This document shows, one piece after another, positions 1 to 49,431 of a DNA stretch of 49,431 nt (position 1 is its first letter; the number at the start of each line of letters is the position of its first letter). Below the pieces are notes generated by a model. The model did no database searches, was not told the origin of the DNA, and saw only the letters and a program-made list of their open reading frames with translations. The stretch lies in the IMG/VR virus record IMGVR_UViG_3300007754_000481, positions 1-49,431 of that record; one strand, written 5' to 3'. Source of the DNA: a virus. The position numbers and the translations under genes are program-made.

Positions 1-329
1 TCCCTCTAGGGGTAGGCAGGTATTGAGACAGAGCGGCTGCCCTCATCGGCAAGATGACGGAGCTGGGCGTTGCCATCCCTCTAGGGGTAGGCAGGTATTG
101 AGACATCGTCACGTCCGTGCTCCCATCGCTGAAAGCCGTGTTTGCGTTGCCATCCCTCTAGGGGTAGGCAGGTATTGAGACGTCCATCCAGGGCATCCGA
201 AGCAGCGTCAAAGTAGAAGTGTTGCCATCCCTCTAGGGGTAGGCAGGTATTGAGACTCGGGGTTGGCGTTCTTCTCATAGACGGTGGAGAGGTGTTGCCA
301 TCCCTCTAGGGGTAGGCAGGTATTGAGAC
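1..329 (-). CRISPR. CRISPR array 1, at least 5 repeats and 4 spacers, cut by left edge
   Basis: Four complete 36-nt repeats lie at 69-104, 146-181, 221-256 and 294-329, and the last 29 nt of another at 1-29. They are identical where visible. Spacers are 30-68, 105-145, 182-220 and 257-293 (39, 41, 39 and 37 nt). On the plus strand the repeat begins GTTGCCATCC and ends GGTATTGAGAC. I orient the array on the minus strand: there the repeat begins GTCTCAATACC, carries a short CCC/GGG hairpin, and ends with exactly 8 nt (ATGGCAAC) after the stem, the usual 5' handle left by Cas6. The leader-like sequence shared with array 2 lies on the right, and the cas operon runs in the same direction into the array. 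The spacers have the high GC content of coding DNA; no source was identified. Confidence 0.97.
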
Positions 330-335
330 CCTTTC

Positions 336-370
336 CTCTCTCGATCCGCTTAAATAGCGGATCGAGAGAG
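336..370. repeat. Leader palindrome, 15-bp stem and TAAAT loop
   Basis: Arms 336-350 and 356-370 are perfect complements (core CTCTCGATCCGCT / AGCGGATCGAGAG) around TAAAT. The element starts 7 nt from the repeat. Array 2 has the same element at 19380-19410 with one changed base in one arm (a G:U pair if transcribed on plus, an A/C mismatch on minus). It could be a protein-binding palindrome at the integration end of the array or a hairpin in the pre-crRNA. The following T-run is too short for a convincing intrinsic terminator. Confidence 0.75.
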
Positions 371-389
371 TGGTTTTCGAGCGGTTCGA

Positions 390-410
390 TTATGCACAGG
401 GTTATCCACA
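390..410 (+). promoter_or_regulatory. Two DnaA boxes in leader 1
   Basis: TTATGCACA (390-398) and TTATCCACA (402-410) both match the DnaA box consensus TTWTNCACA. They are direct repeats 3 bp apart, so they start 12 bp apart. The identical pair with identical spacing is in leader 2. The match is seen; DnaA binding is inferred. Confidence 0.65.
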
Positions 411-478
411 GGTTGTGGAAGACTCTGGGGCTTTCAATGAACGGGGTTTCTGAAGATTTTCGGGGTCTTCAGGTTCAC

Positions 479-519
479 GCGAGCGGGCCTGGGGGTTTTG
501 CCGTCTCTGGTCCGCTCGC
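479..519 (-). terminator. Imperfect hairpin after cas6
   Basis: Arms GCGAGCGGGCC (479-489) and GGTCCGCTCGC (509-519) pair at 10 of 11 positions. An equivalent, less perfect hairpin sits at 19521-19561 after the DUF262 gene. Placed just after a stop codon on the minus strand, it may terminate or attenuate the cas transcript before the array. There is no U-tract, so the role is uncertain. Confidence 0.35.
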
Positions 520-529
520 TTGGGGTGGG

Positions 530-1120
530 CTAGCTATTCGCGACGAGCCTCATCCGGCCGGAGCCTGGGTAGAAGACACCGGCTCCCATTGACCGGAACC
601 GTCCGATCCCGGTGTTCTGGATGTGGAGGGACTGTTCGGGGGTGAGCCCGGCGAGGGTGACGGAGTAGCCCAGGAAGACCCTGCCCTTGCAGTGGAGCCC
701 GCGGCGTCGTCCGGTGGAGACCTGGACCTCGGGGCCCACGATCTGCTGGACTTCCTCCCGAAACTTGGCCTCGTTGACGATGTTGTCGAACACGACCTGT
801 CGCGAGACGAGGTGCGGGGAGGGGGTGAGGGTGACGGGGACGGCCTTCCCCAGCCCGATCATCTGTCCGCTGGCGAGGATCCATGAGCTGCCGATCGCCT
901 CCGCGGCCTCAGCCGGGAGGCCCCGGATGTGGAGGACGGAGTTGTGATCGAGCTGGATGGACCTGCCGTGGTCCCTCCTGGTTCCGCGGACGGGGGCGAT
1001 CTGGTAGTGCCCCCGGGCGTGGAGGAAGGGGAACTTCCGGCAGAGGGCGGACATGATGATGTAGCCGTTGTCCTGGGGCAGCTTCGCCCGGGACTCGATC
1101 GCGTAGGAGTAAGCGGTCAT
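530..1120 (-). CDS. cas6: Cas6 crRNA-processing endoribonuclease (Cmx6-like)
   Basis: Predicted to cut pre-crRNA at the base of the repeat hairpin, leaving 8-nt 5' handles. The 196-aa protein has the RAMP plan: an N-terminal stretch with a YIIMSALCRKFPFLH segment (residues 20-34), SVLHIRG (61-67), an SRQVVF strand, and the C-terminal glycine-rich loop GIGRFRSMGAGVFYP (171-185). This pattern matches the Cas6/Cmx6 family of Myxococcus-type systems as I know it. H34 and H38 are candidate catalytic histidines. I start at ATG 1120 because it overlaps the cas5 stop as ATGA, as cas5 does with cas7; an in-frame ATG at 1132 would add MDDP. It is the last cas gene before leader and array 1. Confidence 0.9.
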   Translation of the reverse strand: MTAYSYAIESRAKLPQDNGYIIMSALCRKFPFLHARGHYQIAPVRGTRRDHGRSIQLDHNSVLHIRGLPAEAAEAIGSSWILASGQMIGLGKAVPVTLTPSPHLVSRQVVFDNIVNEAKFREEVQQIVGPEVQVSTGRRRGLHCKGRVFLGYSVTLAGLTPEQSLHIQNTGIGRFRSMGAGVFYPGSGRMRLVANS

Positions 1121-1710
1121 CGGGTCATCCATGCGGGGTTCTTGGTGATCCGGAGGTCGAACCCTTTGAGGGTGGGTCCGTAGTTCCGGTAGCCGTAGAG
1201 GGTCTTGACAGGGAGCTGCATCTGGCTTCCGGGGACGAGCCACTGGACCTTGTCCAGGGGGTCGTCGGTCTCTCCGATCCAGGTGATGAGATCCTGGCTC
1301 TCTCCGAGATAGAGGACGCCGAAGAAGTCGTCTCGGCCCTTCTCCAGGGTCTCTCGGATCTTGTCTTCCCAGGGGCCGCGGACCTGGACGCAGTGGGAGA
1401 GGTCGTACCACTTCTCGACGTGGACGGGCCTCATGACTTCGTAGTCGTTCGGGGCCCTCTGCTGGTCCTTCTTCTTGCTCGCCCAGATCTGGGCCTGACG
1501 GAGGAGGGTCCCCCATCCGCCTGGGGGGCGGAACGCCCCGTAGCGGAACTCACCTCGGAAGGAGCCCTTCCGGGAGGCTGTGAAGGCTTCCAGGCACCCC
1601 TGCATGGTGGAGGGGGGGCAGAAGGGGTAGGAGGGGACCAGGGCGAGGAGGGGGATCTGGCCCGGAATCCGGAAGTGTCCGGAGATGGAGTCGATCCTGA
1701 GGGTAATCAT
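1117..1710 (-). CDS. cas5: Cas5, Cascade crRNA 5'-handle-binding subunit
   Basis: Expected to cap the 5' handle of the crRNA in Cascade. The 197-aa protein opens with the Cas5 signature: a beta strand, FRIPG (13-17), then SYPFCPPSTMQGCLEAF (27-43), matching the family pattern 'YPFPPPSTLLGLL'. The C-terminal part has the strand-rich look of a RAMP fold. Its ATG overlaps the cas7 stop as ATGA (1707-1710) and its own stop overlaps the cas6 start the same way, so cas7-cas5-cas6 are probably translationally coupled. The length is at the short end for Cas5. In this branch Cas6 rather than Cas5 is expected to process crRNA. Confidence 0.88.
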   Translation of the reverse strand: MITLRIDSISGHFRIPGQIPLLALVPSYPFCPPSTMQGCLEAFTASRKGSFRGEFRYGAFRPPGGWGTLLRQAQIWASKKKDQQRAPNDYEVMRPVHVEKWYDLSHCVQVRGPWEDKIRETLEKGRDDFFGVLYLGESQDLITWIGETDDPLDKVQWLVPGSQMQLPVKTLYGYRNYGPTLKGFDLRITKNPAWMTR

Positions 1711-2600
1711 CCCATCTTCCCGCGGATCTCGGAGAGGATCGAGGCGATCCCGTCGTGGACGGTCTGGTCCAGACCCATGCCGGCGACGTTGTAGGAGATC
1801 CCCAGGTTGGCTGCGCGGGCCTCCAGGGCGGAGAGGTCCACGGGGGTGTCGGGCTGCTGGTCGAGGATCAGGCCCATCCCTCCCTGTCCGGGGGACTTGT
1901 GGAACCTCCAGGCGATCGTGTTGCAGATCATGGAAGCCGACCGGGAGCTGTGGGCTCCCCCGACCTGGAGGCAGCGGAGGGAGTTGATGACCGCCTCCAC
2001 GGCGTCGCCCATGCCCTTGAGGCGGGCGAGGTTGAAGGTCATGGTGAAGGCGTAGCGGGTCCAGTGCCGCTCAAAGTGGAAGGGGGCGAGGGAGGGCTTC
2101 GGGGTGGTGTCCTTCTTCTTCCGGTTGCCGCCGTCGTCCTCGTCGTTCTCGTAGACGGTCGCCCCGGCCTTGTGCCCCTGGCAGAAGGCGATGTTGTTGT
2201 CGAAGGCGGAGCAGGAGATGGCGTCCGACACCTCCACGAGGCCCTTGGCCTTCATGGCGTGCTCGGAGGAACCCTTGCTGGAGATCATCCAGCCGAAGAT
2301 GCCGTCGTCGAACCCCTCGGGGGTGGGCGGGATGGCTTCCTTCATGGTGCTCGCCCGGTTTTCGCCGTAGACGAACCCCACGGGGTTCAGATCGGTGACG
2401 GGGACGATGTTCCGCCACATACGGCAGCCCCCGTCCTGCATGGAGTGGCGGACGGCGAACTTGATCGCCGGGCCGGAGAGGACAGTCCGGGTCTGGTTCC
2501 GGCAGGTGATCGTCTGGACGGTCTGGAGGTTGCCGCGGTTCTCACCGCGGTTGTTGGAGGCGAGCAGGGGCTCAGAGATGGCGAGGAGAGTCAGGTACAT
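1707..2600 (-). CDS. cas7: Cas7, Cascade backbone subunit (DevR/Cst2-like)
   Basis: Forms the helical backbone that holds the crRNA spacer. The 297-aa protein begins with strand MYLTLLAISEPL and then LLASNNRGENRGNLQTVQTI (12-31), followed by SGPAIKFAVRHSM. The SNNRGE...GN...Q...SGxAIKFALR pattern is typical of DevR/Cst2-type Cas7. I start at ATG 2600: it follows the cas8 stop by 41 nt and begins the conserved strand, whereas upstream in-frame codons lie inside cas8 and read through the tandem repeat at 2610-2641. No strong Shine-Dalgarno is visible, only GAGA nearby, which is odd for the most abundant Cascade subunit. Confidence 0.9.
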   Translation of the reverse strand: MYLTLLAISEPLLASNNRGENRGNLQTVQTITCRNQTRTVLSGPAIKFAVRHSMQDGGCRMWRNIVPVTDLNPVGFVYGENRASTMKEAIPPTPEGFDDGIFGWMISSKGSSEHAMKAKGLVEVSDAISCSAFDNNIAFCQGHKAGATVYENDEDDGGNRKKKDTTPKPSLAPFHFERHWTRYAFTMTFNLARLKGMGDAVEAVINSLRCLQVGGAHSSRSASMICNTIAWRFHKSPGQGGMGLILDQQPDTPVDLSALEARAANLGISYNVAGMGLDQTVHDGIASILSEIRGKMG

Positions 2601-2609
2601 TGTGGTCTC

Positions 2610-2641
2610 TGGTTGGTTGCTGGTTGGTTGCTGGTTGGTTG
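2610..2641 (-). repeat. Three tandem 11-bp units between cas8 and cas7
   Basis: TGGTTGGTTGC is repeated almost three times with an 11-bp period. In the transcript it reads as CAACCAACCAG units, unstructured and CA-rich, filling nearly all of the 41-nt cas8-cas7 gap and starting right after the cas8 stop codon. It may act as a translational enhancer or spacer for cas7, or be slippage-generated. Confidence 0.85.
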
Positions 2642-4324
2642 TCAGGCGGCTTCGCTGTTCTGGTGGCTGTCCAGATCTTCCCCGCAGTCGAGGCAGAGGC
2701 GACCGGCCTCTCGCTCCTTGAGGAGGCGGGCCTTCTCCCTCTTGGCGTCGTCCGCCTTCCGCATCGCCGGGGAGCGGAAGTCCACGTCGCAGGACAGGAT
2801 GAGGAGCTGCTGGATCTCGGTGGGGTTGCGGTCGAGGGCGGCGATCAGCCAGTCGAACTCTTCCCCGGTGAGGCGGAGGCTCCCGCCAGCCTCGTTGGAG
2901 ATGGCGTTGATGGCGGCGAGGATGCCGGCCTTGTTGTGAGCCCGGTTGAGGTGGACGGCTACGGCGAACTGCTTCGCCCGCTCCCACATCCTCTGCTTCG
3001 TGCCGAACTTCTTCCGGTAGTGCTGGGCGAGCTGGTAGTACAGGGTCTTCATCTTCGCGGCGATGATTCGCTGCATGAGTCCTTCCTCGTTGTCGGGGAA
3101 CAGGTGGTGACCGACCTGCTGGATGCGGGCGCGGTCGCGTTCGTTGAAGCCCACGAAGGACTTCATCTTGGGGCTGTAGCGGTACCGGTCGTTGGTCATG
3201 CCGTCAGCGACGCCCATGAACCAGGGCAGGCCGACCCGAAGGTTGTTGAAAATCACGTCGTGGAGCGTGTCATTCCGTGTGGGGGACAGTGTCCGGATGG
3301 GGGTGCTCTTCATAGAGCGGAGCATGTCGTTTCCCGCCCCTGCGCTGAACTCCAAGAGGTCCCGGAGCATCTGGTAGATCTGGTTGTTCTCCACCTTCGC
3401 GGCGTGGGGCAGGAAGGACCCCGCCGCGACCTTCCCCCCATCGGTCTTGTAGAGGTAGGGGTAGGGCTGCCGCGGCAGGTTCATCACTGCCGCCATCGTC
3501 CAGCAGACAGCTTCTCGGGCTCCTGCGATCCGATGGACCTTGCCCTGGTCTCCGTTCCAGTGGCGGAACGCCTCTTCAGCCTGGGAGAACGTTGGGAGAT
3601 CGAGCCCGATCCCTACGGCGTCGCAGTCGCTCATTGTCCAGACGTAGGCGAGGCAGGAGAACGAAGTCAGGAAGTATTCCTGAAGGGTCAACTTCAGGGC
3701 TTCCTTGTTCCACTGGCCCAGGATGGGGTGGGAATAGGTCGATCCGGTGTATCGATCGACCGGGATCCGGCCCTTTCGCTTGGTGTCCTTCCACTTGAGG
3801 ACCGCGGGCTTCCCCGTCGTGTGGGGGGTTACGGCCAGCTCGTAGGGGGTGCCGTCTGCCCTCTTGACGCAGTCCGCCTTGCGGATCGGCTCTCCGAACT
3901 TCTGGACGTGAGCGGCGAGGAGGGCCGCCTTCTGTTGCTTGGCTGCCGGGGTGGTCCCTGGGGTCAGGGAGACAGATCGGGTAGGTCCCTTTCGCCCCTG
4001 GAAGTACCCGAGCCCCAGGTGGGCTCGGATCGTCATGTAGATGCCGGGGTTTTCCCGGTTCGTCTCGGCTCCCGGGGGGACGCGGAGGCCCGTGGACATG
4101 TCGCCCACCATGTCCGCGATCAGAGGGTTGAGGCTGTCGATATCCTTGAAGCGGAGGTCCAGGGTCTCATCGTCCAGGAACGACCACTGGAGATCCTCCG
4201 ACTGGCGGACGGCGGGGTACATGGGGTTGCCTTCGCACTGACTCAGCAGTCGGGCGAGTCCGTGGAGCCCAAGGCGAAGAGGGGTGGACGAAAGCTCGGA
4301 GAGCTTCAGGAGCCATCGGTTCAT
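2642..4324 (-). CDS. cas8: Cas8 large Cascade subunit (Cmx8/Cas8a1-like)
   Basis: Expected to recognise the PAM, unwind DNA and recruit Cas3. The 560-aa protein begins with a helix reading LLKLSELSSTPLRLGLHGLA (5-24), close to the N-terminal 'LPTAQHRAGLAGL' signature of Myxococcus-type Cas8. Position between cas3 and cas7 supports the call, since Cas8 proteins diverge rapidly. The C-terminal 50 residues hold a Lys/Glu/Arg-rich helix and one CxxC (CLDC), which may be half of a zinc site. I prefer ATG 4324 over the TTG directly before it. Its Shine-Dalgarno lies in a small hairpin at 4327-4339. Confidence 0.8.
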   Translation of the reverse strand: MNRWLLKLSELSSTPLRLGLHGLARLLSQCEGNPMYPAVRQSEDLQWSFLDDETLDLRFKDIDSLNPLIADMVGDMSTGLRVPPGAETNRENPGIYMTIRAHLGLGYFQGRKGPTRSVSLTPGTTPAAKQQKAALLAAHVQKFGEPIRKADCVKRADGTPYELAVTPHTTGKPAVLKWKDTKRKGRIPVDRYTGSTYSHPILGQWNKEALKLTLQEYFLTSFSCLAYVWTMSDCDAVGIGLDLPTFSQAEEAFRHWNGDQGKVHRIAGAREAVCWTMAAVMNLPRQPYPYLYKTDGGKVAAGSFLPHAAKVENNQIYQMLRDLLEFSAGAGNDMLRSMKSTPIRTLSPTRNDTLHDVIFNNLRVGLPWFMGVADGMTNDRYRYSPKMKSFVGFNERDRARIQQVGHHLFPDNEEGLMQRIIAAKMKTLYYQLAQHYRKKFGTKQRMWERAKQFAVAVHLNRAHNKAGILAAINAISNEAGGSLRLTGEEFDWLIAALDRNPTEIQQLLILSCDVDFRSPAMRKADDAKREKARLLKEREAGRLCLDCGEDLDSHQNSEAA

Positions 4325-4326
4325 CA

Positions 4327-4339
4327 AGAGGTGTCCTCT
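4327..4339 (-). promoter_or_regulatory. Hairpin masking the cas8 ribosome binding site
   Basis: On the minus strand AGAGG-ACA-CCTCT directly precedes the cas8 start region. The AGAGG is the only Shine-Dalgarno-like sequence there and can pair with CCTCT, which could limit cas8 translation unless ribosomes arriving from cas3 disrupt it. The stem is only 5 bp. Confidence 0.4.
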
Positions 4340-4400
4340 CTGGGTGCCCCTGTTGATACCGTAATTTCTGTTTTATGGGTAGCCTCGTAGGGAAACTTTT

Positions 4401-6809
4401 TCAGGAAGGTAGAAAACCAAGCCTGATATCGTAGGTTCCAATAGAGGAATCGACGACCAGAATTTTTCTGTGCGTCCGGCCGAGGGTTTCCAGGTAGGTC
4501 TTCTGGTCTGGTCGGAGCAGAATGGGGATGGTGAGGTGTTTGGTTTCCTCGTGATCCGGTAGCTTCTGGGCGTCTTCCGGGAGCAGGACTCGGGTGGTGT
4601 AGTCGGCGTCTCGGATCCGTCGATTTGAGGTCACCAGGAGACTGGAAAATGCGTCGCGCTGACGTGGGAAGTTCCTTGGATCTCTGTAGAAATCCAGCAG
4701 TGCTTCGTTGAGTTCGTCTTGGGAGACAGCGAGCCCGTCGAATTGTCCTATCCAGCCTCTCCAGAGGTTGAATGTGGGGAGCCAGTCGTCGTGAGCGACG
4801 TAGGGGAGCCCGTTGTCTGCCTGGGGCATGTAGAAAAAGACGTCCACGGGTCCCGTGAAGTCGTGCCGATTAGAACGACCGAGCCTCTGCGTCATGGAGC
4901 TGGGTGTGGAAATCTCAGAAAGCAAGGAGAGAGCTGATATATCCCGAGCTACCTCGGCAACCTGGGTCGTCGTGACCCGTCTTTTGTTGAGGAGATCCTG
5001 TTTGATCCTATCGCTGATCCCTCTGCGATCCCGGTCTCGGAAGCGGCTGTGGTAGACGAGGGCGTCGGGTGCCGTGATCCCGACCTGCTGGCAGCGGGCG
5101 ACGGTGTTGGTGAACCAGAGGGTCCCGGCGTGGAATTGCTGGAAGGCCTCTTTCGGACCTTTGAGGATGTGGATTCGGTATCGCGGTTTGTTGGAGGCCC
5201 GGTCAGGGTTCGTAGATGATCCCATGATGGTGGGGGCTCGCAGGGTGGGCCGGAGTCGGTCGAGCAGGTATTCGGGGAAGGTGGCTGAGAGAAACGCCTT
5301 GCGGTTCTGGGGGAACCAGTTGAGAAATCGAATCAGCCATGCCCGGGTGACGGGGTCATAGTTCTCCACTTCATCGAAGACGATCTGGCTCTTCAAGATC
5401 CAGGGGAGGTAGGCAATCGCGGAGCGTCGGAAGGCGATGAGCCCGAGCACCTGATCGATGGTGGCGAAGGTGAGGTCTCGTGATCCCTGTCGAATTCGGT
5501 GGAGGGTGTCCCGAGCTTCCCTCCTGGCGTCCGCTTCTTCTTGGGAGTTGTCTTCAGGGGTGGGGGTGTATTTGAGCAGCACCTCCCCTGCTCGGGAGTG
5601 CCGTAGGGTGTCCATCCCTTTTCGGGCGTAGTCGAGGAAGTGGTGGGTTCCGATATCCATCGTGGGGGTGCAGAAGATCATGGGGTTTTTCGGGTGACCC
5701 GAGCCCCATTGCAGAGCCCCCAGGGTCTTCCCGACCCCTGTCGCCCAGGGGAGGAAGAGGTCTCTCCCTGGTCGGAGACAGTTTTTCTGAGTGGGGGTCA
5801 GGCTCCCCTCTGGGCCTAGCCTCTGTCGGAGGATGGCTCCGAAGTCCACTTCTCGCGTGGCCCAGGTCTCGCGAATGACGCTCAGGATGGCGTCTTTCGT
5901 TTTCCGATAGGACCGATCATCCCCGGAGGCGTGGATTGATCCCAGGGTATCCGCCAGGATCGTCAGCCACTTGATCGCCCCGGAGATCGGGTCATCCTCG
6001 ATCCGATAGAAGAGGTCGTTTACTGATATCGACTGGAGCCCCTGCTCCAGTCGCCTGGGGGTCGTGAAATGGTTCCCGCCCGGCAGGTGTGGGAGATCGG
6101 GGAAGGCCGGCACCGCGAGGTCTCGGAATCCTTCAGGCAAGCTGCGGAGGACCGTGTTCATGTCACGGGCGAGCTTGTCCTGGTAGACCGGGAGCGTCTT
6201 GTATCTCCCGCGGGCCAGGATCTCTTGGGTGCTGATCGGCCGGTGGCACTTGAGGTGATGCCCGAACGCCCCGGCCAGGGCGTAGGCGAAGCCTTGCTCT
6301 CCACCCGCGATTTGAACCACCCAGGACCGGAGGGGCTCTTGATTCATCATGAGGGCGGACAGTAGCTCGTGCCGGTATGCCTGTACGTGCTTCCTGTAGC
6401 CGCTCATCCGTCTTTTCAGGCGGAGGTACCGCCGCTCCTCTTCTGGAAGCTTGAACCCGCCCTCAGGGCCCCTGAAGCTCTTGTAGGCCAGCTCCAGCCC
6501 GACCAGCATCTCTTGAAACTCTCCCCCTGCCTTCCCGAAGTCGTGACCGAGCAGGGAGAGGAGCGTCCACGCTTTGAAGTCTCGGAAGGAGCACGGCAAC
6601 TCCATCCTGGCGTGGACAGCATGGGCGAGGGAGGGATACTCCCTCTCAGCCCAATAGGGCTCGGTGAACAGCACTCCGAGGGCCCACAGGACTTCCTTGT
6701 AGTGCCAAACGAAGTTGAACCCCCGTCCGGGGCTGAAGTCCTCTCGTTCTCGTCGCCACTTGGCGAGGAGTGGACGCCGACTCAGATAGTCTTCGACAGG
6801 ACTCAGCAC
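4401..6809 (-). CDS. cas3: Cas3 HD nuclease-helicase
   Basis: Expected to be recruited by target-bound Cascade to unwind and degrade DNA. The 802-aa protein has an N-terminal HD nuclease domain: GHDFGK with H89-D90, then YRHELLSALM (145-154), GHH (183-185) and ADTLGS with D287. An SF2 helicase follows: Walker A ATGVGKT (356-362), TIDQ (450-453), Walker B FDEVENYD (478-485), SAT (508-510), the TTTQVAEVARDI motif V region (613-624) and QRLGRSNR (641-648). Motif II reads DEVE rather than the usual DExH. The start is GTG 6809, overlapping the end of orf105 by 7 nt. A 76-nt gap separates the stop from the cas8 start and may hold a weak internal promoter. Confidence 0.95.
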   Translation of the reverse strand: MLSPVEDYLSRRPLLAKWRREREDFSPGRGFNFVWHYKEVLWALGVLFTEPYWAEREYPSLAHAVHARMELPCSFRDFKAWTLLSLLGHDFGKAGGEFQEMLVGLELAYKSFRGPEGGFKLPEEERRYLRLKRRMSGYRKHVQAYRHELLSALMMNQEPLRSWVVQIAGGEQGFAYALAGAFGHHLKCHRPISTQEILARGRYKTLPVYQDKLARDMNTVLRSLPEGFRDLAVPAFPDLPHLPGGNHFTTPRRLEQGLQSISVNDLFYRIEDDPISGAIKWLTILADTLGSIHASGDDRSYRKTKDAILSVIRETWATREVDFGAILRQRLGPEGSLTPTQKNCLRPGRDLFLPWATGVGKTLGALQWGSGHPKNPMIFCTPTMDIGTHHFLDYARKGMDTLRHSRAGEVLLKYTPTPEDNSQEEADARREARDTLHRIRQGSRDLTFATIDQVLGLIAFRRSAIAYLPWILKSQIVFDEVENYDPVTRAWLIRFLNWFPQNRKAFLSATFPEYLLDRLRPTLRAPTIMGSSTNPDRASNKPRYRIHILKGPKEAFQQFHAGTLWFTNTVARCQQVGITAPDALVYHSRFRDRDRRGISDRIKQDLLNKRRVTTTQVAEVARDISALSLLSEISTPSSMTQRLGRSNRHDFTGPVDVFFYMPQADNGLPYVAHDDWLPTFNLWRGWIGQFDGLAVSQDELNEALLDFYRDPRNFPRQRDAFSSLLVTSNRRIRDADYTTRVLLPEDAQKLPDHEETKHLTIPILLRPDQKTYLETLGRTHRKILVVDSSIGTYDIRLGFLPS

Positions 6810-7120
6810 GCCTCGAAAAACTCTTCGGGGCTCTGCTCCTGACGGGCGTAGAAGTCATCCACCCAGGAGTCATCAAAGACCTCGCCCAGCGTGCGAGTCT
6901 GAGTTTCCCCGTTGGGAAAGGAGATGACGATCTCATCTCCGTGCCGCCCCAGATCCCAATCCTCGTGGAGCTTGCTCGCCAGCTCGTCCGTGATGTGGTC
7001 GTATTGCTCTTCCGTCGCGGCGGCCCCGATACCCATCTCCCCCTCACTCTCGGGGGTCGTAAAGAGCACCACGCTGGGGCGGGTGGGATCGACGGTGACG
7101 GTGATCGGGAATCGCTTCAT
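6803..7120 (-). CDS. orf105, unrecognised protein leading the cas operon
   Basis: This 105-aa acidic protein (MKRFPITVTVDP...EEFFEAC) has no motif I recognise. It looks like a small alpha/beta fold: an N-terminal strand, a central helix with QYDHITDELASKLHED, a strand IVISFPNG, and an acidic C-terminal helix. GGAGG lies 7 nt before ATG 7120, and the promoter at 7140-7166 drives it, so it is the first gene of the cas transcript. Its 3' end overlaps cas3 by 7 nt, which couples the two. It could be a regulator or accessory factor of the system, or simply a phage gene sharing the promoter. Confidence 0.8.
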   Translation of the reverse strand: MKRFPITVTVDPTRPSVVLFTTPESEGEMGIGAAATEEQYDHITDELASKLHEDWDLGRHGDEIVISFPNGETQTRTLGEVFDDSWVDDFYARQEQSPEEFFEAC

Positions 7121-7139
7121 GATTCAACCTCCGTCGTCG

Positions 7140-7166
7140 TATACGACCCTCCCGCAGGAAATTACC
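7140..7166 (-). promoter_or_regulatory. Promoter of orf105-cas operon (GGTAA/CGTATA class)
   Basis: On the minus strand GGTAATTTCC begins 21 nt upstream of CGTATA. The element occurs upstream of several genes with the same spacing. TATA end to ATG is about 20 nt and includes GGAGG. The -10 lies in the palindrome GTCGTATACGAC (7136-7147). Confidence 0.7.
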
Positions 7167-7168
7167 TG

Positions 7169-7194
7169 GGAATTTCCGGGGTGCTGGTCGTATA
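7169..7194 (+). promoter_or_regulatory. Promoter of orf94 (same class), divergent from cas promoter
   Basis: GGAATTTCC begins 20 nt before CGTATA. The TATA box ends 7 nt before ATG 7202 with no Shine-Dalgarno between, so transcription would begin at or next to the start codon, suggesting a leaderless mRNA. Confidence 0.65.
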
Positions 7195-7201
7195 CAGGGT
7201 C

Positions 7202-7486
7202 ATGTCTACCTGGAACGAGTTGGTTGATGACTATCGCTCGGGTGATTTCGATCCCCGGGCTTGGACGTGGTGCATCGGGGCGAACACCGTTCCCGTGTCG
7301 GACGACACGGAGCGGGGTTGGCACTACGAGCCCCGCACCTGCGTCTACATCATGGGAACCGGGGGGGAGAACCTCTATCAGGACTTCACGATGAAGGGGG
7401 AGGGGCCTGAGTGGGAGGCGAAAGCCAAGGCTTTGATTCGTGAGACTTTCGGTGAGGTCTCGGTGTTGATGGGTCTCCCAGGGTAG
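7202..7486 (+). CDS. orf94, unrecognised small protein
   Basis: A 94-aa protein rich in Trp, Asp and Glu (MSTWNELVDDYRSGDF...), with a central RTCVYIMGTGGENLYQDF segment and a C-terminal amphipathic helix. No family recognised. I choose ATG 7202 because it lies right after a divergent phage promoter; upstream in-frame codons would lie in the promoter and the cas leader. It is transcribed away from the cas operon, sharing its regulatory region. Confidence 0.75.
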   Translation: MSTWNELVDDYRSGDFDPRAWTWCIGANTVPVSDDTERGWHYEPRTCVYIMGTGGENLYQDFTMKGEGPEWEAKAKALIRETFGEVSVLMGLPG

Positions 7487-7491
7487 GCTCG

Positions 7492-7686
7492 TCAGGTTTC
7501 GGTGAGGGCTTCGGCTTCCCCGAAGGCGCAGGCCGGGCACATGTCGGTCAGGGGGATGACGGGCTTGTTCCCGCAGACGAGGCACTCCCGGGACCAGTCT
7601 GGGCGGGTCATTTCGCGGACCTCTCGGGGGGAGATCTCGGCGGGTCCGGAGAGAACATCCTCTCGGGGATCTGTTTTGTCGCTCAT
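7492..7686 (-). CDS. orf64, small zinc-ribbon protein
   Basis: A 64-aa protein with two CxxC pairs 15 residues apart, CLVC and CPAC, typical of a zinc ribbon. The N-terminal half is acidic and probably disordered. It could be a nucleic-acid-binding or protein-interaction module; nothing indicates its partner. It converges on orf94 with only 5 nt between stop codons. Confidence 0.75.
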   Translation of the reverse strand: MSDKTDPREDVLSGPAEISPREVREMTRPDWSRECLVCGNKPVIPLTDMCPACAFGEAEALTET

Positions 7687-7708
7687 GGTGGTCTTACGAG
7701 CCTCTCTG

Positions 7709-7724
7709 GCTAGTTAGCCTATAC
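7709..7724 (+). promoter_or_regulatory. Promoter of orf99 (GNTAG-N5-CTATAG class)
   Basis: GCTAG, 5 nt, CTATAC. It follows the same two-box pattern as the sites before orf250, orf442, asnB, orf216 and the tail tube gene. It ends 23 nt before ATG 7748. Confidence 0.6.
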
Positions 7725-7747
7725 GTCGCTGAAGGCAGGAGGCTCCC

Positions 7748-8047
7748 ATGTACGATCCGAATCGACTCCAAGTGGCTCCCTTGATTCGTTCCGAGCAGCT
7801 CCGGTACCCAGGTCTCTCGGTGCGTCAGCTCATGCGGCAGAGTCCGATTCTCTCGGCTGCAAAGAGGGAGCATGAGCGGGTCGCGGCGGAGATAAAGAAG
7901 CTTCGGGAGGAGATTGAACGCCATGAAGCCGAGATTCGTGATCTGATGCACGGTTGGTCTGCAAAGATGGATCGCTGGCTGGAGCAGTCTCAATCAGAGT
8001 CCGCGGGTCGGGTCGCTCAGCGGTGGTTGGCTACCCAGGACCAGTAG
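7748..8047 (+). CDS. orf99, coiled-coil protein
   Basis: A 99-aa protein with a heptad-rich helix across roughly residues 37-70 (KREHERVAAEIKKLREEIER and following), predicted coiled coil. AGGAGG precedes ATG 7748. Function unknown; it might oligomerise. Confidence 0.8.
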   Translation: MYDPNRLQVAPLIRSEQLRYPGLSVRQLMRQSPILSAAKREHERVAAEIKKLREEIERHEAEIRDLMHGWSAKMDRWLEQSQSESAGRVAQRWLATQDQ

Positions 8048-8077
8048 CCCTCCTAACCGAACAGACCCCGGAGCCTC

Positions 8078-8593
8078 TCAGAATCGGGTGGCGGGGAGGG
8101 CGGACAACTCCTGGCTCATGTCGTCGATCCACTTCCCGTCTTCCACGAAGATCTCGCCCCTGCCCACGCGGACGGTAGCCTCCTTCAGGGTCTTCCCGAG
8201 ATTCCAGAGGAAGTGCCGAACGCCCTGCCAGGAGAGGCGGATCCGGATCGCGTCGGAGTCGTGGAGGTGGTTGTACCCGCTCGCAAACGTGGTGTTGTCG
8301 TCGTCGAACGGGATCACCCGCTTCAACTCCTCCAGGGGGAAAGTCCCCTTGGTGTTGCGGACCCGGATGAGCAAGACGCTGGGGTCGTAGATCGGAGACC
8401 CCCTGCGGGGACCGAGGGTGTGCCGTGCGACCTGGACCTCGACGGACCAGAGGCGGCCCTCGTCTCCAAAAGCGATCATGGAGATCGCCGGGTCGGGATC
8501 CGCGACCACCACTCGGTGATCCCCGACGTGGGAGGTGTGCAGGACTCCCGTGTCAAAGACACGGAGAGCTGTTGAACTTTTCCGCCGACCCAT
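8078..8593 (-). CDS. orf171, unrecognised protein
   Basis: A 171-aa protein with a basic N terminus (MGRRKSST) followed by alternating strands and short helices; no catalytic motif recognised. GGAGG lies 6 nt before ATG 8593, and a GGTAAC/CGTATA promoter lies just upstream (8615-8641). Single-gene transcript on the minus strand. Confidence 0.8.
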   Translation of the reverse strand: MGRRKSSTALRVFDTGVLHTSHVGDHRVVVADPDPAISMIAFGDEGRLWSVEVQVARHTLGPRRGSPIYDPSVLLIRVRNTKGTFPLEELKRVIPFDDDNTTFASGYNHLHDSDAIRIRLSWQGVRHFLWNLGKTLKEATVRVGRGEIFVEDGKWIDDMSQELSALPATRF

Positions 8594-8614
8594 CAGATCC
8601 TCCAGTTAGGAGAC

Positions 8615-8641
8615 TATACGACCATCCCCCAAAAAGTTACC
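8615..8641 (-). promoter_or_regulatory. Promoter of orf171 (GGTAA/CGTATA class)
   Basis: On the minus strand GGTAACTTTTT starts 21 nt before CGTATA, followed after about 20 nt by GGAGG and ATG. The same T-run with the neighbouring AAAAAG could also form a weak hairpin after the stop codon of orf248. Confidence 0.75.
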
Positions 8642-8648
8642 TTGCTTT

Positions 8649-9395
8649 TTAGGATGCCGGAGTGCTGGTGACTTTGTCTACGATTGCCTGGGCTCGACGA
8701 TTCCGCAGTCGGAGGATTTCCTTCAGTAGGGTCTTGAGCCGGTCGGGTGCGGTGACGGCGAGCTGTTCTTGAGCGAGCCGCCGCCGGGTCAGGTAGTCTT
8801 CCCCGCCGGTTTGTCTCATGACTCGCATGATGACGTAGGCGTCAGGTTGAGTGGAGGTAGCAGGGGTGTGGGCTCCCACGCCTCCCAGCGACTCGAAATA
8901 GATCAGGTAGTCGCCCTCAAACCAGATGATCTTGAAGGCCCCGTCCTCGTTGAATTCCCACCCTGGGATCTGGGCGAGTGCCCAGATCCCTATCTCGACC
9001 TGCACCTCTCGGACAGCGTTGCTGAACACCTTCTGTCGGATGCTGTGGAGTCGTTGAGCTGCTCTGATGGCTTTCGCGGTGGCGTGCCAGTTGATCCGCC
9101 CGTGTCGGGTTGACCGGTTGACCGTGTTCCGCCCTGACCGGTGAAACTTGTGGTTCCCAACGGTCACCGGACGGCGGTAGAGGAAGTCATAAGCTTTGTA
9201 GTCGTCGCTCTCCTGGTCAGGAGGCCGGTAGATCCAGACCACTGGAGGGAGGACCAGGGGATCGAACCTGGGGCTGCGGATCTCCATCTCGTTCAGAGAG
9301 TAGAGGTGCTCCCGGTCCCCTGAGAGCATCCAGGCCACCCAGATCTGGTAATAGTTCTGAAGGCGTTCTCGGTACGCGGCGATTCTGGGGTCCAT
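8649..9395 (-). CDS. orf248, unrecognised protein
   Basis: A 248-aa basic protein. The N terminus is helical and rich in Tyr and Trp, a central basic segment runs from RRPVTVGNHKFHRSG onward, a strand block contains FKIIWFEGDYLIYFESL, and the C-terminal 40 residues form an Arg/Leu-rich helix. No family recognised. AGGAG precedes ATG 9395 and the divergent promoter at 9412-9437 lies immediately upstream. Confidence 0.8.
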   Translation of the reverse strand: MDPRIAAYRERLQNYYQIWVAWMLSGDREHLYSLNEMEIRSPRFDPLVLPPVVWIYRPPDQESDDYKAYDFLYRRPVTVGNHKFHRSGRNTVNRSTRHGRINWHATAKAIRAAQRLHSIRQKVFSNAVREVQVEIGIWALAQIPGWEFNEDGAFKIIWFEGDYLIYFESLGGVGAHTPATSTQPDAYVIMRVMRQTGGEDYLTRRRLAQEQLAVTAPDRLKTLLKEILRLRNRRAQAIVDKVTSTPAS

Positions 9396-9411
9396 TGGTC
9401 TCCTGTTGTTG

Positions 9412-9437
9412 CATACGAGCGAGCAGGGGAAATTTCC
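9412..9437 (-). promoter_or_regulatory. Promoter of orf248 (GGTAA/CGTATA class)
   Basis: On the minus strand GGAAATTTCC begins 20 nt before CGTATG. It is back to back with the promoter at 9440-9465, separated by 2 bp. Confidence 0.6.
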
Positions 9438-9439
9438 GG

Positions 9440-9465
9440 GCTACTTTTCCTGGGCGGGTCGTATA
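9440..9465 (+). promoter_or_regulatory. Promoter of orf77 (GGTAA/CGTATA class)
   Basis: GCTACTTTTCC begins 20 nt before CGTATA; then AGGAGG and ATG 9488 follow. Confidence 0.65.
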
Positions 9466-9487
9466 GAATTCCATCAGGAGGTTCTAC

Positions 9488-9721
9488 ATGTCTCGCAAGT
9501 ATGAAGCCCAGATCTACCGGAGCAGCGACGGCGAGTTGCTGGAGCGGTTTGAGTTTGACGGGGACTCTGCCGCTCTGGCGGCGGACCATGTTGAGCACAT
9601 GAGCCGTCACCCGGCGATGGTGGCGAACTTCGGTGTCCCTTCGGGAGAGGAAGGCGTGATTCACTGGCGTCGGCTGGGCAACACTCGCTGGAAGGTCCAG
9701 CGGACGGTGTCCGCCAAGTAG
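9488..9721 (+). CDS. orf77, unrecognised small protein
   Basis: A 77-aa protein (MSRKYEAQIYRSSDGELL...) with a probable strand-helix-strand arrangement. AGGAGG lies 7 nt before the start, and a promoter of the recurrent class is directly upstream. Single-gene transcript. No function recognised. Confidence 0.8.
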   Translation: MSRKYEAQIYRSSDGELLERFEFDGDSAALAADHVEHMSRHPAMVANFGVPSGEEGVIHWRRLGNTRWKVQRTVSAK

Positions 9722-9778
9722 ACGTTCCTTTGTGGGATGTGAGTCCCTGGCTGAGCTGGGGCTACCGACGCTGCGCTC

Positions 9779-9794
9779 GGTAGGACGACTATAG
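9779..9794 (+). promoter_or_regulatory. Promoter of orf250 (GNTAG-N5-CTATAG class)
   Basis: GGTAG, 5 nt, CTATAG, 25 nt before ATG 9819. Confidence 0.65.
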
Positions 9795-9818
9795 CGAGGG
9801 GCGGTTAGGAGGCTGAGG

Positions 9819-10571
9819 ATGGCTCAGGCAGCGAAGGTCGCAGACAAGTGGCTCCAGGCATCTGGGCGGGGGTTGCTTCGGTCTCTGACCGATGTGGGTG
9901 CGCTTCTGGATGCTGATGAGCCGGAAGATGGAGCGGAGCAGATCGTGGAGGTACTCCATGACCTGATGGAGGAGACCGCCCGGCGTCTCGTGGAGAAAGC
10001 GGTGTTGGGGGTTTCTAAGTGGAAGCCCGGCCGGATGAACCACCGGGCGAATTCCTGGGAAGCCTCTGATGGGAGCCGGACGATCTCCTGGGAGGTGGAG
10101 TATCCCTCTTCGGTCTCGGGGCAGAAGGCGTTCTTCGTTCAGGTGAAGAAGCTGAAGAAGGAGTTTCTCAGCCAGTTCTCTCGGGAGTCTTGGGATACCC
10201 GGGCGAGCCTCGGGGATGCCTTCGATCGCCGTGAAGTGCAGAGCTTCCTGGCTCAGAAGTGGGGATCCGTGGTGGAGGATGCTCTTACCATGCGTCTTCG
10301 GGATCCTGCTGACAAGGCTCAGGATGCTGCCTACGACTTCGTAGACGTAGACACGGAGGAGCAGCATTGGGATGACGACGCGGAGGAGTGGGAGGAGCAG
10401 ATGGTCGTCACTGAGGTGCGGGTCGCTCTCGTGCTCGGGGATCCTGAGATTCGGGCAACCGAGGTGACCTCACAGGGCGGTCGATTCCTGGTCCGGGTGG
10501 AGCTGGAGTACCCCGTGAGGCTTCATCAGACCATGCTCCCTTGGGATCGGAGCTTCGACACTTACTATTAA
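9819..10571 (+). CDS. orf250, hypothetical with N-terminal 'KVADKWLQA' tag
   Basis: A 250-aa protein, mostly helical at the N terminus and strand-rich at the C terminus, with a very acidic stretch around residues 165-195. Residues 6-14 (KVADKWLQA) resemble RIAARWLQA at the start of the unrelated orf442. GGAGG precedes the ATG. Its stop codon overlaps that of convergent orf442 in TTAA (10568-10571), leaving no room for a terminator. Confidence 0.8.
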   Translation: MAQAAKVADKWLQASGRGLLRSLTDVGALLDADEPEDGAEQIVEVLHDLMEETARRLVEKAVLGVSKWKPGRMNHRANSWEASDGSRTISWEVEYPSSVSGQKAFFVQVKKLKKEFLSQFSRESWDTRASLGDAFDRREVQSFLAQKWGSVVEDALTMRLRDPADKAQDAAYDFVDVDTEEQHWDDDAEEWEEQMVVTEVRVALVLGDPEIRATEVTSQGGRFLVRVELEYPVRLHQTMLPWDRSFDTYY

Positions 10572-11896
10572 CGCCACTTGGCCTCAGCCATTTCAAGTAG
10601 CCGGGTGTACTTCTCCTCGTAGGGGTCAACCCGCTTGCGGAGGAGCTTCTCCCGGCGTCCTAGTGGATCGAGGGGGAGCATGTCCTGGGTGAGGCGGGCG
10701 TAGTCGCCCTCCACTTCGATTTCGGGGACCTTGTCCATCTCCAGCATGTCGCCGTAGCCTTCTCCGACGTAGAGGTCGAGTCCGTTGTCCCGAGCCATCT
10801 GGAAGGCGACGACGTGGGCTACTCGATCAAAGGTCCGGTCGTAGTCGATCGTGTAGAGAAATTCCCCGATGCCGGGGGCGTCGCGGAAGAAGCCGTAGGC
10901 ATAGATGTACTTCTCATCAGGCTCGGACAGGAAACGCTGGTCGTAGATGACAAAGGTGGGGTCGTCAATCATGAACAGGACTTGCTTCTTCTCGCCCTGG
11001 GGGGCCTCCGTCTGTCTCCGCTTCTTTCCAGGGAGGTCAGCGAGGATCTCCTTGACTCGGGCTGGGGTCAACTGACCCGATCTCACCAGCTCGGAGTACC
11101 AGCCACGGGAGAGAAACTCGCGAACTCGATCCGCCCATAAACGGACGGCGTTGTCTTGCCCCGCCGCTGAGAACCCGCCAGAGGGGAAACTCGGGTTGAA
11201 GTGGTACCAAGCCTTCCCGATGATCTTACCGAGCCCCTTCCCTCGGTATTCCCGGGCGACGACGAGGAGGGTAGCTCCCCATTCATTCTCAGCACTGGCT
11301 ACCTTCTCACCGGCTTCGTTGAACAGCCCCAGGTTGATTCCCTTGTCCGGCACCGGCTCAGCCTGAGCCCGGAGCACGTAAGGCTCCCCTTTGACTCGGA
11401 ATCTCTGGACGATAACGGGATACTCGCTGTAGTTGCTGGCAGCGATCTGGTAGACCAGATCGACGTGTTCGTCGATGTACTTCACCCTCTTCTTCCGTTG
11501 GACCCCCAGATCGACGAAATCGCGGGTGTGGTAGTCGTAATAGGAGGTGGGGATATCTCGGATGGGGGCTCCAGCCCCGAAGTACATCGTCCCCTGGTGG
11601 ATGAAGGCGACCAGCCGACCATCCTGGTGGATGAGATAGCCGGTCTTACCGAGCGGCTTGGAGATGAGGAAGCCCTTGTCCTCTCGGATCGGGATCAGCT
11701 TCCGGTTCATGGACTCCGTGGTCCAGTCGTAGGAGTCCTCGTCGTGGAATTTGCCCTGGGGGTTCCGATGCTTGATGAACTCAGCCAGAGTCATCAAACC
11801 CCGCTCCGTGGTCTCGAAAGAAACCGGGAGCGGGGTCGTGATCGCTTGGAGCCACCGAGCTGCGATTCGGGTAGGGCGAGCGGTCGTCAAGGGCAT
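10568..11896 (-). CDS. Protein with GNAT-like acetyltransferase domain
   Basis: A 442-aa protein. Residues 213-230 (VVAREYRGKGLGKIIGKA plus W) match the acetyl-CoA-binding motif A of GNAT enzymes (R/QxxGxG/A), and the preceding strand GATLLVVA fits the fold. The flanking regions are large and unrecognised, so acetylation is inferred from one motif and the substrate is unknown. The N terminus carries RIAARWLQA (10-18). ATG 11896 has AGGAG upstream and a GATAG-N5-CTATAG promoter at 11923-11938. Confidence 0.6.
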   Translation of the reverse strand: MPLTTARPTRIAARWLQAITTPLPVSFETTERGLMTLAEFIKHRNPQGKFHDEDSYDWTTESMNRKLIPIREDKGFLISKPLGKTGYLIHQDGRLVAFIHQGTMYFGAGAPIRDIPTSYYDYHTRDFVDLGVQRKKRVKYIDEHVDLVYQIAASNYSEYPVIVQRFRVKGEPYVLRAQAEPVPDKGINLGLFNEAGEKVASAENEWGATLLVVAREYRGKGLGKIIGKAWYHFNPSFPSGGFSAAGQDNAVRLWADRVREFLSRGWYSELVRSGQLTPARVKEILADLPGKKRRQTEAPQGEKKQVLFMIDDPTFVIYDQRFLSEPDEKYIYAYGFFRDAPGIGEFLYTIDYDRTFDRVAHVVAFQMARDNGLDLYVGEGYGDMLEMDKVPEIEVEGDYARLTQDMLPLDPLGRREKLLRKRVDPYEEKYTRLLEMAEAKWR

Positions 11897-11922
11897 AGTG
11901 ACGGTCTCCTACCGGAGTGTCG

Positions 11923-11938
11923 CTATAGAGGCCCTATC
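11923..11938 (-). promoter_or_regulatory. Promoter of the GNAT-like gene (GNTAG-N5-CTATAG class)
   Basis: On the minus strand GATAG, 5 nt, CTATAG. It overlaps the stop codon of orf66, so the promoter is embedded at the end of the upstream gene. Confidence 0.65.
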
Positions 11939-12134
11939 GGAGAGCAGCCTCTCGGGTCTCCCTGGGGTTCTCTGCGAGGGCTCGGCAGTAAGCCGCGTAG
12001 GCCAACAGGCTCTCGCGGGTGATCCCTCGCTCAGGGAAGAAGGGGCCTTCTGCGGCTTGACGCTCTGCGTGTCTCGCGTCCGCGAGCTGGTCGGCTACCC
12101 AGGCAGCGTCCAGCTCCTCTTCCGTGTACTTCAT
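11934..12134 (-). CDS. orf66, unrecognised small helical protein
   Basis: A 66-aa, Ala/Glu/Arg-rich, almost wholly helical protein (MKYTEEELDAAWVADQL...). No family recognised. Its Shine-Dalgarno (GAGG, 7 nt before ATG 12134) lies inside a degenerate CRISPR repeat, so its translation may depend on whether Cas6 or Cascade occupies that sequence. It is last in the probable transcript orf103-orf115-crRNA-like element-orf66. Confidence 0.75.
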   Translation of the reverse strand: MKYTEEELDAAWVADQLADARHAERQAAEGPFFPERGITRESLLAYAAYCRALAENPRETREAALR

Positions 12135-12138
12135 GGGT

Positions 12139-12200
12139 CATCCTCAAGGGTAAGCAGGTATTGATTTGGGTCGCGTGGCCGATTGGCTCTTGCCATCCTC
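12139..12200 (-). ncRNA. crRNA-like element: degenerate repeat, short spacer, degenerate repeat
   Basis: Read on the minus strand: GAGGATGGCAAG (12200-12189) equals the last 12 nt of the array 2 repeat including the full 8-nt handle. Then come 21 nt of unique sequence (12188-12168, beginning AGCCAATCGG). A second degenerate repeat follows from 12167, in which TCAATACCTGC and TACCC match the array 1 repeat before the hairpin region decays. The plus-strand core GGGTAAGCAGGTATTGA matches array 1 at 16 of 17 positions. Real spacers here are 37-41 nt, so this one is about half length. The arrangement resembles CreA/CreR-type crRNA-like RNAs known from other type I systems, whose short pseudo-spacers guide Cascade to repress promoters. 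Target not identified. Confidence 0.7.
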
Positions 12201-12211
12201 TCGTTGTCTTC

Positions 12212-12559
12212 TCAGGGCAGCAGACACCCCCTGGTCGGGGTGAGCCGACCTCGGCGGGTGAGGTTCTTCGTCGCCAGATCGCGATACCAGCCCTTCAGCT
12301 TGCCCCGACACTTCACGGTGTCGAAGACCGCGGAAGCGGCGAGGCTCTTTCGCTCGCCGTTCTGGCGGAGAGCCAGGGCGAGGTAGGCGGGCCGGTCGGG
12401 GTGGTCCGTGTTGGTCATCCGAATCCACCGATCTTCCGCGTTCGCCCGCTCCTGTCCGGAGATGTGGGCGTAGCGACCTTTGCCGTCCATCCCGGAGGTG
12501 AAGACCGCTAGGGTGATCCTGGCGGTGCGGAAAGCTCGGTTGAATTCCTGACGGTCCAT
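12212..12559 (-). CDS. orf115, unrecognised protein
   Basis: A 115-aa basic protein (MDRQEFNRAFRTARITL...) with a likely strand block LAVFTSGMDGKGRYAHI and a basic C terminus. No motif recognised. I choose ATG 12559 because it follows the orf103 stop by 8 nt; longer in-frame readings run antisense-like through orf103. Its stop lies 12 nt from the crRNA-like element. Confidence 0.7.
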   Translation of the reverse strand: MDRQEFNRAFRTARITLAVFTSGMDGKGRYAHISGQERANAEDRWIRMTNTDHPDRPAYLALALRQNGERKSLAASAVFDTVKCRGKLKGWYRDLATKNLTRRGRLTPTRGCLLP

Positions 12560-12567
12560 CGTAGCCC

Positions 12568-12879
12568 TCACTTGTACCAGATCCCGAAGGACCAGGAGTT
12601 GTTGTTCTCGATGTAGAGGTTCGGGTCGGTCTCCGCGAGCGTCGCGTTGATACGATCCTGGGCCTGCTGGCCCGCCCCGAAGTCGCCCTCGCAGGAGAGC
12701 AGGTCGTACCCCGCCCCGTCGTAGGTCACGAGCAGGTAGGTCCCCTTGTCCGTGACGCGAGTGTCCGCGTAGGGATCCTCGCCCTCCCACTTGGTCCCCT
12801 CGTAAACCTCCTTGTGCAGGTCGCGCCCGCGCTTCAGCTCGACCGCCGCTCTCGCTGCTCTCTTGTTCTGGGCCGACAT
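12568..12879 (-). CDS. orf103, unrecognised protein
   Basis: A 103-aa protein: a basic N-terminal helix, then a strand-rich half (TRVTDKGTYLLVTYDGAGYD) and a C terminus with ENNNSWSFGIWYK. No family recognised. AGGAGG precedes ATG 12879 and the promoter at 12902-12928 lies just upstream, making it first in the transcript that includes orf115 and the crRNA-like element. Confidence 0.8.
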   Translation of the reverse strand: MSAQNKRAARAAVELKRGRDLHKEVYEGTKWEGEDPYADTRVTDKGTYLLVTYDGAGYDLLSCEGDFGAGQQAQDRINATLAETDPNLYIENNNSWSFGIWYK

Positions 12880-12901
12880 GCTGTACCTCCTGTTGTAGAG
12901 G

Positions 12902-12928
12902 TATACGAGTACCCTCAGAAAAGTTACC
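12902..12928 (-). promoter_or_regulatory. Promoter of orf103 operon (GGTAA/CGTATA class)
   Basis: On the minus strand GGTAACTTTTC begins 21 nt before CGTATA, followed by AGGAGG and ATG. It abuts the stop codon of the CYTH gene. Confidence 0.75.
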
Positions 12929-12931
12929 CTC

Positions 12932-13426
12932 TTATAGAGAGATTTTCCCTGCTCCGGGTCTCATTAGGTGCCGAGAGAGTTGGGCGTTGGAGTAGGCGGG
13001 GTCGTCAGTGATCTCCTTGCCGAACCACTCGGGGACGGAGACTTCCTCATCTTCGGAGTCCAGTTCAACTTCCGCGATGACGAGCCCCTGGTGTTCTCCA
13101 TGGAAGAAGTCCACGTCGAAATCGTGATCCCCGAATCGCATCTTGTATCGGGTCTTCTCGATCAGCTTGGAGATTCGTAGCTTCAGCAGATCTTCTGCGT
13201 CCGCCCTGGGGATCTCGTACTCGAATTCAGGAGCGGCGGCTCCTGTCTTCTTCCCCTTGATCGTGAGGGTGCCCACGGCGTCCACTCCGCCGTAGTGGGT
13301 GACCCGAACGCGGACGGTTCTCCTTGGGTCGAGGGACAGGTAGCCCTGCTTGATGGAGACCCCAGGGACTCGGGGCTGGGCGAAGGGCTCCTCGATGAGG
13401 AAGCGGCGTTCAATCTCGGTTGGCAT
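12932..13426 (-). CDS. CYTH-domain triphosphate tunnel enzyme
   Basis: A 164-aa protein with the CYTH signature: EIERRFL at residues 4-10 (ExExR/K), TVRVR, TIKG, EYEIP, KTRYKM, DVDFFHG and the closing LVIAEVELDSEDE. These acidic and basic strands line the triphosphate-binding tunnel. Most bacterial relatives hydrolyse inorganic triphosphate; others make cAMP or cleave thiamine triphosphate, so the substrate is uncertain. Length is normal for a stand-alone CYTH protein. ATG 13426 has only AAGG upstream. CTATAG at 13461-13466 is palindromic and may serve both this gene and asnB. Confidence 0.88.
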   Translation of the reverse strand: MPTEIERRFLIEEPFAQPRVPGVSIKQGYLSLDPRRTVRVRVTHYGGVDAVGTLTIKGKKTGAAAPEFEYEIPRADAEDLLKLRISKLIEKTRYKMRFGDHDFDVDFFHGEHQGLVIAEVELDSEDEEVSVPEWFGKEITDDPAYSNAQLSRHLMRPGAGKISL

Positions 13427-13450
13427 ACCCGACCTTACGCGACTCTCTCG

Positions 13451-13466
13451 GATACTCGCCCTATAG
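13451..13466 (+). promoter_or_regulatory. Promoter of asnB (GNTAG-N5-CTATAG class)
   Basis: GATAC, 5 nt, CTATAG, 38 nt before ATG 13504. AGAGGG lies 6-7 nt before the start. Confidence 0.65.
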
Positions 13467-13503
13467 CTCCTGGTTTACGTCTTGAATCCGGGTAGAGGGA
13501 ATC

Positions 13504-15135
13504 ATGTGCGGCATCCTATCGGTCACAGGTTTTGATCCTTCTCAACAGGCTGAGAGAGCTTCTGAGCTACATCGGCGTCTCGGGCGACTCCAACATCGGG
13601 GGCCGGACTTCACGGGGACCTGGGAGGCTCCTGGGGCGGTTCTAGGGCATACGAGGCTGGCGATTGTTGATCCCACGAGCGGGGCTCAACCTCTGGTGAG
13701 CCCTGACGGCAAGCTGGTGTTGATCGCCAACGGTGAGATCTATAACCACGATGTTTACCGGACACGGCTCGCTCAGGATTACGACTTCCAGACGCGCTCA
13801 GATTGCGAGGTGATTCTTCCCCTATACCTCCGCTACGGGGAGGACTGCGTGAAGCACCTGGACGGGCAATTCGCCTTCGTCCTCTACGATGGGCGAGATG
13901 GGTCGGTGTTCGCAGCCAGGGACCATATGGGGATCGTCCCGTTGTACTGGAGTCAGACGGCTGACGGCGTGTGGTTCAGCTCGGAGATGAAAGCCCTCCC
14001 TTCAGGCTCCATCCAGGTGTTTCCTCCCGGACATTACTATTGTCAGAGCCAGATATCCCGTTGGTGGGAGCCCTCCTGGTTTACTCAGATGCCGGGGTAT
14101 ACGGGTCAGGGCCCTAGCCGAATGGTGCTGGAACACCTTGCGGTTAAGTTGAGGGCCTCTGTCGGGAAGCGGCTCATGGCGGACGTTCCCTGGGGAGTCC
14201 TTCTCTCTGGTGGTTTGGACTCTTCACTGGTGGCGGCTTTGGCAAACCGACCCGGGATGAAATCCTTCTCCATTGGCCTTGAGGGGTCTCCGGACCTCGC
14301 GGCGGCGGCCGTAGTAGCGAAGCACCTGGGGTCAGACCACCATGCCTTCACGTACACGGTGGAAGAGGGGATCGCAGCCCTGGAAGCCGTGATCCGAAGC
14401 ATCGAGACTTACGACGTCACGACGATCCGGGCTTCGACTCCAATGTTCTTGATGGCGAGGGAGATTCGGAAGCTCGGGGTCAAGATGGTCCTGAGCGGTG
14501 AGGGGGCTGATGAGATCTTCGGAGGCTACCTGTACTTCCACAAGGCCCCGAGTCGGGAGGAGTTTCACTGCGAGACGGTCAGGAAGCTTCAGACGCTTCA
14601 CCTGTATGATTGTCTCCGAGCCAACAAGAGCATGATGGCGTGGGGGGTGGAAGCCCGGGTGCCCTTCCTGGACCGGGCGTTTCTCGATCTGGCGATGGGG
14701 TTGGACCCGGCCTACAAAATGTCGAGTACGAGCCCCCACGGGGCTCGCATGGAGAAACACCTCCTCAGATCTGCTTTTGAGGGGCAAGGGTTGATCCCTG
14801 ATGAAGTGCTCTGGCGTCAGAAGGAGCAGTTTAGCGACGGGGTCGGCTATAGCTGGATCGACAGCTTGAAGGAGGTCGCGGACCAGCAGGTGTCTGACGA
14901 GGACTTCCAGCAGGCGGCGAGCCGCTGGCCGGTCAACACTCCTGCGACCAAGGAGGCATACTTCTACCGCTCCATCTTTCAGAAGGAGTTTCCCTCGGAG
15001 GACGCCGCGAAGACGGTCCCTGGAGGCCCCAGCGTTGCCTGTAGCACGCCGACAGCACTCGCCTGGGATAAGTCCTTCCGGGAGGCCGCGGACCCGTCAG
15101 GGAGGGCTGTAGGCGTTCACAGGGACGCCTACTAG
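13504..15135 (+). CDS. asnB: Asparagine synthetase, glutamine-hydrolysing
   Basis: Makes asparagine from aspartate, ATP and glutamine-derived ammonia. The 543-aa protein is full length for AsnB. N-terminal glutaminase: catalytic Cys2 (MCGI), R51 in HTRLAI, and NGE (76-78). C-terminal synthetase: PP-loop SGGLDSS (235-241) and GEGADEIFGGY. Both active sites look intact. It is transcribed alone on the plus strand, and its stop codon overlaps that of the convergent beta-helix gene. Phage-encoded AsnB could supply asparagine during virion protein synthesis or make amides on another acceptor; related amidotransferases cannot be excluded from motifs. Confidence 0.93.
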   Translation: MCGILSVTGFDPSQQAERASELHRRLGRLQHRGPDFTGTWEAPGAVLGHTRLAIVDPTSGAQPLVSPDGKLVLIANGEIYNHDVYRTRLAQDYDFQTRSDCEVILPLYLRYGEDCVKHLDGQFAFVLYDGRDGSVFAARDHMGIVPLYWSQTADGVWFSSEMKALPSGSIQVFPPGHYYCQSQISRWWEPSWFTQMPGYTGQGPSRMVLEHLAVKLRASVGKRLMADVPWGVLLSGGLDSSLVAALANRPGMKSFSIGLEGSPDLAAAAVVAKHLGSDHHAFTYTVEEGIAALEAVIRSIETYDVTTIRASTPMFLMAREIRKLGVKMVLSGEGADEIFGGYLYFHKAPSREEFHCETVRKLQTLHLYDCLRANKSMMAWGVEARVPFLDRAFLDLAMGLDPAYKMSSTSPHGARMEKHLLRSAFEGQGLIPDEVLWRQKEQFSDGVGYSWIDSLKEVADQQVSDEDFQQAASRWPVNTPATKEAYFYRSIFQKEFPSEDAAKTVPGGPSVACSTPTALAWDKSFREAADPSGRAVGVHRDAY

Positions 15136-15650
15136 GGGCGTCGGATGACCGTGTCCGCGTCCACGTCACCTTTCACGTCACCCCCGACGTGAACCGTCTC
15201 TCCGTCGATATCTCCCCTGACATGACCGCGGACGTTCACAGTCCCGTCGCAGTCGATATCTCCCTGTACGTCGCCCCCGACAGCTACGGACGTAGCCCGG
15301 TCGATATCCCCACGGATGGACCCGGTCACGGTGACGCCCTGAAAGGCGTCCACGTCGCCGCCGACGTTCCCGCTCACCTGAACGGCTCCCTGGGTCTCGA
15401 TATCTCCGTTAACGGAGCCCCGGACGATCAGAGTCAGGTCTCCCTGGGCGTGAACCGTCAGGTTGCCTTGAACGTCTCCGGCCACGGTACCATCCTGGTC
15501 CATCTCCAACGTCCGGTCAGGAGACTCCAGAGTTGGGGGCGCGCTGGGAGCCTCCTTATCCCCGGTCGCGGGGGTGTAGAGGGTGCCGTTCACGTAGACC
15601 CGGCCACTACGGACCTGGATGCTCACCCCATTGATGGTCACCTGAGACAT
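15132..15650 (-). CDS. Bactofilin-like beta-helix repeat protein
   Basis: A 172-aa protein. Residues 1-25 hold the lead-in VTINGVSIQVRSGRVYVNG; after a Pro-rich linker, about eight short strands repeat the pattern V-x-G-x-V-x-G-D (GDVQGN, GNVGGDV, GDVQGDI, GDVKGDV), expected to stack as a right-handed beta-helix like bactofilins and other polymer-forming proteins. It may form filaments or bind a surface; no enzyme site is seen. It is last in the rIIA-rIIB transcript, 30 nt after rIIB, with GGAG before ATG 15650. Confidence 0.75.
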   Translation of the reverse strand: MSQVTINGVSIQVRSGRVYVNGTLYTPATGDKEAPSAPPTLESPDRTLEMDQDGTVAGDVQGNLTVHAQGDLTLIVRGSVNGDIETQGAVQVSGNVGGDVDAFQGVTVTGSIRGDIDRATSVAVGGDVQGDIDCDGTVNVRGHVRGDIDGETVHVGGDVKGDVDADTVIRRP

Positions 15651-15680
15651 GCTATCTCCGAAGTAGTAGTTGCCTATGAG

Positions 15681-16829
15681 TTACTCCAGGGTCGCGAGGA
15701 TGCGATCGACCAGGGCGATCTTCCCGCCGCGGATCTTGGAAGCCCCGACGATCGTCAGGTCGTGCCTCGCGTACTTCCGGAGGTGCTGGAGGTTCTTCGT
15801 CAGGAGCACGTCCCGATCCCGGATCTCACGGAGATAGGCCCACACCGGCTCCTCCTCTTCCGGCGGAGCGGGGAGGGGGTGGGTGACCGTCGCGGCCCCC
15901 ACCTGCTCCACCGTGGGAGCCGGGGTGGAGTCACCGAGTGCGGCCTCCAGGGAAGCCAGGGGCTCGTCCAGCTCATCCTCGTCTTCGTCCGAGTCGAGGA
16001 GGTAGCCGTCGTCGTAGTCATCATCCCCCAGCTCTGGATCGAAGCCCTCCTCTTCGGGCTCGCCGGGCCCCGCCGGAGTGCTCAGGCTCTCGATCTCCGG
16101 GATCTCCTCGGAGGGCTGGAACAGATCGTCCAGCTTGTCGCCATAGTTCCCGACCACCTTGTAGGCGCAGAGTCGCATCTTCCGGTGGCTCGCGTCGTAG
16201 GGGACGCAGACCACGTTCTCGGGATCCACTTCGCAGATCACGACCCTGCCCTGAGCGAACCCCTGGGCGTAGGACAGATCCCCGACATGGAGCCCCTCAT
16301 GACAGGGGGTCCGGGGATCATCCGAGACCCGGTTGCGGGGGTAGGTCACCTCCGCCCCCGGGCGGTTGGAGATCTTCCCCGTGTGGCAGTCGGTGTAGTC
16401 CGCCTTGACACCCTTGTAGGCGAGGAAGGTCCCCCTCTTCGTGATCGGAATCCCGCAGTGCTGAAGGAAGGTGAAGAGCTGCTGGACGGACCTGTAGGAG
16501 GGGTTCCGGCTGAGCCGCTGGATGAAGCGGAACATGGGGTCGATGCAGGTCCCCTGCCCCATCATGGCTACGATCCGCTTGTTGAGGTCAGCGGGGATAG
16601 GGTAGCCCTGGTACTGGATGTGGTTGTCCTTCATCTTGAAGCCAGCCATCGCCGCCCAATGGGCGATCTTCGCGGCGGGGGACAGCAGATCCTTGATACC
16701 ATCCCACTTCTTCTCCAGAACCATCCGGCAAGCCCGATCGTAGTCCGGGTTCTCCTTCAAGACCGTGAAGGTCTCACCGTTGTCCAGGGTTACCGTCAGC
16801 GAGGCGTCTCTCAGAGAGTAGTAAGGCAT
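15681..16829 (-). CDS. rIIB: rIIB-like protein
   Basis: The 382-aa protein matches T4 rIIB in its conserved core: CGIPITKRGTFLAYKGVK (125-142), DYTDCHTGKISNRPG (144-158), CHEGLHVG (176-183) and VVICEVDPENVVCVPYD (about 196-212). T4 rIIA and rIIB together overcome RexAB exclusion and associate with membrane and DNA, mechanism unresolved. Here the N terminus is about 100 residues and a long acidic linker (Asp/Glu-rich, about 240-320) precedes a C-terminal helical segment resembling a short SAP/HTH-like tail. Its ATG overlaps the rIIA stop as TGATG. Confidence 0.9.
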   Translation of the reverse strand: MPYYSLRDASLTVTLDNGETFTVLKENPDYDRACRMVLEKKWDGIKDLLSPAAKIAHWAAMAGFKMKDNHIQYQGYPIPADLNKRIVAMMGQGTCIDPMFRFIQRLSRNPSYRSVQQLFTFLQHCGIPITKRGTFLAYKGVKADYTDCHTGKISNRPGAEVTYPRNRVSDDPRTPCHEGLHVGDLSYAQGFAQGRVVICEVDPENVVCVPYDASHRKMRLCAYKVVGNYGDKLDDLFQPSEEIPEIESLSTPAGPGEPEEEGFDPELGDDDYDDGYLLDSDEDEDELDEPLASLEAALGDSTPAPTVEQVGAATVTHPLPAPPEEEEPVWAYLREIRDRDVLLTKNLQHLRKYARHDLTIVGASKIRGGKIALVDRILATLE

Positions 16830-18982
16830 CAGGAATCCTTGTTGTCCATCAGGGTGATGTACTCCATCCAGGGCTCCGGGTTCTGAGCGATGACCTTGAG
16901 GTCACTCCGGATGGCGAGGAGGGGGTACTGAATGAGAATCTTGCGGAGCTTGGCGTGGTGAGGGTAGTTGCGAACAAGCTTACGACCCTCCTTGGTGTGT
17001 TGGTACAGCATCACGAGCCTGTTTACCTGCTGCTTCTCTGCCGCGGGCAGAGCCTTCCACAGGTCGTAGTCGTCGAGGATGAGGCGACAGTAGCGGGCGA
17101 TGGTGTGACGCTGCCCGACAGGATGCTCCTTGAACAGCTCTCGGACCGCCCGGAAATGCTTCCTCTGCCACCGGAAGAGTTCCCCCACCCGCCGGGCTCG
17201 GCACAGATCGGAGATGTTGTCAGGGGCTTCAGACTCCAGAAAGTCTGTCATCCATTTCTGGAGGTCTACCCCTTGACACTGCTCCACGACCATTTCAATC
17301 GTCACCGGATCCCGGTCCAGCGTCTTCATCCCGTAGATAGGGGTGGGCGACCGACCAGCCGCCATCTCGATGGACCTGATGGCTCGGATGATACTGTAGA
17401 AGTTGCTCCCGAAGCCGCGGGGGTAGAAGTGGCTCAGGACCACCGCGATACTCCCCGGCTCGATATCGTCCAGGTCTTCGACGATGCTCCAGTTGGCAGA
17501 TCGGCTCCGGCCCGGGTCATGGGTGCTGGTGAGCTTGAACCAGCGAGCCTTGTGCTTCGGGTTGAAGGTCCGGGAGGTGGCAGACCGCGTCTTGGGGATC
17601 CTCTTCATCTCCGAGGTCCGAAGGATCGGGATGCCCTCCAACCCCTTCAGGCGGAGACGCTCCTGAAGCTCCGCCTGGACGTCCAGAAGAGAGTAGCCCT
17701 TGGCGACGATGACGACCCTCTCCGGGGTGCCGGTGTCCACGAAGCGGGACACCGGCTTGAGGCTGTCGTGGACGATGATCCGAGTCATCTCCCCGATCCG
17801 GATCTTGAAGTCATCCGACAGCGTGATGGAGTTGCGGTACCTCCCGCCTTGTAGCTTCCGGAGGTGGAACGTCTTGGGCTTGTCGTAGGTGACCTTCCCG
17901 TCCGTCAGGACCGGCTCCCCGTCGTTGTTGATGACTTCACCCGTGAACATCTTCACGATAGGACTATTCAGCCCGTCAGCCTCCTCAGGCCACGGGAGAG
18001 CCCCCGCTTGTGACTTCCACTGGAGGAGGTTCAGCCGCCGCTCCCAGGGAGATCGAGAGGTGTCCAGGGCGATCTCCCTGGCCTCCCCCACGAAGTGCAT
18101 GAGGGTATCCCAGGCGGCCCGGCGGATCCGCTTCCGGGTCTTCTTCGTGAACTTCAACCCTTCCCGGTTCGGGGCAATGTCCACCTCCCCGATGGTGAAC
18201 ATGAACACGCCCGAGGACATTCGGATGGAGGTCTCCAGTCGGGGACCCACGATCCCAGCGAGTAGCTCTCGGTCGATCACATAGGGGACACCACCCATCA
18301 CCGCGAGCCACTCCGGCTCCTCAGGGAGGATCGCCCCCAGGTCGCTGGTGAGCCCCGTCACGGGCTCGGGGAGATCGATGTTGATCTCCGGCTGGGGGTT
18401 CACCCAGCGGAAGAGGAAGCAAGCCTCTCGGTGGAAGTGCGGGACCTCTTCCTGAGGGACCGTCGCTCGGATCTCCAGACCCGTCTCATCCTCGCAGGGG
18501 GACTCATGGACTTTGTCCAACATCCCCATGTCCGACTCGTCGAGGTAGGCGATATAGACGGTCTTCACCCCGTTGAACCAGGAAGTGACCTGGAAGGAGT
18601 CTGTCAGCGAGAACGCCGCCTTGCTCCCGATGCCCATCATCCCGTGCTGGTCGTTCGTCTCTCGCTTCGTGCTCGCCCCGTACTGAGAAAACACGGCGTA
18701 CATGTTCTCCTCAGACAACCCCGGACCCCAATCCCGGACCACCATGATCGGGGAGATCTCCGTGGGGAGGACGACCTTGACCGGACGATCAGGAATACCC
18801 GCCTCCACATGAGCGTCAGCTCCATTGGAGTGGTACTCCCGCAGCAAGGCCCGAGCCTTGTTCGAGTACAGGTCGCGGAGGAGCGACGCCACATAGGCGA
18901 GGTTCTCCCGAGAGATGCCGAAAGCCCCGCGGCGAAGGGGAGGTGAGGTTTCAGCGTGTCGTCGAATGTTCTCAGGAATCAA
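16829..18982 (-). CDS. rIIA: rIIA-like GHKL ATPase
   Basis: A 717-aa protein with a GHKL ATPase domain: N box EYHSNGADAH (49-58), G1 box DWGPGL (84-89) and G2 box GMMGIGSKAAF (114-124), followed by a transducer-like region, as in T4 rIIA. The long C-terminal part is basic and helical. I choose TTG 18982: it lies 25 nt after the CGTATA box at 19007-19012 and 8 nt after GAGGG. Longer readings would start upstream of or within the promoter. It is directly followed by rIIB, as in T4. Its promoter abuts the decayed end of CRISPR array 2. Confidence 0.88.
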   Translation of the reverse strand: MIPENIRRHAETSPPLRRGAFGISRENLAYVASLLRDLYSNKARALLREYHSNGADAHVEAGIPDRPVKVVLPTEISPIMVVRDWGPGLSEENMYAVFSQYGASTKRETNDQHGMMGIGSKAAFSLTDSFQVTSWFNGVKTVYIAYLDESDMGMLDKVHESPCEDETGLEIRATVPQEEVPHFHREACFLFRWVNPQPEINIDLPEPVTGLTSDLGAILPEEPEWLAVMGGVPYVIDRELLAGIVGPRLETSIRMSSGVFMFTIGEVDIAPNREGLKFTKKTRKRIRRAAWDTLMHFVGEAREIALDTSRSPWERRLNLLQWKSQAGALPWPEEADGLNSPIVKMFTGEVINNDGEPVLTDGKVTYDKPKTFHLRKLQGGRYRNSITLSDDFKIRIGEMTRIIVHDSLKPVSRFVDTGTPERVVIVAKGYSLLDVQAELQERLRLKGLEGIPILRTSEMKRIPKTRSATSRTFNPKHKARWFKLTSTHDPGRSRSANWSIVEDLDDIEPGSIAVVLSHFYPRGFGSNFYSIIRAIRSIEMAAGRSPTPIYGMKTLDRDPVTIEMVVEQCQGVDLQKWMTDFLESEAPDNISDLCRARRVGELFRWQRKHFRAVRELFKEHPVGQRHTIARYCRLILDDYDLWKALPAAEKQQVNRLVMLYQHTKEGRKLVRNYPHHAKLRKILIQYPLLAIRSDLKVIAQNPEPWMEYITLMDNKDS

Positions 18983-19006
18983 TGGGCCAGCCCTCGTGTC
19001 CCCCCC

Positions 19007-19033
19007 TATACGCCCCGCCCTCAAAAAGTTACC
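19007..19033 (-). promoter_or_regulatory. Promoter of rIIA-rIIB operon (GGTAA/CGTATA class)
   Basis: On the minus strand GGTAACTTTTT begins 21 nt before CGTATA. It follows the last decayed repeat of array 2 by only about 4 nt. Confidence 0.75.
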
Positions 19034-19037
19034 GCTA

Positions 19038-19073
19038 TTCCCATCCTCTGAAGAGGTCAACAGGCAACGGAGA
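19038..19073 (-). repeat. Strongly decayed CRISPR repeat next to rIIA promoter
   Basis: Ungapped alignment to the array 2 repeat gives 23 matches in 36, and 21 in the first 27 plus-strand positions. The minus strand reads GACCTCTTCAGAGGATGGGAA against GACCTCCTAGGAGGATGGCAA in the array, so the hairpin is kept with compensating change (CCTCT/AGAGG). It marks the leader-distal end of array 2. Confidence 0.6.
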
Positions 19074-19104
19074 TAGCCTCTCGATCGACCCTATCTCCGT
19101 TGCC
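19063..19104 (-). terminator. 14-bp hairpin at the leader-distal end of array 2
   Basis: GGCAACGGAGATAG (19063-19076) and CTATCTCCGTTGCC (19091-19104) are perfect complements around a 14-nt loop. The element lies between two degenerate repeats and would end the pre-crRNA transcript before the rIIA promoter. No clear U-tract follows, so another structural role is possible. Confidence 0.55.
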
Positions 19105-19108
19105 TTCC

Positions 19109-19371
19109 CTTCCCATCCTAGGAGGTCGGCAGGTATTGAGACGGCCTGTCAAGAGCGGGAAGTCCCGGGATGCTTGGACCTCTTGCCATCCTCCTAGGAG
19201 GTCGGCAGGTATTGAGACCATCGTGCTATTCCCGGGGATCACCACCTCATCGAGCACTTGCCATCCTCCTAGGAGGTCGGCAGGTATTGAGACCTCCTCC
19301 TTAACCACGTCTTCGGTGATCCCAGGCCGGGAGTCTTGCCATCCTCCTAGGAGGTCGGCAGGTATTGAGAC
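19109..19371 (-). CRISPR. CRISPR array 2: one degenerate and three good repeats, three spacers
   Basis: Repeats of 37 nt lie at 19182-19218, 19257-19293 and 19335-19371. A degenerate copy at 19109-19142 lacks 3 nt in the hairpin; a further decayed copy lies at 19038-19073. Spacers are 19143-19181, 19219-19256 and 19294-19334 (39, 38, 41 nt). The repeat shares both ends with array 1 but its hairpin is CCTC-CTAG-GAGG, then 8 nt ATGGCAAG on the minus strand. Degenerate repeats on the left and the shared leader on the right set the direction. No cas gene adjoins it; Cas6 of the operon could process it. Confidence 0.96.
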
Positions 19372-19570
19372 CCTGGGTTCTCTCGATCTGCTTAAATAGC
19401 GGATCGAGAGGGTAGTTTTCGAGCGGGTTACTTATGCACAGGGTTATCCACAGGTTGTGGACGCCTCCGGGGCTGTCAAAGATCTCAATTCTCAAAGGAA
19501 TCTGGAGGTTTACCCTGCCTGCGAGCGCCCCCTGGGGTTTTGTCGCCTCGGGACCGCTCGCGGGAGGTTT
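19372..19570 (-). promoter_or_regulatory. Leader of CRISPR array 2
   Basis: It lies between the array and the DUF262 gene and has no supported gene. It shares with leader 1 the palindrome (19380-19410), GTTTTCGAGCGG, the double DnaA box plus GGTTGTGGA, GGGGCT, and an imperfect GCGAGCG...CCGCTCGC hairpin (19521-19561). Overall layout and length (199 versus 200 nt) are the same, indicating duplication of a leader-array unit. Confidence 0.8.
19432..19452 (+). promoter_or_regulatory. Two DnaA boxes in leader 2
   Basis: TTATGCACA (19432-19440) and TTATCCACA (19444-19452), 3 bp apart, identical in sequence and spacing to leader 1 and flanked by the same GGTTGTGGA. Confidence 0.65.
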
Positions 19571-20617
19571 TCAGATCTTGTCGAGGGTGTCCCCCCACGC
19601 CTTGAGGGTGGCGAACATGGTGTTCGCCTGATGGTTGATCTTTTGGGTGAGACACAGCTCCTTCCAGGCGTCTTCCACCTTGGCCTTGTTGGCGATCCAG
19701 TGGGCTTGATCCTTCTGGGAGGGTCGAGCGAAGCCCCACATCTGGACGACGATGGCGGCGTCCTTCACGCCGGAGTTGTAGCGTCCGTCTTCCCTCCAGG
19801 TGACGAAGGGGCGATCGAAGACGGCGGCGGTGGTCAGGAGGGCTTCCTTGGCGGCCTCCTGAAGGTCATCTCGGTCCTGGGCGGAGGCTTGATTGAGAGC
19901 CTGGAGAGCCTGAGCCATCAGGGTCTCCCAGGGGTTCCGTCCGCCCCGGCGGAAGTCGATCGCCCCGACCTTGACGCAGTCTGCCCCGAGGGTCGCCTGG
20001 ACGGCGATGAGGCCGGAGAGTCCGTAGAGGAGGTGCTTCGACCGGCGGACGAGCCCCTTCTGCTTCTTGGGCCAGAGGGCCAGGAAGTCCTGAGCGGTGG
20101 CGTTGACCAGGGTGGTCCCTTCCCCGGGGAGGGAGCCCATGATCCGCTCGATTCCGTTGACGGCGACCCCGGCGTTGAGGCGGTTGAACATGATGTGCTT
20201 CAGCTTCCCCTTCCACTTGGGGTTGTCGGCGGGGAGGGTGTAGAAGCCCAGCGACCCGCGGGTGATCCTGGTCCGGACTCCCTCCCCGAGGTCGTCGAAC
20301 TTCATCCCCTCGGCCTTTTCCAGCCACTCCATGCCCTTCAGGGCGAAGTCCCCGTCCATGAACCCGAAGATCGCCGTGAGTCGCTGGAGCCCGTCCACGA
20401 CCTCTCGCTTGTGGTCTGCGGCCTCGGTCAGGAAGACAGGCGGGACGGGGAACCCGATGATCACGCTCTCGATCAGTCGAGACTTGCGGATCTGATCCCA
20501 GACCATGTTGGACCGCTGAAACTCCGGGTTGAGGACCAAGGTCCCGTCTTTCCACTCCTGGTAGAAGTGCCCGAGCTGTCCAGAGTGCAGGGGGCAGTGG
20601 ATAAGGGCGGTGGACAT
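19571..20617 (-). CDS. DUF262 (ParB/GmrS-like) protein beside array 2
   Basis: A 348-aa protein with the DUF262 N-terminal core: LNPEFQR (29-35), SRLIESVIIGFPVPPVFL (46-63) and the DGxQR-type motif DGLQRLTAI (75-83). This core belongs to the ParB/Srx fold and in GmrSD-type enzymes binds nucleotides that drive DNA cleavage. Here the C-terminal part is helical without the HNH motif of GmrD, so nuclease activity is not shown; NTP-dependent DNA binding is possible. It occupies the place that cas6 holds at array 1 (gene, 200-nt leader, array). ATG 20617 has AGGAG 9 nt upstream. No recurrent promoter is seen. Confidence 0.85.
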   Translation of the reverse strand: MSTALIHCPLHSGQLGHFYQEWKDGTLVLNPEFQRSNMVWDQIRKSRLIESVIIGFPVPPVFLTEAADHKREVVDGLQRLTAIFGFMDGDFALKGMEWLEKAEGMKFDDLGEGVRTRITRGSLGFYTLPADNPKWKGKLKHIMFNRLNAGVAVNGIERIMGSLPGEGTTLVNATAQDFLALWPKKQKGLVRRSKHLLYGLSGLIAVQATLGADCVKVGAIDFRRGGRNPWETLMAQALQALNQASAQDRDDLQEAAKEALLTTAAVFDRPFVTWREDGRYNSGVKDAAIVVQMWGFARPSQKDQAHWIANKAKVEDAWKELCLTQKINHQANTMFATLKAWGDTLDKI

Positions 20618-20676
20618 AGAGGGAGACTCCTGTTTTCTTTTTGTGGTCGCGGTTTTCTACCGTCTCGCGACGGAAA

Positions 20677-20694
20677 CCCGCCCCCCAGGGCGGG
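20677..20694 (-). terminator. Terminator after orf206
   Basis: CCCGCCC (20677-20683) pairs with GGGCGGG (20688-20694). On the minus strand the stem is followed by TTTCC, 8 nt or so after the orf206 stop. A second small hairpin, CCGTC-TCGC-GACGG, lies at about 20660-20673 toward the DUF262 gene. Confidence 0.6.
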
Positions 20695-20701
20695 GAAAAG
20701 T

Positions 20702-21322
20702 TCACCCTCCCTTGTGTGATTTCGCCTGCTGGTTGGGGACCAGCAGGTCCAGGCATCGGACGGAGAGGGGGGCTCGGTCGCCTCCATCCTTATCCAGCAG
20801 GCGGTTTAGCATGACTGGCGGGACGATGAGCTTCTGGTCGGGGTCGAACTTGGACACCACCCCGACGATTCTCGCCGCGGAGGGGTTGTAGATGATCCGG
20901 TCGTGGACGGCGTTCACGTTGTCACCGGCCTCGAAATGGAGGTGTCTGAACGCCCACCCCAGGAAGTCTAGCTCAGACCCCTGAACCGTGGTGAGGAGGA
21001 AGATCCCGGCCCTGTCGATGGTCTCTTCGGCGTTTACCCCAGCTCGTTGGAGCTGGTCGAGGATGAGATCGACCGCGGAGTCATCGAGGTCCAGGTTTGT
21101 GACTCGGAGGTGGGTGTTTTTTCCTTTCGAGCCGCGGATATGGAATTCACCGTGACCGGAGAGGATGCTCTTGATGATGGCTCGGACAGCCCACCGGAGG
21201 GGTTCCGCTTCAATAGCGTCCACCTTCCGATAGAAGGCGTCGAGGGCTTGAGTCCACCGAGTGATCTTCCGGCGGAGGTGTCGCCTCGCTTCGGGGATGG
21301 CGGGGTTCAGCTTGCGGGGCAT
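20702..21322 (-). CDS. orf206, unrecognised protein
   Basis: A 206-aa protein: basic helical N terminus (MPRKLNPAIPEARRHLRRK...), then a central part with FHIRGSKGKNTHLRVTN and LDLDDSAVDLILDQLQRAG, ending with segments resembling a small alpha/beta domain. No family recognised. I start at ATG 21322; longer in-frame readings would overlap the divergent orf216 and lose its promoter. CTATAA on the minus strand at 21342-21347 may be its -10, overlapping the orf216 promoter. Confidence 0.7.
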   Translation of the reverse strand: MPRKLNPAIPEARRHLRRKITRWTQALDAFYRKVDAIEAEPLRWAVRAIIKSILSGHGEFHIRGSKGKNTHLRVTNLDLDDSAVDLILDQLQRAGVNAEETIDRAGIFLLTTVQGSELDFLGWAFRHLHFEAGDNVNAVHDRIIYNPSAARIVGVVSKFDPDQKLIVPPVMLNRLLDKDGGDRAPLSVRCLDLLVPNQQAKSHKGG

Positions 21323-21331
21323 GTCAGCATC

Positions 21332-21347
21332 GGTAGGCTCTTTATAG
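21332..21347 (+). promoter_or_regulatory. Promoter of orf216 (GNTAG-N5-CTATAG class)
   Basis: GGTAG, 5 nt, TTATAG, 27 nt before GTG 21374. Confidence 0.6.
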
Positions 21348-21373
21348 AGGTCAGGGGGTGAAGGAGGTTGCTC

Positions 21374-22024
21374 GTGGCTCTTCGCTCTCAGATTATCCGT
21401 CTCGCGCACCAGCATGAGGAGCTGCGTCCGAGCCTCCTCCGGGTGCTCACGTCTCGTTTTACCCTTCCGAATTCGGGTAAGGGTGGGGAACAGGGCGATC
21501 TTCGCTGGCATGTCTTCAACGACGCGGTCAGGATCACGGATCTGACCTTCGCTGGCAAGCGTGGGAAGATGGTAGATTCCCGCGCTCTCCACAGCTTGGA
21601 GTTCCTGTGGGATAAGGAGGCTCAGGCTGCCGTGTCCGAGTGGATTCGGTCTCTCCCCCGGTCCAGCTACGGGGCTGCGGCTCGCGAGGCGGAGCGAATC
21701 GCGGAAGAGCACGGGGTCTTGTTGAGCCGCTCTCAGGATAAGGGAGTCCGGGTCCGGCCTGCGGGATTCCAGCCCTTTGAGGAGTCCTGGGCGAATGTCC
21801 GGGTGCGGGCGGAGTACGACAGCTTCCTCATCCGGGACAAGAACGACCACTACAACCTCCCCACCTGCATCCCGGCCGCCAAGGGAGGCAAGCGGAGCAT
21901 CAAGGTCTTCTACCGTTGGGTTCAGGACAACAAGACCCGCCTCCAGTCGATGACCTTCGGGGAGATCCTGTCCGAGATGAGGTCCGCGGGCATCAAGTAT
22001 CATCAATACTGCGCGATGGATTGA
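21374..22024 (+). CDS. orf216, hypothetical with 'LRSQIIRLAH' N terminus
   Basis: A 216-aa protein. Residues 3-25 follow the pattern LRSxxIRLAHxxxxLRPxLLxxL, an amphipathic helical tag I associate with the N termini of otherwise different phage proteins. The remainder (FAGKRGKMVDSRALHSLEFL..., KGGKRSIKVFYRWVQD) is unrecognised. GTG 21374 has GGAGG 6 nt upstream; TTG 21368 overlaps that site and is less likely. Followed after 4 nt by orf309. Confidence 0.75.
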   Translation: MALRSQIIRLAHQHEELRPSLLRVLTSRFTLPNSGKGGEQGDLRWHVFNDAVRITDLTFAGKRGKMVDSRALHSLEFLWDKEAQAAVSEWIRSLPRSSYGAAAREAERIAEEHGVLLSRSQDKGVRVRPAGFQPFEESWANVRVRAEYDSFLIRDKNDHYNLPTCIPAAKGGKRSIKVFYRWVQDNKTRLQSMTFGEILSEMRSAGIKYHQYCAMD

Positions 22025-22028
22025 TCCC

Positions 22029-22958
22029 GTGCGTCCCTCTCCTCAGAGGGTCGCCTACCGTCATTTGAGCGGGGGTGTCCTGAAGGCTCCTCCTGCGATG
22101 GTGGAGGCGGTTCAACGTTGGGTCCTTCAGCATGTCGGGTCGGAGATTTTCCGACAGGTGGGCCAGCGGCGGGAGAAGTGGGTCTCGCTGGACCACCTGA
22201 CGGGTGGCCCGTTTGGAATCAGCCTGTCGGACGCTGAGGCTCTTCGGGATGAGCAGCGGGAAGTGTGGGCTGGGTTGGAGCGGGACGCTCGTCGGATGGG
22301 CGGGCGTCCCGATCGCGGGGCATCTCCAGCTCAGATCAAGGGAGAATTTCCCCTGGACCTTCGGGGCTGGAAGCACGAGTCTTATGTCCAGGGGTTGTTG
22401 GACCAGCGGCGACGGGAAGATCCTGATTCGCTGTGGATGTTTGACAAGACCTATGACCCGGTCACAGCGGTCATTTACCCAAAGCGGAGACATGCCGACG
22501 CAGCGGCTACTTGGAGAAACGGGTTCCTGACCGTTTGGGGGTTCCCGGAGTCTAAGCTGCACTCAAAGAGGAATGTCTCTGAGTACGTCCAGAAGGTCTT
22601 TCGGGATATCCGCCATGAGCTTCAGCACCTCTCCCAGGACTTGCTGAGAGAGGCCACGGGGGTGTCTTCAGCAGGTGGCGAGAGGGGTCACGCCTCTCCA
22701 GCCCCCGAGGGTCTCCGCTTTGAGGATGAGCACGCCTTGTTGGACGTGGAGTTTGACACGCGCCTTCAGGACGCGATCGACACCTTCATGTCCGACGTGG
22801 CTCCCCGGTCTACCGACCTTCGGGCGTCCGCCCGAGTTTTCGTCGGGGACTTTCCAAGTGGGCCGGGCGAAGCCCACAGCTTCTTCCTGGCTCTGAAGCG
22901 GTACGACAAGAAGAAGTGGCGGCGAGCGGTCGCGGAGTTTGTCGCTCAGGTGCTCTGA
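22029..22958 (+). CDS. Putative zinc metalloprotease-like protein (HELQH)
   Basis: A 309-aa protein with HELQH at residues 196-200 in the context FRDIRHELQHLSQDLL, a zincin HExxH motif. A third ligand is not obvious; E223 or later acidic residues are candidates. The N terminus carries QRVAYRHLSG, similar to tags in orf250 and orf442. The start is GTG 22029, 4 nt after the orf216 stop. It overlaps the convergent phosphatase gene by 13 nt. Protease activity is inferred from one motif. Confidence 0.6.
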   Translation: MRPSPQRVAYRHLSGGVLKAPPAMVEAVQRWVLQHVGSEIFRQVGQRREKWVSLDHLTGGPFGISLSDAEALRDEQREVWAGLERDARRMGGRPDRGASPAQIKGEFPLDLRGWKHESYVQGLLDQRRREDPDSLWMFDKTYDPVTAVIYPKRRHADAAATWRNGFLTVWGFPESKLHSKRNVSEYVQKVFRDIRHELQHLSQDLLREATGVSSAGGERGHASPAPEGLRFEDEHALLDVEFDTRLQDAIDTFMSDVAPRSTDLRASARVFVGDFPSGPGEAHSFFLALKRYDKKKWRRAVAEFVAQVL

Positions 22959-23686
22959 GGCTCCCGATCGAAGCCCGGGAAGATGTAGCCCTTGTCCTCT
23001 CCGTCTTCGATCAGCCGGACGGAGCAGTTTTTGGGGTTGGGCTCTCGCTCAATCCACTCGTAGGGCTTGTGGAGCCACATCATGACGAAGCACCTGATCG
23101 TGGTCCCGTGGGCGACCACGATCAGGTTTTTGATCCCGTGTTTCTCGGCGTCCCGGTGGAAGGTGCCGAATGCCTGATGGACTCGCACGGCAACGTTGAA
23201 GCGTGATTCCCCCAGGGGCATAGGAGCCCAGAACTTCCCGGATGCCTTCATCGTTTTCATGTAGTGGTAGTTTCGCAGGGGGAATCGCTCGGCACACTCT
23301 TCATCGGAGAGCCCGTCGAAGAGTCCGAATTGCTGTTCTCCGAGGAGGACGTGCTCTTTTCGTCCGCGGAGGATGGGCGAGAGCATGTCCTCGATGTGGT
23401 CTGCGGTCTGACGAGCCCTTCGGTAGGGGCTATTCCAGAGGAAGGGCTTCCCTCCCCGGATCAGAGGAGGGAGGGCCTCTCGTTCTCCTGGGGTGAGGTG
23501 TGAAGCGAATGATGCCTGGAGGTACTCGGGCGGCGACGGGAAGTACCGCTGAAGCCAAGCCCCACATCTCTGGGCCTGTCCGATCCCCCGTTCAGAGAGG
23601 GGGATGACGTGGTCCGCCATCGTCTTGTGGACATTTCGGTCCACGTTGCCCTGCGACTCTCCATGTCGGATCAAGAAGATTCTCAT
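22946..23686 (-). CDS. Histidine phosphatase (phosphoglycerate mutase-like)
   Basis: A 246-aa protein of the histidine phosphatase superfamily: RHGES (7-11) with the phospho-accepting His, LSERGIGQAQRCG, SPYRRARQTADHI, and the second catalytic His in VVAHGTTIRCF. Substrate unknown; family members act on small phosphoesters or phosphoproteins. I start at ATG 23686, which overlaps the orf109 stop as ATGA and has GGAG upstream. Minus-strand transcript with orf109 and the metallophosphoesterase. Confidence 0.88.
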   Translation of the reverse strand: MRIFLIRHGESQGNVDRNVHKTMADHVIPLSERGIGQAQRCGAWLQRYFPSPPEYLQASFASHLTPGEREALPPLIRGGKPFLWNSPYRRARQTADHIEDMLSPILRGRKEHVLLGEQQFGLFDGLSDEECAERFPLRNYHYMKTMKASGKFWAPMPLGESRFNVAVRVHQAFGTFHRDAEKHGIKNLIVVAHGTTIRCFVMMWLHKPYEWIEREPNPKNCSVRLIEDGEDKGYIFPGFDREPQST

Positions 23687-24012
23687 CCTGGGATCTCCAA
23701 CCACCGGAAGGTGCCTTGTGGGGTGACCTCAAGGTCTACGATAATCTTCAGATCTTGCTCCCCAACAGATCGAGGGACGGAGGCGATAAAGCTATCGTGT
23801 TCTTGGATCTGCTTGACCCCATCGAAGGGAATGTCGAGTCGAGCCATCATAGCTCTCATGTCATCCACGTCGCTGAACACGGGCATGTACAGGTGAGGTG
23901 AGCCTGTCGCCGCGATCAGGGCGAGGTGTTCACCCTGGACCGGGAAGACGCATCCGGTCAGGTTGGAGTGTGCTATGCGGCCCGTGGGCCAGGGAGCTTT
24001 CGGAGTGTCCAT
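23683..24012 (-). CDS. orf109, unrecognised protein
   Basis: A 109-aa protein (MDTPKAPWPTGRIAHSN...) with alternating strands and helices; the core LYMPVFSDVDDMRAMM and LKIIVDLEVTPQGTFRWLEI suggests a small SseB-like fold, but I cannot assign it. It lies between two phosphatase genes and overlaps the downstream one by 4 nt (ATGA). Confidence 0.7.
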   Translation of the reverse strand: MDTPKAPWPTGRIAHSNLTGCVFPVQGEHLALIAATGSPHLYMPVFSDVDDMRAMMARLDIPFDGVKQIQEHDSFIASVPRSVGEQDLKIIVDLEVTPQGTFRWLEIPG

Positions 24013-24025
24013 ACTCTTCCATACT

Positions 24026-24041
24026 CCCTGACCGGTCAGGG
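24026..24041. repeat. 16-bp perfect palindrome
   Basis: CCCTGACCGGTCAGGG lies in the 33-nt gap between the metallophosphoesterase stop and orf109 start. It has no loop, which favours an operator or a short-stem hairpin over a strong terminator. Confidence 0.5.
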
Positions 24042-24045
24042 TGGG

Positions 24046-24933
24046 CTACTCGTCGAAAGCGGCGAGGGGGTCAGCGTATCTCTTGCTGGCCTGGACGCTG
24101 ACGAAGTAGCCACTGACGCCGGGCTCCAGCACGGCTGCGGTCAGGTGTCCCCCGAACACGGCACCTGTGTCCAGGCCGGTGGCGTGGACGAAGCACTGAG
24201 GCTCGGAGCCGATGAAGGGACTGTGACCGAAGAAGACCTCCCCGAACCTACCGTCGTAGACGTCAGCCCAGAAGGGATCCTCCGAGGTCTCCTTGCCCAG
24301 CTTGATGAAGCTCCCCCGGGGCTTCACGATCTTCTTGATGATCCGCCCCTCCATGTCCCCGAGCTGGGGGGCAGCCAGAGAATTCGAGTTGAAGGAGGTG
24401 AGGTCCCGATCGGTCGAGAACTCCACCGTGAGCCGGGAGTGGGCCTTGCCGGTGATGTGTCGGACGCGGAGAACCTGGGCGATGGCGCCGGACTTGTGGT
24501 TCAAGCCAGCCGCGGACTCGGGCAGCTCGGTGAGGGTCCCGGGGATCCCGGCGTGGACGACGAGGGCTCTGTGTTCCGGCAGTCGGAGGAAGAGCACGGC
24601 GGTGTTCAGGAACGCCACGTCATCCTTGCTCAGGGCGTCGGTGATGCTCTTCAGCTCGGCGTAGCCCTTCATCCCCTGTCCACGACCCTTCTTGTGCTGG
24701 TCACGGAAGAGGGCGTGCTTTGCCTCATGGTTCCCCATCACCAGGGTGATGCGGAAGCCCTGGTCGCGGAGTCCTCGGAGGTGTTGGACGACACCAGCGG
24801 AGTCGGGCCCCTTATCGACCAGATCTCCCGCCATGACGAGATGGTCTCGCTTCTTCAGGCGTACCTTGGCGAGGAGGGCTACCAGCTCCTCCCGCATTCC
24901 GTGAACGTCTCCGACGATGATCGTGCGGCTCAT
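24046..24933 (-). CDS. Calcineurin-like metallophosphoesterase (PPP/ApaH type)
   Basis: A 295-aa protein with the full metal-binding set: GDVHG (8-12), GDLVDKG (36-42), GNHE (67-70), a later HAG (about 132-134) and FGHS followed by GLDTGAVFGGHL. This resembles bacteriophage PP1-like protein phosphatases and diadenosine tetraphosphatase; substrate not resolvable. Start at ATG 24933 directly before the first strand (MSRTIIVGDVHG); the longer in-frame reading would pass through the promoter at 24990. GAGAG precedes the ATG. Confidence 0.9.
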   Translation of the reverse strand: MSRTIIVGDVHGMREELVALLAKVRLKKRDHLVMAGDLVDKGPDSAGVVQHLRGLRDQGFRITLVMGNHEAKHALFRDQHKKGRGQGMKGYAELKSITDALSKDDVAFLNTAVLFLRLPEHRALVVHAGIPGTLTELPESAAGLNHKSGAIAQVLRVRHITGKAHSRLTVEFSTDRDLTSFNSNSLAAPQLGDMEGRIIKKIVKPRGSFIKLGKETSEDPFWADVYDGRFGEVFFGHSPFIGSEPQCFVHATGLDTGAVFGGHLTAAVLEPGVSGYFVSVQASKRYADPLAAFDE

Positions 24934-24989
24934 GGCTCTCTCGGTTGTGACATGCCCTGAGACGCAGACCGGCGAGGGCATCGGACACT

Positions 24990-25014
24990 TATACGAGCGA
25001 GCCCGGGAGAATCC
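24990..25014 (-). promoter_or_regulatory. Promoter of metallophosphoesterase operon (GGTAA/CGTATA class, weak)
   Basis: CGTATA on the minus strand (24995-24990) preceded by GGATTCTCCCGGGCTCGCT. The GCTCGCTCGTAT part matches the 9412-9437 site; the upstream box is degenerate. Confidence 0.5.
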
Positions 25015-25105
25015 GCTCTCAGCCACAAAAACTTGTCCTCAGGTGGGCCAGAGAGGTTTTGCTAGCGGTAAAGGAATACGCCACATCAGCAATGGAGCGA
25101 TTCTC

Positions 25106-25333
25106 ATGGCGACTACCAAGGCCCAGATTCAGTCGATCATCGACACCCTGACTGTCACCCTCACCGACGCAGAGAAGTTCGACGGAGGCAACGCCTCGGC
25201 GGGCACCCGTGTCCGCAAGACCCTGCACGGCCTCAAGGCCACTATTCAGGAGACCCGCGTCAACGTCCAGACGGTCAAGAACGAGCGGCTCGCCGCGAAG
25301 ACCACCACGACGACGGCGACGACGGCTACCTGA
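25106..25333 (+). CDS. Histone H1-like DNA-binding protein
   Basis: A 75-aa protein matching the short bacterial Hc1/H1-like family pattern: a helix, then AEKFDGGNASAGTRVRKTLH (22-41), a second helix LKATIQETRVNVQTVKNER, and a Thr/Ala tail. In relatives the KF..GN.AAGTR.RK core is conserved and the tail is Lys/Ala-rich; here it is Thr-rich, so charge is low. It may compact or bind phage or host DNA. ATG 25106 has GGAG 8 nt upstream; a nearby ATG at 25092 is out of frame. A strong hairpin follows. Confidence 0.75.
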   Translation: MATTKAQIQSIIDTLTVTLTDAEKFDGGNASAGTRVRKTLHGLKATIQETRVNVQTVKNERLAAKTTTTTATTAT

Positions 25334-25359
25334 GTCGAGATCGAAGGGGATGGGGTGGA

Positions 25360-25399
25360 GTTAGCCCCTGAGGGAGTTTCTACCCCCTCAGGGGCTAAC
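25360..25399 (+). terminator. 15-bp terminator-like hairpin after histone-like gene
   Basis: GTTAGCCCCTGAGGG (25360-25374) pairs perfectly with CCCTCAGGGGCTAAC (25385-25399) around a 10-nt loop. It lies 26 nt after the stop. Only TTCG follows, so it may act as a terminator with weak U-tract or as an mRNA-stabilising hairpin. Confidence 0.7.
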
Positions 25400-25711
25400 T
25401 TCGTGGAGATTTTGCAACGAAACTGGTGGTGTTTAGTCTATGGGGGTACTCCTATACATGGAGAACCAACTCCATGCCGACGCTTCAACCAACTTCGCGA
25501 GCATGGCTGAGTAGACGGAACCTTTTGCTGGAAAGTCCTCAGAGCGGTCGGGTTGTGTCTCCTGTTGGAATTCGGTATCTCCTGGTGGTTGTTTCCAGGC
25601 ACCGGGACGGTGTTCCTCAGGACATTCAACACTGGCTGTCGGCTCAACTTATGCTCATGCCTGCGATCCCCGGCCTTCATTGATGGTAGGTTCTTCAGAA
25701 AGGAGAACCTG
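25400..25711 (+). other. 312-nt gene-free, hairpin-rich region
   Basis: No convincing gene. It has lower GC than its neighbours and several short hairpins in a row: CATGGAG-6 nt-CTCCATG (25457-25476), CCTGG...CCAGG (about 25579-25597), CACCG-GGA-CGGTG (about 25599-25611) and GTGTT...AACAC just after. CTATAC at 25451-25456 could be a -10 directed into it. An 18-codon frame begins at the first hairpin. A small structured RNA is possible; I found no tRNA-like cloverleaf. Confidence 0.35.
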
Positions 25712-26176
25712 ATGGGTCGATTCGCGAGCGTGTATTTCTCCCCCGATCGGGGAGCCGACGAAGTGGTCATCGGGTTCATTGACGGGTGCAGCACCCGTCT
25801 GGACATTGCGGTCTATTCCCTGACCCACGATGGTATTGCAGACGCCATCATTCGGGCTCAGGGGCGCGGTGTCCCTGTTCGCGTGTTGATGGACAAGACA
25901 CAGGCGGGGAGCCGCTACGCGGACGATGAGCGGCTGGAAGCTGAGGGTGTTGATGTGCGCCGTGACCGAATCAAGGGTGTCATGCACCACAAGTTCATTA
26001 TCGGAGACGGGCGGACTCCCGGATCGCGAGCGGTGTTGACGGGGAGCTACAATTTCACCCTCAACGCGACGAACAAGAACCAGGAGAATTTCGTCGTTCT
26101 CCGGCTCTCTTATGTCGCGAAGGCATATCAGCAGGAGTTTGACTCTCTCTGGGCGAGACACTCCCCAGAGGATTGA
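25712..26176 (+). CDS. PLD-family nuclease (Nuc-like)
   Basis: A 154-aa protein with a single HKD site: HHK (92-94), D99 and GSYN (111-114), plus the preceding LDIAVYSLT strand typical of Nuc-type endonucleases. A single HKD copy implies an active homodimer. There is no signal peptide at the chosen start, ATG 25712 with AGGAG 6-7 nt upstream, so it would act in the cytoplasm, perhaps on host DNA. Length matches Nuc without its signal peptide. Confidence 0.88.
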   Translation: MGRFASVYFSPDRGADEVVIGFIDGCSTRLDIAVYSLTHDGIADAIIRAQGRGVPVRVLMDKTQAGSRYADDERLEAEGVDVRRDRIKGVMHHKFIIGDGRTPGSRAVLTGSYNFTLNATNKNQENFVVLRLSYVAKAYQQEFDSLWARHSPED

Positions 26177-26215
26177 TAGAGCCTCGCATACGAGTTCTCG
26201 GGGGATGTGACCTAC

Positions 26216-26231
26216 GATAGTGGGCCTATAG
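26216..26231 (+). promoter_or_regulatory. Promoter of tail tube gene (GNTAG-N5-CTATAG class)
   Basis: GATAG, 5 nt, CTATAG, 38 nt before GTG 26270. It is the only recurrent promoter seen ahead of the long structural block, so it probably starts the late tail transcript. Confidence 0.65.
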
Positions 26232-26269
26232 GTGTGTTGTTTTAGAGCAACCTCCTTCGGAGATCGATT

Positions 26270-27046
26270 GTGAGCAGCAACACCGATATCAACCCGTCGA
26301 ATGGTCTCCAGGGGTCGAGCTACCTGTATGACTACGGGACCTCCCCGAACACTCGCGTTGCGGTGAGCCAGAAGGTACGGGTGCTGGCTCCGGCGTATGG
26401 GAGCAACTCTGCTCTCTTTCAGGTCGGCGTCTTGAGTAGCTTCGCTCCGTCTGAGAACAAGAGCGTGGAGGAGGTTCGCGGGATTGGCTTTGGCGATCAG
26501 ATCGCGGAGCTGGTTCCCAGCGTGACCACGGCGATGACCGCGTCCGTAGAGCGGGCTTTGCTCTACCTCGCGAACCTCTGGCAGGCGACCGGGTACGCGG
26601 CGGGTGTGGATGGTCCGGTTCGCTCGCTGAAGCATCATAAGTGGCCGTTTGACATTGAGCGTCAGCTTGTATTCTCGACCCTCGCGGACATGGACCTCGC
26701 GCATGAGAACGTCGGCTACGACGGGTCGGGTGGGGCCTATGACGGTGGTGTCCGTCGCATCGACTATCCCACGGTGACCGTGGACCAGACCGGTATGTCC
26801 AGCGGCGGCCACACCGCAATCATCACGCTGTACGAGGCGTGCTGGTGGACTGACTGGAGCGCGACCTATGGGGCCGATTCCGGCATCATCATGGAGAGCG
26901 GGAGCGTCATCGTCAGCGACGTCCATGATTTCTCTTCGGTCTACGGAGAGTTCCTGGCGACGGGTAACGACCCCTCCATCGGCCAGCTTGGTTCTGTCCG
27001 TTACGGCAACCCTCAGACGGGCGGTGGCGGCGACCTGACGGGGTGA
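26270..27046 (+). CDS. Probable tail tube protein
   Basis: A 258-aa protein with Gly/Ser/Thr-rich strands and GIGFGDQIAELVPSVTTAM, a pattern I associate with tail tube proteins of large phages. Position as first gene of the tail block, before the assembly proteins and tape measure, supports it. The sheath gene, if the tail is contractile, is not in the window. Start GTG 26270 with GGAG 8 nt upstream. The ring-forming beta-barrel fold is inferred, not shown. Confidence 0.65.
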   Translation: MSSNTDINPSNGLQGSSYLYDYGTSPNTRVAVSQKVRVLAPAYGSNSALFQVGVLSSFAPSENKSVEEVRGIGFGDQIAELVPSVTTAMTASVERALLYLANLWQATGYAAGVDGPVRSLKHHKWPFDIERQLVFSTLADMDLAHENVGYDGSGGAYDGGVRRIDYPTVTVDQTGMSSGGHTAIITLYEACWWTDWSATYGADSGIIMESGSVIVSDVHDFSSVYGEFLATGNDPSIGQLGSVRYGNPQTGGGGDLTG

Positions 27047-27151
27047 CCCGGTAAGGTTCGGCTGAATGACGAAGTCTACGACATTCCGGCGAACCTCCAG
27101 AATATCCGCTGGCCGGTTGGGTTCCTGGGGTGCCCGCTACTAGGAGTCTGC
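27047..27151 (+). other. 105-nt gap, open in frame with both flanking genes
   Basis: After the tail tube TGA the same frame stays open to the next gene's ATG and encodes a protein-like stretch (VRLNDEVYDIPANLQNIRW and more). It contains no ATG, GTG or TTG in that frame. Another frame holds a 25-codon ATG frame (27065). AGGAG before ATG 27152 shows where the next gene normally starts. Confidence 0.4.
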
Positions 27152-28366
27152 ATGATCGATCTGGCCGCACTTGAGCAAGCTCTTGCCCCCATCGCGGAGC
27201 TGGGTCGGGAGCCTTATCCTCTGACGGTAGGTGGGGTGGACCTTGTTTTGAATCCCCTGAGTCCTGATGCTGAGCGGGCGGTTCAGGGTTGGGCTCGTGC
27301 TGTCCTTCAGGATGAAAAGGGACGCGAGCGAGAGAACCCGGACCACGTTGAGGTGCTGGAGTACCTCGACCGGTTCAAGGTGGGCGTTCTCTCTTACGCG
27401 GTCAGTCGGATTGGAAACCTGGACCTCACGGGGGTCAAGTATATCAAGACCGGGGAGTCGGAGGACGGGAAGCCGATTCGGGAGGAGACCCACATGGTCC
27501 TCCGGAGGATGCTGGAAGCCCGCTTCACTCGACCCCTGCTGCTCTACATCTTCAAAGCCTACGGGGATTTGATGACCCGGGTGGAGTTGGAGACCGAGCA
27601 GGCAGTGGTATATGACCCGGTGGACCTCCAGGCAGAAATTGATCGGGTGAAGGAGCGTCTTCTGGAGTTGGAGGCTCTCCAGAAGAATCAGGGGGCTGCG
27701 GCTGAGGATTCGGTCTCTCGTCAGATGGGAGCGGTTCTCCGGCAGACGGAGCTGGTCCAGCAGGGAAACCGTGACCTCGCTCGGGAGAGCCAGCGCACTC
27801 CGGCTCCGGTGATTGAGCCTGAGCAGATTGAGCCCGCTCCTCAGGCGGCTCCGGTGAAAGAGCCGGAGCCTTCCGCTCCACCGCCCCGGCGAGAGGGTCG
27901 GTCGTCAGCCATCCCGTCTTCAGTCCCGGCACCCTCTCGGGTTCAGGAAGAGCCGCAGAGGCCCCCACCCCCTCAGCCGCCCCGGCCCCGAGCCCCTGAG
28001 ATCATGGACAGCTTCGCGGATCCCAGCGCGGACGCTCTCGCGATGGAGAACCAGCGGCTTCTGGTGGCTAGGAAGAAGGCGAGGACTCAGCGTGAGACTA
28101 CGGTGAAGTCGGGTCGTCCGCGCCGGCAGCCTCCTCATCGGGCGGCGGCGAACAGGGAGAATGCCGTGGTGGACTCGGGTGGTCACCAGCTCCGCCGGGC
28201 GACTCCGATGGGGACGGTAGAGGGACGAGAGGCTTACCGGCTGCCTACCACGGAGATCTCTGATCGGGGCGGGGAGTCCAGCGGTCAGATCGATCCCAGC
28301 AAGGCGAAGTTCAATGATGAGGGCGGGGAGGTCAACACGCGGTTCCAGCCACCCAGGAGGAGGTGA
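27152..28366 (+). CDS. Probable tail assembly protein, disordered C-terminal half
   Basis: A 404-aa protein. Residues 1-150 are a mixed alpha/beta domain (YPLTVGGVDLVLNPLSPDAE, then helices); 150-210 a coiled coil; from about 210 a Pro/Glu/Arg-rich disordered tail. Its place between tail tube and tape measure suggests a tail assembly chaperone or tube-initiation factor. No frameshift site is needed for the next gene, which has its own RBS. AGGAG precedes ATG 27152. Confidence 0.5.
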   Translation: MIDLAALEQALAPIAELGREPYPLTVGGVDLVLNPLSPDAERAVQGWARAVLQDEKGRERENPDHVEVLEYLDRFKVGVLSYAVSRIGNLDLTGVKYIKTGESEDGKPIREETHMVLRRMLEARFTRPLLLYIFKAYGDLMTRVELETEQAVVYDPVDLQAEIDRVKERLLELEALQKNQGAAAEDSVSRQMGAVLRQTELVQQGNRDLARESQRTPAPVIEPEQIEPAPQAAPVKEPEPSAPPPRREGRSSAIPSSVPAPSRVQEEPQRPPPPQPPRPRAPEIMDSFADPSADALAMENQRLLVARKKARTQRETTVKSGRPRRQPPHRAAANRENAVVDSGGHQLRRATPMGTVEGREAYRLPTTEISDRGGESSGQIDPSKAKFNDEGGEVNTRFQPPRRR

Positions 28367-28370
28367 TTGA

Positions 28371-29546
28371 GTGGATGCCCGGGACAAGAACGCGGAACTT
28401 CGTCGCCCCTTCTATGGGGACGTGGAAGCCCTGCTATGTCCTGGGTTCCTGTCGCACCCCTACCGGATCGGGGCTGTCGAGTGTTGTCTGAGGAGCCCGA
28501 GCCCCGGTGACTTTCATATCCTCCGGGCTCGGGTAGGCGTCCGCCCGACTCAACGAGCCTGGATGGAGTGGTCGCTGTCTACTTGTACCTGGATGGTAGA
28601 CGGGCAGATGCTCTTAGAAGACCCGAGAGCGACCACTCGGATTCGACAGGCTCTCCGGTCCCTCCCGAGTGGGGCTCTCCAGACGACGTTCGCCATATTC
28701 ACGGGGCTTTACAACCGGGTCTCCAGTGCGCTGAGCCGCCTGGAGTCCTACTGCTACGAGCATTACTCCCGGGGCTTGTGGAGGATGTGCGGTCGGGAGA
28801 ACCCGGGGAGAGAGGACTTTTCTGGAATCCCTGGCAGCTCCCGGTTGGGTCAGAATTACGTTCAGCGGTTGTGGGTGGCGTACAACCTCGCGGAAGATGC
28901 TCGTCTGGAGGAGCAAGCATCCTGGGCAGCCGCGAAGCTGGTCGCCTCCGCTCATGCTCCGAAGGGCGTGAAGAAGCTGAACGCTTCAGACCAGCGGCGG
29001 CATCGGACGGAGGAGGAGCGTCGGAAGAACGTTCAAGACCAGATGTATTGGGCGGCGGTCGGCCGGTCTGATATGGCTGGTCGGCGGACCACGAAGCGAG
29101 CCGTCACGCCGACCGAGCTGGTCGAAGAGATGCGTCGGTGGGTCGCGGGGGAGATGGACGACCACGATCGTGTCGTGGAAGCCCAGAAGCAGAAAATCCG
29201 GGAGCGGTACGAGGCGGAGCAGCGGGATCGGGAGCGGAAGCGTCGGCTTCTGGAAGCCCAGCAACAGATCGGAGTCGGGGGTGGTCGAGACCTTGTCGGA
29301 TACTCCTTGGACTCTCTCGGTCAGGTCACTCGCGGTAAGCCGCCGGGGCGTCGGCCCGGGGCCCGGAAGGTCTTTGAAGGGCCTGATGCCGGGGCTTTGT
29401 ACAGGAAGAACATCGCCCAGGCTCCGAAGGCTGGTGTACTGAGGGCCGGGGAGGAGGGGGTTCTTATTGAGCAGAAGCCTAGCCTGGACAGGCGTATCCG
29501 TAGTCGGAAGGTTCGGGTCATTGATCCGAATGCGCGGGGTGATTGA
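28371..29546 (+). CDS. Probable second tail assembly protein
   Basis: A 391-aa protein: an N-terminal domain rich in Cys, Trp and Arg (LLCPGFLSHPYRIGAVECCL..., MEWSLSTCTWMVDG), a helical middle, and a long charged coiled coil (about 250-300), ending in a basic tail. Start GTG 28371, 4 nt after the previous stop, with AGGAGG upstream. Directly before the tape measure gene, overlapping it as TGATG. No family recognised beyond position. Confidence 0.5.
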   Translation: MDARDKNAELRRPFYGDVEALLCPGFLSHPYRIGAVECCLRSPSPGDFHILRARVGVRPTQRAWMEWSLSTCTWMVDGQMLLEDPRATTRIRQALRSLPSGALQTTFAIFTGLYNRVSSALSRLESYCYEHYSRGLWRMCGRENPGREDFSGIPGSSRLGQNYVQRLWVAYNLAEDARLEEQASWAAAKLVASAHAPKGVKKLNASDQRRHRTEEERRKNVQDQMYWAAVGRSDMAGRRTTKRAVTPTELVEEMRRWVAGEMDDHDRVVEAQKQKIRERYEAEQRDRERKRRLLEAQQQIGVGGGRDLVGYSLDSLGQVTRGKPPGRRPGARKVFEGPDAGALYRKNIAQAPKAGVLRAGEEGVLIEQKPSLDRRIRSRKVRVIDPNARGD

Positions 29547-32500
29547 TGGCTGGCAGTATGTTTCGGCGGGAAGCTATTCAGGTCGAGATTGCCTCCACGG
29601 GGCTCGCGACTTCTTCGCGAGCACTCAAGGAAGCCGCGAAAGCTCTGGGTCAGTCCCGGGTCGGTAAGAATCTTGTCCAGTCCATCGAGCAAGGATCCAT
29701 CGCGGCCTCTAAAGCGATGGCGGACGCCATCACGGACGCGAGCAAGGCGTCCTTTACAGAGGCAGGGCGTCGTGTCGAGGCTCTTCGGTCCAGTTGGGAT
29801 CGAGATATGGCTTCCCACATCACCGACCTTCAGGCAGCGGCGCTTCAGCAGGAGAGTGCCGCTGAGGCATTCAAAGCAGCCGCGAAGCTAAATGATAAAA
29901 CCGCTAACGAACAAGCCCAGGCAGCTAAGGATGCCGCGGACGCTGAAGTCAAGCGGATCAAGCTGGAGATTAATGAGCGGGAGCGGGCATTCAACCGGGA
30001 GATGAGGAAGGAACAAGACCTGATCAAGGCCCGGCTGGACGCGGTGGAAGAGCAGCGGAAGATGCTGAAGGATGCCCGGGACGATTTGAAGAAGACCTTC
30101 ACTTCGGATCTCCCCTCTAACCTTCAGGGTGGTGTCCAGGCGGCGAAGAGCGGCGATCTCGGCTCCGTGATGGAGGGGGCTGTCAAGACGATGGGGAAGG
30201 CGGGGAAAGCGATGGGAGTCGCTGCGGGCACCATCGCCGCGGTCGCGGGAGTGCTCGCCCTGGTGGTCAAGCTTCTGATTGATGCGGAGGCTCAGGCGAA
30301 GGAGTTCAATCAAGCCCTCTTGGAGGGTGCCGGTGCGGCGGACATGGCGTGGACCAAGAGCCGGGATGGTCTCGCTTCGGTGGGGGAGAGCCTGGAAGCT
30401 ATGCGGGTCTCCGCTCTGGATATCGGTCGAGCCTACCGGGTGCTCCCGAAAGAACTTCTTCCTGTGATGGCAGCCGCCAACGCTGCCGGCTTGACGTACC
30501 GGGAGCTGGAGGAGGGGGCTGATGGGGCAGCGGAGAAGGTCGCTCGCTACAGCCAGCTCCTAAAGGTGTCTCTGGTGTACTCCAAGAACCTTGGAGTAAG
30601 CTCGTCGGAGATCGCGGAGACCACGGCGAAGTGGCATCACGACTTCGGGATGGGTCTCCAGCGGATCGAAGACACTTTTGCTGCCATCACCTCGGTCGCG
30701 ATGCAGTCGGGGATGGCGACGAAGCGGTTCTTTGGGATGATCTCCCAGGCCACGAGCGGGATGGCGATCTACAACAACCGGATTGAGGAGACCGCAGAAC
30801 TACTCGCGGATCTCGCCACCGTGGTGGGCGAGGATCTCGCGGAAGCCCTCGCTCAGGACTTGACCAAGGGCTTCACGCAGGAGAGCTACACGGAGCGGTT
30901 CAAGAAGATCATGATCGCTGGTGGGGGCGACATGTCTGACATTATGAGCCGGTCCCTGGAGGACACTGCTCGCCAGTTCCGGCAGGACTTCGGGTCGATG
31001 GACCTGGGGTTGGGTGGGGATATCAATCGCCTCATGGGCTCGGATCTCAACGACGAGGGAACAGCTCGGGAGCTTGCTCAGCGAATGGGGAGTGTGACGC
31101 AGGAGGAGCTGGGCAAGGCTCTTGCCCAGATGCGGCTCCGGGGTGATGACGAGTCGGCCCGTCGGCTGGAGTCGATGGTCAACCTCGCGAGGGGGACGCA
31201 AGGTGGGATGAGCGAGCAGGCGATCGGGATGGGCTCCCTGGACATGGGCGGGAAGCTGGCTACGATGCTCCAGGCTCTTGGCGACCGGGCTCTCAGTGAT
31301 ATGGGAGCGATCGAGCTGGCTGCTTTTGAGCAGTATGCGGGTGTGTCAGGGGAGCAGCTTGAGGCCCTCAAGCGGGTGGATCTCGCGATGAGAGGTCAGT
31401 GGGATACCCTGGAGGGGATGCGGGGGGAGAACATTGTAGCGAACAGCGAGCGAGACAAGCGGCTTGCGGAGAACTTCGGAGCCACTATCCGAAACGGGAA
31501 GGTGGTGGCTGCTCGGGTGGATGAGCACGGCAACGTTCAGACAGAGGACGCGAGCGGATTCCAGCATGAGCTAAAGGGGCTGGGAGACTACATTCAATCG
31601 AACGGTGACCTGCTTCAGGCCACCGCGGAGGGGAGTCTCTCCGCCGCTGACACGAGGGCGAAAGAGCTGACTCGTCAGACGACCTCCGTGGCGACGATTC
31701 TGGAGACGGGCGTTCAATATTGGCTGGAGCAGATCTACCAGGGGATTCAGTCGCTCTATCAGGCCACGATGGCGATGGGCCCGGAAGAGAGGGCTGTTCA
31801 GCAGGAAGCCCTGGACGCTTCCCAGAAAGTGTCGGAGAAACTTCGGTCAAAGCTGGTGGAAATCAACAACCAGTTGAGCGACAATCGCCAACAGGCTTCC
31901 CAGCTTGCCGGCGATGAGGTGGGAGCCCGAAACAAGCTGAAGGGGGATGCGGCGGTTTTCCTTCAGAAGAAGGAGGGGATTCAGGCCAAGATGAAGGAGC
32001 AGGAGGCTTTGCGGGGCATCATCCGGGACACGGCTTCCTGGGATGCTCCGGATAGCCGTGAAGAGATGGTCGGTGAGGTCGAGAAGGAGCTACTCCGTCG
32101 CTCGCCTGATGTGGCTGACGCTGTCCGGAAGGCGGACGCGGGAGTCTCTCCGCCGCTGATGGATTTTGGCGGCTACGCCTACGCCTCGGGGTCGGTGGAT
32201 GGTCCCGGTGCGGCGGCGTATGCCGATAAAGACCGAGCCGACGCCAAGCGGGCTGAAGTCGTGGGCCCTATGGCTGAGGTCTCGGATTTGCTGGGCGACG
32301 ATTCTCGTCAGAAGACCAACGTGGCAGAAGGGATTGAAGAGGGGATGGAGGGCTACGTGGACTCCCTGCTAGCTGAAGAGAAGGCTCTCCAAGAGGAGAT
32401 GGTCAAGATCGTCGGGGGGACCGAGAACATCGACACGAACCTTGAAGGGCATGTGTTCAAAGCCCTCAAGGAGAACCGCATAGACGAAGCCTTGTCCGCG

Positions 32501-32926
32501 GCGGGGATCCACGATTCTGGCCTTCGCCAGCTTTACGGCGAACAGATGATGGCGGGTCGGATGCACGAGGACTTCGCCGCGCGGCTGATGACTCTGAAAG
32601 GGTCGAAGTCAGAGGCTCTTCCCCCCGTGCTGGAAGAGGCCCTGATTCGAGCGGGTCAGGTGGATTGGCTCCGCACCAGCAACTTGCTCCCGGGGATGGA
32701 CGACTTCATCTATCGAGGGGGTGCCGGCGGTGGCTCCATCACGCCCATCAATCGAGCCGATGAGTTTATCGGAATGATGCCTGGGGGGCCGGCGGATCAG
32801 GCGATTGCTCAGGGTGGCGGGGGCTCTTCCACGGTGAACATCAACGTCCGGAACCCTCAGGACATGGGCAAGGTCTACGACGTTGTGAGGAAAGCGGTCA
32901 ACTCTGCGACGGGGAGACCTAACTGA
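29546..32926 (+). CDS. Tape measure protein
   Basis: A 1,126-aa protein, the usual signature of a tail length ruler: long helices rich in Ala, Glu and Lys (residues 20-190), a hydrophobic membrane-like segment (about 222-246, GVAAGTIAAVAGVLALVVKLL without break), then more helical segments and a C-terminal INVRNPQDMGKVYDVVRKAV. By the family rule of about 0.15 nm per residue the tail would be near 170 nm. I start at ATG 29546 (TGATG overlap) rather than the TTG before it. Follows two assembly proteins. Confidence 0.85.
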   Translation: MAGSMFRREAIQVEIASTGLATSSRALKEAAKALGQSRVGKNLVQSIEQGSIAASKAMADAITDASKASFTEAGRRVEALRSSWDRDMASHITDLQAAALQQESAAEAFKAAAKLNDKTANEQAQAAKDAADAEVKRIKLEINERERAFNREMRKEQDLIKARLDAVEEQRKMLKDARDDLKKTFTSDLPSNLQGGVQAAKSGDLGSVMEGAVKTMGKAGKAMGVAAGTIAAVAGVLALVVKLLIDAEAQAKEFNQALLEGAGAADMAWTKSRDGLASVGESLEAMRVSALDIGRAYRVLPKELLPVMAAANAAGLTYRELEEGADGAAEKVARYSQLLKVSLVYSKNLGVSSSEIAETTAKWHHDFGMGLQRIEDTFAAITSVAMQSGMATKRFFGMISQATSGMAIYNNRIEETAELLADLATVVGEDLAEALAQDLTKGFTQESYTERFKKIMIAGGGDMSDIMSRSLEDTARQFRQDFGSMDLGLGGDINRLMGSDLNDEGTARELAQRMGSVTQEELGKALAQMRLRGDDESARRLESMVNLARGTQGGMSEQAIGMGSLDMGGKLATMLQALGDRALSDMGAIELAAFEQYAGVSGEQLEALKRVDLAMRGQWDTLEGMRGENIVANSERDKRLAENFGATIRNGKVVAARVDEHGNVQTEDASGFQHELKGLGDYIQSNGDLLQATAEGSLSAADTRAKELTRQTTSVATILETGVQYWLEQIYQGIQSLYQATMAMGPEERAVQQEALDASQKVSEKLRSKLVEINNQLSDNRQQASQLAGDEVGARNKLKGDAAVFLQKKEGIQAKMKEQEALRGIIRDTASWDAPDSREEMVGEVEKELLRRSPDVADAVRKADAGVSPPLMDFGGYAYASGSVDGPGAAAYADKDRADAKRAEVVGPMAEVSDLLGDDSRQKTNVAEGIEEGMEGYVDSLLAEEKALQEEMVKIVGGTENIDTNLEGHVFKALKENRIDEALSAAGIHDSGLRQLYGEQMMAGRMHEDFAARLMTLKGSKSEALPPVLEEALIRAGQVDWLRTSNLLPGMDDFIYRGGAGGGSITPINRADEFIGMMPGGPADQAIAQGGGGSSTVNINVRNPQDMGKVYDVVRKAVNSATGRPN

Positions 32927-33588
32927 TGCCCCAGCGGATCCGATCCGCTTTCCCTGGCGGTCATGCAGAAGCGGAGAGCGGCTCTGGGAAGAGGCCCGTG
33001 GTCTTCGATATCCTGGGGCCTGATTGGGAGACCTCCCTCCTCCCGGAGGATCTCTTCCTTGTCCTCCACGTCAACCCCAGCAGCATGAAGATCTCCTACA
33101 GCAAGGAGATCACCCGGATGCAAACGAAGGGCGGCTTCGTCGAACAGCATTGGGGAGACTCAACCCGAGAAATCACCTTCGATATGGCGACGGGAGGCTT
33201 CGTTCGACTCTACTCGGGACTCTCCAACATTACTTCCCCCGATTACCTCGACGACGGCACCGCTCAAGGCACCCGGAGGGAGACCATAGCTTACGATAAG
33301 TACCTGGATATGTTAGCGTTGTTTAAGAACAACGCTTCGGTTTACGATAACCACGGTCACGTCGTTCTCCAGGGTCAGATCAAGGTGACCTTTGACGGGG
33401 CTTCTTACTATGGTTGGTTCTCTTCATTCTCGGTGACGGAGGCGGCTGAGAAGCCCTATCAGTTCACTTTGAACGCGGCTTTTACGGTGGAGCGAGAGTT
33501 GCTCACCTGGAGGTCTCACCAGACCGCGTCTGTCGTCTCGGATGAGACGGGAGAGTCGGTTGATATTGGGCAGTGGCCGGGAGAGTAA
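32926..33588 (+). CDS. Tail/baseplate protein, paralogue 1
   Basis: A 220-aa protein with LHVNPSSMKISYSKEITRM, then WGDSTREITFDMATGGF and later YDNHGHVVLQGQIKVTF. The same order of motifs appears in the next gene (LLVNPESLSIAYSK..., WGEEQPTLSISGSTAGF), so the two are paralogues. They probably form a tail-tip or baseplate ring around the tube. TGATG overlap with the tape measure stop; GGGAG upstream. Confidence 0.65.
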   Translation: MPQRIRSAFPGGHAEAESGSGKRPVVFDILGPDWETSLLPEDLFLVLHVNPSSMKISYSKEITRMQTKGGFVEQHWGDSTREITFDMATGGFVRLYSGLSNITSPDYLDDGTAQGTRRETIAYDKYLDMLALFKNNASVYDNHGHVVLQGQIKVTFDGASYYGWFSSFSVTEAAEKPYQFTLNAAFTVERELLTWRSHQTASVVSDETGESVDIGQWPGE

Positions 33589-34614
33589 ATGGCTCAGTTT
33601 GGAACCGCGGAGGCTTTTTCCAGGTACGACGGGATCTCTGTCGGCCGGGTGATGGCGTACCTGTTTGAGTCTCAGGAGGGTGTGCCGGTTGACGGCACCA
33701 AGGCTCTCCTCCGCCAGCTCTCCCCATTCAGGCTGCGGTTTGTCCCTCCGGATGACCTGCTCTCTTCTACTGAAGAGAGCGAGGGGGGGGATGTGGGGTT
33801 GATCGGGGCTGCGGCTCGGTGGGCTTCTTCGGACGCAGACCGGGTCGCGGAGGCGTTGAACTCTTCGTACCCGGTGACGTCGGCAACTCGGAGCAGCCTG
33901 GAGTCAGTCTTGGCGGGGGGCTTGAATACCAACCTCAGTCCGGGGGACTTTTACCCGGCTCTCGCGGATATCTACGCCGCCGCGGATATCTCTCTCCAGC
34001 TCAAGTCCATGCTGGAGGCTCCACCTTTGATCCTCCTGGTCAACCCGGAGAGTCTCAGCATCGCTTACAGCAAGGTGCAGTCTTTCGGGACCAAGACTCG
34101 GGATAGCTCTTTGTTTGAGTCCTGGGGCGAGGAGCAGCCGACTCTATCTATCTCGGGTTCCACCGCAGGTTTTGTTGCGGGGGCGGCTTCTTCTAACAGC
34201 ACAGGGACTTACTTCGGGGATGACGTGGTGACGCTCAGCCAGTCTACGGGAGAAACTACGAGCGTCAGCGGGTACCAGGAGGCCAGCCGTCGGGACTCCG
34301 CGGGGTGGCAGAACTTCATGGCCCTCTATCTGTTCTACAGGAACAACGGCTACATCTTCGACAACGTCAACCACACGGACGCCAATCATTTCATCGGAGC
34401 TATCGCGATTGATTATGATCAGTGGACCTACGTGGGTCATTTCGAGTCCTTCAGCTTCGGTTTCGAGGAAAACTCTCCTCTCCGGGTGACCTGGGAGGCT
34501 GAATTCAAGGTGGACCGCATGTACGACCATTCCAGCGTCGGCCTCTCTGTTTTGCCTCAGACGCCGCCAACCTCAGCGGTGGACCTCGCGACCACCCCGT
34601 TTGAGTTGCTCTGA
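33589..34614 (+). CDS. Tail/baseplate protein, paralogue 2 with N-terminal extension
   Basis: A 341-aa protein. Its C-terminal 200 residues parallel the previous gene: VNPESLSIAYSK, WGEEQPTLSISGSTAGF, YRNNGYIFDNVNHTDANHFIG, and the closing EFKVDRMYD. The extra 130 N-terminal residues have no counterpart there. Starts immediately after the previous TAA and overlaps the hub gene as TGATG. Confidence 0.65.
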   Translation: MAQFGTAEAFSRYDGISVGRVMAYLFESQEGVPVDGTKALLRQLSPFRLRFVPPDDLLSSTEESEGGDVGLIGAAARWASSDADRVAEALNSSYPVTSATRSSLESVLAGGLNTNLSPGDFYPALADIYAAADISLQLKSMLEAPPLILLVNPESLSIAYSKVQSFGTKTRDSSLFESWGEEQPTLSISGSTAGFVAGAASSNSTGTYFGDDVVTLSQSTGETTSVSGYQEASRRDSAGWQNFMALYLFYRNNGYIFDNVNHTDANHFIGAIAIDYDQWTYVGHFESFSFGFEENSPLRVTWEAEFKVDRMYDHSSVGLSVLPQTPPTSAVDLATTPFELL

Positions 34615-37600
34615 TGGGTGTCGAGGATCGTCCCTATGTGGGCACCTGGAGGCTGAACCAGCATTCGGTGGTCCGGCACACTCCGGATTGCCTCGTCTAC
34701 GTGAACGGCAACCTGGAGGTCCCTGGCTGTCGGACATGCTCGGGTCGGATCGACCTCCAGAAGTTCATCACGTCGGTGACGGTGGATCCCACGTTGCAGC
34801 CACCGGCTACGGCTCAGATCACCATGCAGATCCCCAGGCATTTTGGGGATGACCTCTTCCGCGATGGTCAGTTTCTTCTGGAGGCGGGGCTGGAGGTCCA
34901 CATCTACATGCGGGGTTACTTCCCGGTCAGTGACATGCTGAGAGGGGCTCCCGTGGACTCGGAGGTGGATTTCACCCGGGCGATCCTGTACCCCTACTAC
35001 CTCGTCCATCACGGGGTGGTCACGGAGGTCAGCCATGAGTACAGCGGGGGGGAGCACACGGCTTCTTTGAGCTGCGCGGATCTCCTCCACTTCTGGCAGT
35101 ATCAGCGGGTCGCGACCAACGCCTCGGTGTTTGGTAATCGACCGACCAACTCCAAGGTGCAGCCGAACCTTGTAGGCCACAAACTCAACGGGATGACTCC
35201 CTACGGGATCATCTACAACCTCTGGCGAGACAGCTTCGGGGAAGCTGGCGGTGTCGAGTTTGCGATGGGGAACGAGACCAACTCGGCTGCCTCCTCTTCG
35301 GGGCTCAACTCCTCTCTCTGGTCCTTCATGATCCGCTATTGGGAGCAGCGGTTCTCCGAGTCCATGATGAGCCTGAGGATGTACGGAGCCGACGGGAGCC
35401 TGTACAACTGCTTTGAGCAGGCTTTCCTGGCGACCCTGGCACACAGCCAGTTTCAGGATCTCGCGAAATACGATTTCTCCCAGCTCCCCGCCAAGCCGAC
35501 TTCTGATTTTGAGAAGACAGCTCTTCAAGCCCGAGCCCTCGGTTGGGATAAGACCTCAGTGCGGCTCGGTGGGGCTAGTGAGGCGGACGCTCAGGGGAAC
35601 AACCTGGGAATCAACGTCACCCAGATGCAGGCGTTCGTCCATGACGTGAGCCAGTGGGGTCAGGTCAACCTCTGGGAGTCGAAGTACGAGACCAAGTTGG
35701 ATATCGCCAAGGCGGTCTCCCAGATCACGGGGTTCGAGTTCTTCATGGACGTGGACGGGGATCTGGTGTTCAAGCCCCCCTTCTACAACCTGGACACGAA
35801 GGATGCTCCGGCGTATCGGATCCGACCGGTGGATATCAGGTCCATCTCCTTCCGGGAGACGGAGCCCGAGGCGACCACGGTGAAGGGTACCGGGGGTGCT
35901 TTTTCCAACATCCAGGTGGGCCTGACGGGCGAGTGGGGCATCCGAGCGGAGTATCTGGACTACCGGCTGGTTGCGAAGTACGGCTGGCGTCAGGAGACGT
36001 TTGAGACGCAGTATTACGGCGACCCTCGGGCGATGTTCTTTTCCGCCGTCAACCGGATGGACCTGTTCAATATCGGGGTCAGGTCCGCTTCGGTTCAGAT
36101 CCCTGTACGACCGGAGCTTCGCCCTGGTTACCCGGTGTATATCGAGCACCTGGATGTGTATGGATACATCCAGTCCATGAACCACAGCCACCAGTTCGGC
36201 GGGGAGTGTACGACGACCCTGAACCTCGTCGGGATCCGGGCGAAGTTCATGGCTCCCGGGGAGGCTGGGGATGGTGAGCCTGCTGGTGTCGCCAACCTCG
36301 ATCTCGCGGCGACGACCATGCCGAAGCTCCCTCTTCAGTTGATCGGGGATGACGGTCACCCTCGATTGGTGGGTGTTCCGAATGTCGTCATGGCTCTGGA
36401 CCCGGAGACAATCAACCCTCTCTTCTTCGTCGTCGGGGCGGATCTGGAGAACCTCGCGACGACGGAGGGGATCAACATCTTGATCCGGGCGGCGAGGTTG
36501 TCAGGTCGGCTCTCCCTAGGCGAGGCTCAGACGGAGATGACGCCGGAGCAGCAGTGGCTACAGGGCCCCTTCATGCTTCACTCCGGGCAGGATGACGGGA
36601 CAGTCGTGGAGATCCAGTCCCCGCAGCAGGTTCTAGAGCAGGTTCAATCGATTCGTGACGCCCAGAACAATCCCTATGACGGGGAGACTCAGGCGGAGAG
36701 AGAGGCAACCCTGGAGGCGGCCCACAGCAACGCTTCGCAGTTCTACGAGTTGGTCAGGGCAGCGGGTGGCCCCGTCTGGACAGATATCCCGGATGGGAAG
36801 GCCACCTGGAACTACCTTGATGCCCTCAACGATATGAAGGCGTCGTTCAATCCTGGGGCGGCTCTTCCCGGCTATTACCGCTATTACACGGCGTCCCTGG
36901 AAGATCAGGTCGCTCAGGGGATGCCGCAGTTTATCGCAGATGAGGAGGCTGGCGGCATCCCGACGACCGGGGAGAAATACGCCCTGGAGACGCCCGTGAC
37001 GATCAAGGGTCTCGTAGACCGGGAAGGTCAGGTTCAGATTGGCGACGTCACCTGCCGATATGGCATCCCTCTCGCGGCTCCCACGAGCACGGAAGCCCGT
37101 GACCCAAACGCTCCTCCTCCAGACCCGGAGGTTACCGCGACCCATCTCATTCAGACCTTGAGTTTCGCCCAGCACACCTACACAAAGATGGTGATGCGGA
37201 CGTACTTCAAATCAGGGAGTTTGCCTACGGCGGATCGAGGGGCTCTTGAGGCCGGGATGGAGGCTCTTTTCAGGAGCAGTCAGACGACCAGTGCCGCTCC
37301 TGAGACCCTCTTTGCCGGGATTTTTGATGAAGTCGCCGCCGCAGCGGCGACGGTCTACCCCACCGTGAGTGTGTCCTGGGCGTCCTTCCAGGCGGACAAT
37401 CCTGTTGTAGTGATCGGGCCGCAGGAGATAGTCAATGACGCTTACGTTCGGGAGATGGCTATCTACATCACGGATGCCTGCCTGGGGGCGATCAACGGGG
37501 TGAATGCGGACCTGGAAGCGGAGTGGGGGTCTGTTCGGGCGGATCCCCCTTCGGGGCGAACGTTTGAGGACAAGGTGGCTGCCTGGGATGGAGCCGGTCA

Positions 37601-38456
37601 GCGTGTCAACGATCTTTTTGCTGCCCTGGACGAGGTACGAGGCGGGGGTCATTTCCTGAACACGTCAGAGGGGCATGGGCTGGATACGGGTAATTCCCTG
37701 GTCCCGGAGACAAAGTCCGTGTACACCCCGGTGTTCCCGGTAAGCGACGCAGACGGCTACGAGGTGGTCGGCTCCTATCGGTATGGGCGAGGGCTTTCGG
37801 TCCTCCCTGGGGGCTCTTGGGAGCAACTGACGATGGAGGACGGTTTTTCGTGGTCGGATATCAACTCGGTAGAAAACTTCGTCCGTGAGCTGGGTTCAGG
37901 GCGATATGCTCCTGTTGGGGAGGGTGGAACCCTGGACGCCGAGACGGCAGCCGCTCTCGCTGAGCAAGAGGGGGTTCCCCAATCCAGAATCATCGCTCCA
38001 GATGGGGATGGTCGGACGGTTTTTGAGCAGCGGTTGATGAACCGGCCGGCGAATGTGGGGACGGAGCGGGTGTTCAAGATCACGGCTGTCAACGCGGCTT
38101 ACAGCTTGGCCGACATGGGGGTCACGTTGAGTCGTGAGGTCTGCGAGTGCAAGGGTGCTCAGGCAGACCTGTTCCTACAGGCGTTCGCTGAAGGAGGGGA
38201 AGCGGCCTATGTGGAGGTAGAGCAACCGGACAGCGTCTCGCAGTGGCTCTCTAACCAGATGGTTGAGGCTTCGACCTCCTGGGCAGAGAATCAAGGAGCC
38301 CTCCGGGGAGAGTACGAGGAGCAGACTTCCGGGCTTTTGACGGCGGCGATCGAGCAGCTAACGGACAGCGAGAGGCGGGCATCTCTGGTAGAGAATGCGT
38401 CTTCCAGCATTGATCAGGAGGTGGGTACGATTCAGGAGGAGCTGGGTGATGGCTGA
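34614..38456 (+). CDS. Large baseplate hub-like protein
   Basis: A 1,280-aa protein. The N-terminal third (YVNGNLEVPGCRTCSGRI..., FITSVTVDP..., VVTEVSHEYSGGEHTASLSC) resembles gpD/gp27-type hub proteins, with the characteristic 'TEVSHEYSGG' strand. The C-terminal 800 residues are helical and variable. Its place just before the spike gene fits a hub. Only weak GAG precedes ATG 34614, suggesting coupling to the upstream stop. It is unusually long, so it may be a fusion with a second baseplate domain. Confidence 0.6.
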   Translation: MGVEDRPYVGTWRLNQHSVVRHTPDCLVYVNGNLEVPGCRTCSGRIDLQKFITSVTVDPTLQPPATAQITMQIPRHFGDDLFRDGQFLLEAGLEVHIYMRGYFPVSDMLRGAPVDSEVDFTRAILYPYYLVHHGVVTEVSHEYSGGEHTASLSCADLLHFWQYQRVATNASVFGNRPTNSKVQPNLVGHKLNGMTPYGIIYNLWRDSFGEAGGVEFAMGNETNSAASSSGLNSSLWSFMIRYWEQRFSESMMSLRMYGADGSLYNCFEQAFLATLAHSQFQDLAKYDFSQLPAKPTSDFEKTALQARALGWDKTSVRLGGASEADAQGNNLGINVTQMQAFVHDVSQWGQVNLWESKYETKLDIAKAVSQITGFEFFMDVDGDLVFKPPFYNLDTKDAPAYRIRPVDIRSISFRETEPEATTVKGTGGAFSNIQVGLTGEWGIRAEYLDYRLVAKYGWRQETFETQYYGDPRAMFFSAVNRMDLFNIGVRSASVQIPVRPELRPGYPVYIEHLDVYGYIQSMNHSHQFGGECTTTLNLVGIRAKFMAPGEAGDGEPAGVANLDLAATTMPKLPLQLIGDDGHPRLVGVPNVVMALDPETINPLFFVVGADLENLATTEGINILIRAARLSGRLSLGEAQTEMTPEQQWLQGPFMLHSGQDDGTVVEIQSPQQVLEQVQSIRDAQNNPYDGETQAEREATLEAAHSNASQFYELVRAAGGPVWTDIPDGKATWNYLDALNDMKASFNPGAALPGYYRYYTASLEDQVAQGMPQFIADEEAGGIPTTGEKYALETPVTIKGLVDREGQVQIGDVTCRYGIPLAAPTSTEARDPNAPPPDPEVTATHLIQTLSFAQHTYTKMVMRTYFKSGSLPTADRGALEAGMEALFRSSQTTSAAPETLFAGIFDEVAAAAATVYPTVSVSWASFQADNPVVVIGPQEIVNDAYVREMAIYITDACLGAINGVNADLEAEWGSVRADPPSGRTFEDKVAAWDGAGQRVNDLFAALDEVRGGGHFLNTSEGHGLDTGNSLVPETKSVYTPVFPVSDADGYEVVGSYRYGRGLSVLPGGSWEQLTMEDGFSWSDINSVENFVRELGSGRYAPVGEGGTLDAETAAALAEQEGVPQSRIIAPDGDGRTVFEQRLMNRPANVGTERVFKITAVNAAYSLADMGVTLSREVCECKGAQADLFLQAFAEGGEAAYVEVEQPDSVSQWLSNQMVEASTSWAENQGALRGEYEEQTSGLLTAAIEQLTDSERRASLVENASSSIDQEVGTIQEELGDG

Positions 38457-40803
38457 TGTGACCTACAATCCGGGCCCGGGGTCTTCCAAGATCAAGTATG
38501 ACCTCGCCTCCCCGCGACCCTTGGATTCGTCTGCGAATCAGGGACCCCAGCGGTACGCGATGGGGTACGCCGCGGTCGTTCGCGTGAACTACGAAGACTT
38601 CACCTGTGTTCTCCGCATCGAGACCGGAGAGACCTTTGAGACCGAGGTTCCCCTGGCCTTCCCAGGGGCCGGGTCGCGGCATTTCTTCGGCTCCCTCCCC
38701 CAGCCTGGGGATATCTGTCAGATCGGCTGGAAGGCTCAGGAGAGCGGTCACAATCGACAACCGGTGATCATCAATTGGGTGATCCCCGGGGTCCAGTCCG
38801 GGCACCAGTGGATGCCTATCCAGCCCTTCAGCCCTGAGGAGTACAGCCAGAGCCCTTCGGATGCGATTCGTCAGGAAGGGGTGATGGACCGCATCCGTCA
38901 CAAGCTCCGCCACATGCAGCCGGGGAATATCGTCGCCAGCAGTGCTCAGGGTGCGGACCTTGTCTTGGACGAGTCCGCGACGTTGACCAACCGGCGGGCG
39001 AATGAGATCCGACTTCGCGATGCAGATCAAGCCATCGTCGTCCGGTCCCTTCAGCAGTTCCACGCCGGGGCGGGATTCAGGGTGTACGCTGGGATGGTTC
39101 AGCGAGACGCTACCCTGTTGCCCTCCCAGATGTTCTCTGGGAGGAGGCTCTGGGATACGGTCCAGCTCCTTGGCTCGGAGGGGGAGCCGGTCTTTGAGAC
39201 CGCTCTGGAGGCGTACTCCGGGACTCCGAATACTCTCCGCCCCCACTCGGTTTTCTCGGAAGACCTGGACTTTGATACCTGGGTAGACCCTGGTTCGTTT
39301 CTCCAGCAGGGGCTCTTCATTTCTTCAGACGGCTACCGTCTGGACCCGAAGGTCCCCGGTTCAGGGGCCTATGGAGGCAAGCTTGCCTATCGGGTAGCGG
39401 AAGGCTCCAGTCAGGATAATGCTTTCCGCTCAGCCGAAGCTGACGCCCTTACTGAATATCGAATCGAGCTGTCTCACACCTCCGACGGGACTCTCCCGGT
39501 TACGGAGCAGACGGACAGCTTCGACGCTGACCGCCTCCCCAACGCGAACCCGGAGGAGGCGACCACATCTGTTCAGTCGGCTAATCGAGCCTTTCTGGAG
39601 GTGGTCTACGGGACGGTTGTTGGGAATGATCCGTTCTCTCTCTCCGGTCGGGAGTCCTACGGGAAGCCTCTGGCTCCAGTGGTCTTTGGGGAGGGGGAGA
39701 CTCCCCGCCCTGCTCTTGTCCCGGGAGCCGCGGGGAGTCTCGACGATCACGCCGCGATGCTGTTCAGGATGCAGCCCCCTACAGGACGAGCCACTCCTAC
39801 GACGTGGTGGTCTGTAACCAAGTCTGGGAGAGCCCTGTTGTCTCTTGGAGGCCCCCCGGGATCGCCTTCCCTGGAAGGTTCACTCTCTCGCGGGGGTCGG
39901 TTGTGGATGGGTCGTTCCCCGGCGGGGGAGAGCCTTCGCCTCGCGGGCGATGGGGCGGTTGTTTTCGAGTCAGGTGGCCGCCGGGAGGATAACGCCGGCT
40001 TCCTGGTCCGCTCTGGCGGTGGGGTGCTCATCTCCGCGGAGGGGCCTCTCAATACAGGTCGAGGGGCAGTCGTGGCCGGGGCCGGGGTGGGCAAGGGGGA
40101 GGCTGATCAGCCTTCCCTGCATTTGAAGGCCAGCACGGTCCTCAAGTTGGAGGCAGCCCAGGTTCAAATCAAAGCCCCCAAGTTTGATCTGAGTGATGTG
40201 GCGTCGATGGGCTTCAACGCCTCCGCGGAGGTTTCCCTCGCCGCGGGGACCATGATTCGTCAGACGAGCAACTCGGTGGAAACGACTACCACCGGGAAGC
40301 ACACGCTGAACGCCTCCGGGCCGAAAGACTTCCGGCCGACCAATGGCCCCTACGTCGAAGAGAACATTTCGACTTCGATCCCGACCACCGGGGTGGTGAA
40401 GAAGACCGACGTGAGCATGGGGAAGACCCAACATACGACGGGGATCGGAGATGTGGAGACCCGGACTCGGGTGGGCAATGTCCGGAACAAGTCCACGGTC
40501 GGGTCGGTCCAGAACAAGGCGGGTCAAAATGAATGGACGACGAATTCCATCACGGGAATCACTGGTCGGGCGGTCGTCGGGTCAGTCTCGGTGAGAGCCA
40601 TCGCCGGGTCTTCGACCATCAGCGGGAGCGTCTCCGCGAGGATGGCGAGCGTGGGGCCCGCGACGGTCCAGGGCGGGGCCGGAGTGACCCTGATTGGTCC
40701 TGGGAAGAAGGGCTTGATCCTTTGCAACACGGACAGAGATCCCCTGACCGGCCTCCCCCTGGCCTTGTACGGCATGGGGTCACCTGGGCATAGGCTGGGG
40801 TGA
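38449..40803 (+). CDS. Central spike, OB-fold plus beta-helix
   Basis: A 784-aa protein. Residues about 30-110 (AAVVRVNYEDFTCVLRIETG..., FGSLPQPGDICQIGW) look like the OB-fold of gp5/gpV/VgrG spikes. The C-terminal third is a run of short alternating strands with V/T/S and G (VETRTRVGNVRNKSTVGSVQ, SVSVRAIAGSSTISGSVSAR), expected for a triple-stranded beta-helix needle. The middle is unrecognised. ATG 38449 overlaps the hub stop by 8 nt with AGGAGG upstream; a longer reading lies inside the hub gene. Confidence 0.72.
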   Translation: MADVTYNPGPGSSKIKYDLASPRPLDSSANQGPQRYAMGYAAVVRVNYEDFTCVLRIETGETFETEVPLAFPGAGSRHFFGSLPQPGDICQIGWKAQESGHNRQPVIINWVIPGVQSGHQWMPIQPFSPEEYSQSPSDAIRQEGVMDRIRHKLRHMQPGNIVASSAQGADLVLDESATLTNRRANEIRLRDADQAIVVRSLQQFHAGAGFRVYAGMVQRDATLLPSQMFSGRRLWDTVQLLGSEGEPVFETALEAYSGTPNTLRPHSVFSEDLDFDTWVDPGSFLQQGLFISSDGYRLDPKVPGSGAYGGKLAYRVAEGSSQDNAFRSAEADALTEYRIELSHTSDGTLPVTEQTDSFDADRLPNANPEEATTSVQSANRAFLEVVYGTVVGNDPFSLSGRESYGKPLAPVVFGEGETPRPALVPGAAGSLDDHAAMLFRMQPPTGRATPTTWWSVTKSGRALLSLGGPPGSPSLEGSLSRGGRLWMGRSPAGESLRLAGDGAVVFESGGRREDNAGFLVRSGGGVLISAEGPLNTGRGAVVAGAGVGKGEADQPSLHLKASTVLKLEAAQVQIKAPKFDLSDVASMGFNASAEVSLAAGTMIRQTSNSVETTTTGKHTLNASGPKDFRPTNGPYVEENISTSIPTTGVVKKTDVSMGKTQHTTGIGDVETRTRVGNVRNKSTVGSVQNKAGQNEWTTNSITGITGRAVVGSVSVRAIAGSSTISGSVSARMASVGPATVQGGAGVTLIGPGKKGLILCNTDRDPLTGLPLALYGMGSPGHRLG

Positions 40804-40806
40804 GGT

Positions 40807-41385
40807 ATGCCGGTTTCTGCGGTGGGGTTGGGGCAGCTTTTACTGGCCTCCGCCCCAGACATGACGGGGCGGAAGTGGCTCGGGCTGGCCTCCATTATCG
40901 CTCGGTCTACTGCGATGTGGTCCCGTCTAAGGACCAACCTGATGCTCCAGGGAGTGACTTCCGGGGCTAGCGGGAGTGGCGTGGTGACGGGGAAGTTGGT
41001 GGTCCCGGCCAACCCGGCTCTGGTCTCCGGGATCTTCAGCTCCTACGGGCTCCTGGGCCCGACCGCTCTCCCGTTGGCTCGGGCGGTCGGGGTCGCTGTC
41101 CCTTCTGAGTTTACGACGAAGGGGATCTACCTCGGAGAGTCTTTTGGGGTGGGCTCCGGAACCGACGTATCCAAGGTGACGATCGCCAATGGGCCGGCTC
41201 TCGTTGCCCTGATCCAAGGCAACATGGCAGGTCAAGGGTGGTCCGGTATGCAGATGGGGCAAGTCTCCGGAGCCCTGGGGACGGCTATCGCAGCGTTGCT
41301 CCTGACCGGGGCGGGTACTGGTGGAGTGGCCGGTTCTGCGGGCCCCTCTCCGGCTAGTGGAACCTCTGTCAGCGGAGTCTTATAA
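40807..41385 (+). CDS. Unrecognised baseplate-region protein
   Basis: A 192-aa protein, small-residue-rich and hydrophobic in patches (MPVSAVGLGQLLLAS..., LGTAIAALLLTGAGTGGVAG). Could be a small virion protein; no motif recognised. The RBS is poor: GAGG abuts the start, so the first visible one is misplaced. Its stop overlaps the next start (TAATG). Confidence 0.6.
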   Translation: MPVSAVGLGQLLLASAPDMTGRKWLGLASIIARSTAMWSRLRTNLMLQGVTSGASGSGVVTGKLVVPANPALVSGIFSSYGLLGPTALPLARAVGVAVPSEFTTKGIYLGESFGVGSGTDVSKVTIANGPALVALIQGNMAGQGWSGMQMGQVSGALGTAIAALLLTGAGTGGVAGSAGPSPASGTSVSGVL

Positions 41386-41789
41386 TGTCTGAGCACCTCC
41401 GAGTTTATCGCCAGCTTGGTTTGGAAGACCCCAACACCTTCCTTATCAAAGCCTTGAGCTGTCCCGACAGGGCAGAGTGGCTTTCCCTTGAAAGGGTGAC
41501 CCGCATGACCGGGAGGACCACAACCCTTCTGGTCCAGGCGGCCAGGGATATTCTCCGGGGAGAGATGGTGGTTCTCCTGGTTTCTAATAGAGACCAGGGT
41601 AGACAACATATAGCCACTCTTTTCCGATTCCTCGATTGTCTCGCCCCTGGGGTGTACAGCGAGGAAGAGAGCAAGATTAGCCTGGATGGGGAGTGGGTTT
41701 TTCGCCCGGTAGTGGTTCACAACCCTCCGGGTATCCCAAGCAGGATCCGCGGGATGGATTACACCATTCTGCTCAACGGGCTGTACTGA
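41385..41789 (+). CDS. Unrecognised protein with P-loop-like GRTTT
   Basis: A 134-aa protein. GRTTT at residues 43-47 after a strand, then MVVLLVSN and later DYTILLNG, recalls a very short P-loop domain (GxxxxT, strand-terminal D), but the conserved Lys is missing, so nucleotide binding is doubtful. Situated between two structural genes, it may be a chaperone. Overlaps the previous gene as TAATG. Confidence 0.6.
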   Translation: MSEHLRVYRQLGLEDPNTFLIKALSCPDRAEWLSLERVTRMTGRTTTLLVQAARDILRGEMVVLLVSNRDQGRQHIATLFRFLDCLAPGVYSEEESKISLDGEWVFRPVVVHNPPGIPSRIRGMDYTILLNGLY

Positions 41790-41798
41790 GGAGCCTAG

Positions 41799-44700
41799 GT
41801 GGCTTTCGACCTTACTGGATATGTTCTGCGTTCACCACGGAGTGCTCCGTCCAACGCCATCTCTACGGCGGACGGAGACTCCGGTGTCCTGCGAGACATT
41901 CGGGACCTCCCAGGGAGCTACGCTCTCCCAGGGGATCTCGTGGAGCCCTACGCCGACATGTACAGGGCAGCGGTGCTCCAACATCCAGTCAGCGGGGTTC
42001 AGGAATACCTGATCTGGGCAGCGAATAGCTCTAACCTCTCGATGGTTGAGGACAACGCCTGGGCGGTGACTGACGAGGGGGTCGGGGTCGTCCCCCCGGG
42101 ATCCATCAGCGTCACGGACACCTCCGACAGCTCGGTCAAGACGGACGCCAGCACTCGTCTGGTGATCACGGATAATGCTGGGCGGAGCCTCTCTTCTATC
42201 CGGAAGGTCACGATTCTCCGGGGGGACGATCCGGACAATCCAATCGAGGCGGGTCCCGATGCCGCCGAGGACTTCGACTCCCAGGACGCCGATGCTGGCT
42301 TGGTCACCCTCTCTTCCACTACCTTGACGGCGTTGGGGGACGGGGTCTCAGTAGCTCGCGGAGATGCGGTTTCCTCGGTGACCTACGTCCTGGCGGGGCA
42401 GCGGTTCTGGTGGACTCGAAATGACCAGTACGCTACTCGCTTCGGCTGGAATGGGAAGGCTCAGCGGTGGGGGCCTTTCAAGGGGACCGCCCCCGTCAAT
42501 ATCGGGACCCTGCTCCCAGACACCAACTATCTGTTGGTACCCCGTCCCTCTCGTTTTTCGGTAGGAGACAACCTCCCGGGGGATCCCGCAGCTCAAGATG
42601 CCTACGCGATGGTTCGGGTCGGGGATGACGCTTCGGCCTCCTCTCTTCCAGTCACGGTCCTGGTCATCTCGGATGAAGACGCGGAAGATACCGAGTACGT
42701 CTTCCCGGTGAGCAACACTCCGGATGCTGTGTTGGGGGTGGCGAATGGCATCCTCCGGTTCCACACCGACTTTCTGGAGACCCACGCCGGGAAGACGATC
42801 TGGTACCTGTTTGAAGACTTTCAGGAGACCTCTACGGGTTCCCTGGGTGCTCTGAAGGACGCCGCCGGAGGGCTGTTCCTCTGCCCTGTCCCCGGACCTA
42901 CGGACAGGCCCTTTATCAGCCTGGGGTCGCGGAGGTATCTGACGCCTGTGGCTGTGGACACGGAGGCCGACCTTCCGGGTTCCGTGAGCGAAGGGCAGGT
43001 TTATTGGGCGAAGTCCACTGGACGGATCAAGCTTTCTCAGACGGACATTGATAAGGCAGATCCGGACGCCGTTGGATTCGACGTGCTCTACCTTGCTTGT
43101 GAGGTGGTCTACGACGGTGTCTCCCTGACGACCTCGTCGGTCCCGCTCCCTTCCCCATGCCAGTTGACGGAGTCGGATGGCTCTACCGTTCAGACGGTAG
43201 ACGCAACCAGCAAGTTTTATCTCCCCGAGGCTCAGCCCCTCCCGTTCCCCGGGGTCTCTGGGGCTCTCCGGGTGTACGACAACTCCGGCACGGAGCCCAC
43301 TACGACTTCTACATGGAGGTCGCGAGCCGGGGGGACCGGGATGGTCCGCTCCCTGGAGGCCCCCGGAGACAAGGTCTTCTTTACTCGGGAAGGGGCTTTC
43401 CACACGACGAATATCGTCGAGTTTGAAAAGGGTCTCGGAAACTCAGACAGCCTCCCGGACTTCGCCTTCTTGATCCGCCGCGGGAGGATCTGGGTTGCCT
43501 TGCAGTCTGAGGACACCGGGGCGGATATCCCTCGGGTCGCTGTCGGGCTGAAAGACCGCCGACAATTCTCCGGGGAGAGCATCTACTTCCGACACGCGAT
43601 GGTGACCCCGGCTGTCTATGCTCCCGAAGCTCGGATTTACTCTCGTGTCCAAGAGCCTTTCAGTCTTGACGGGACGGAGGCTCTCGCTTTCCGAATCGAT
43701 ACGACGAATGTCGATTGGACTTCAGCGGGGTTGGTTTCCGTCGTAGGGACTGCGGAGGAATTTACGGCGGCTCAGGTCGCCGCGGATCTCCAGGCTGCCG
43801 TCACCACGGCAGGGGGGCACGCCACCGCAGTCACGGCGAGTCGGGGTCGGGTGATCCTCCAGGGGGCTAGCCTGACTACGGGGACGGTGGAGATCGGCTT
43901 TGGCTCGACTACAAGCGGGGCCCCCTCTGACCGAGAGCTGTCAGGCTCCGCTGCTCTGGGGTTCCTCCCCGGTTGGAGAGTGGACCCGGCGGGGGGAGAG
44001 ACGTGGTTGCCCGATTCCGGTATGAGCTTCGGAGTCTATCGGAGTCCCCTGAACCGAGACCGCTCCAAGGATAAGCCGGATTTCCGTTCTCGGAGCCGCT
44101 TCAGCGGCGAGGTGCTCTCCAAGTCCGTGGGGGCCTCCCCCTACTTTTTCGTCGATCAGGCACCCCTGTTGGATATTCCGGGGTACGACTCCGGGATGTT
44201 CTTCCGTCTCGTGGACGGGATCAATTTCAAGTATCTCAACCACATGACGGAGGTGCTCTATAACTTCCCGAATTCCCGCTTCGGGTGGTTGGATTCGGCA
44301 ACGGTGACCTCCGCGGTGGAGCACCCGACGCGGCATCTGGCGTTCGGGAATCAGCTCGTCGTCGGAGACTCCCTGCATCCTGCTGTGATTAGCGGTGGGG
44401 GCTTGTATTCGTCGGAGGACGGCGGCCCTCTCACGTTGTTGACTCAGGGGGTGGAGTATCTCCTCCCGGATGACGGCGACCCGGGGATCGTTCATCTCAT
44501 CGAGGTGGTTGGTGGTGAAGTCGCGTCGGGCTCCAACGGGGCAGCGGCTCTCCCTGGTGCGTTCACGGACAGCAACGTCTCGGATTGGGCCGCTCTGGGT
44601 GTCCTCGCGGATTACTGGCTTCAGGTGACGAGCGGGGACAATCAGGGAACCTATGTCATCTCTGGTGTCTCTGGGGGGACGCTCACGGTAGCCGCGGGGG

Positions 44701-47700
44701 TGCCCTTCCAGGCGGCGGCTTCGCAGGTCACATGGACGGTGTACAAGAGCTACTCTAGGGAGGTCTATGACCCCGGGGTTGTCGCGGATCTGGTCTATCA
44801 GGAATTCAATCATCTCTCAGAGGAGCCTTTTAAGGTTCGGCTCCTGCACTCGGTGGGGGCGGTCCCTGTGAACGCAGCCGCTCAGGCTGCGGCGAGGCTT
44901 CAGGCAGTCCTGTCGGAAGCTTTGAGCAGTGGGCGGATCATCTCGCTTCGCTTCGGACAAGCGAGCACGGATCCGTCTGCGACCCTGACCGGGTTGACTC
45001 AGACTCGCCTGGGGCTGGTAGCGAATGATGCCCTGGCGGTCCCCGATCTCGCTGAGGCTCATTTCGTCAATGACGCCTTTTCGATTCAGGTGGGTTCCTC
45101 GGTGTACACCACCGGGGCGTCGAACCTCGTGGGGGTCTCGTCCCTGACCACAGATCTCTCAGGTGATCAGATTGAGTATGGGGTCGCGGGGAGTCCTGTA
45201 GAGGGCCAGTTGAATTTCGGAGCAGACACCCTGACCGATCACGCCTCGGACGAGGTCTATTACCTCCAGGCGTTTACGGATCCGACCGATCTTTCGGCTG
45301 GGGTGGTGGAGTACGACCCACTCACCGGGGAGCTGAACCTCTCTGCGGCGGACATGGCTTCCTATGCCGGGGTCACGGCGTATTTCGTGGAGCAGCTCAT
45401 CACGGAGGCCGGGCTGGATGCTCGGATCAGCCCTATGATGGGGGCCCTCTATCTGCCCCAGGCTCTCCGGGATGGTCAGCTCGTGGAGGTGGACTACTTC
45501 CAGGCGGACAGCCAGGGCGAAAAGAAGCTGGACGACGACGGCGTGCCGGTTCAGGTGACTGAAAAGCTGCCGGTGTACATCAGGCAGGAGGTCGCTACTC
45601 GGGTAGACGAGACCACCTATGCTTTCAACAGCGATGGTCGGACGGTTGCTCAGGCGGTCCTGATGCGCGTGTGGGTGGGCCCGGAGCTACAGAACTATGG
45701 GAACACGACTTCGGTGGTCGTGAACTTTGATGACGATGAGCTTCACTTCGCTGAAGCTGTGGACAGCAGCGCGGTCGTCACCCTCAATTATGCCGTCTAT
45801 GAGGCATTTGGAGGCGAGCAGACATACACGGTAAGCCAGCGTCCGGTGTATCGGCCCCCGTTTTTCCTCGCAGCCAACACCAGCTCGTTCACCCTGGAGA
45901 CTAACCGCACGGCTGAGTTGGTGGCTGGAATGACCTTCAGGGTAGGTCCGGTCGTCTTTTACATCAAGTCATCCAGCTATTCGGCGTCCACGGATAAGAC
46001 CACGGTGACCCTGTACCCGACGATGCAGGAGGAAGTGGGGTCTCGGGCTCCTGGTCATGACGCCGAGGCTTTCCTGTCTTCGGAAGCAGTTGCCACGGTG
46101 GTAGATGGAGACGCCACGGGAGCCCGAGCGGGGTTCCTCCTGACCGTCACGGCGGAGTATGAGCCGGTTGATCGCGGCATGATGAGGATCGTCTTTCAAG
46201 GAGACGTCCGCCAGTACGCTCGGACGGGACACCTGCTGGAGATTGGCGGGGTACCTCACCATATCTCAGGGAGCCTGTTGTCGGATGATGGTCGCTACAC
46301 GACTATCGAGGTCAGCAGCCCGTTCCTCGCTGGGTACAACTACGGACAGGACGCGGTCAAGCTCTCCGTTCGACCGATCTACCCTCCGGGGGCTCGGGAG
46401 TTCGACGGGGTCTACCCCCTCCTGCCTTTCGAGGACTACGAGCTTGTCCTGTTCGGTGAAGTAGACGGCGATGGGAATCCCCTCCCAGGGAGGACACTCA
46501 CCGAGACCACGGAGTTCTCCCTCGATCCGACGACCGGACGGGTGGAGCTGTTGGAACCCAGGCAGGCTGCTTTGGCGGCCGGACAATATCTGGCTCTCCG
46601 GTACACTCGGGTTCGCGAGATCGGGCCTTTCTTTTCCGGCGGGGTTCTGATTTTTCCGCGGTTCAAGGCGTCTTATGCCTTTGTCACGATCCCGGATGCG
46701 GCGAATGGCTATCTGGGTGGCGTCCTTCAGGGGACCTACACGTTCCGGAGCCCGGACACGTTTTACTGTCGAGCGGTGCCTCTCTCGACTTACATGGGGG
46801 AGGTAGCTCAGGCTGCGGCTTCAGCGGCGTCGGGTAGTTTCCCGCACTCGGGCCCCGCGGTCACTTCTGGGGCGAGTACGGATAATTGGTCCTACGGAAC
46901 GGTCGGGCTCCTTGCTGAGCGGGCGGATCTCTTGGATCGGGACAGGGCAGCCCGCACCTTCATCTCTTTCTACAACTCAGCGGTGGTTGCCTTTGAGCAG
47001 ATTCAGGAGACGATCAGCGGTCTGGTGATCGGTGATCGCGACGGGAAGTTTCGATTCCTGGTTGGACGCCACAAGGCGTACCCTCCCCCGGGGTACGAGG
47101 ATGAAATCACGGGTCACCTGAACCCGAGGTTGATCTGGGCGGATCTCTTTGAGGCTGCTTCGGGCAGCTTCCGGGTGGTTGAGGGAGACCCGATCGTAGA
47201 CCCGGAATCGGCTACGCAAACCAGCGACACGAAGGAGGTGGAAGGCGATCCGATGGATGGGTTCCTTGTGAAGTTCTACATCCAGACCCAGCGGGACTAT
47301 ATCCAGAATGACATGGACGACCGGGTTTTGACGGGCCCGGGGTTCCCGAAGATGAGCATCAGCCTCCCCTTCTTCTGGATCAAGGGTCGCTATGCCCGTA
47401 TGGCAGACCCGCACCACCTGTCCAGGCTCTTCCCAGAGGCCGCTCTGGTGTTCACCACCTTGTATCCTGGGATGCAGGCCAATCTGGCGACGGGGGACGT
47501 AGGGCAGTACGCTTTCCTCAAAATGCTGGAGCCCCCTTCCCTGTTCCGGGGAGAGCCGGCTGTGTTTGGCTCGACCTTCCGGACAACGATCGGGGTCATG
47601 AGCAACCCTGCGTGGGGGGAGTTCACCCAGGTGACGGACTGCGATGCTCGGGACAGGTATCCTCGGGCTCGTATCTGGGCTTTCAGCGCGACGGGGTTCC

Positions 47701-49431
47701 CCGACGTAGACGCCTCGTTCTCATCTAATCCCCGCCCCGCGGTGATCGCGACGGTCCTTCCGTTGAAGGATTTCCCCGTGGGGGATGATGGTTGGCCCGA
47801 TCTCACGCAGCTCTCGGCCAATGGGGGTTCCTTGTCGGATCTCTCTACGGGGGACGCCGAGCTTCACACACCTGCTTTCAAGGCGGTGGACCCGGACACT
47901 CGGCTGTACCAGCAGGTCGCTTTTGGTAAGCCCAACGGGAGCATCTACGAGGCGGGGACGGGGACGGTGATCAGTTCGATCCCGGCTGCCCTGGGTGATT
48001 TTGAGATGAACCCCCGGTACAAGGCGGTCTACATCGGGGAGGTCATTTCCGGGTGCGTGCTGACCTTCGCAGATGACCAGGGCAATCTGATTACGGACGC
48101 CTCGGAGTTGTTCCAGGTTGGGGCGGGGGAGTTGGAATCCAGCACCTTGAGTCTCTCTCAGGGAGACACGGTGTTCATCGTGCCTCCGGGCGGGCTGGAT
48201 CTGGAAACCCTGGAGTTGAGTGATCCCCCGACCCGGAAGGAGTTGAAGGAGATTGAGGACCAGACGAACCTGTATCGTCGCTTCCAGCTCGGGCAGAAGA
48301 GACGGCGTGGTCTCTTCGTGGACAACACCCTTCCGAGCATTCAGGACCCCTCTCCCTTAATGCTCAAGGAGATTACGGGTCAGAAGGTCCCGGCTCCGAT
48401 GACGACGATTGAGGCGGATATCGAATTCGCCAACGGTCGGAAGAAGCCCTTCGCCTTCCCGGCTCTTCTGGGGGCCACGACGAACGACTCCGGCGACTAC
48501 ACCATCCCCTACATGGGGGCCGCGAATACGGAGCTTGACCGCTTGGGGAAGGCAGCGAGCACTTTTCGTGCGGTCCTGGGCCCGGACGCTGTGAGTGGGG
48601 ATCGGGGAGTGTACCCCGATGAGATCGTTGGCTCGGATGGTCAACTCCTCGCGGCGGCGAGTGGGGCTCAGCCCCCGGCGACTCTCCTCACCAGTCAGGA
48701 TCTCTCTCCGACCTTCGTAGCACACTCGGGAGTTGGTCCTGTCGAAGAGTTCGATCTCCTGCTGGTTCAGTCGGGTCAGGCTGTAGACGATGGGATGGAG
48801 GGGCTTCTAGAAATCGGGGCGGTCTCTGCTGGTGCCCTGGAGGTCCCTCGCTTCGTCTCTCCGACTCAGGTGGGGTCCGACATTTTCTATCGGGTGGACC
48901 ACGCAGTCGCTTACCTCGCGCCGACCTACGGGACGGCGGGGGTGGAGATCACGGATGACGGGACAGACGTGACTCTCAGCATCGCCAGCCTGGGCGGGAT
49001 CTACCTCAACGATGGGGCGGACGACAATCAGGCCAACGGAGGCTGGAACAACCTCGTGGGCTACCCGGCCTATCCCAACACCAATTCGATCATTCTCCAG
49101 ATCTTCGACGCTGCCGGGGACCCTCTGGAGACGGTGACGATCACAGGCTCGACGGTGACGGGTGATGGGGCGGGATCCCCTGCGACTTTGACCTCAGTGC
49201 CGGAGTTTTATGGGCAGTCCGTCATCCTCCGTGGGGCAGCGGGAGCTGTCCTGAATATCGGGGGTGGCACCTACAGAGACTTCTCCCTCTCTATCGACGC
49301 GACCGCAGGAGGGAGTCAGACCGCTTACATCGGAACGGACAGGCTGACTTTCAACGAGCGGATCGATTTCCGGCGTGCATTGGAGCGGGGTACTGAGACT
49401 GCGAACGCGGTTTCGGTGGAGTGCGGCCTCT
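41799..49431 (+). CDS. Giant tail/baseplate structural protein, 3' end outside window
   Basis: From GTG 41799 one frame stays open for 2,544 codons to the right edge with no stop, so the protein exceeds 2,544 aa. GAGGAG overlapping the previous stop gives a good RBS. The sequence is Gly/Ser/Thr/Asp-rich with alternating strands and repeated beta-sandwich-like segments; there is no signal peptide and few Cys. Position after hub and spike genes suggests a peripheral baseplate or fibre-attachment protein. I could not name a family. The high coding quality across 7.6 kb makes the frame certain. Confidence 0.9.
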   Translation, partial: MAFDLTGYVLRSPRSAPSNAISTADGDSGVLRDIRDLPGSYALPGDLVEPYADMYRAAVLQHPVSGVQEYLIWAANSSNLSMVEDNAWAVTDEGVGVVPPGSISVTDTSDSSVKTDASTRLVITDNAGRSLSSIRKVTILRGDDPDNPIEAGPDAAEDFDSQDADAGLVTLSSTTLTALGDGVSVARGDAVSSVTYVLAGQRFWWTRNDQYATRFGWNGKAQRWGPFKGTAPVNIGTLLPDTNYLLVPRPSRFSVGDNLPGDPAAQDAYAMVRVGDDASASSLPVTVLVISDEDAEDTEYVFPVSNTPDAVLGVANGILRFHTDFLETHAGKTIWYLFEDFQETSTGSLGALKDAAGGLFLCPVPGPTDRPFISLGSRRYLTPVAVDTEADLPGSVSEGQVYWAKSTGRIKLSQTDIDKADPDAVGFDVLYLACEVVYDGVSLTTSSVPLPSPCQLTESDGSTVQTVDATSKFYLPEAQPLPFPGVSGALRVYDNSGTEPTTTSTWRSRAGGTGMVRSLEAPGDKVFFTREGAFHTTNIVEFEKGLGNSDSLPDFAFLIRRGRIWVALQSEDTGADIPRVAVGLKDRRQFSGESIYFRHAMVTPAVYAPEARIYSRVQEPFSLDGTEALAFRIDTTNVDWTSAGLVSVVGTAEEFTAAQVAADLQAAVTTAGGHATAVTASRGRVILQGASLTTGTVEIGFGSTTSGAPSDRELSGSAALGFLPGWRVDPAGGETWLPDSGMSFGVYRSPLNRDRSKDKPDFRSRSRFSGEVLSKSVGASPYFFVDQAPLLDIPGYDSGMFFRLVDGINFKYLNHMTEVLYNFPNSRFGWLDSATVTSAVEHPTRHLAFGNQLVVGDSLHPAVISGGGLYSSEDGGPLTLLTQGVEYLLPDDGDPGIVHLIEVVGGEVASGSNGAAALPGAFTDSNVSDWAALGVLADYWLQVTSGDNQGTYVISGVSGGTLTVAAGVPFQAAASQVTWTVYKSYSREVYDPGVVADLVYQEFNHLSEEPFKVRLLHSVGAVPVNAAAQAAARLQAVLSEALSSGRIISLRFGQASTDPSATLTGLTQTRLGLVANDALAVPDLAEAHFVNDAFSIQVGSSVYTTGASNLVGVSSLTTDLSGDQIEYGVAGSPVEGQLNFGADTLTDHASDEVYYLQAFTDPTDLSAGVVEYDPLTGELNLSAADMASYAGVTAYFVEQLITEAGLDARISPMMGALYLPQALRDGQLVEVDYFQADSQGEKKLDDDGVPVQVTEKLPVYIRQEVATRVDETTYAFNSDGRTVAQAVLMRVWVGPELQNYGNTTSVVVNFDDDELHFAEAVDSSAVVTLNYAVYEAFGGEQTYTVSQRPVYRPPFFLAANTSSFTLETNRTAELVAGMTFRVGPVVFYIKSSSYSASTDKTTVTLYPTMQEEVGSRAPGHDAEAFLSSEAVATVVDGDATGARAGFLLTVTAEYEPVDRGMMRIVFQGDVRQYARTGHLLEIGGVPHHISGSLLSDDGRYTTIEVSSPFLAGYNYGQDAVKLSVRPIYPPGAREFDGVYPLLPFEDYELVLFGEVDGDGNPLPGRTLTETTEFSLDPTTGRVELLEPRQAALAAGQYLALRYTRVREIGPFFSGGVLIFPRFKASYAFVTIPDAANGYLGGVLQGTYTFRSPDTFYCRAVPLSTYMGEVAQAAASAASGSFPHSGPAVTSGASTDNWSYGTVGLLAERADLLDRDRAARTFISFYNSAVVAFEQIQETISGLVIGDRDGKFRFLVGRHKAYPPPGYEDEITGHLNPRLIWADLFEAASGSFRVVEGDPIVDPESATQTSDTKEVEGDPMDGFLVKFYIQTQRDYIQNDMDDRVLTGPGFPKMSISLPFFWIKGRYARMADPHHLSRLFPEAALVFTTLYPGMQANLATGDVGQYAFLKMLEPPSLFRGEPAVFGSTFRTTIGVMSNPAWGEFTQVTDCDARDRYPRARIWAFSATGFPDVDASFSSNPRPAVIATVLPLKDFPVGDDGWPDLTQLSANGGSLSDLSTGDAELHTPAFKAVDPDTRLYQQVAFGKPNGSIYEAGTGTVISSIPAALGDFEMNPRYKAVYIGEVISGCVLTFADDQGNLITDASELFQVGAGELESSTLSLSQGDTVFIVPPGGLDLETLELSDPPTRKELKEIEDQTNLYRRFQLGQKRRRGLFVDNTLPSIQDPSPLMLKEITGQKVPAPMTTIEADIEFANGRKKPFAFPALLGATTNDSGDYTIPYMGAANTELDRLGKAASTFRAVLGPDAVSGDRGVYPDEIVGSDGQLLAAASGAQPPATLLTSQDLSPTFVAHSGVGPVEEFDLLLVQSGQAVDDGMEGLLEIGAVSAGALEVPRFVSPTQVGSDIFYRVDHAVAYLAPTYGTAGVEITDDGTDVTLSIASLGGIYLNDGADDNQANGGWNNLVGYPAYPNTNSIILQIFDAAGDPLETVTITGSTVTGDGAGSPATLTSVPEFYGQSVILRGAAGAVLNIGGGTYRDFSLSIDATAGGSQTAYIGTDRLTFNERIDFRRALERGTETANAVSVECGL

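Follow-up and report, generated by a model that had tools for sequence, protein, structure and literature searches.

An identical double DnaA box in the CRISPR leaders of a virus and its possible part in array transcription

Double DnaA boxes and CRISPR loci closest to the viral system

In vivo, E. coli DnaA mostly occupies box pairs with 2–3 bp in between, according to the available part of PMC11317965, and both boxes as well as this spacing are needed. The double boxes described there upstream of polA, purH and nrdA lie head to tail, 3 bp apart, as they do in the leaders reported here. The polA site, TTATGCACA-aag-TTATCCACA, even matches the leader pair in its two 9-mers, their order and their spacing. 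The leader pair differs from this E. coli double box in its location, which is the CRISPR leader of a phage, in its spacer, which is GGG and not AAG, and in the inverted half-site that follows it.

Phages of Vibrio cholerae, according to the available part of PMC5665941, likewise have both cas genes and arrays in their genomes, but their system is different from the one reported here. The closest named relatives of the phage Cas3 and Cas6 (25–30% identity) belong to type I-B (type I-MYXAN) loci of cyanobacterial plasmids, whose repeats are unlike those of the phage and several of which contain cas1 and cas2; in the phage records, Cas1 was searched for and not found. The double DnaA box was absent from all nine plasmid loci with related cas genes, six of which show arrays. 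Thus, the cas system does not need the pair, which seems to be a trait of these phage leaders. To our knowledge, little is known about the switching-on of phage-borne CRISPR arrays.

The two arrays, their leaders and the paired boxes

The window, i.e., the whole stretch of 49,431 bases that was analyzed, contains two CRISPR arrays on the - strand. Array 1 (1..329) is cut by the end of the record and shows 5 repeat ends. A type I-B-like operon runs leftward into its leader, with cas3 (4401..6809), a presumed cas8 (2642..4327, named from its position, without a family match), a DevR-like cas7 (1707..2600), a type I-B-like cas5 (1117..1710) and cas6 (530..1132), all on the - strand; cas3, cas5, cas6 and cas7 were recognized by family matches. 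The assignment to type I-B is based on these four genes together with the arrays, some of the NCBIfam matches lying below their cut-offs and cas8 being unrecognized. Array 2 (about 19110..19371) comprises 4 repeats related to that of array 1 and has its own leader, with an rIIA gene to one side and a GmrSD_N-type gene to the other. Homologues of both rIIA and rIIB adjoin this array (15681–19060).

The leader of array 1 (W1, 330..529, - strand) extends from the first repeat to the cas6 stop, and that of array 2 (W2, 19372..19570, - strand) from the first repeat to the stop of the GmrSD_N-type gene. The first-pass annotation had reported an identical pair of DnaA boxes with 3-bp spacing in both, and this was borne out: TTATGCACA-GGG-TTATCCACA occurs on the + strand at 390–410 (boxes at 390..398 and 402..410) and at 19432–19452 (boxes at 19432..19440 and 19444..19452). 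On the strand of the arrays, where TTATGCACA reads TGTGCATAA, the pair becomes TGTGGATAA-CCC-TGTGCATAA and lies 61–81 bp from the first repeat. In each leader, and in the related records described below, it corresponds to the E. coli definition of a double DnaA box, with 8/9 and 9/9 matches, the same direction and 3 bp in between. The consensus TTATNCACA is recognized by DnaA across most bacteria. The four leader boxes are the only TTATNCACA sites of the window, and 100 dinucleotide shuffles gave a mean of 0.19 sites and never four; chance was therefore rejected as the origin of the boxes. No further double box was present in the window or in the related records G001 and G003, even under a relaxed definition (match sum of at least 15/18, spacing of 2–3).

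Searching viral contigs with the repeat pattern returned three records (G001, G002 and G003) of one phage type. Two of them represent the same phage, being identical at 41,265 bases, and the third shows 99.84% identity to it over 35 kb; the three were therefore counted as a single independent leader (G1). The identical pair is found in the leader of each record (70.7, 41.3 and 84.4 kb), and it accounts for both TTATNCACA sites of the whole record. The DNA that the window shares with G001 and G003 is confined to array and leader; likewise, the open frames of the window of at least 90 residues have counterparts only over array and leader, apart from one weak match (38% over 50 residues). A wider repeat pattern matched 64 stretches of viral contigs, of which 3 belong to this leader family and the other 61 have unlike repeats, and in species genomes the repeat pattern gave 8 matches, each of them the only matching unit of its stretch. 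Comparison of the leader and array 1 with named phages gave no match, Cas7 and Cas3 searches of viral contigs gave no relative, and searches toward the virus host gave distant kin only.

W1, W2 and G1, as three independent leaders, were aligned over 206 columns, of which 131 are invariant. The longest invariant run measures 29 bp (390–418 in W1, 19432–19460 in W2) and consists of the boxes and CCACAACC, including the inverted, degenerate half-site TTGTGG that ends it on the + strand (413..418 and 19455..19460). The pair is thus within the best-kept stretch of the leader, and conservation exceeds the two 9-mers. A run of 29 columns was reached in 1 of 20,000 shuffles of the columns of the whole alignment, and in 29 of 20,000 shuffles confined to the 131 proximal columns, a better-conserved background. 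Shorter invariant runs were those of 21 and 10 columns in a palindrome, 12 in CCGCTCGAAAAC and two of 7 in a leader-distal inverted repeat. Pairwise identity of the leaders is 72–77% overall; for W1 and W2, it is 72% over the 206 columns and 79% over the 131 repeat-proximal columns. The earlier description of the leaders as otherwise diverged was consequently overstated, the palindrome and the CCGCTCGAAAAC block being conserved too.

The palindrome adjoins the first repeat and has 15-bp arms and a 5-base loop (336..370 in W1; 19380..19410, with one arm change, in W2). Since its conservation comes close to that of the boxes, these are perhaps not the leader's main element. As RNA of the array strand, the palindrome region folds with −31.7 kcal/mol in W1 and −18.6 kcal/mol in W2 and G1; the arm change of the latter two breaks a pair in this RNA but leaves a U-G pair in the opposite-strand RNA, which hints at a + strand hairpin, or the palindrome may simply be a DNA operator. 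It was flagged as a possible terminator on the + strand in W1 and the relative, and not in W2. The leader-distal inverted repeat CGAGCGG...CCGCTCG (479..519 and 19521..19561) keeps its arms while its inner bases vary, and a third CCGCTCG is located between boxes and palindrome.

According to the first-pass annotation, related leaders retaining the palindrome but lacking the boxes would speak against its reading. A search with the palindrome core returned 5 contigs: three leaders, all with the pair, and L126 and L127, two near-copies that lack this array and in which the hairpin has unrelated, A+T-rich surroundings. No palindrome-bearing leader without boxes was thus found among the three independent leaders. 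A further comparison is offered by the 485-kb huge phage LR745208.1, two proteins of which, from a presumed tail region, are 37–44% identical to proteins of the window. Its 3 boxes are all single, without any pair. A stretch resembling the repeat, with 2 mismatches, occurs once and has no further unit beside it, and a search for Cas3 gave no match. From this one phage, without array and without pair, the boxes seem to track the array and not the phage backbone.

Some features of G001 concern the array itself. At 13900–15800 (L140), it decays away from the leader into about 15 or more degenerate repeats with uneven spacers. Also, single units resembling the CRISPR repeat are found at about 12596–12632 and 15537–15573 (L139), each some 25 bases downstream of a tRNA-Leu gene (gag at 12658–12746, tag at 15598–15685). 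They have the orientation of the array repeats, and the stretch between tRNA and repeat is conserved; possibly, they are isolated repeats that serve a separate role.

DnaA binding and the candidate roles of the pair

For boxes starting with TTAT, the available part of PMC5835720 ranks C as the best fifth base, followed by A or G and lastly by T. This preference, combined with the boxes, order and spacing shared with the polA site, makes binding of DnaA to the leader pair likely. The proposal that the boxes are DnaA sites is also well supported by the sequence in other respects, since the pair is exact, has the preferred 3-bp spacing, is conserved and is exclusive to the leaders. We therefore consider that host DnaA quite probably occupies the pair.

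The invariant block might nevertheless serve another factor, as a binding site or as a promoter, and resemble a double box only secondarily. Invariance does cover the spacer, the half-site and CCACAACC as well as the boxes, and the GG and GC of the block lie at sigma-54 spacing. A WYL-domain gene was found near the cas genes in three of the nine related plasmid loci, and such systems can thus have a regulator of their own. However, 297 sigma-54-like sites of equal quality were counted in the window, and a sigma-54 promoter was rejected for this reason. Accident is also an unlikely source of two near-perfect boxes with the spacing that DnaA prefers. We hold a different factor to be rather unlikely.

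The cores of E. coli DARS1 and DARS2 resemble the leaders in having a 3-bp-spaced pair and an opposed third element. Double boxes are present at datA and DARS, and with the inverted half-site recalling the opposed box of the DARS cores, the leader boxes might titrate or reactivate host DnaA and merely be placed in the leader. In the DARS cores, however, the opposed box is 5 bp away and has 8/9 matches, whereas the leaders contain only the TTGTGG half-site 2–3 bp away; in the absence of an opposed full box at DARS spacing, membership of this group was rejected. Moreover, two sites per fragment are few, and titration leaves unexplained why the sites follow the arrays. Such a role appears very unlikely.

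It had also been suggested that the boxes are replication elements carried with the leader; they would then be an origin or a fork-assembly site. DnaA boxes are a hallmark of origins and those of the leaders are the only ones in these records; in addition, the peak of cumulative skew in G001 (37,510) is less than 2 kb from its leader (35,861). The skew check thus gave a peak near one leader, but no switch was seen at the W2 site and the slopes beside the leader have opposite signs in the window and G003. The neighbourhood is not A+T-rich (flanks of 33–47% A+T), there are two boxes only, and the pair is present twice, 19 kb apart, in one fragment. The related phage LR745208.1 has no pair, as stated above, and a DnaA C-terminal domain was not found in the four records, i.e., the window and G001–G003. 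An oriC-like role was rejected on flanks, skew and LR745208.1, and these disfavour the earlier suggestion as a whole, so that we regard it as highly improbable.

Host DnaA had further been proposed to control either expression or integration of the arrays. For integration, the block would be an architectural site at which DnaA, or an overlapping IHF or HU, bends the leader so that host Cas1-Cas2 can dock at the leader-repeat junction. Bending of the leader by IHF is needed for integration in type I-F, according to the available part of PMC12259127, and a 12/13 IHF-like match overlaps the second box in all three leaders. The leader-proximal spacers of G001 and G003 differ in spite of 99.84% identity elsewhere in the contigs, which suggests turnover. 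On the other hand, the window contains 11 such 12/13 matches, 9 of them outside the leaders, and no report of DnaA in integration was found in the literature search. Cas1 was not found in the four records, all of them fragments, so integration would need other enzymes. Integration thus drew no positive evidence for a part of DnaA and we consider it quite unlikely, while control of expression is plausible.

Transcription is then the best remaining role, because the others were eliminated and because of the analogy with E. coli. In the available part of PMC11317965, polA is a positively regulated target of DnaA and other genes are regulated negatively, and bound DnaA forms a roadblock for RNA polymerase. 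By the same logic, host DnaA would bind the leader pair and regulate transcription of the array, either as a repressor or roadblock, or as an activator of a promoter nearer the repeat. As a repressor or roadblock, it would act at boxes that follow a conserved TTGA(C/A)A at a distance of 21 bp and that are also, in W1 and W2, downstream of a same-strand gene. The supply of crRNA would thereby depend on the amount of host DnaA or on its state.

The weak candidate promoter signals of the leaders could fit either version. The TTGA(C/A)A hexamer is located at about −108 from the repeat in all three leaders, as TTGAAA in W1 (432..437, - strand) and as TTGACA in W2 (19474..19479, - strand) and the relative, without a good −10. 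If this is a true promoter signal, the start region is covered by the boxes, and repression would follow. The sequence TCGAAA-18-TATTTA at −51/−27 is identical in all three leaders and matches only 7/12 positions; if this one is real, the boxes are just upstream, which would allow activation. The possible −10 region that had been reported to overlap the boxes was not upheld, as CATAAT in W1 is CATAAG in W2 and the relatives, and a sigma-70 promoter scan gave 0 sites in each of the three leaders. We judge regulation of array transcription by DnaA bound 61–81 bp from the first repeat to be evenly poised, and the complete explanation, binding followed by regulation, to have about as much in its favour as against it. 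A literature search, made largely among papers outside subscription, found nothing on DnaA sites in CRISPR leaders.

Double boxes in phages at large

The pair pattern was found in at least 120 stretches of viral contigs, as compared with 29 for the reversed pattern. Among the 120 matches listed, which are a sample with relatives kept in, 91 have the pair outside open reading frames called by a simple ORF caller, compared with 24.6% of random points, and 67 of these 91 intergenic pairs have a called ORF on both sides. The pair combined with an inverted TTGTGG occurs in 16 viral contigs, of which 13 are outside this leader family. None of the 120 matches listed has a CRISPR-like array within 3 kb; the array-like flag of one of them (L020) was false, the repeated word being the DnaA box itself. 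Double boxes thus seem to be common in phages as a non-coding element, for which a CRISPR leader is an unusual location.

Two motifs were observed in the vicinity of these boxes. In 9 of the 120 listed loci (L003–L122), some of which are related, the double box has GGCGTGTCG or the complementary sequence no more than 120 bases away, compared with 60 of 6000 random places. A longer motif, in which the double box is followed by GAT(A/T)AATCTTACTGAT, is found in L008, L018, L021, L032, L039, L045, L100, L105, L116 and others.

A paired DnaA site in the leaders of these arrays suggests a tie between the CRISPR memory of this large bacterial virus and the replication machinery of its host. We tentatively put forward, as possible though somewhat doubtful, that host DnaA could be the switch of the phage arrays, its occupancy gating the production of crRNA and the attack on rivals being timed to the replication state of the host or to dilution of DnaA among numerous phage copies, and that the boxes could belong to a widespread regulatory code of phages, the leaders being one case of it. 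If this is true, a host replication initiator acting as regulator would link phage-phage conflict to the host cell cycle. Also, the viral enrichment in non-coding double boxes would make it possible to read from sequence how DnaA is sensed or used by phages.

Follow-up and report, generated by a model that had tools for sequence, protein, structure and literature searches.

A CRISPR-like element with a short spacer, resembling CreA/CreR guides, in a small-gene operon of a probable huge phage

The stretch of DNA analyzed here (the window) is a virus record of 49,431 bases. It very probably derives from the larger genome of a huge phage, since its tail genes match those of the 485-kb uncultured phage LR745208.1, with their order mostly kept, and 78 relatives of one of them occur in records as long as 619 kb. 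The minus strand carries a cas operon (530–6809) that best matches type I-B models and comprises cas3 (4401–6809), a cas8 candidate assigned by position only (2642–4327), cas7 (1707–2600), cas5 (1117–1710), and cas6 (530–1123). Two CRISPR arrays are likewise read on the minus strand and have nearly identical leaders: array 1 (1–330; repeat GTCTCAATACCTGCCTACCCCTAGAGGGATGGCAAC), which continues past the window edge, and array 2 (19036–19372; repeat GTCTCAATACCTGCCGACCTCCTAGGAGGATGGCAAG), which contains a degenerate repeat at 19138 and, toward the trailer, another at 19069. In the fold of the array repeat, UGCC pairs with GGCA and CCC with GGG, the two stems being separated by a 2x2 internal loop. 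A gene for an RIIA-like lysis inhibitor protein (phrog_612; 16829–19060) adjoins array 2.

Some kilobases away, three small genes lie in a row on the same strand: orf103 (12568–12879), the first gene in the operon and without a family match; orf115 (12212–12559; stop codon 12214–12212); and orf66 (11934–12134), which encodes a 66-residue protein from a start codon at 12134. The sequence-only reading had placed the element described below in one transcript with orf103 and orf115, and a promoter-like motif (GGTAACTTTTCTGAGGGTACTCGTATAC, 12928–12901) that precedes the operon fits that proposal. This 28-nt motif, GGTAACTTTT..CGTATA, occurs on the minus strand at 7139–7166, 8614–8641, 12901–12928, and 19006–19033. 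The first genes of the cas operon and the orf103 operon and the gene at 8078–8593 each start about 20 nt downstream of a copy, and the motif is also found upstream of the RIIA-like gene. A promoter dedicated to the element was not found at the locus. The neighborhood also holds a gene for a CYTH-domain protein (12932–13426) beside one whose product, read by eye, is a candidate glutamine-hydrolysing asparagine synthase (13504–15135).

The element occupies the gap between orf115 and orf66, in the orientation of both genes. Reading along the minus strand, GAGG (12200–12197) is followed by the sequence ATGGCAAG (12196–12189), which is identical to the 5'-handle of array 2, then by a pseudo-spacer of 21 nt (AGCCAATCGGCCACGCGACCC, 12188–12168), by AAA in place of GTC, and by TCAATACCTGCTTACCC (12164–12148). 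GAGG and the handle together (GAGGATGGCAAG) match the end of the array-2 repeat at 12 of 12 positions, while TCAATACCTGCTTACCC matches the 5' part of the array-1 repeat at 16 of 17, so both likenesses, first reported from the letters alone, hold at these coordinates. The spacer is indeed about half the usual length, 21 nt vs 37–41 nt in the arrays of the window. Two pseudo-repeats can thus be delimited. Pseudo-repeat 1 (12189–12232) has a degenerate 5' part that overlaps the end of orf115 and an intact handle; pseudo-repeat 2 (12134–12167) has a perfect 5' core, CAATACCTGCTTACC, and a degenerate 3' part, CTTGAGGATGACCCA. The usual length of a 5' handle is 8 nt, and from this length a Cas6 cut is predicted between GAGG and ATGGCAAG. 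With its 21-nt spacer, degenerate repeats, and lack of a leader, the element does not have the makeup of a functional array; array 2, the nearest array in this contig, is 7 kb away.

Could such likenesses arise by chance? A weight matrix was trained on 23 repeats of a single other viral contig, G001, and so independently of this phage. Under this model the core at 12163 scores 26.5 bits, which is the maximum attainable and exceeds the scores of this phage's own arrays. Shuffled windows peak at 12.5 +/- 2.6 bits (best of 60: 19.7), and the best score in 1.9 Mb of related huge phages is 16.9. Similarly, the consensus CAATACCTGCYNACC has no exact match, and a single match with one mismatch, in 50 related records (~7.1 Mb). 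A chance origin of the core was rejected on the strength of these three comparisons. The handle taken alone is not significant (15.5 vs shuffle maxima of 14.5 +/- 1.3, with a chance match of 15.4 at +36791); about one chance occurrence is expected in the window, and its weight therefore comes from its position 21 nt from the core. Both repeat-derived parts are real, as are their order, strand, and spacing, and the core is not a product of chance.

These figures bear on the plainest alternative, an ordinary 21-codon open reading frame (MARANRPRDPNQYLLTLEDDP, 12131–12196) in which the handle match is simply a start-codon region and the likeness to repeats is coincidental. The frame does begin at the ATG at 12196, stay open, and overlap orf66 by ATGA. 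Its purine tract directly abuts the ATG with zero spacing, leaving no Shine-Dalgarno at a working distance, the product has no family match, and coincidence would have to yield a maximum-scoring 15-nt core; we give this explanation a slim chance. The status of orf66 itself is different: a homologue in L153, a contig of an unrelated phage, is 62% identical over residues 1–47, and no such element was found upstream of it. On this comparison orf66 is a real gene, whose relatives need no element of this kind.

The wear of the two pseudo-repeats is reciprocal. The first retains the handle (12/12 of the 3' end), whereas the second retains the 5' part bound by Cas6 (16/17) and has lost the handle, which matches at only ~4/8. 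Pseudo-repeat 2 is longer than the 17-nt half initially recognized, extending to GAGGATG, and a degenerate G001 unit is its closest relative (24/26). Its hairpin is lost (-2.2 kcal/mol). Pseudo-repeat 1 was examined with a two-block weight matrix and a pairing test, which place a weak full repeat upstream of the handle, TGCT-GC-CCT..14 nt..AGG-AT-GGCA, in the two-stem layout of the array repeat: TGCT (12222–12219) faces GGCA (12194–12191) and CCT (12216–12214) faces AGG (12199–12197) across a 14-nt loop. The upstream core match is weak (p ~0.10), and the two-stem layout, with a chance of ~0.015 (~1.5% of comparable places), is suggestive only because it was looked for after the fact. A Cas6 stem-loop is plausible, by predicted folding, for pseudo-repeat 1 and not for pseudo-repeat 2; processing at both ends by Cas6, and hence at the 3' end of the element, is doubtful since the second repeat has no stable hairpin.

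Pseudo-repeat 2 has a second occupant. As the sequence-only reading had it, the Shine-Dalgarno of orf66, GAGG (12142–12145), lies within the element; more precisely, it falls in this repeat, 7 nt 5' of the ATG. An element acting solely in cis is thereby conceivable, with Cas6 or Cascade binding the mRNA and blocking or cutting the orf66 leader and with no guide acting in trans. A predicted cut between GAGG and ATGACCC would separate the Shine-Dalgarno from the ATG, and solitary repeats in G001, described below, also lie in sense in other transcripts. That pseudo-repeat 2 is unstructured speaks against such a switch, as does the composition of the element, for a lone Cas6 site needs neither an upstream handle nor a short spacer. 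We judge a purely cis-acting role very unlikely.

The wider family of this repeat offers a context for its degenerate state. Among viral contigs, the family was found only in G001, G002, and G003, which have the leader in common, and in a short contig, L044, that carries part of the G001 cluster; a looser repeat pattern returned only chance matches beyond G001–G003. G001 and G002 contain an identical cluster of ~28 units on the minus strand (L021 13700–15800 and L029 4200–6350, respectively). On the leader side, repeats are 36 nt and spacers close to 40 nt long; the other units have degenerate repeats with mostly short spacers of 20–30 nt, the median over all non-canonical units being 26 nt vs 39. 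Some units are diverged duplicates of one another, and all keep an invariant core, CTGC..CC. Across 23/23 G001 repeats, seven of the 15 core positions never vary, whereas the copies of a duplicated spacer segment agree at only 24/32; the degenerate units therefore look selected. Selection on the repeat core is the simple reading of these alignments, and gene conversion may be an alternative source of the invariance. G001 also has two solitary repeats on the minus strand (L020 12619 and 15560), each immediately following a tRNA-Leu gene in sense orientation. Both are preceded by a shared 30-nt sequence and have a different but paired hairpin, CCCUCUAUAGGG; within a tRNA transcript they might act as Cas6 sites or as Racr-like RNAs. 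Given the cluster and the solitary repeats, degenerate units with short spacers appear to be normal for this family. The core-to-core distance in our element, ~66 nt, agrees with that in the degenerate G001 units, mostly 53–78 nt. Neither cas6 nor cas3 was found in G001–G003; all three are fragments, and the genes may be located in another part of the same genomes or be carried by a host. The three contigs cover other genome segments and not the orf115–orf66 locus.

The main rival explanation draws on this same family. The element may be a relic, a unit of a former degenerate array that was left stranded between orf115 and orf66, with its 3' end since co-opted as the ribosome-binding site of orf66 and with no present role alongside Cas proteins. 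Degenerate units are common in G001 and G002, the hairpin of pseudo-repeat 2 is gone, no target has been found, and the orf66 homologue in L153 manages without the element. Simple decay sits poorly with a 15-nt core that is perfect amid drift elsewhere in both repeats, and with losses that are reciprocal and not random. We place this account on the unlikely side, though above the other alternatives considered here.

The seed of the pseudo-spacer (nt 1–5 and 7–11) has no 10/10 site in the window other than itself, and 9/10 sites occur at about the number expected by chance; the search for seed matches, especially in promoters, that had been suggested from the sequence thus returned nothing above chance in the window or in G001–G003. 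No seed match lies near the promoter-like motif of the cas operon (7139–7166), and no creT-like target was found. Protospacers for the 34 spacers and the pseudo-spacer were sought in 2.4 Mb of sequence with no convincing result, so no PAM was derived. Array 1 had no match among plasmids and named phages. Searches of viral contigs returned no relatives of cas6, cas8, or orf115 (the cas6 search had no positive control, though the same model detects the window's cas6), and no second genome with the element's locus. A genome scan for a host bearing the repeat gave two chance matches only, both in protein genes.

That outcome weighs on a further possibility, namely that the element is an RNA anti-CRISPR (Racr) tying up Cas6 and Cas7, whether those of a host or of competing phages. 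Phage-borne Racrs imitate CRISPR repeats and can be cotranscribed with small acr genes (PMC10651486), and orf66, orf103, and orf115 are small; a repeat mimic in a phage operon of small genes is what we observe. Unlike a Racr, for which no partial repeat lies within 100 bp (PMC10651486), the element has a second repeat part 21 nt away and a spacer between the two, and is not truly a solitary unit. A Racr would also hit its own bearer, whose CRISPR system uses these very repeats, and no host with them was found. A Racr is scarcely probable here, and the description fits the tRNA-linked repeats of G001 better.

The closest published counterparts are the two-psiR creA genes of type I-B CreTA in Halobacterium hubeiense and other haloarchaea. 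There psiR1 keeps the Cas5-binding handle, psiR2 loses the handle and keeps more of the rest, and processing of the psiRs yields a crRNA-like RNA whose 5' handle is 8 nt long (PMC9458426, PMC8501985). The element similarly has two divergent repeats around a spacer-like sequence (the 5' half of the first being weak), the same division of what is kept and lost (12/12 and 16/17, with the second handle at ~4/8; PMC9458426), and matching type I-B cas genes in the same genome. Because type I-B creA genes wear reciprocally in this way, the comparison is stronger than when a CreA/CreR-type layout was first proposed. The rest of the likeness is incomplete: unlike creA, the element lies inside a phage mRNA and not beside cas genes, its spacer is only 21 nt, its second repeat has no hairpin and doubles as a ribosome-binding site, and neither a creT-like target nor a seed match to a nearby promoter was found for it in the window. 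With CreR, the crRNA-like autorepressor of cas operons, it has in common a predicted crRNA-like RNA with no evident toxin partner and a promoter-like motif also found before the cas operon; it differs in that its pseudo-spacer does not match the cas promoter region. Degenerate units at the trailer end of CRISPR arrays, as in G001 and G002, resemble it in repeat wear and irregular spacer length, whereas the element is set between two genes far from any array in the contig.

We therefore favor, at a probability of about 0.4, an ectopic minimal CRISPR that resembles CreA/CreR and belongs to the phage's own type I-B system, reciprocally worn as creA is and possibly coupled to orf66. We infer the following course, from transcription through cutting and assembly to repression. 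Transcription would start from the promoter-like motif, which the operon has in common with the cas operon, and would take in orf103, orf115, and orf66 along with the element. Cas6 would recognize pseudo-repeat 1 and cut between GAGG and AUGGCAAG, releasing an RNA that starts with a normal 5' handle, which Cas5/Cas8 could hold while Cascade assembles on the short guide. A site with a partial match could be bound by this complex and repressed in the manner of CreA/CreR; for full interference the complex would be poorly suited. Numbered from the handle, nt 52–55 form the orf66 Shine-Dalgarno and nt 63 begins its start codon. As both fall within the released RNA, and a complex on that RNA would cover the start, guide production and orf66 translation would be mutually exclusive on one transcript, and the level of Cas6/Cascade would therefore also tune orf66. 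This minimal-CRISPR reading is supported by the top possible score of the core in an independent model, the handle 21 nt off on the same strand, the reciprocal wear, the two-stem pseudo-repeat 1, the selected-looking units of G001 and G002, the ~66-nt core distance, and the motif common to the cas operon. Against it stand the lack of a target, of a stable hairpin in pseudo-repeat 2, of its own promoter, and of a second genome with the locus, as well as the weak 5' half of pseudo-repeat 1.

The element is really present and resembles guides that direct CRISPR complexes to binding without cleavage; its functional role is putative. In the literature consulted, CreA/CreR guides come from bacteria and archaea, and the phage examples are solitary repeats (Racrs). 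If the minimal-CRISPR reading is true, a crRNA-like unit in an operon of a Cascade-encoding phage extends CRISPR-based gene regulation to phage genomes. A broader conjecture, distinctly unlikely as matters stand, is that this lineage of huge phages operates a second, non-immune layer on top of its own type I-B system, in which degenerate repeats and short guides would direct Cascade or Cas6 in the regulation of phage and host genes, from the 28-unit array of G001 and G002 and from single units in operons and tRNA clusters, with the orf66 unit setting guide release against downstream translation. Whether short guides are regulators or products of decay is made directly testable by the related short-spacer array.

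The arrays of the window have features of their own. On the trailer side of array 2 (19036–19108), the extra degenerate repeat at minus 19069 reads CGTTGCCTGTTGACCTCTTCAGAGGATGGGAAT, and the last spacer forms a 14-bp inverted repeat with it, GGCAACGGAGATAG/CTATCTCCGTTGCC. The leaders (340–430 and 19382–19470) contain the DnaA-box-like sequences TTATCCACA and TTATGCACA and, immediately 5' of the first repeat, the hairpin CTCTCGATCCGCTATTTAAGCGGATCGAGAG; both features are kept in G001 and G003.
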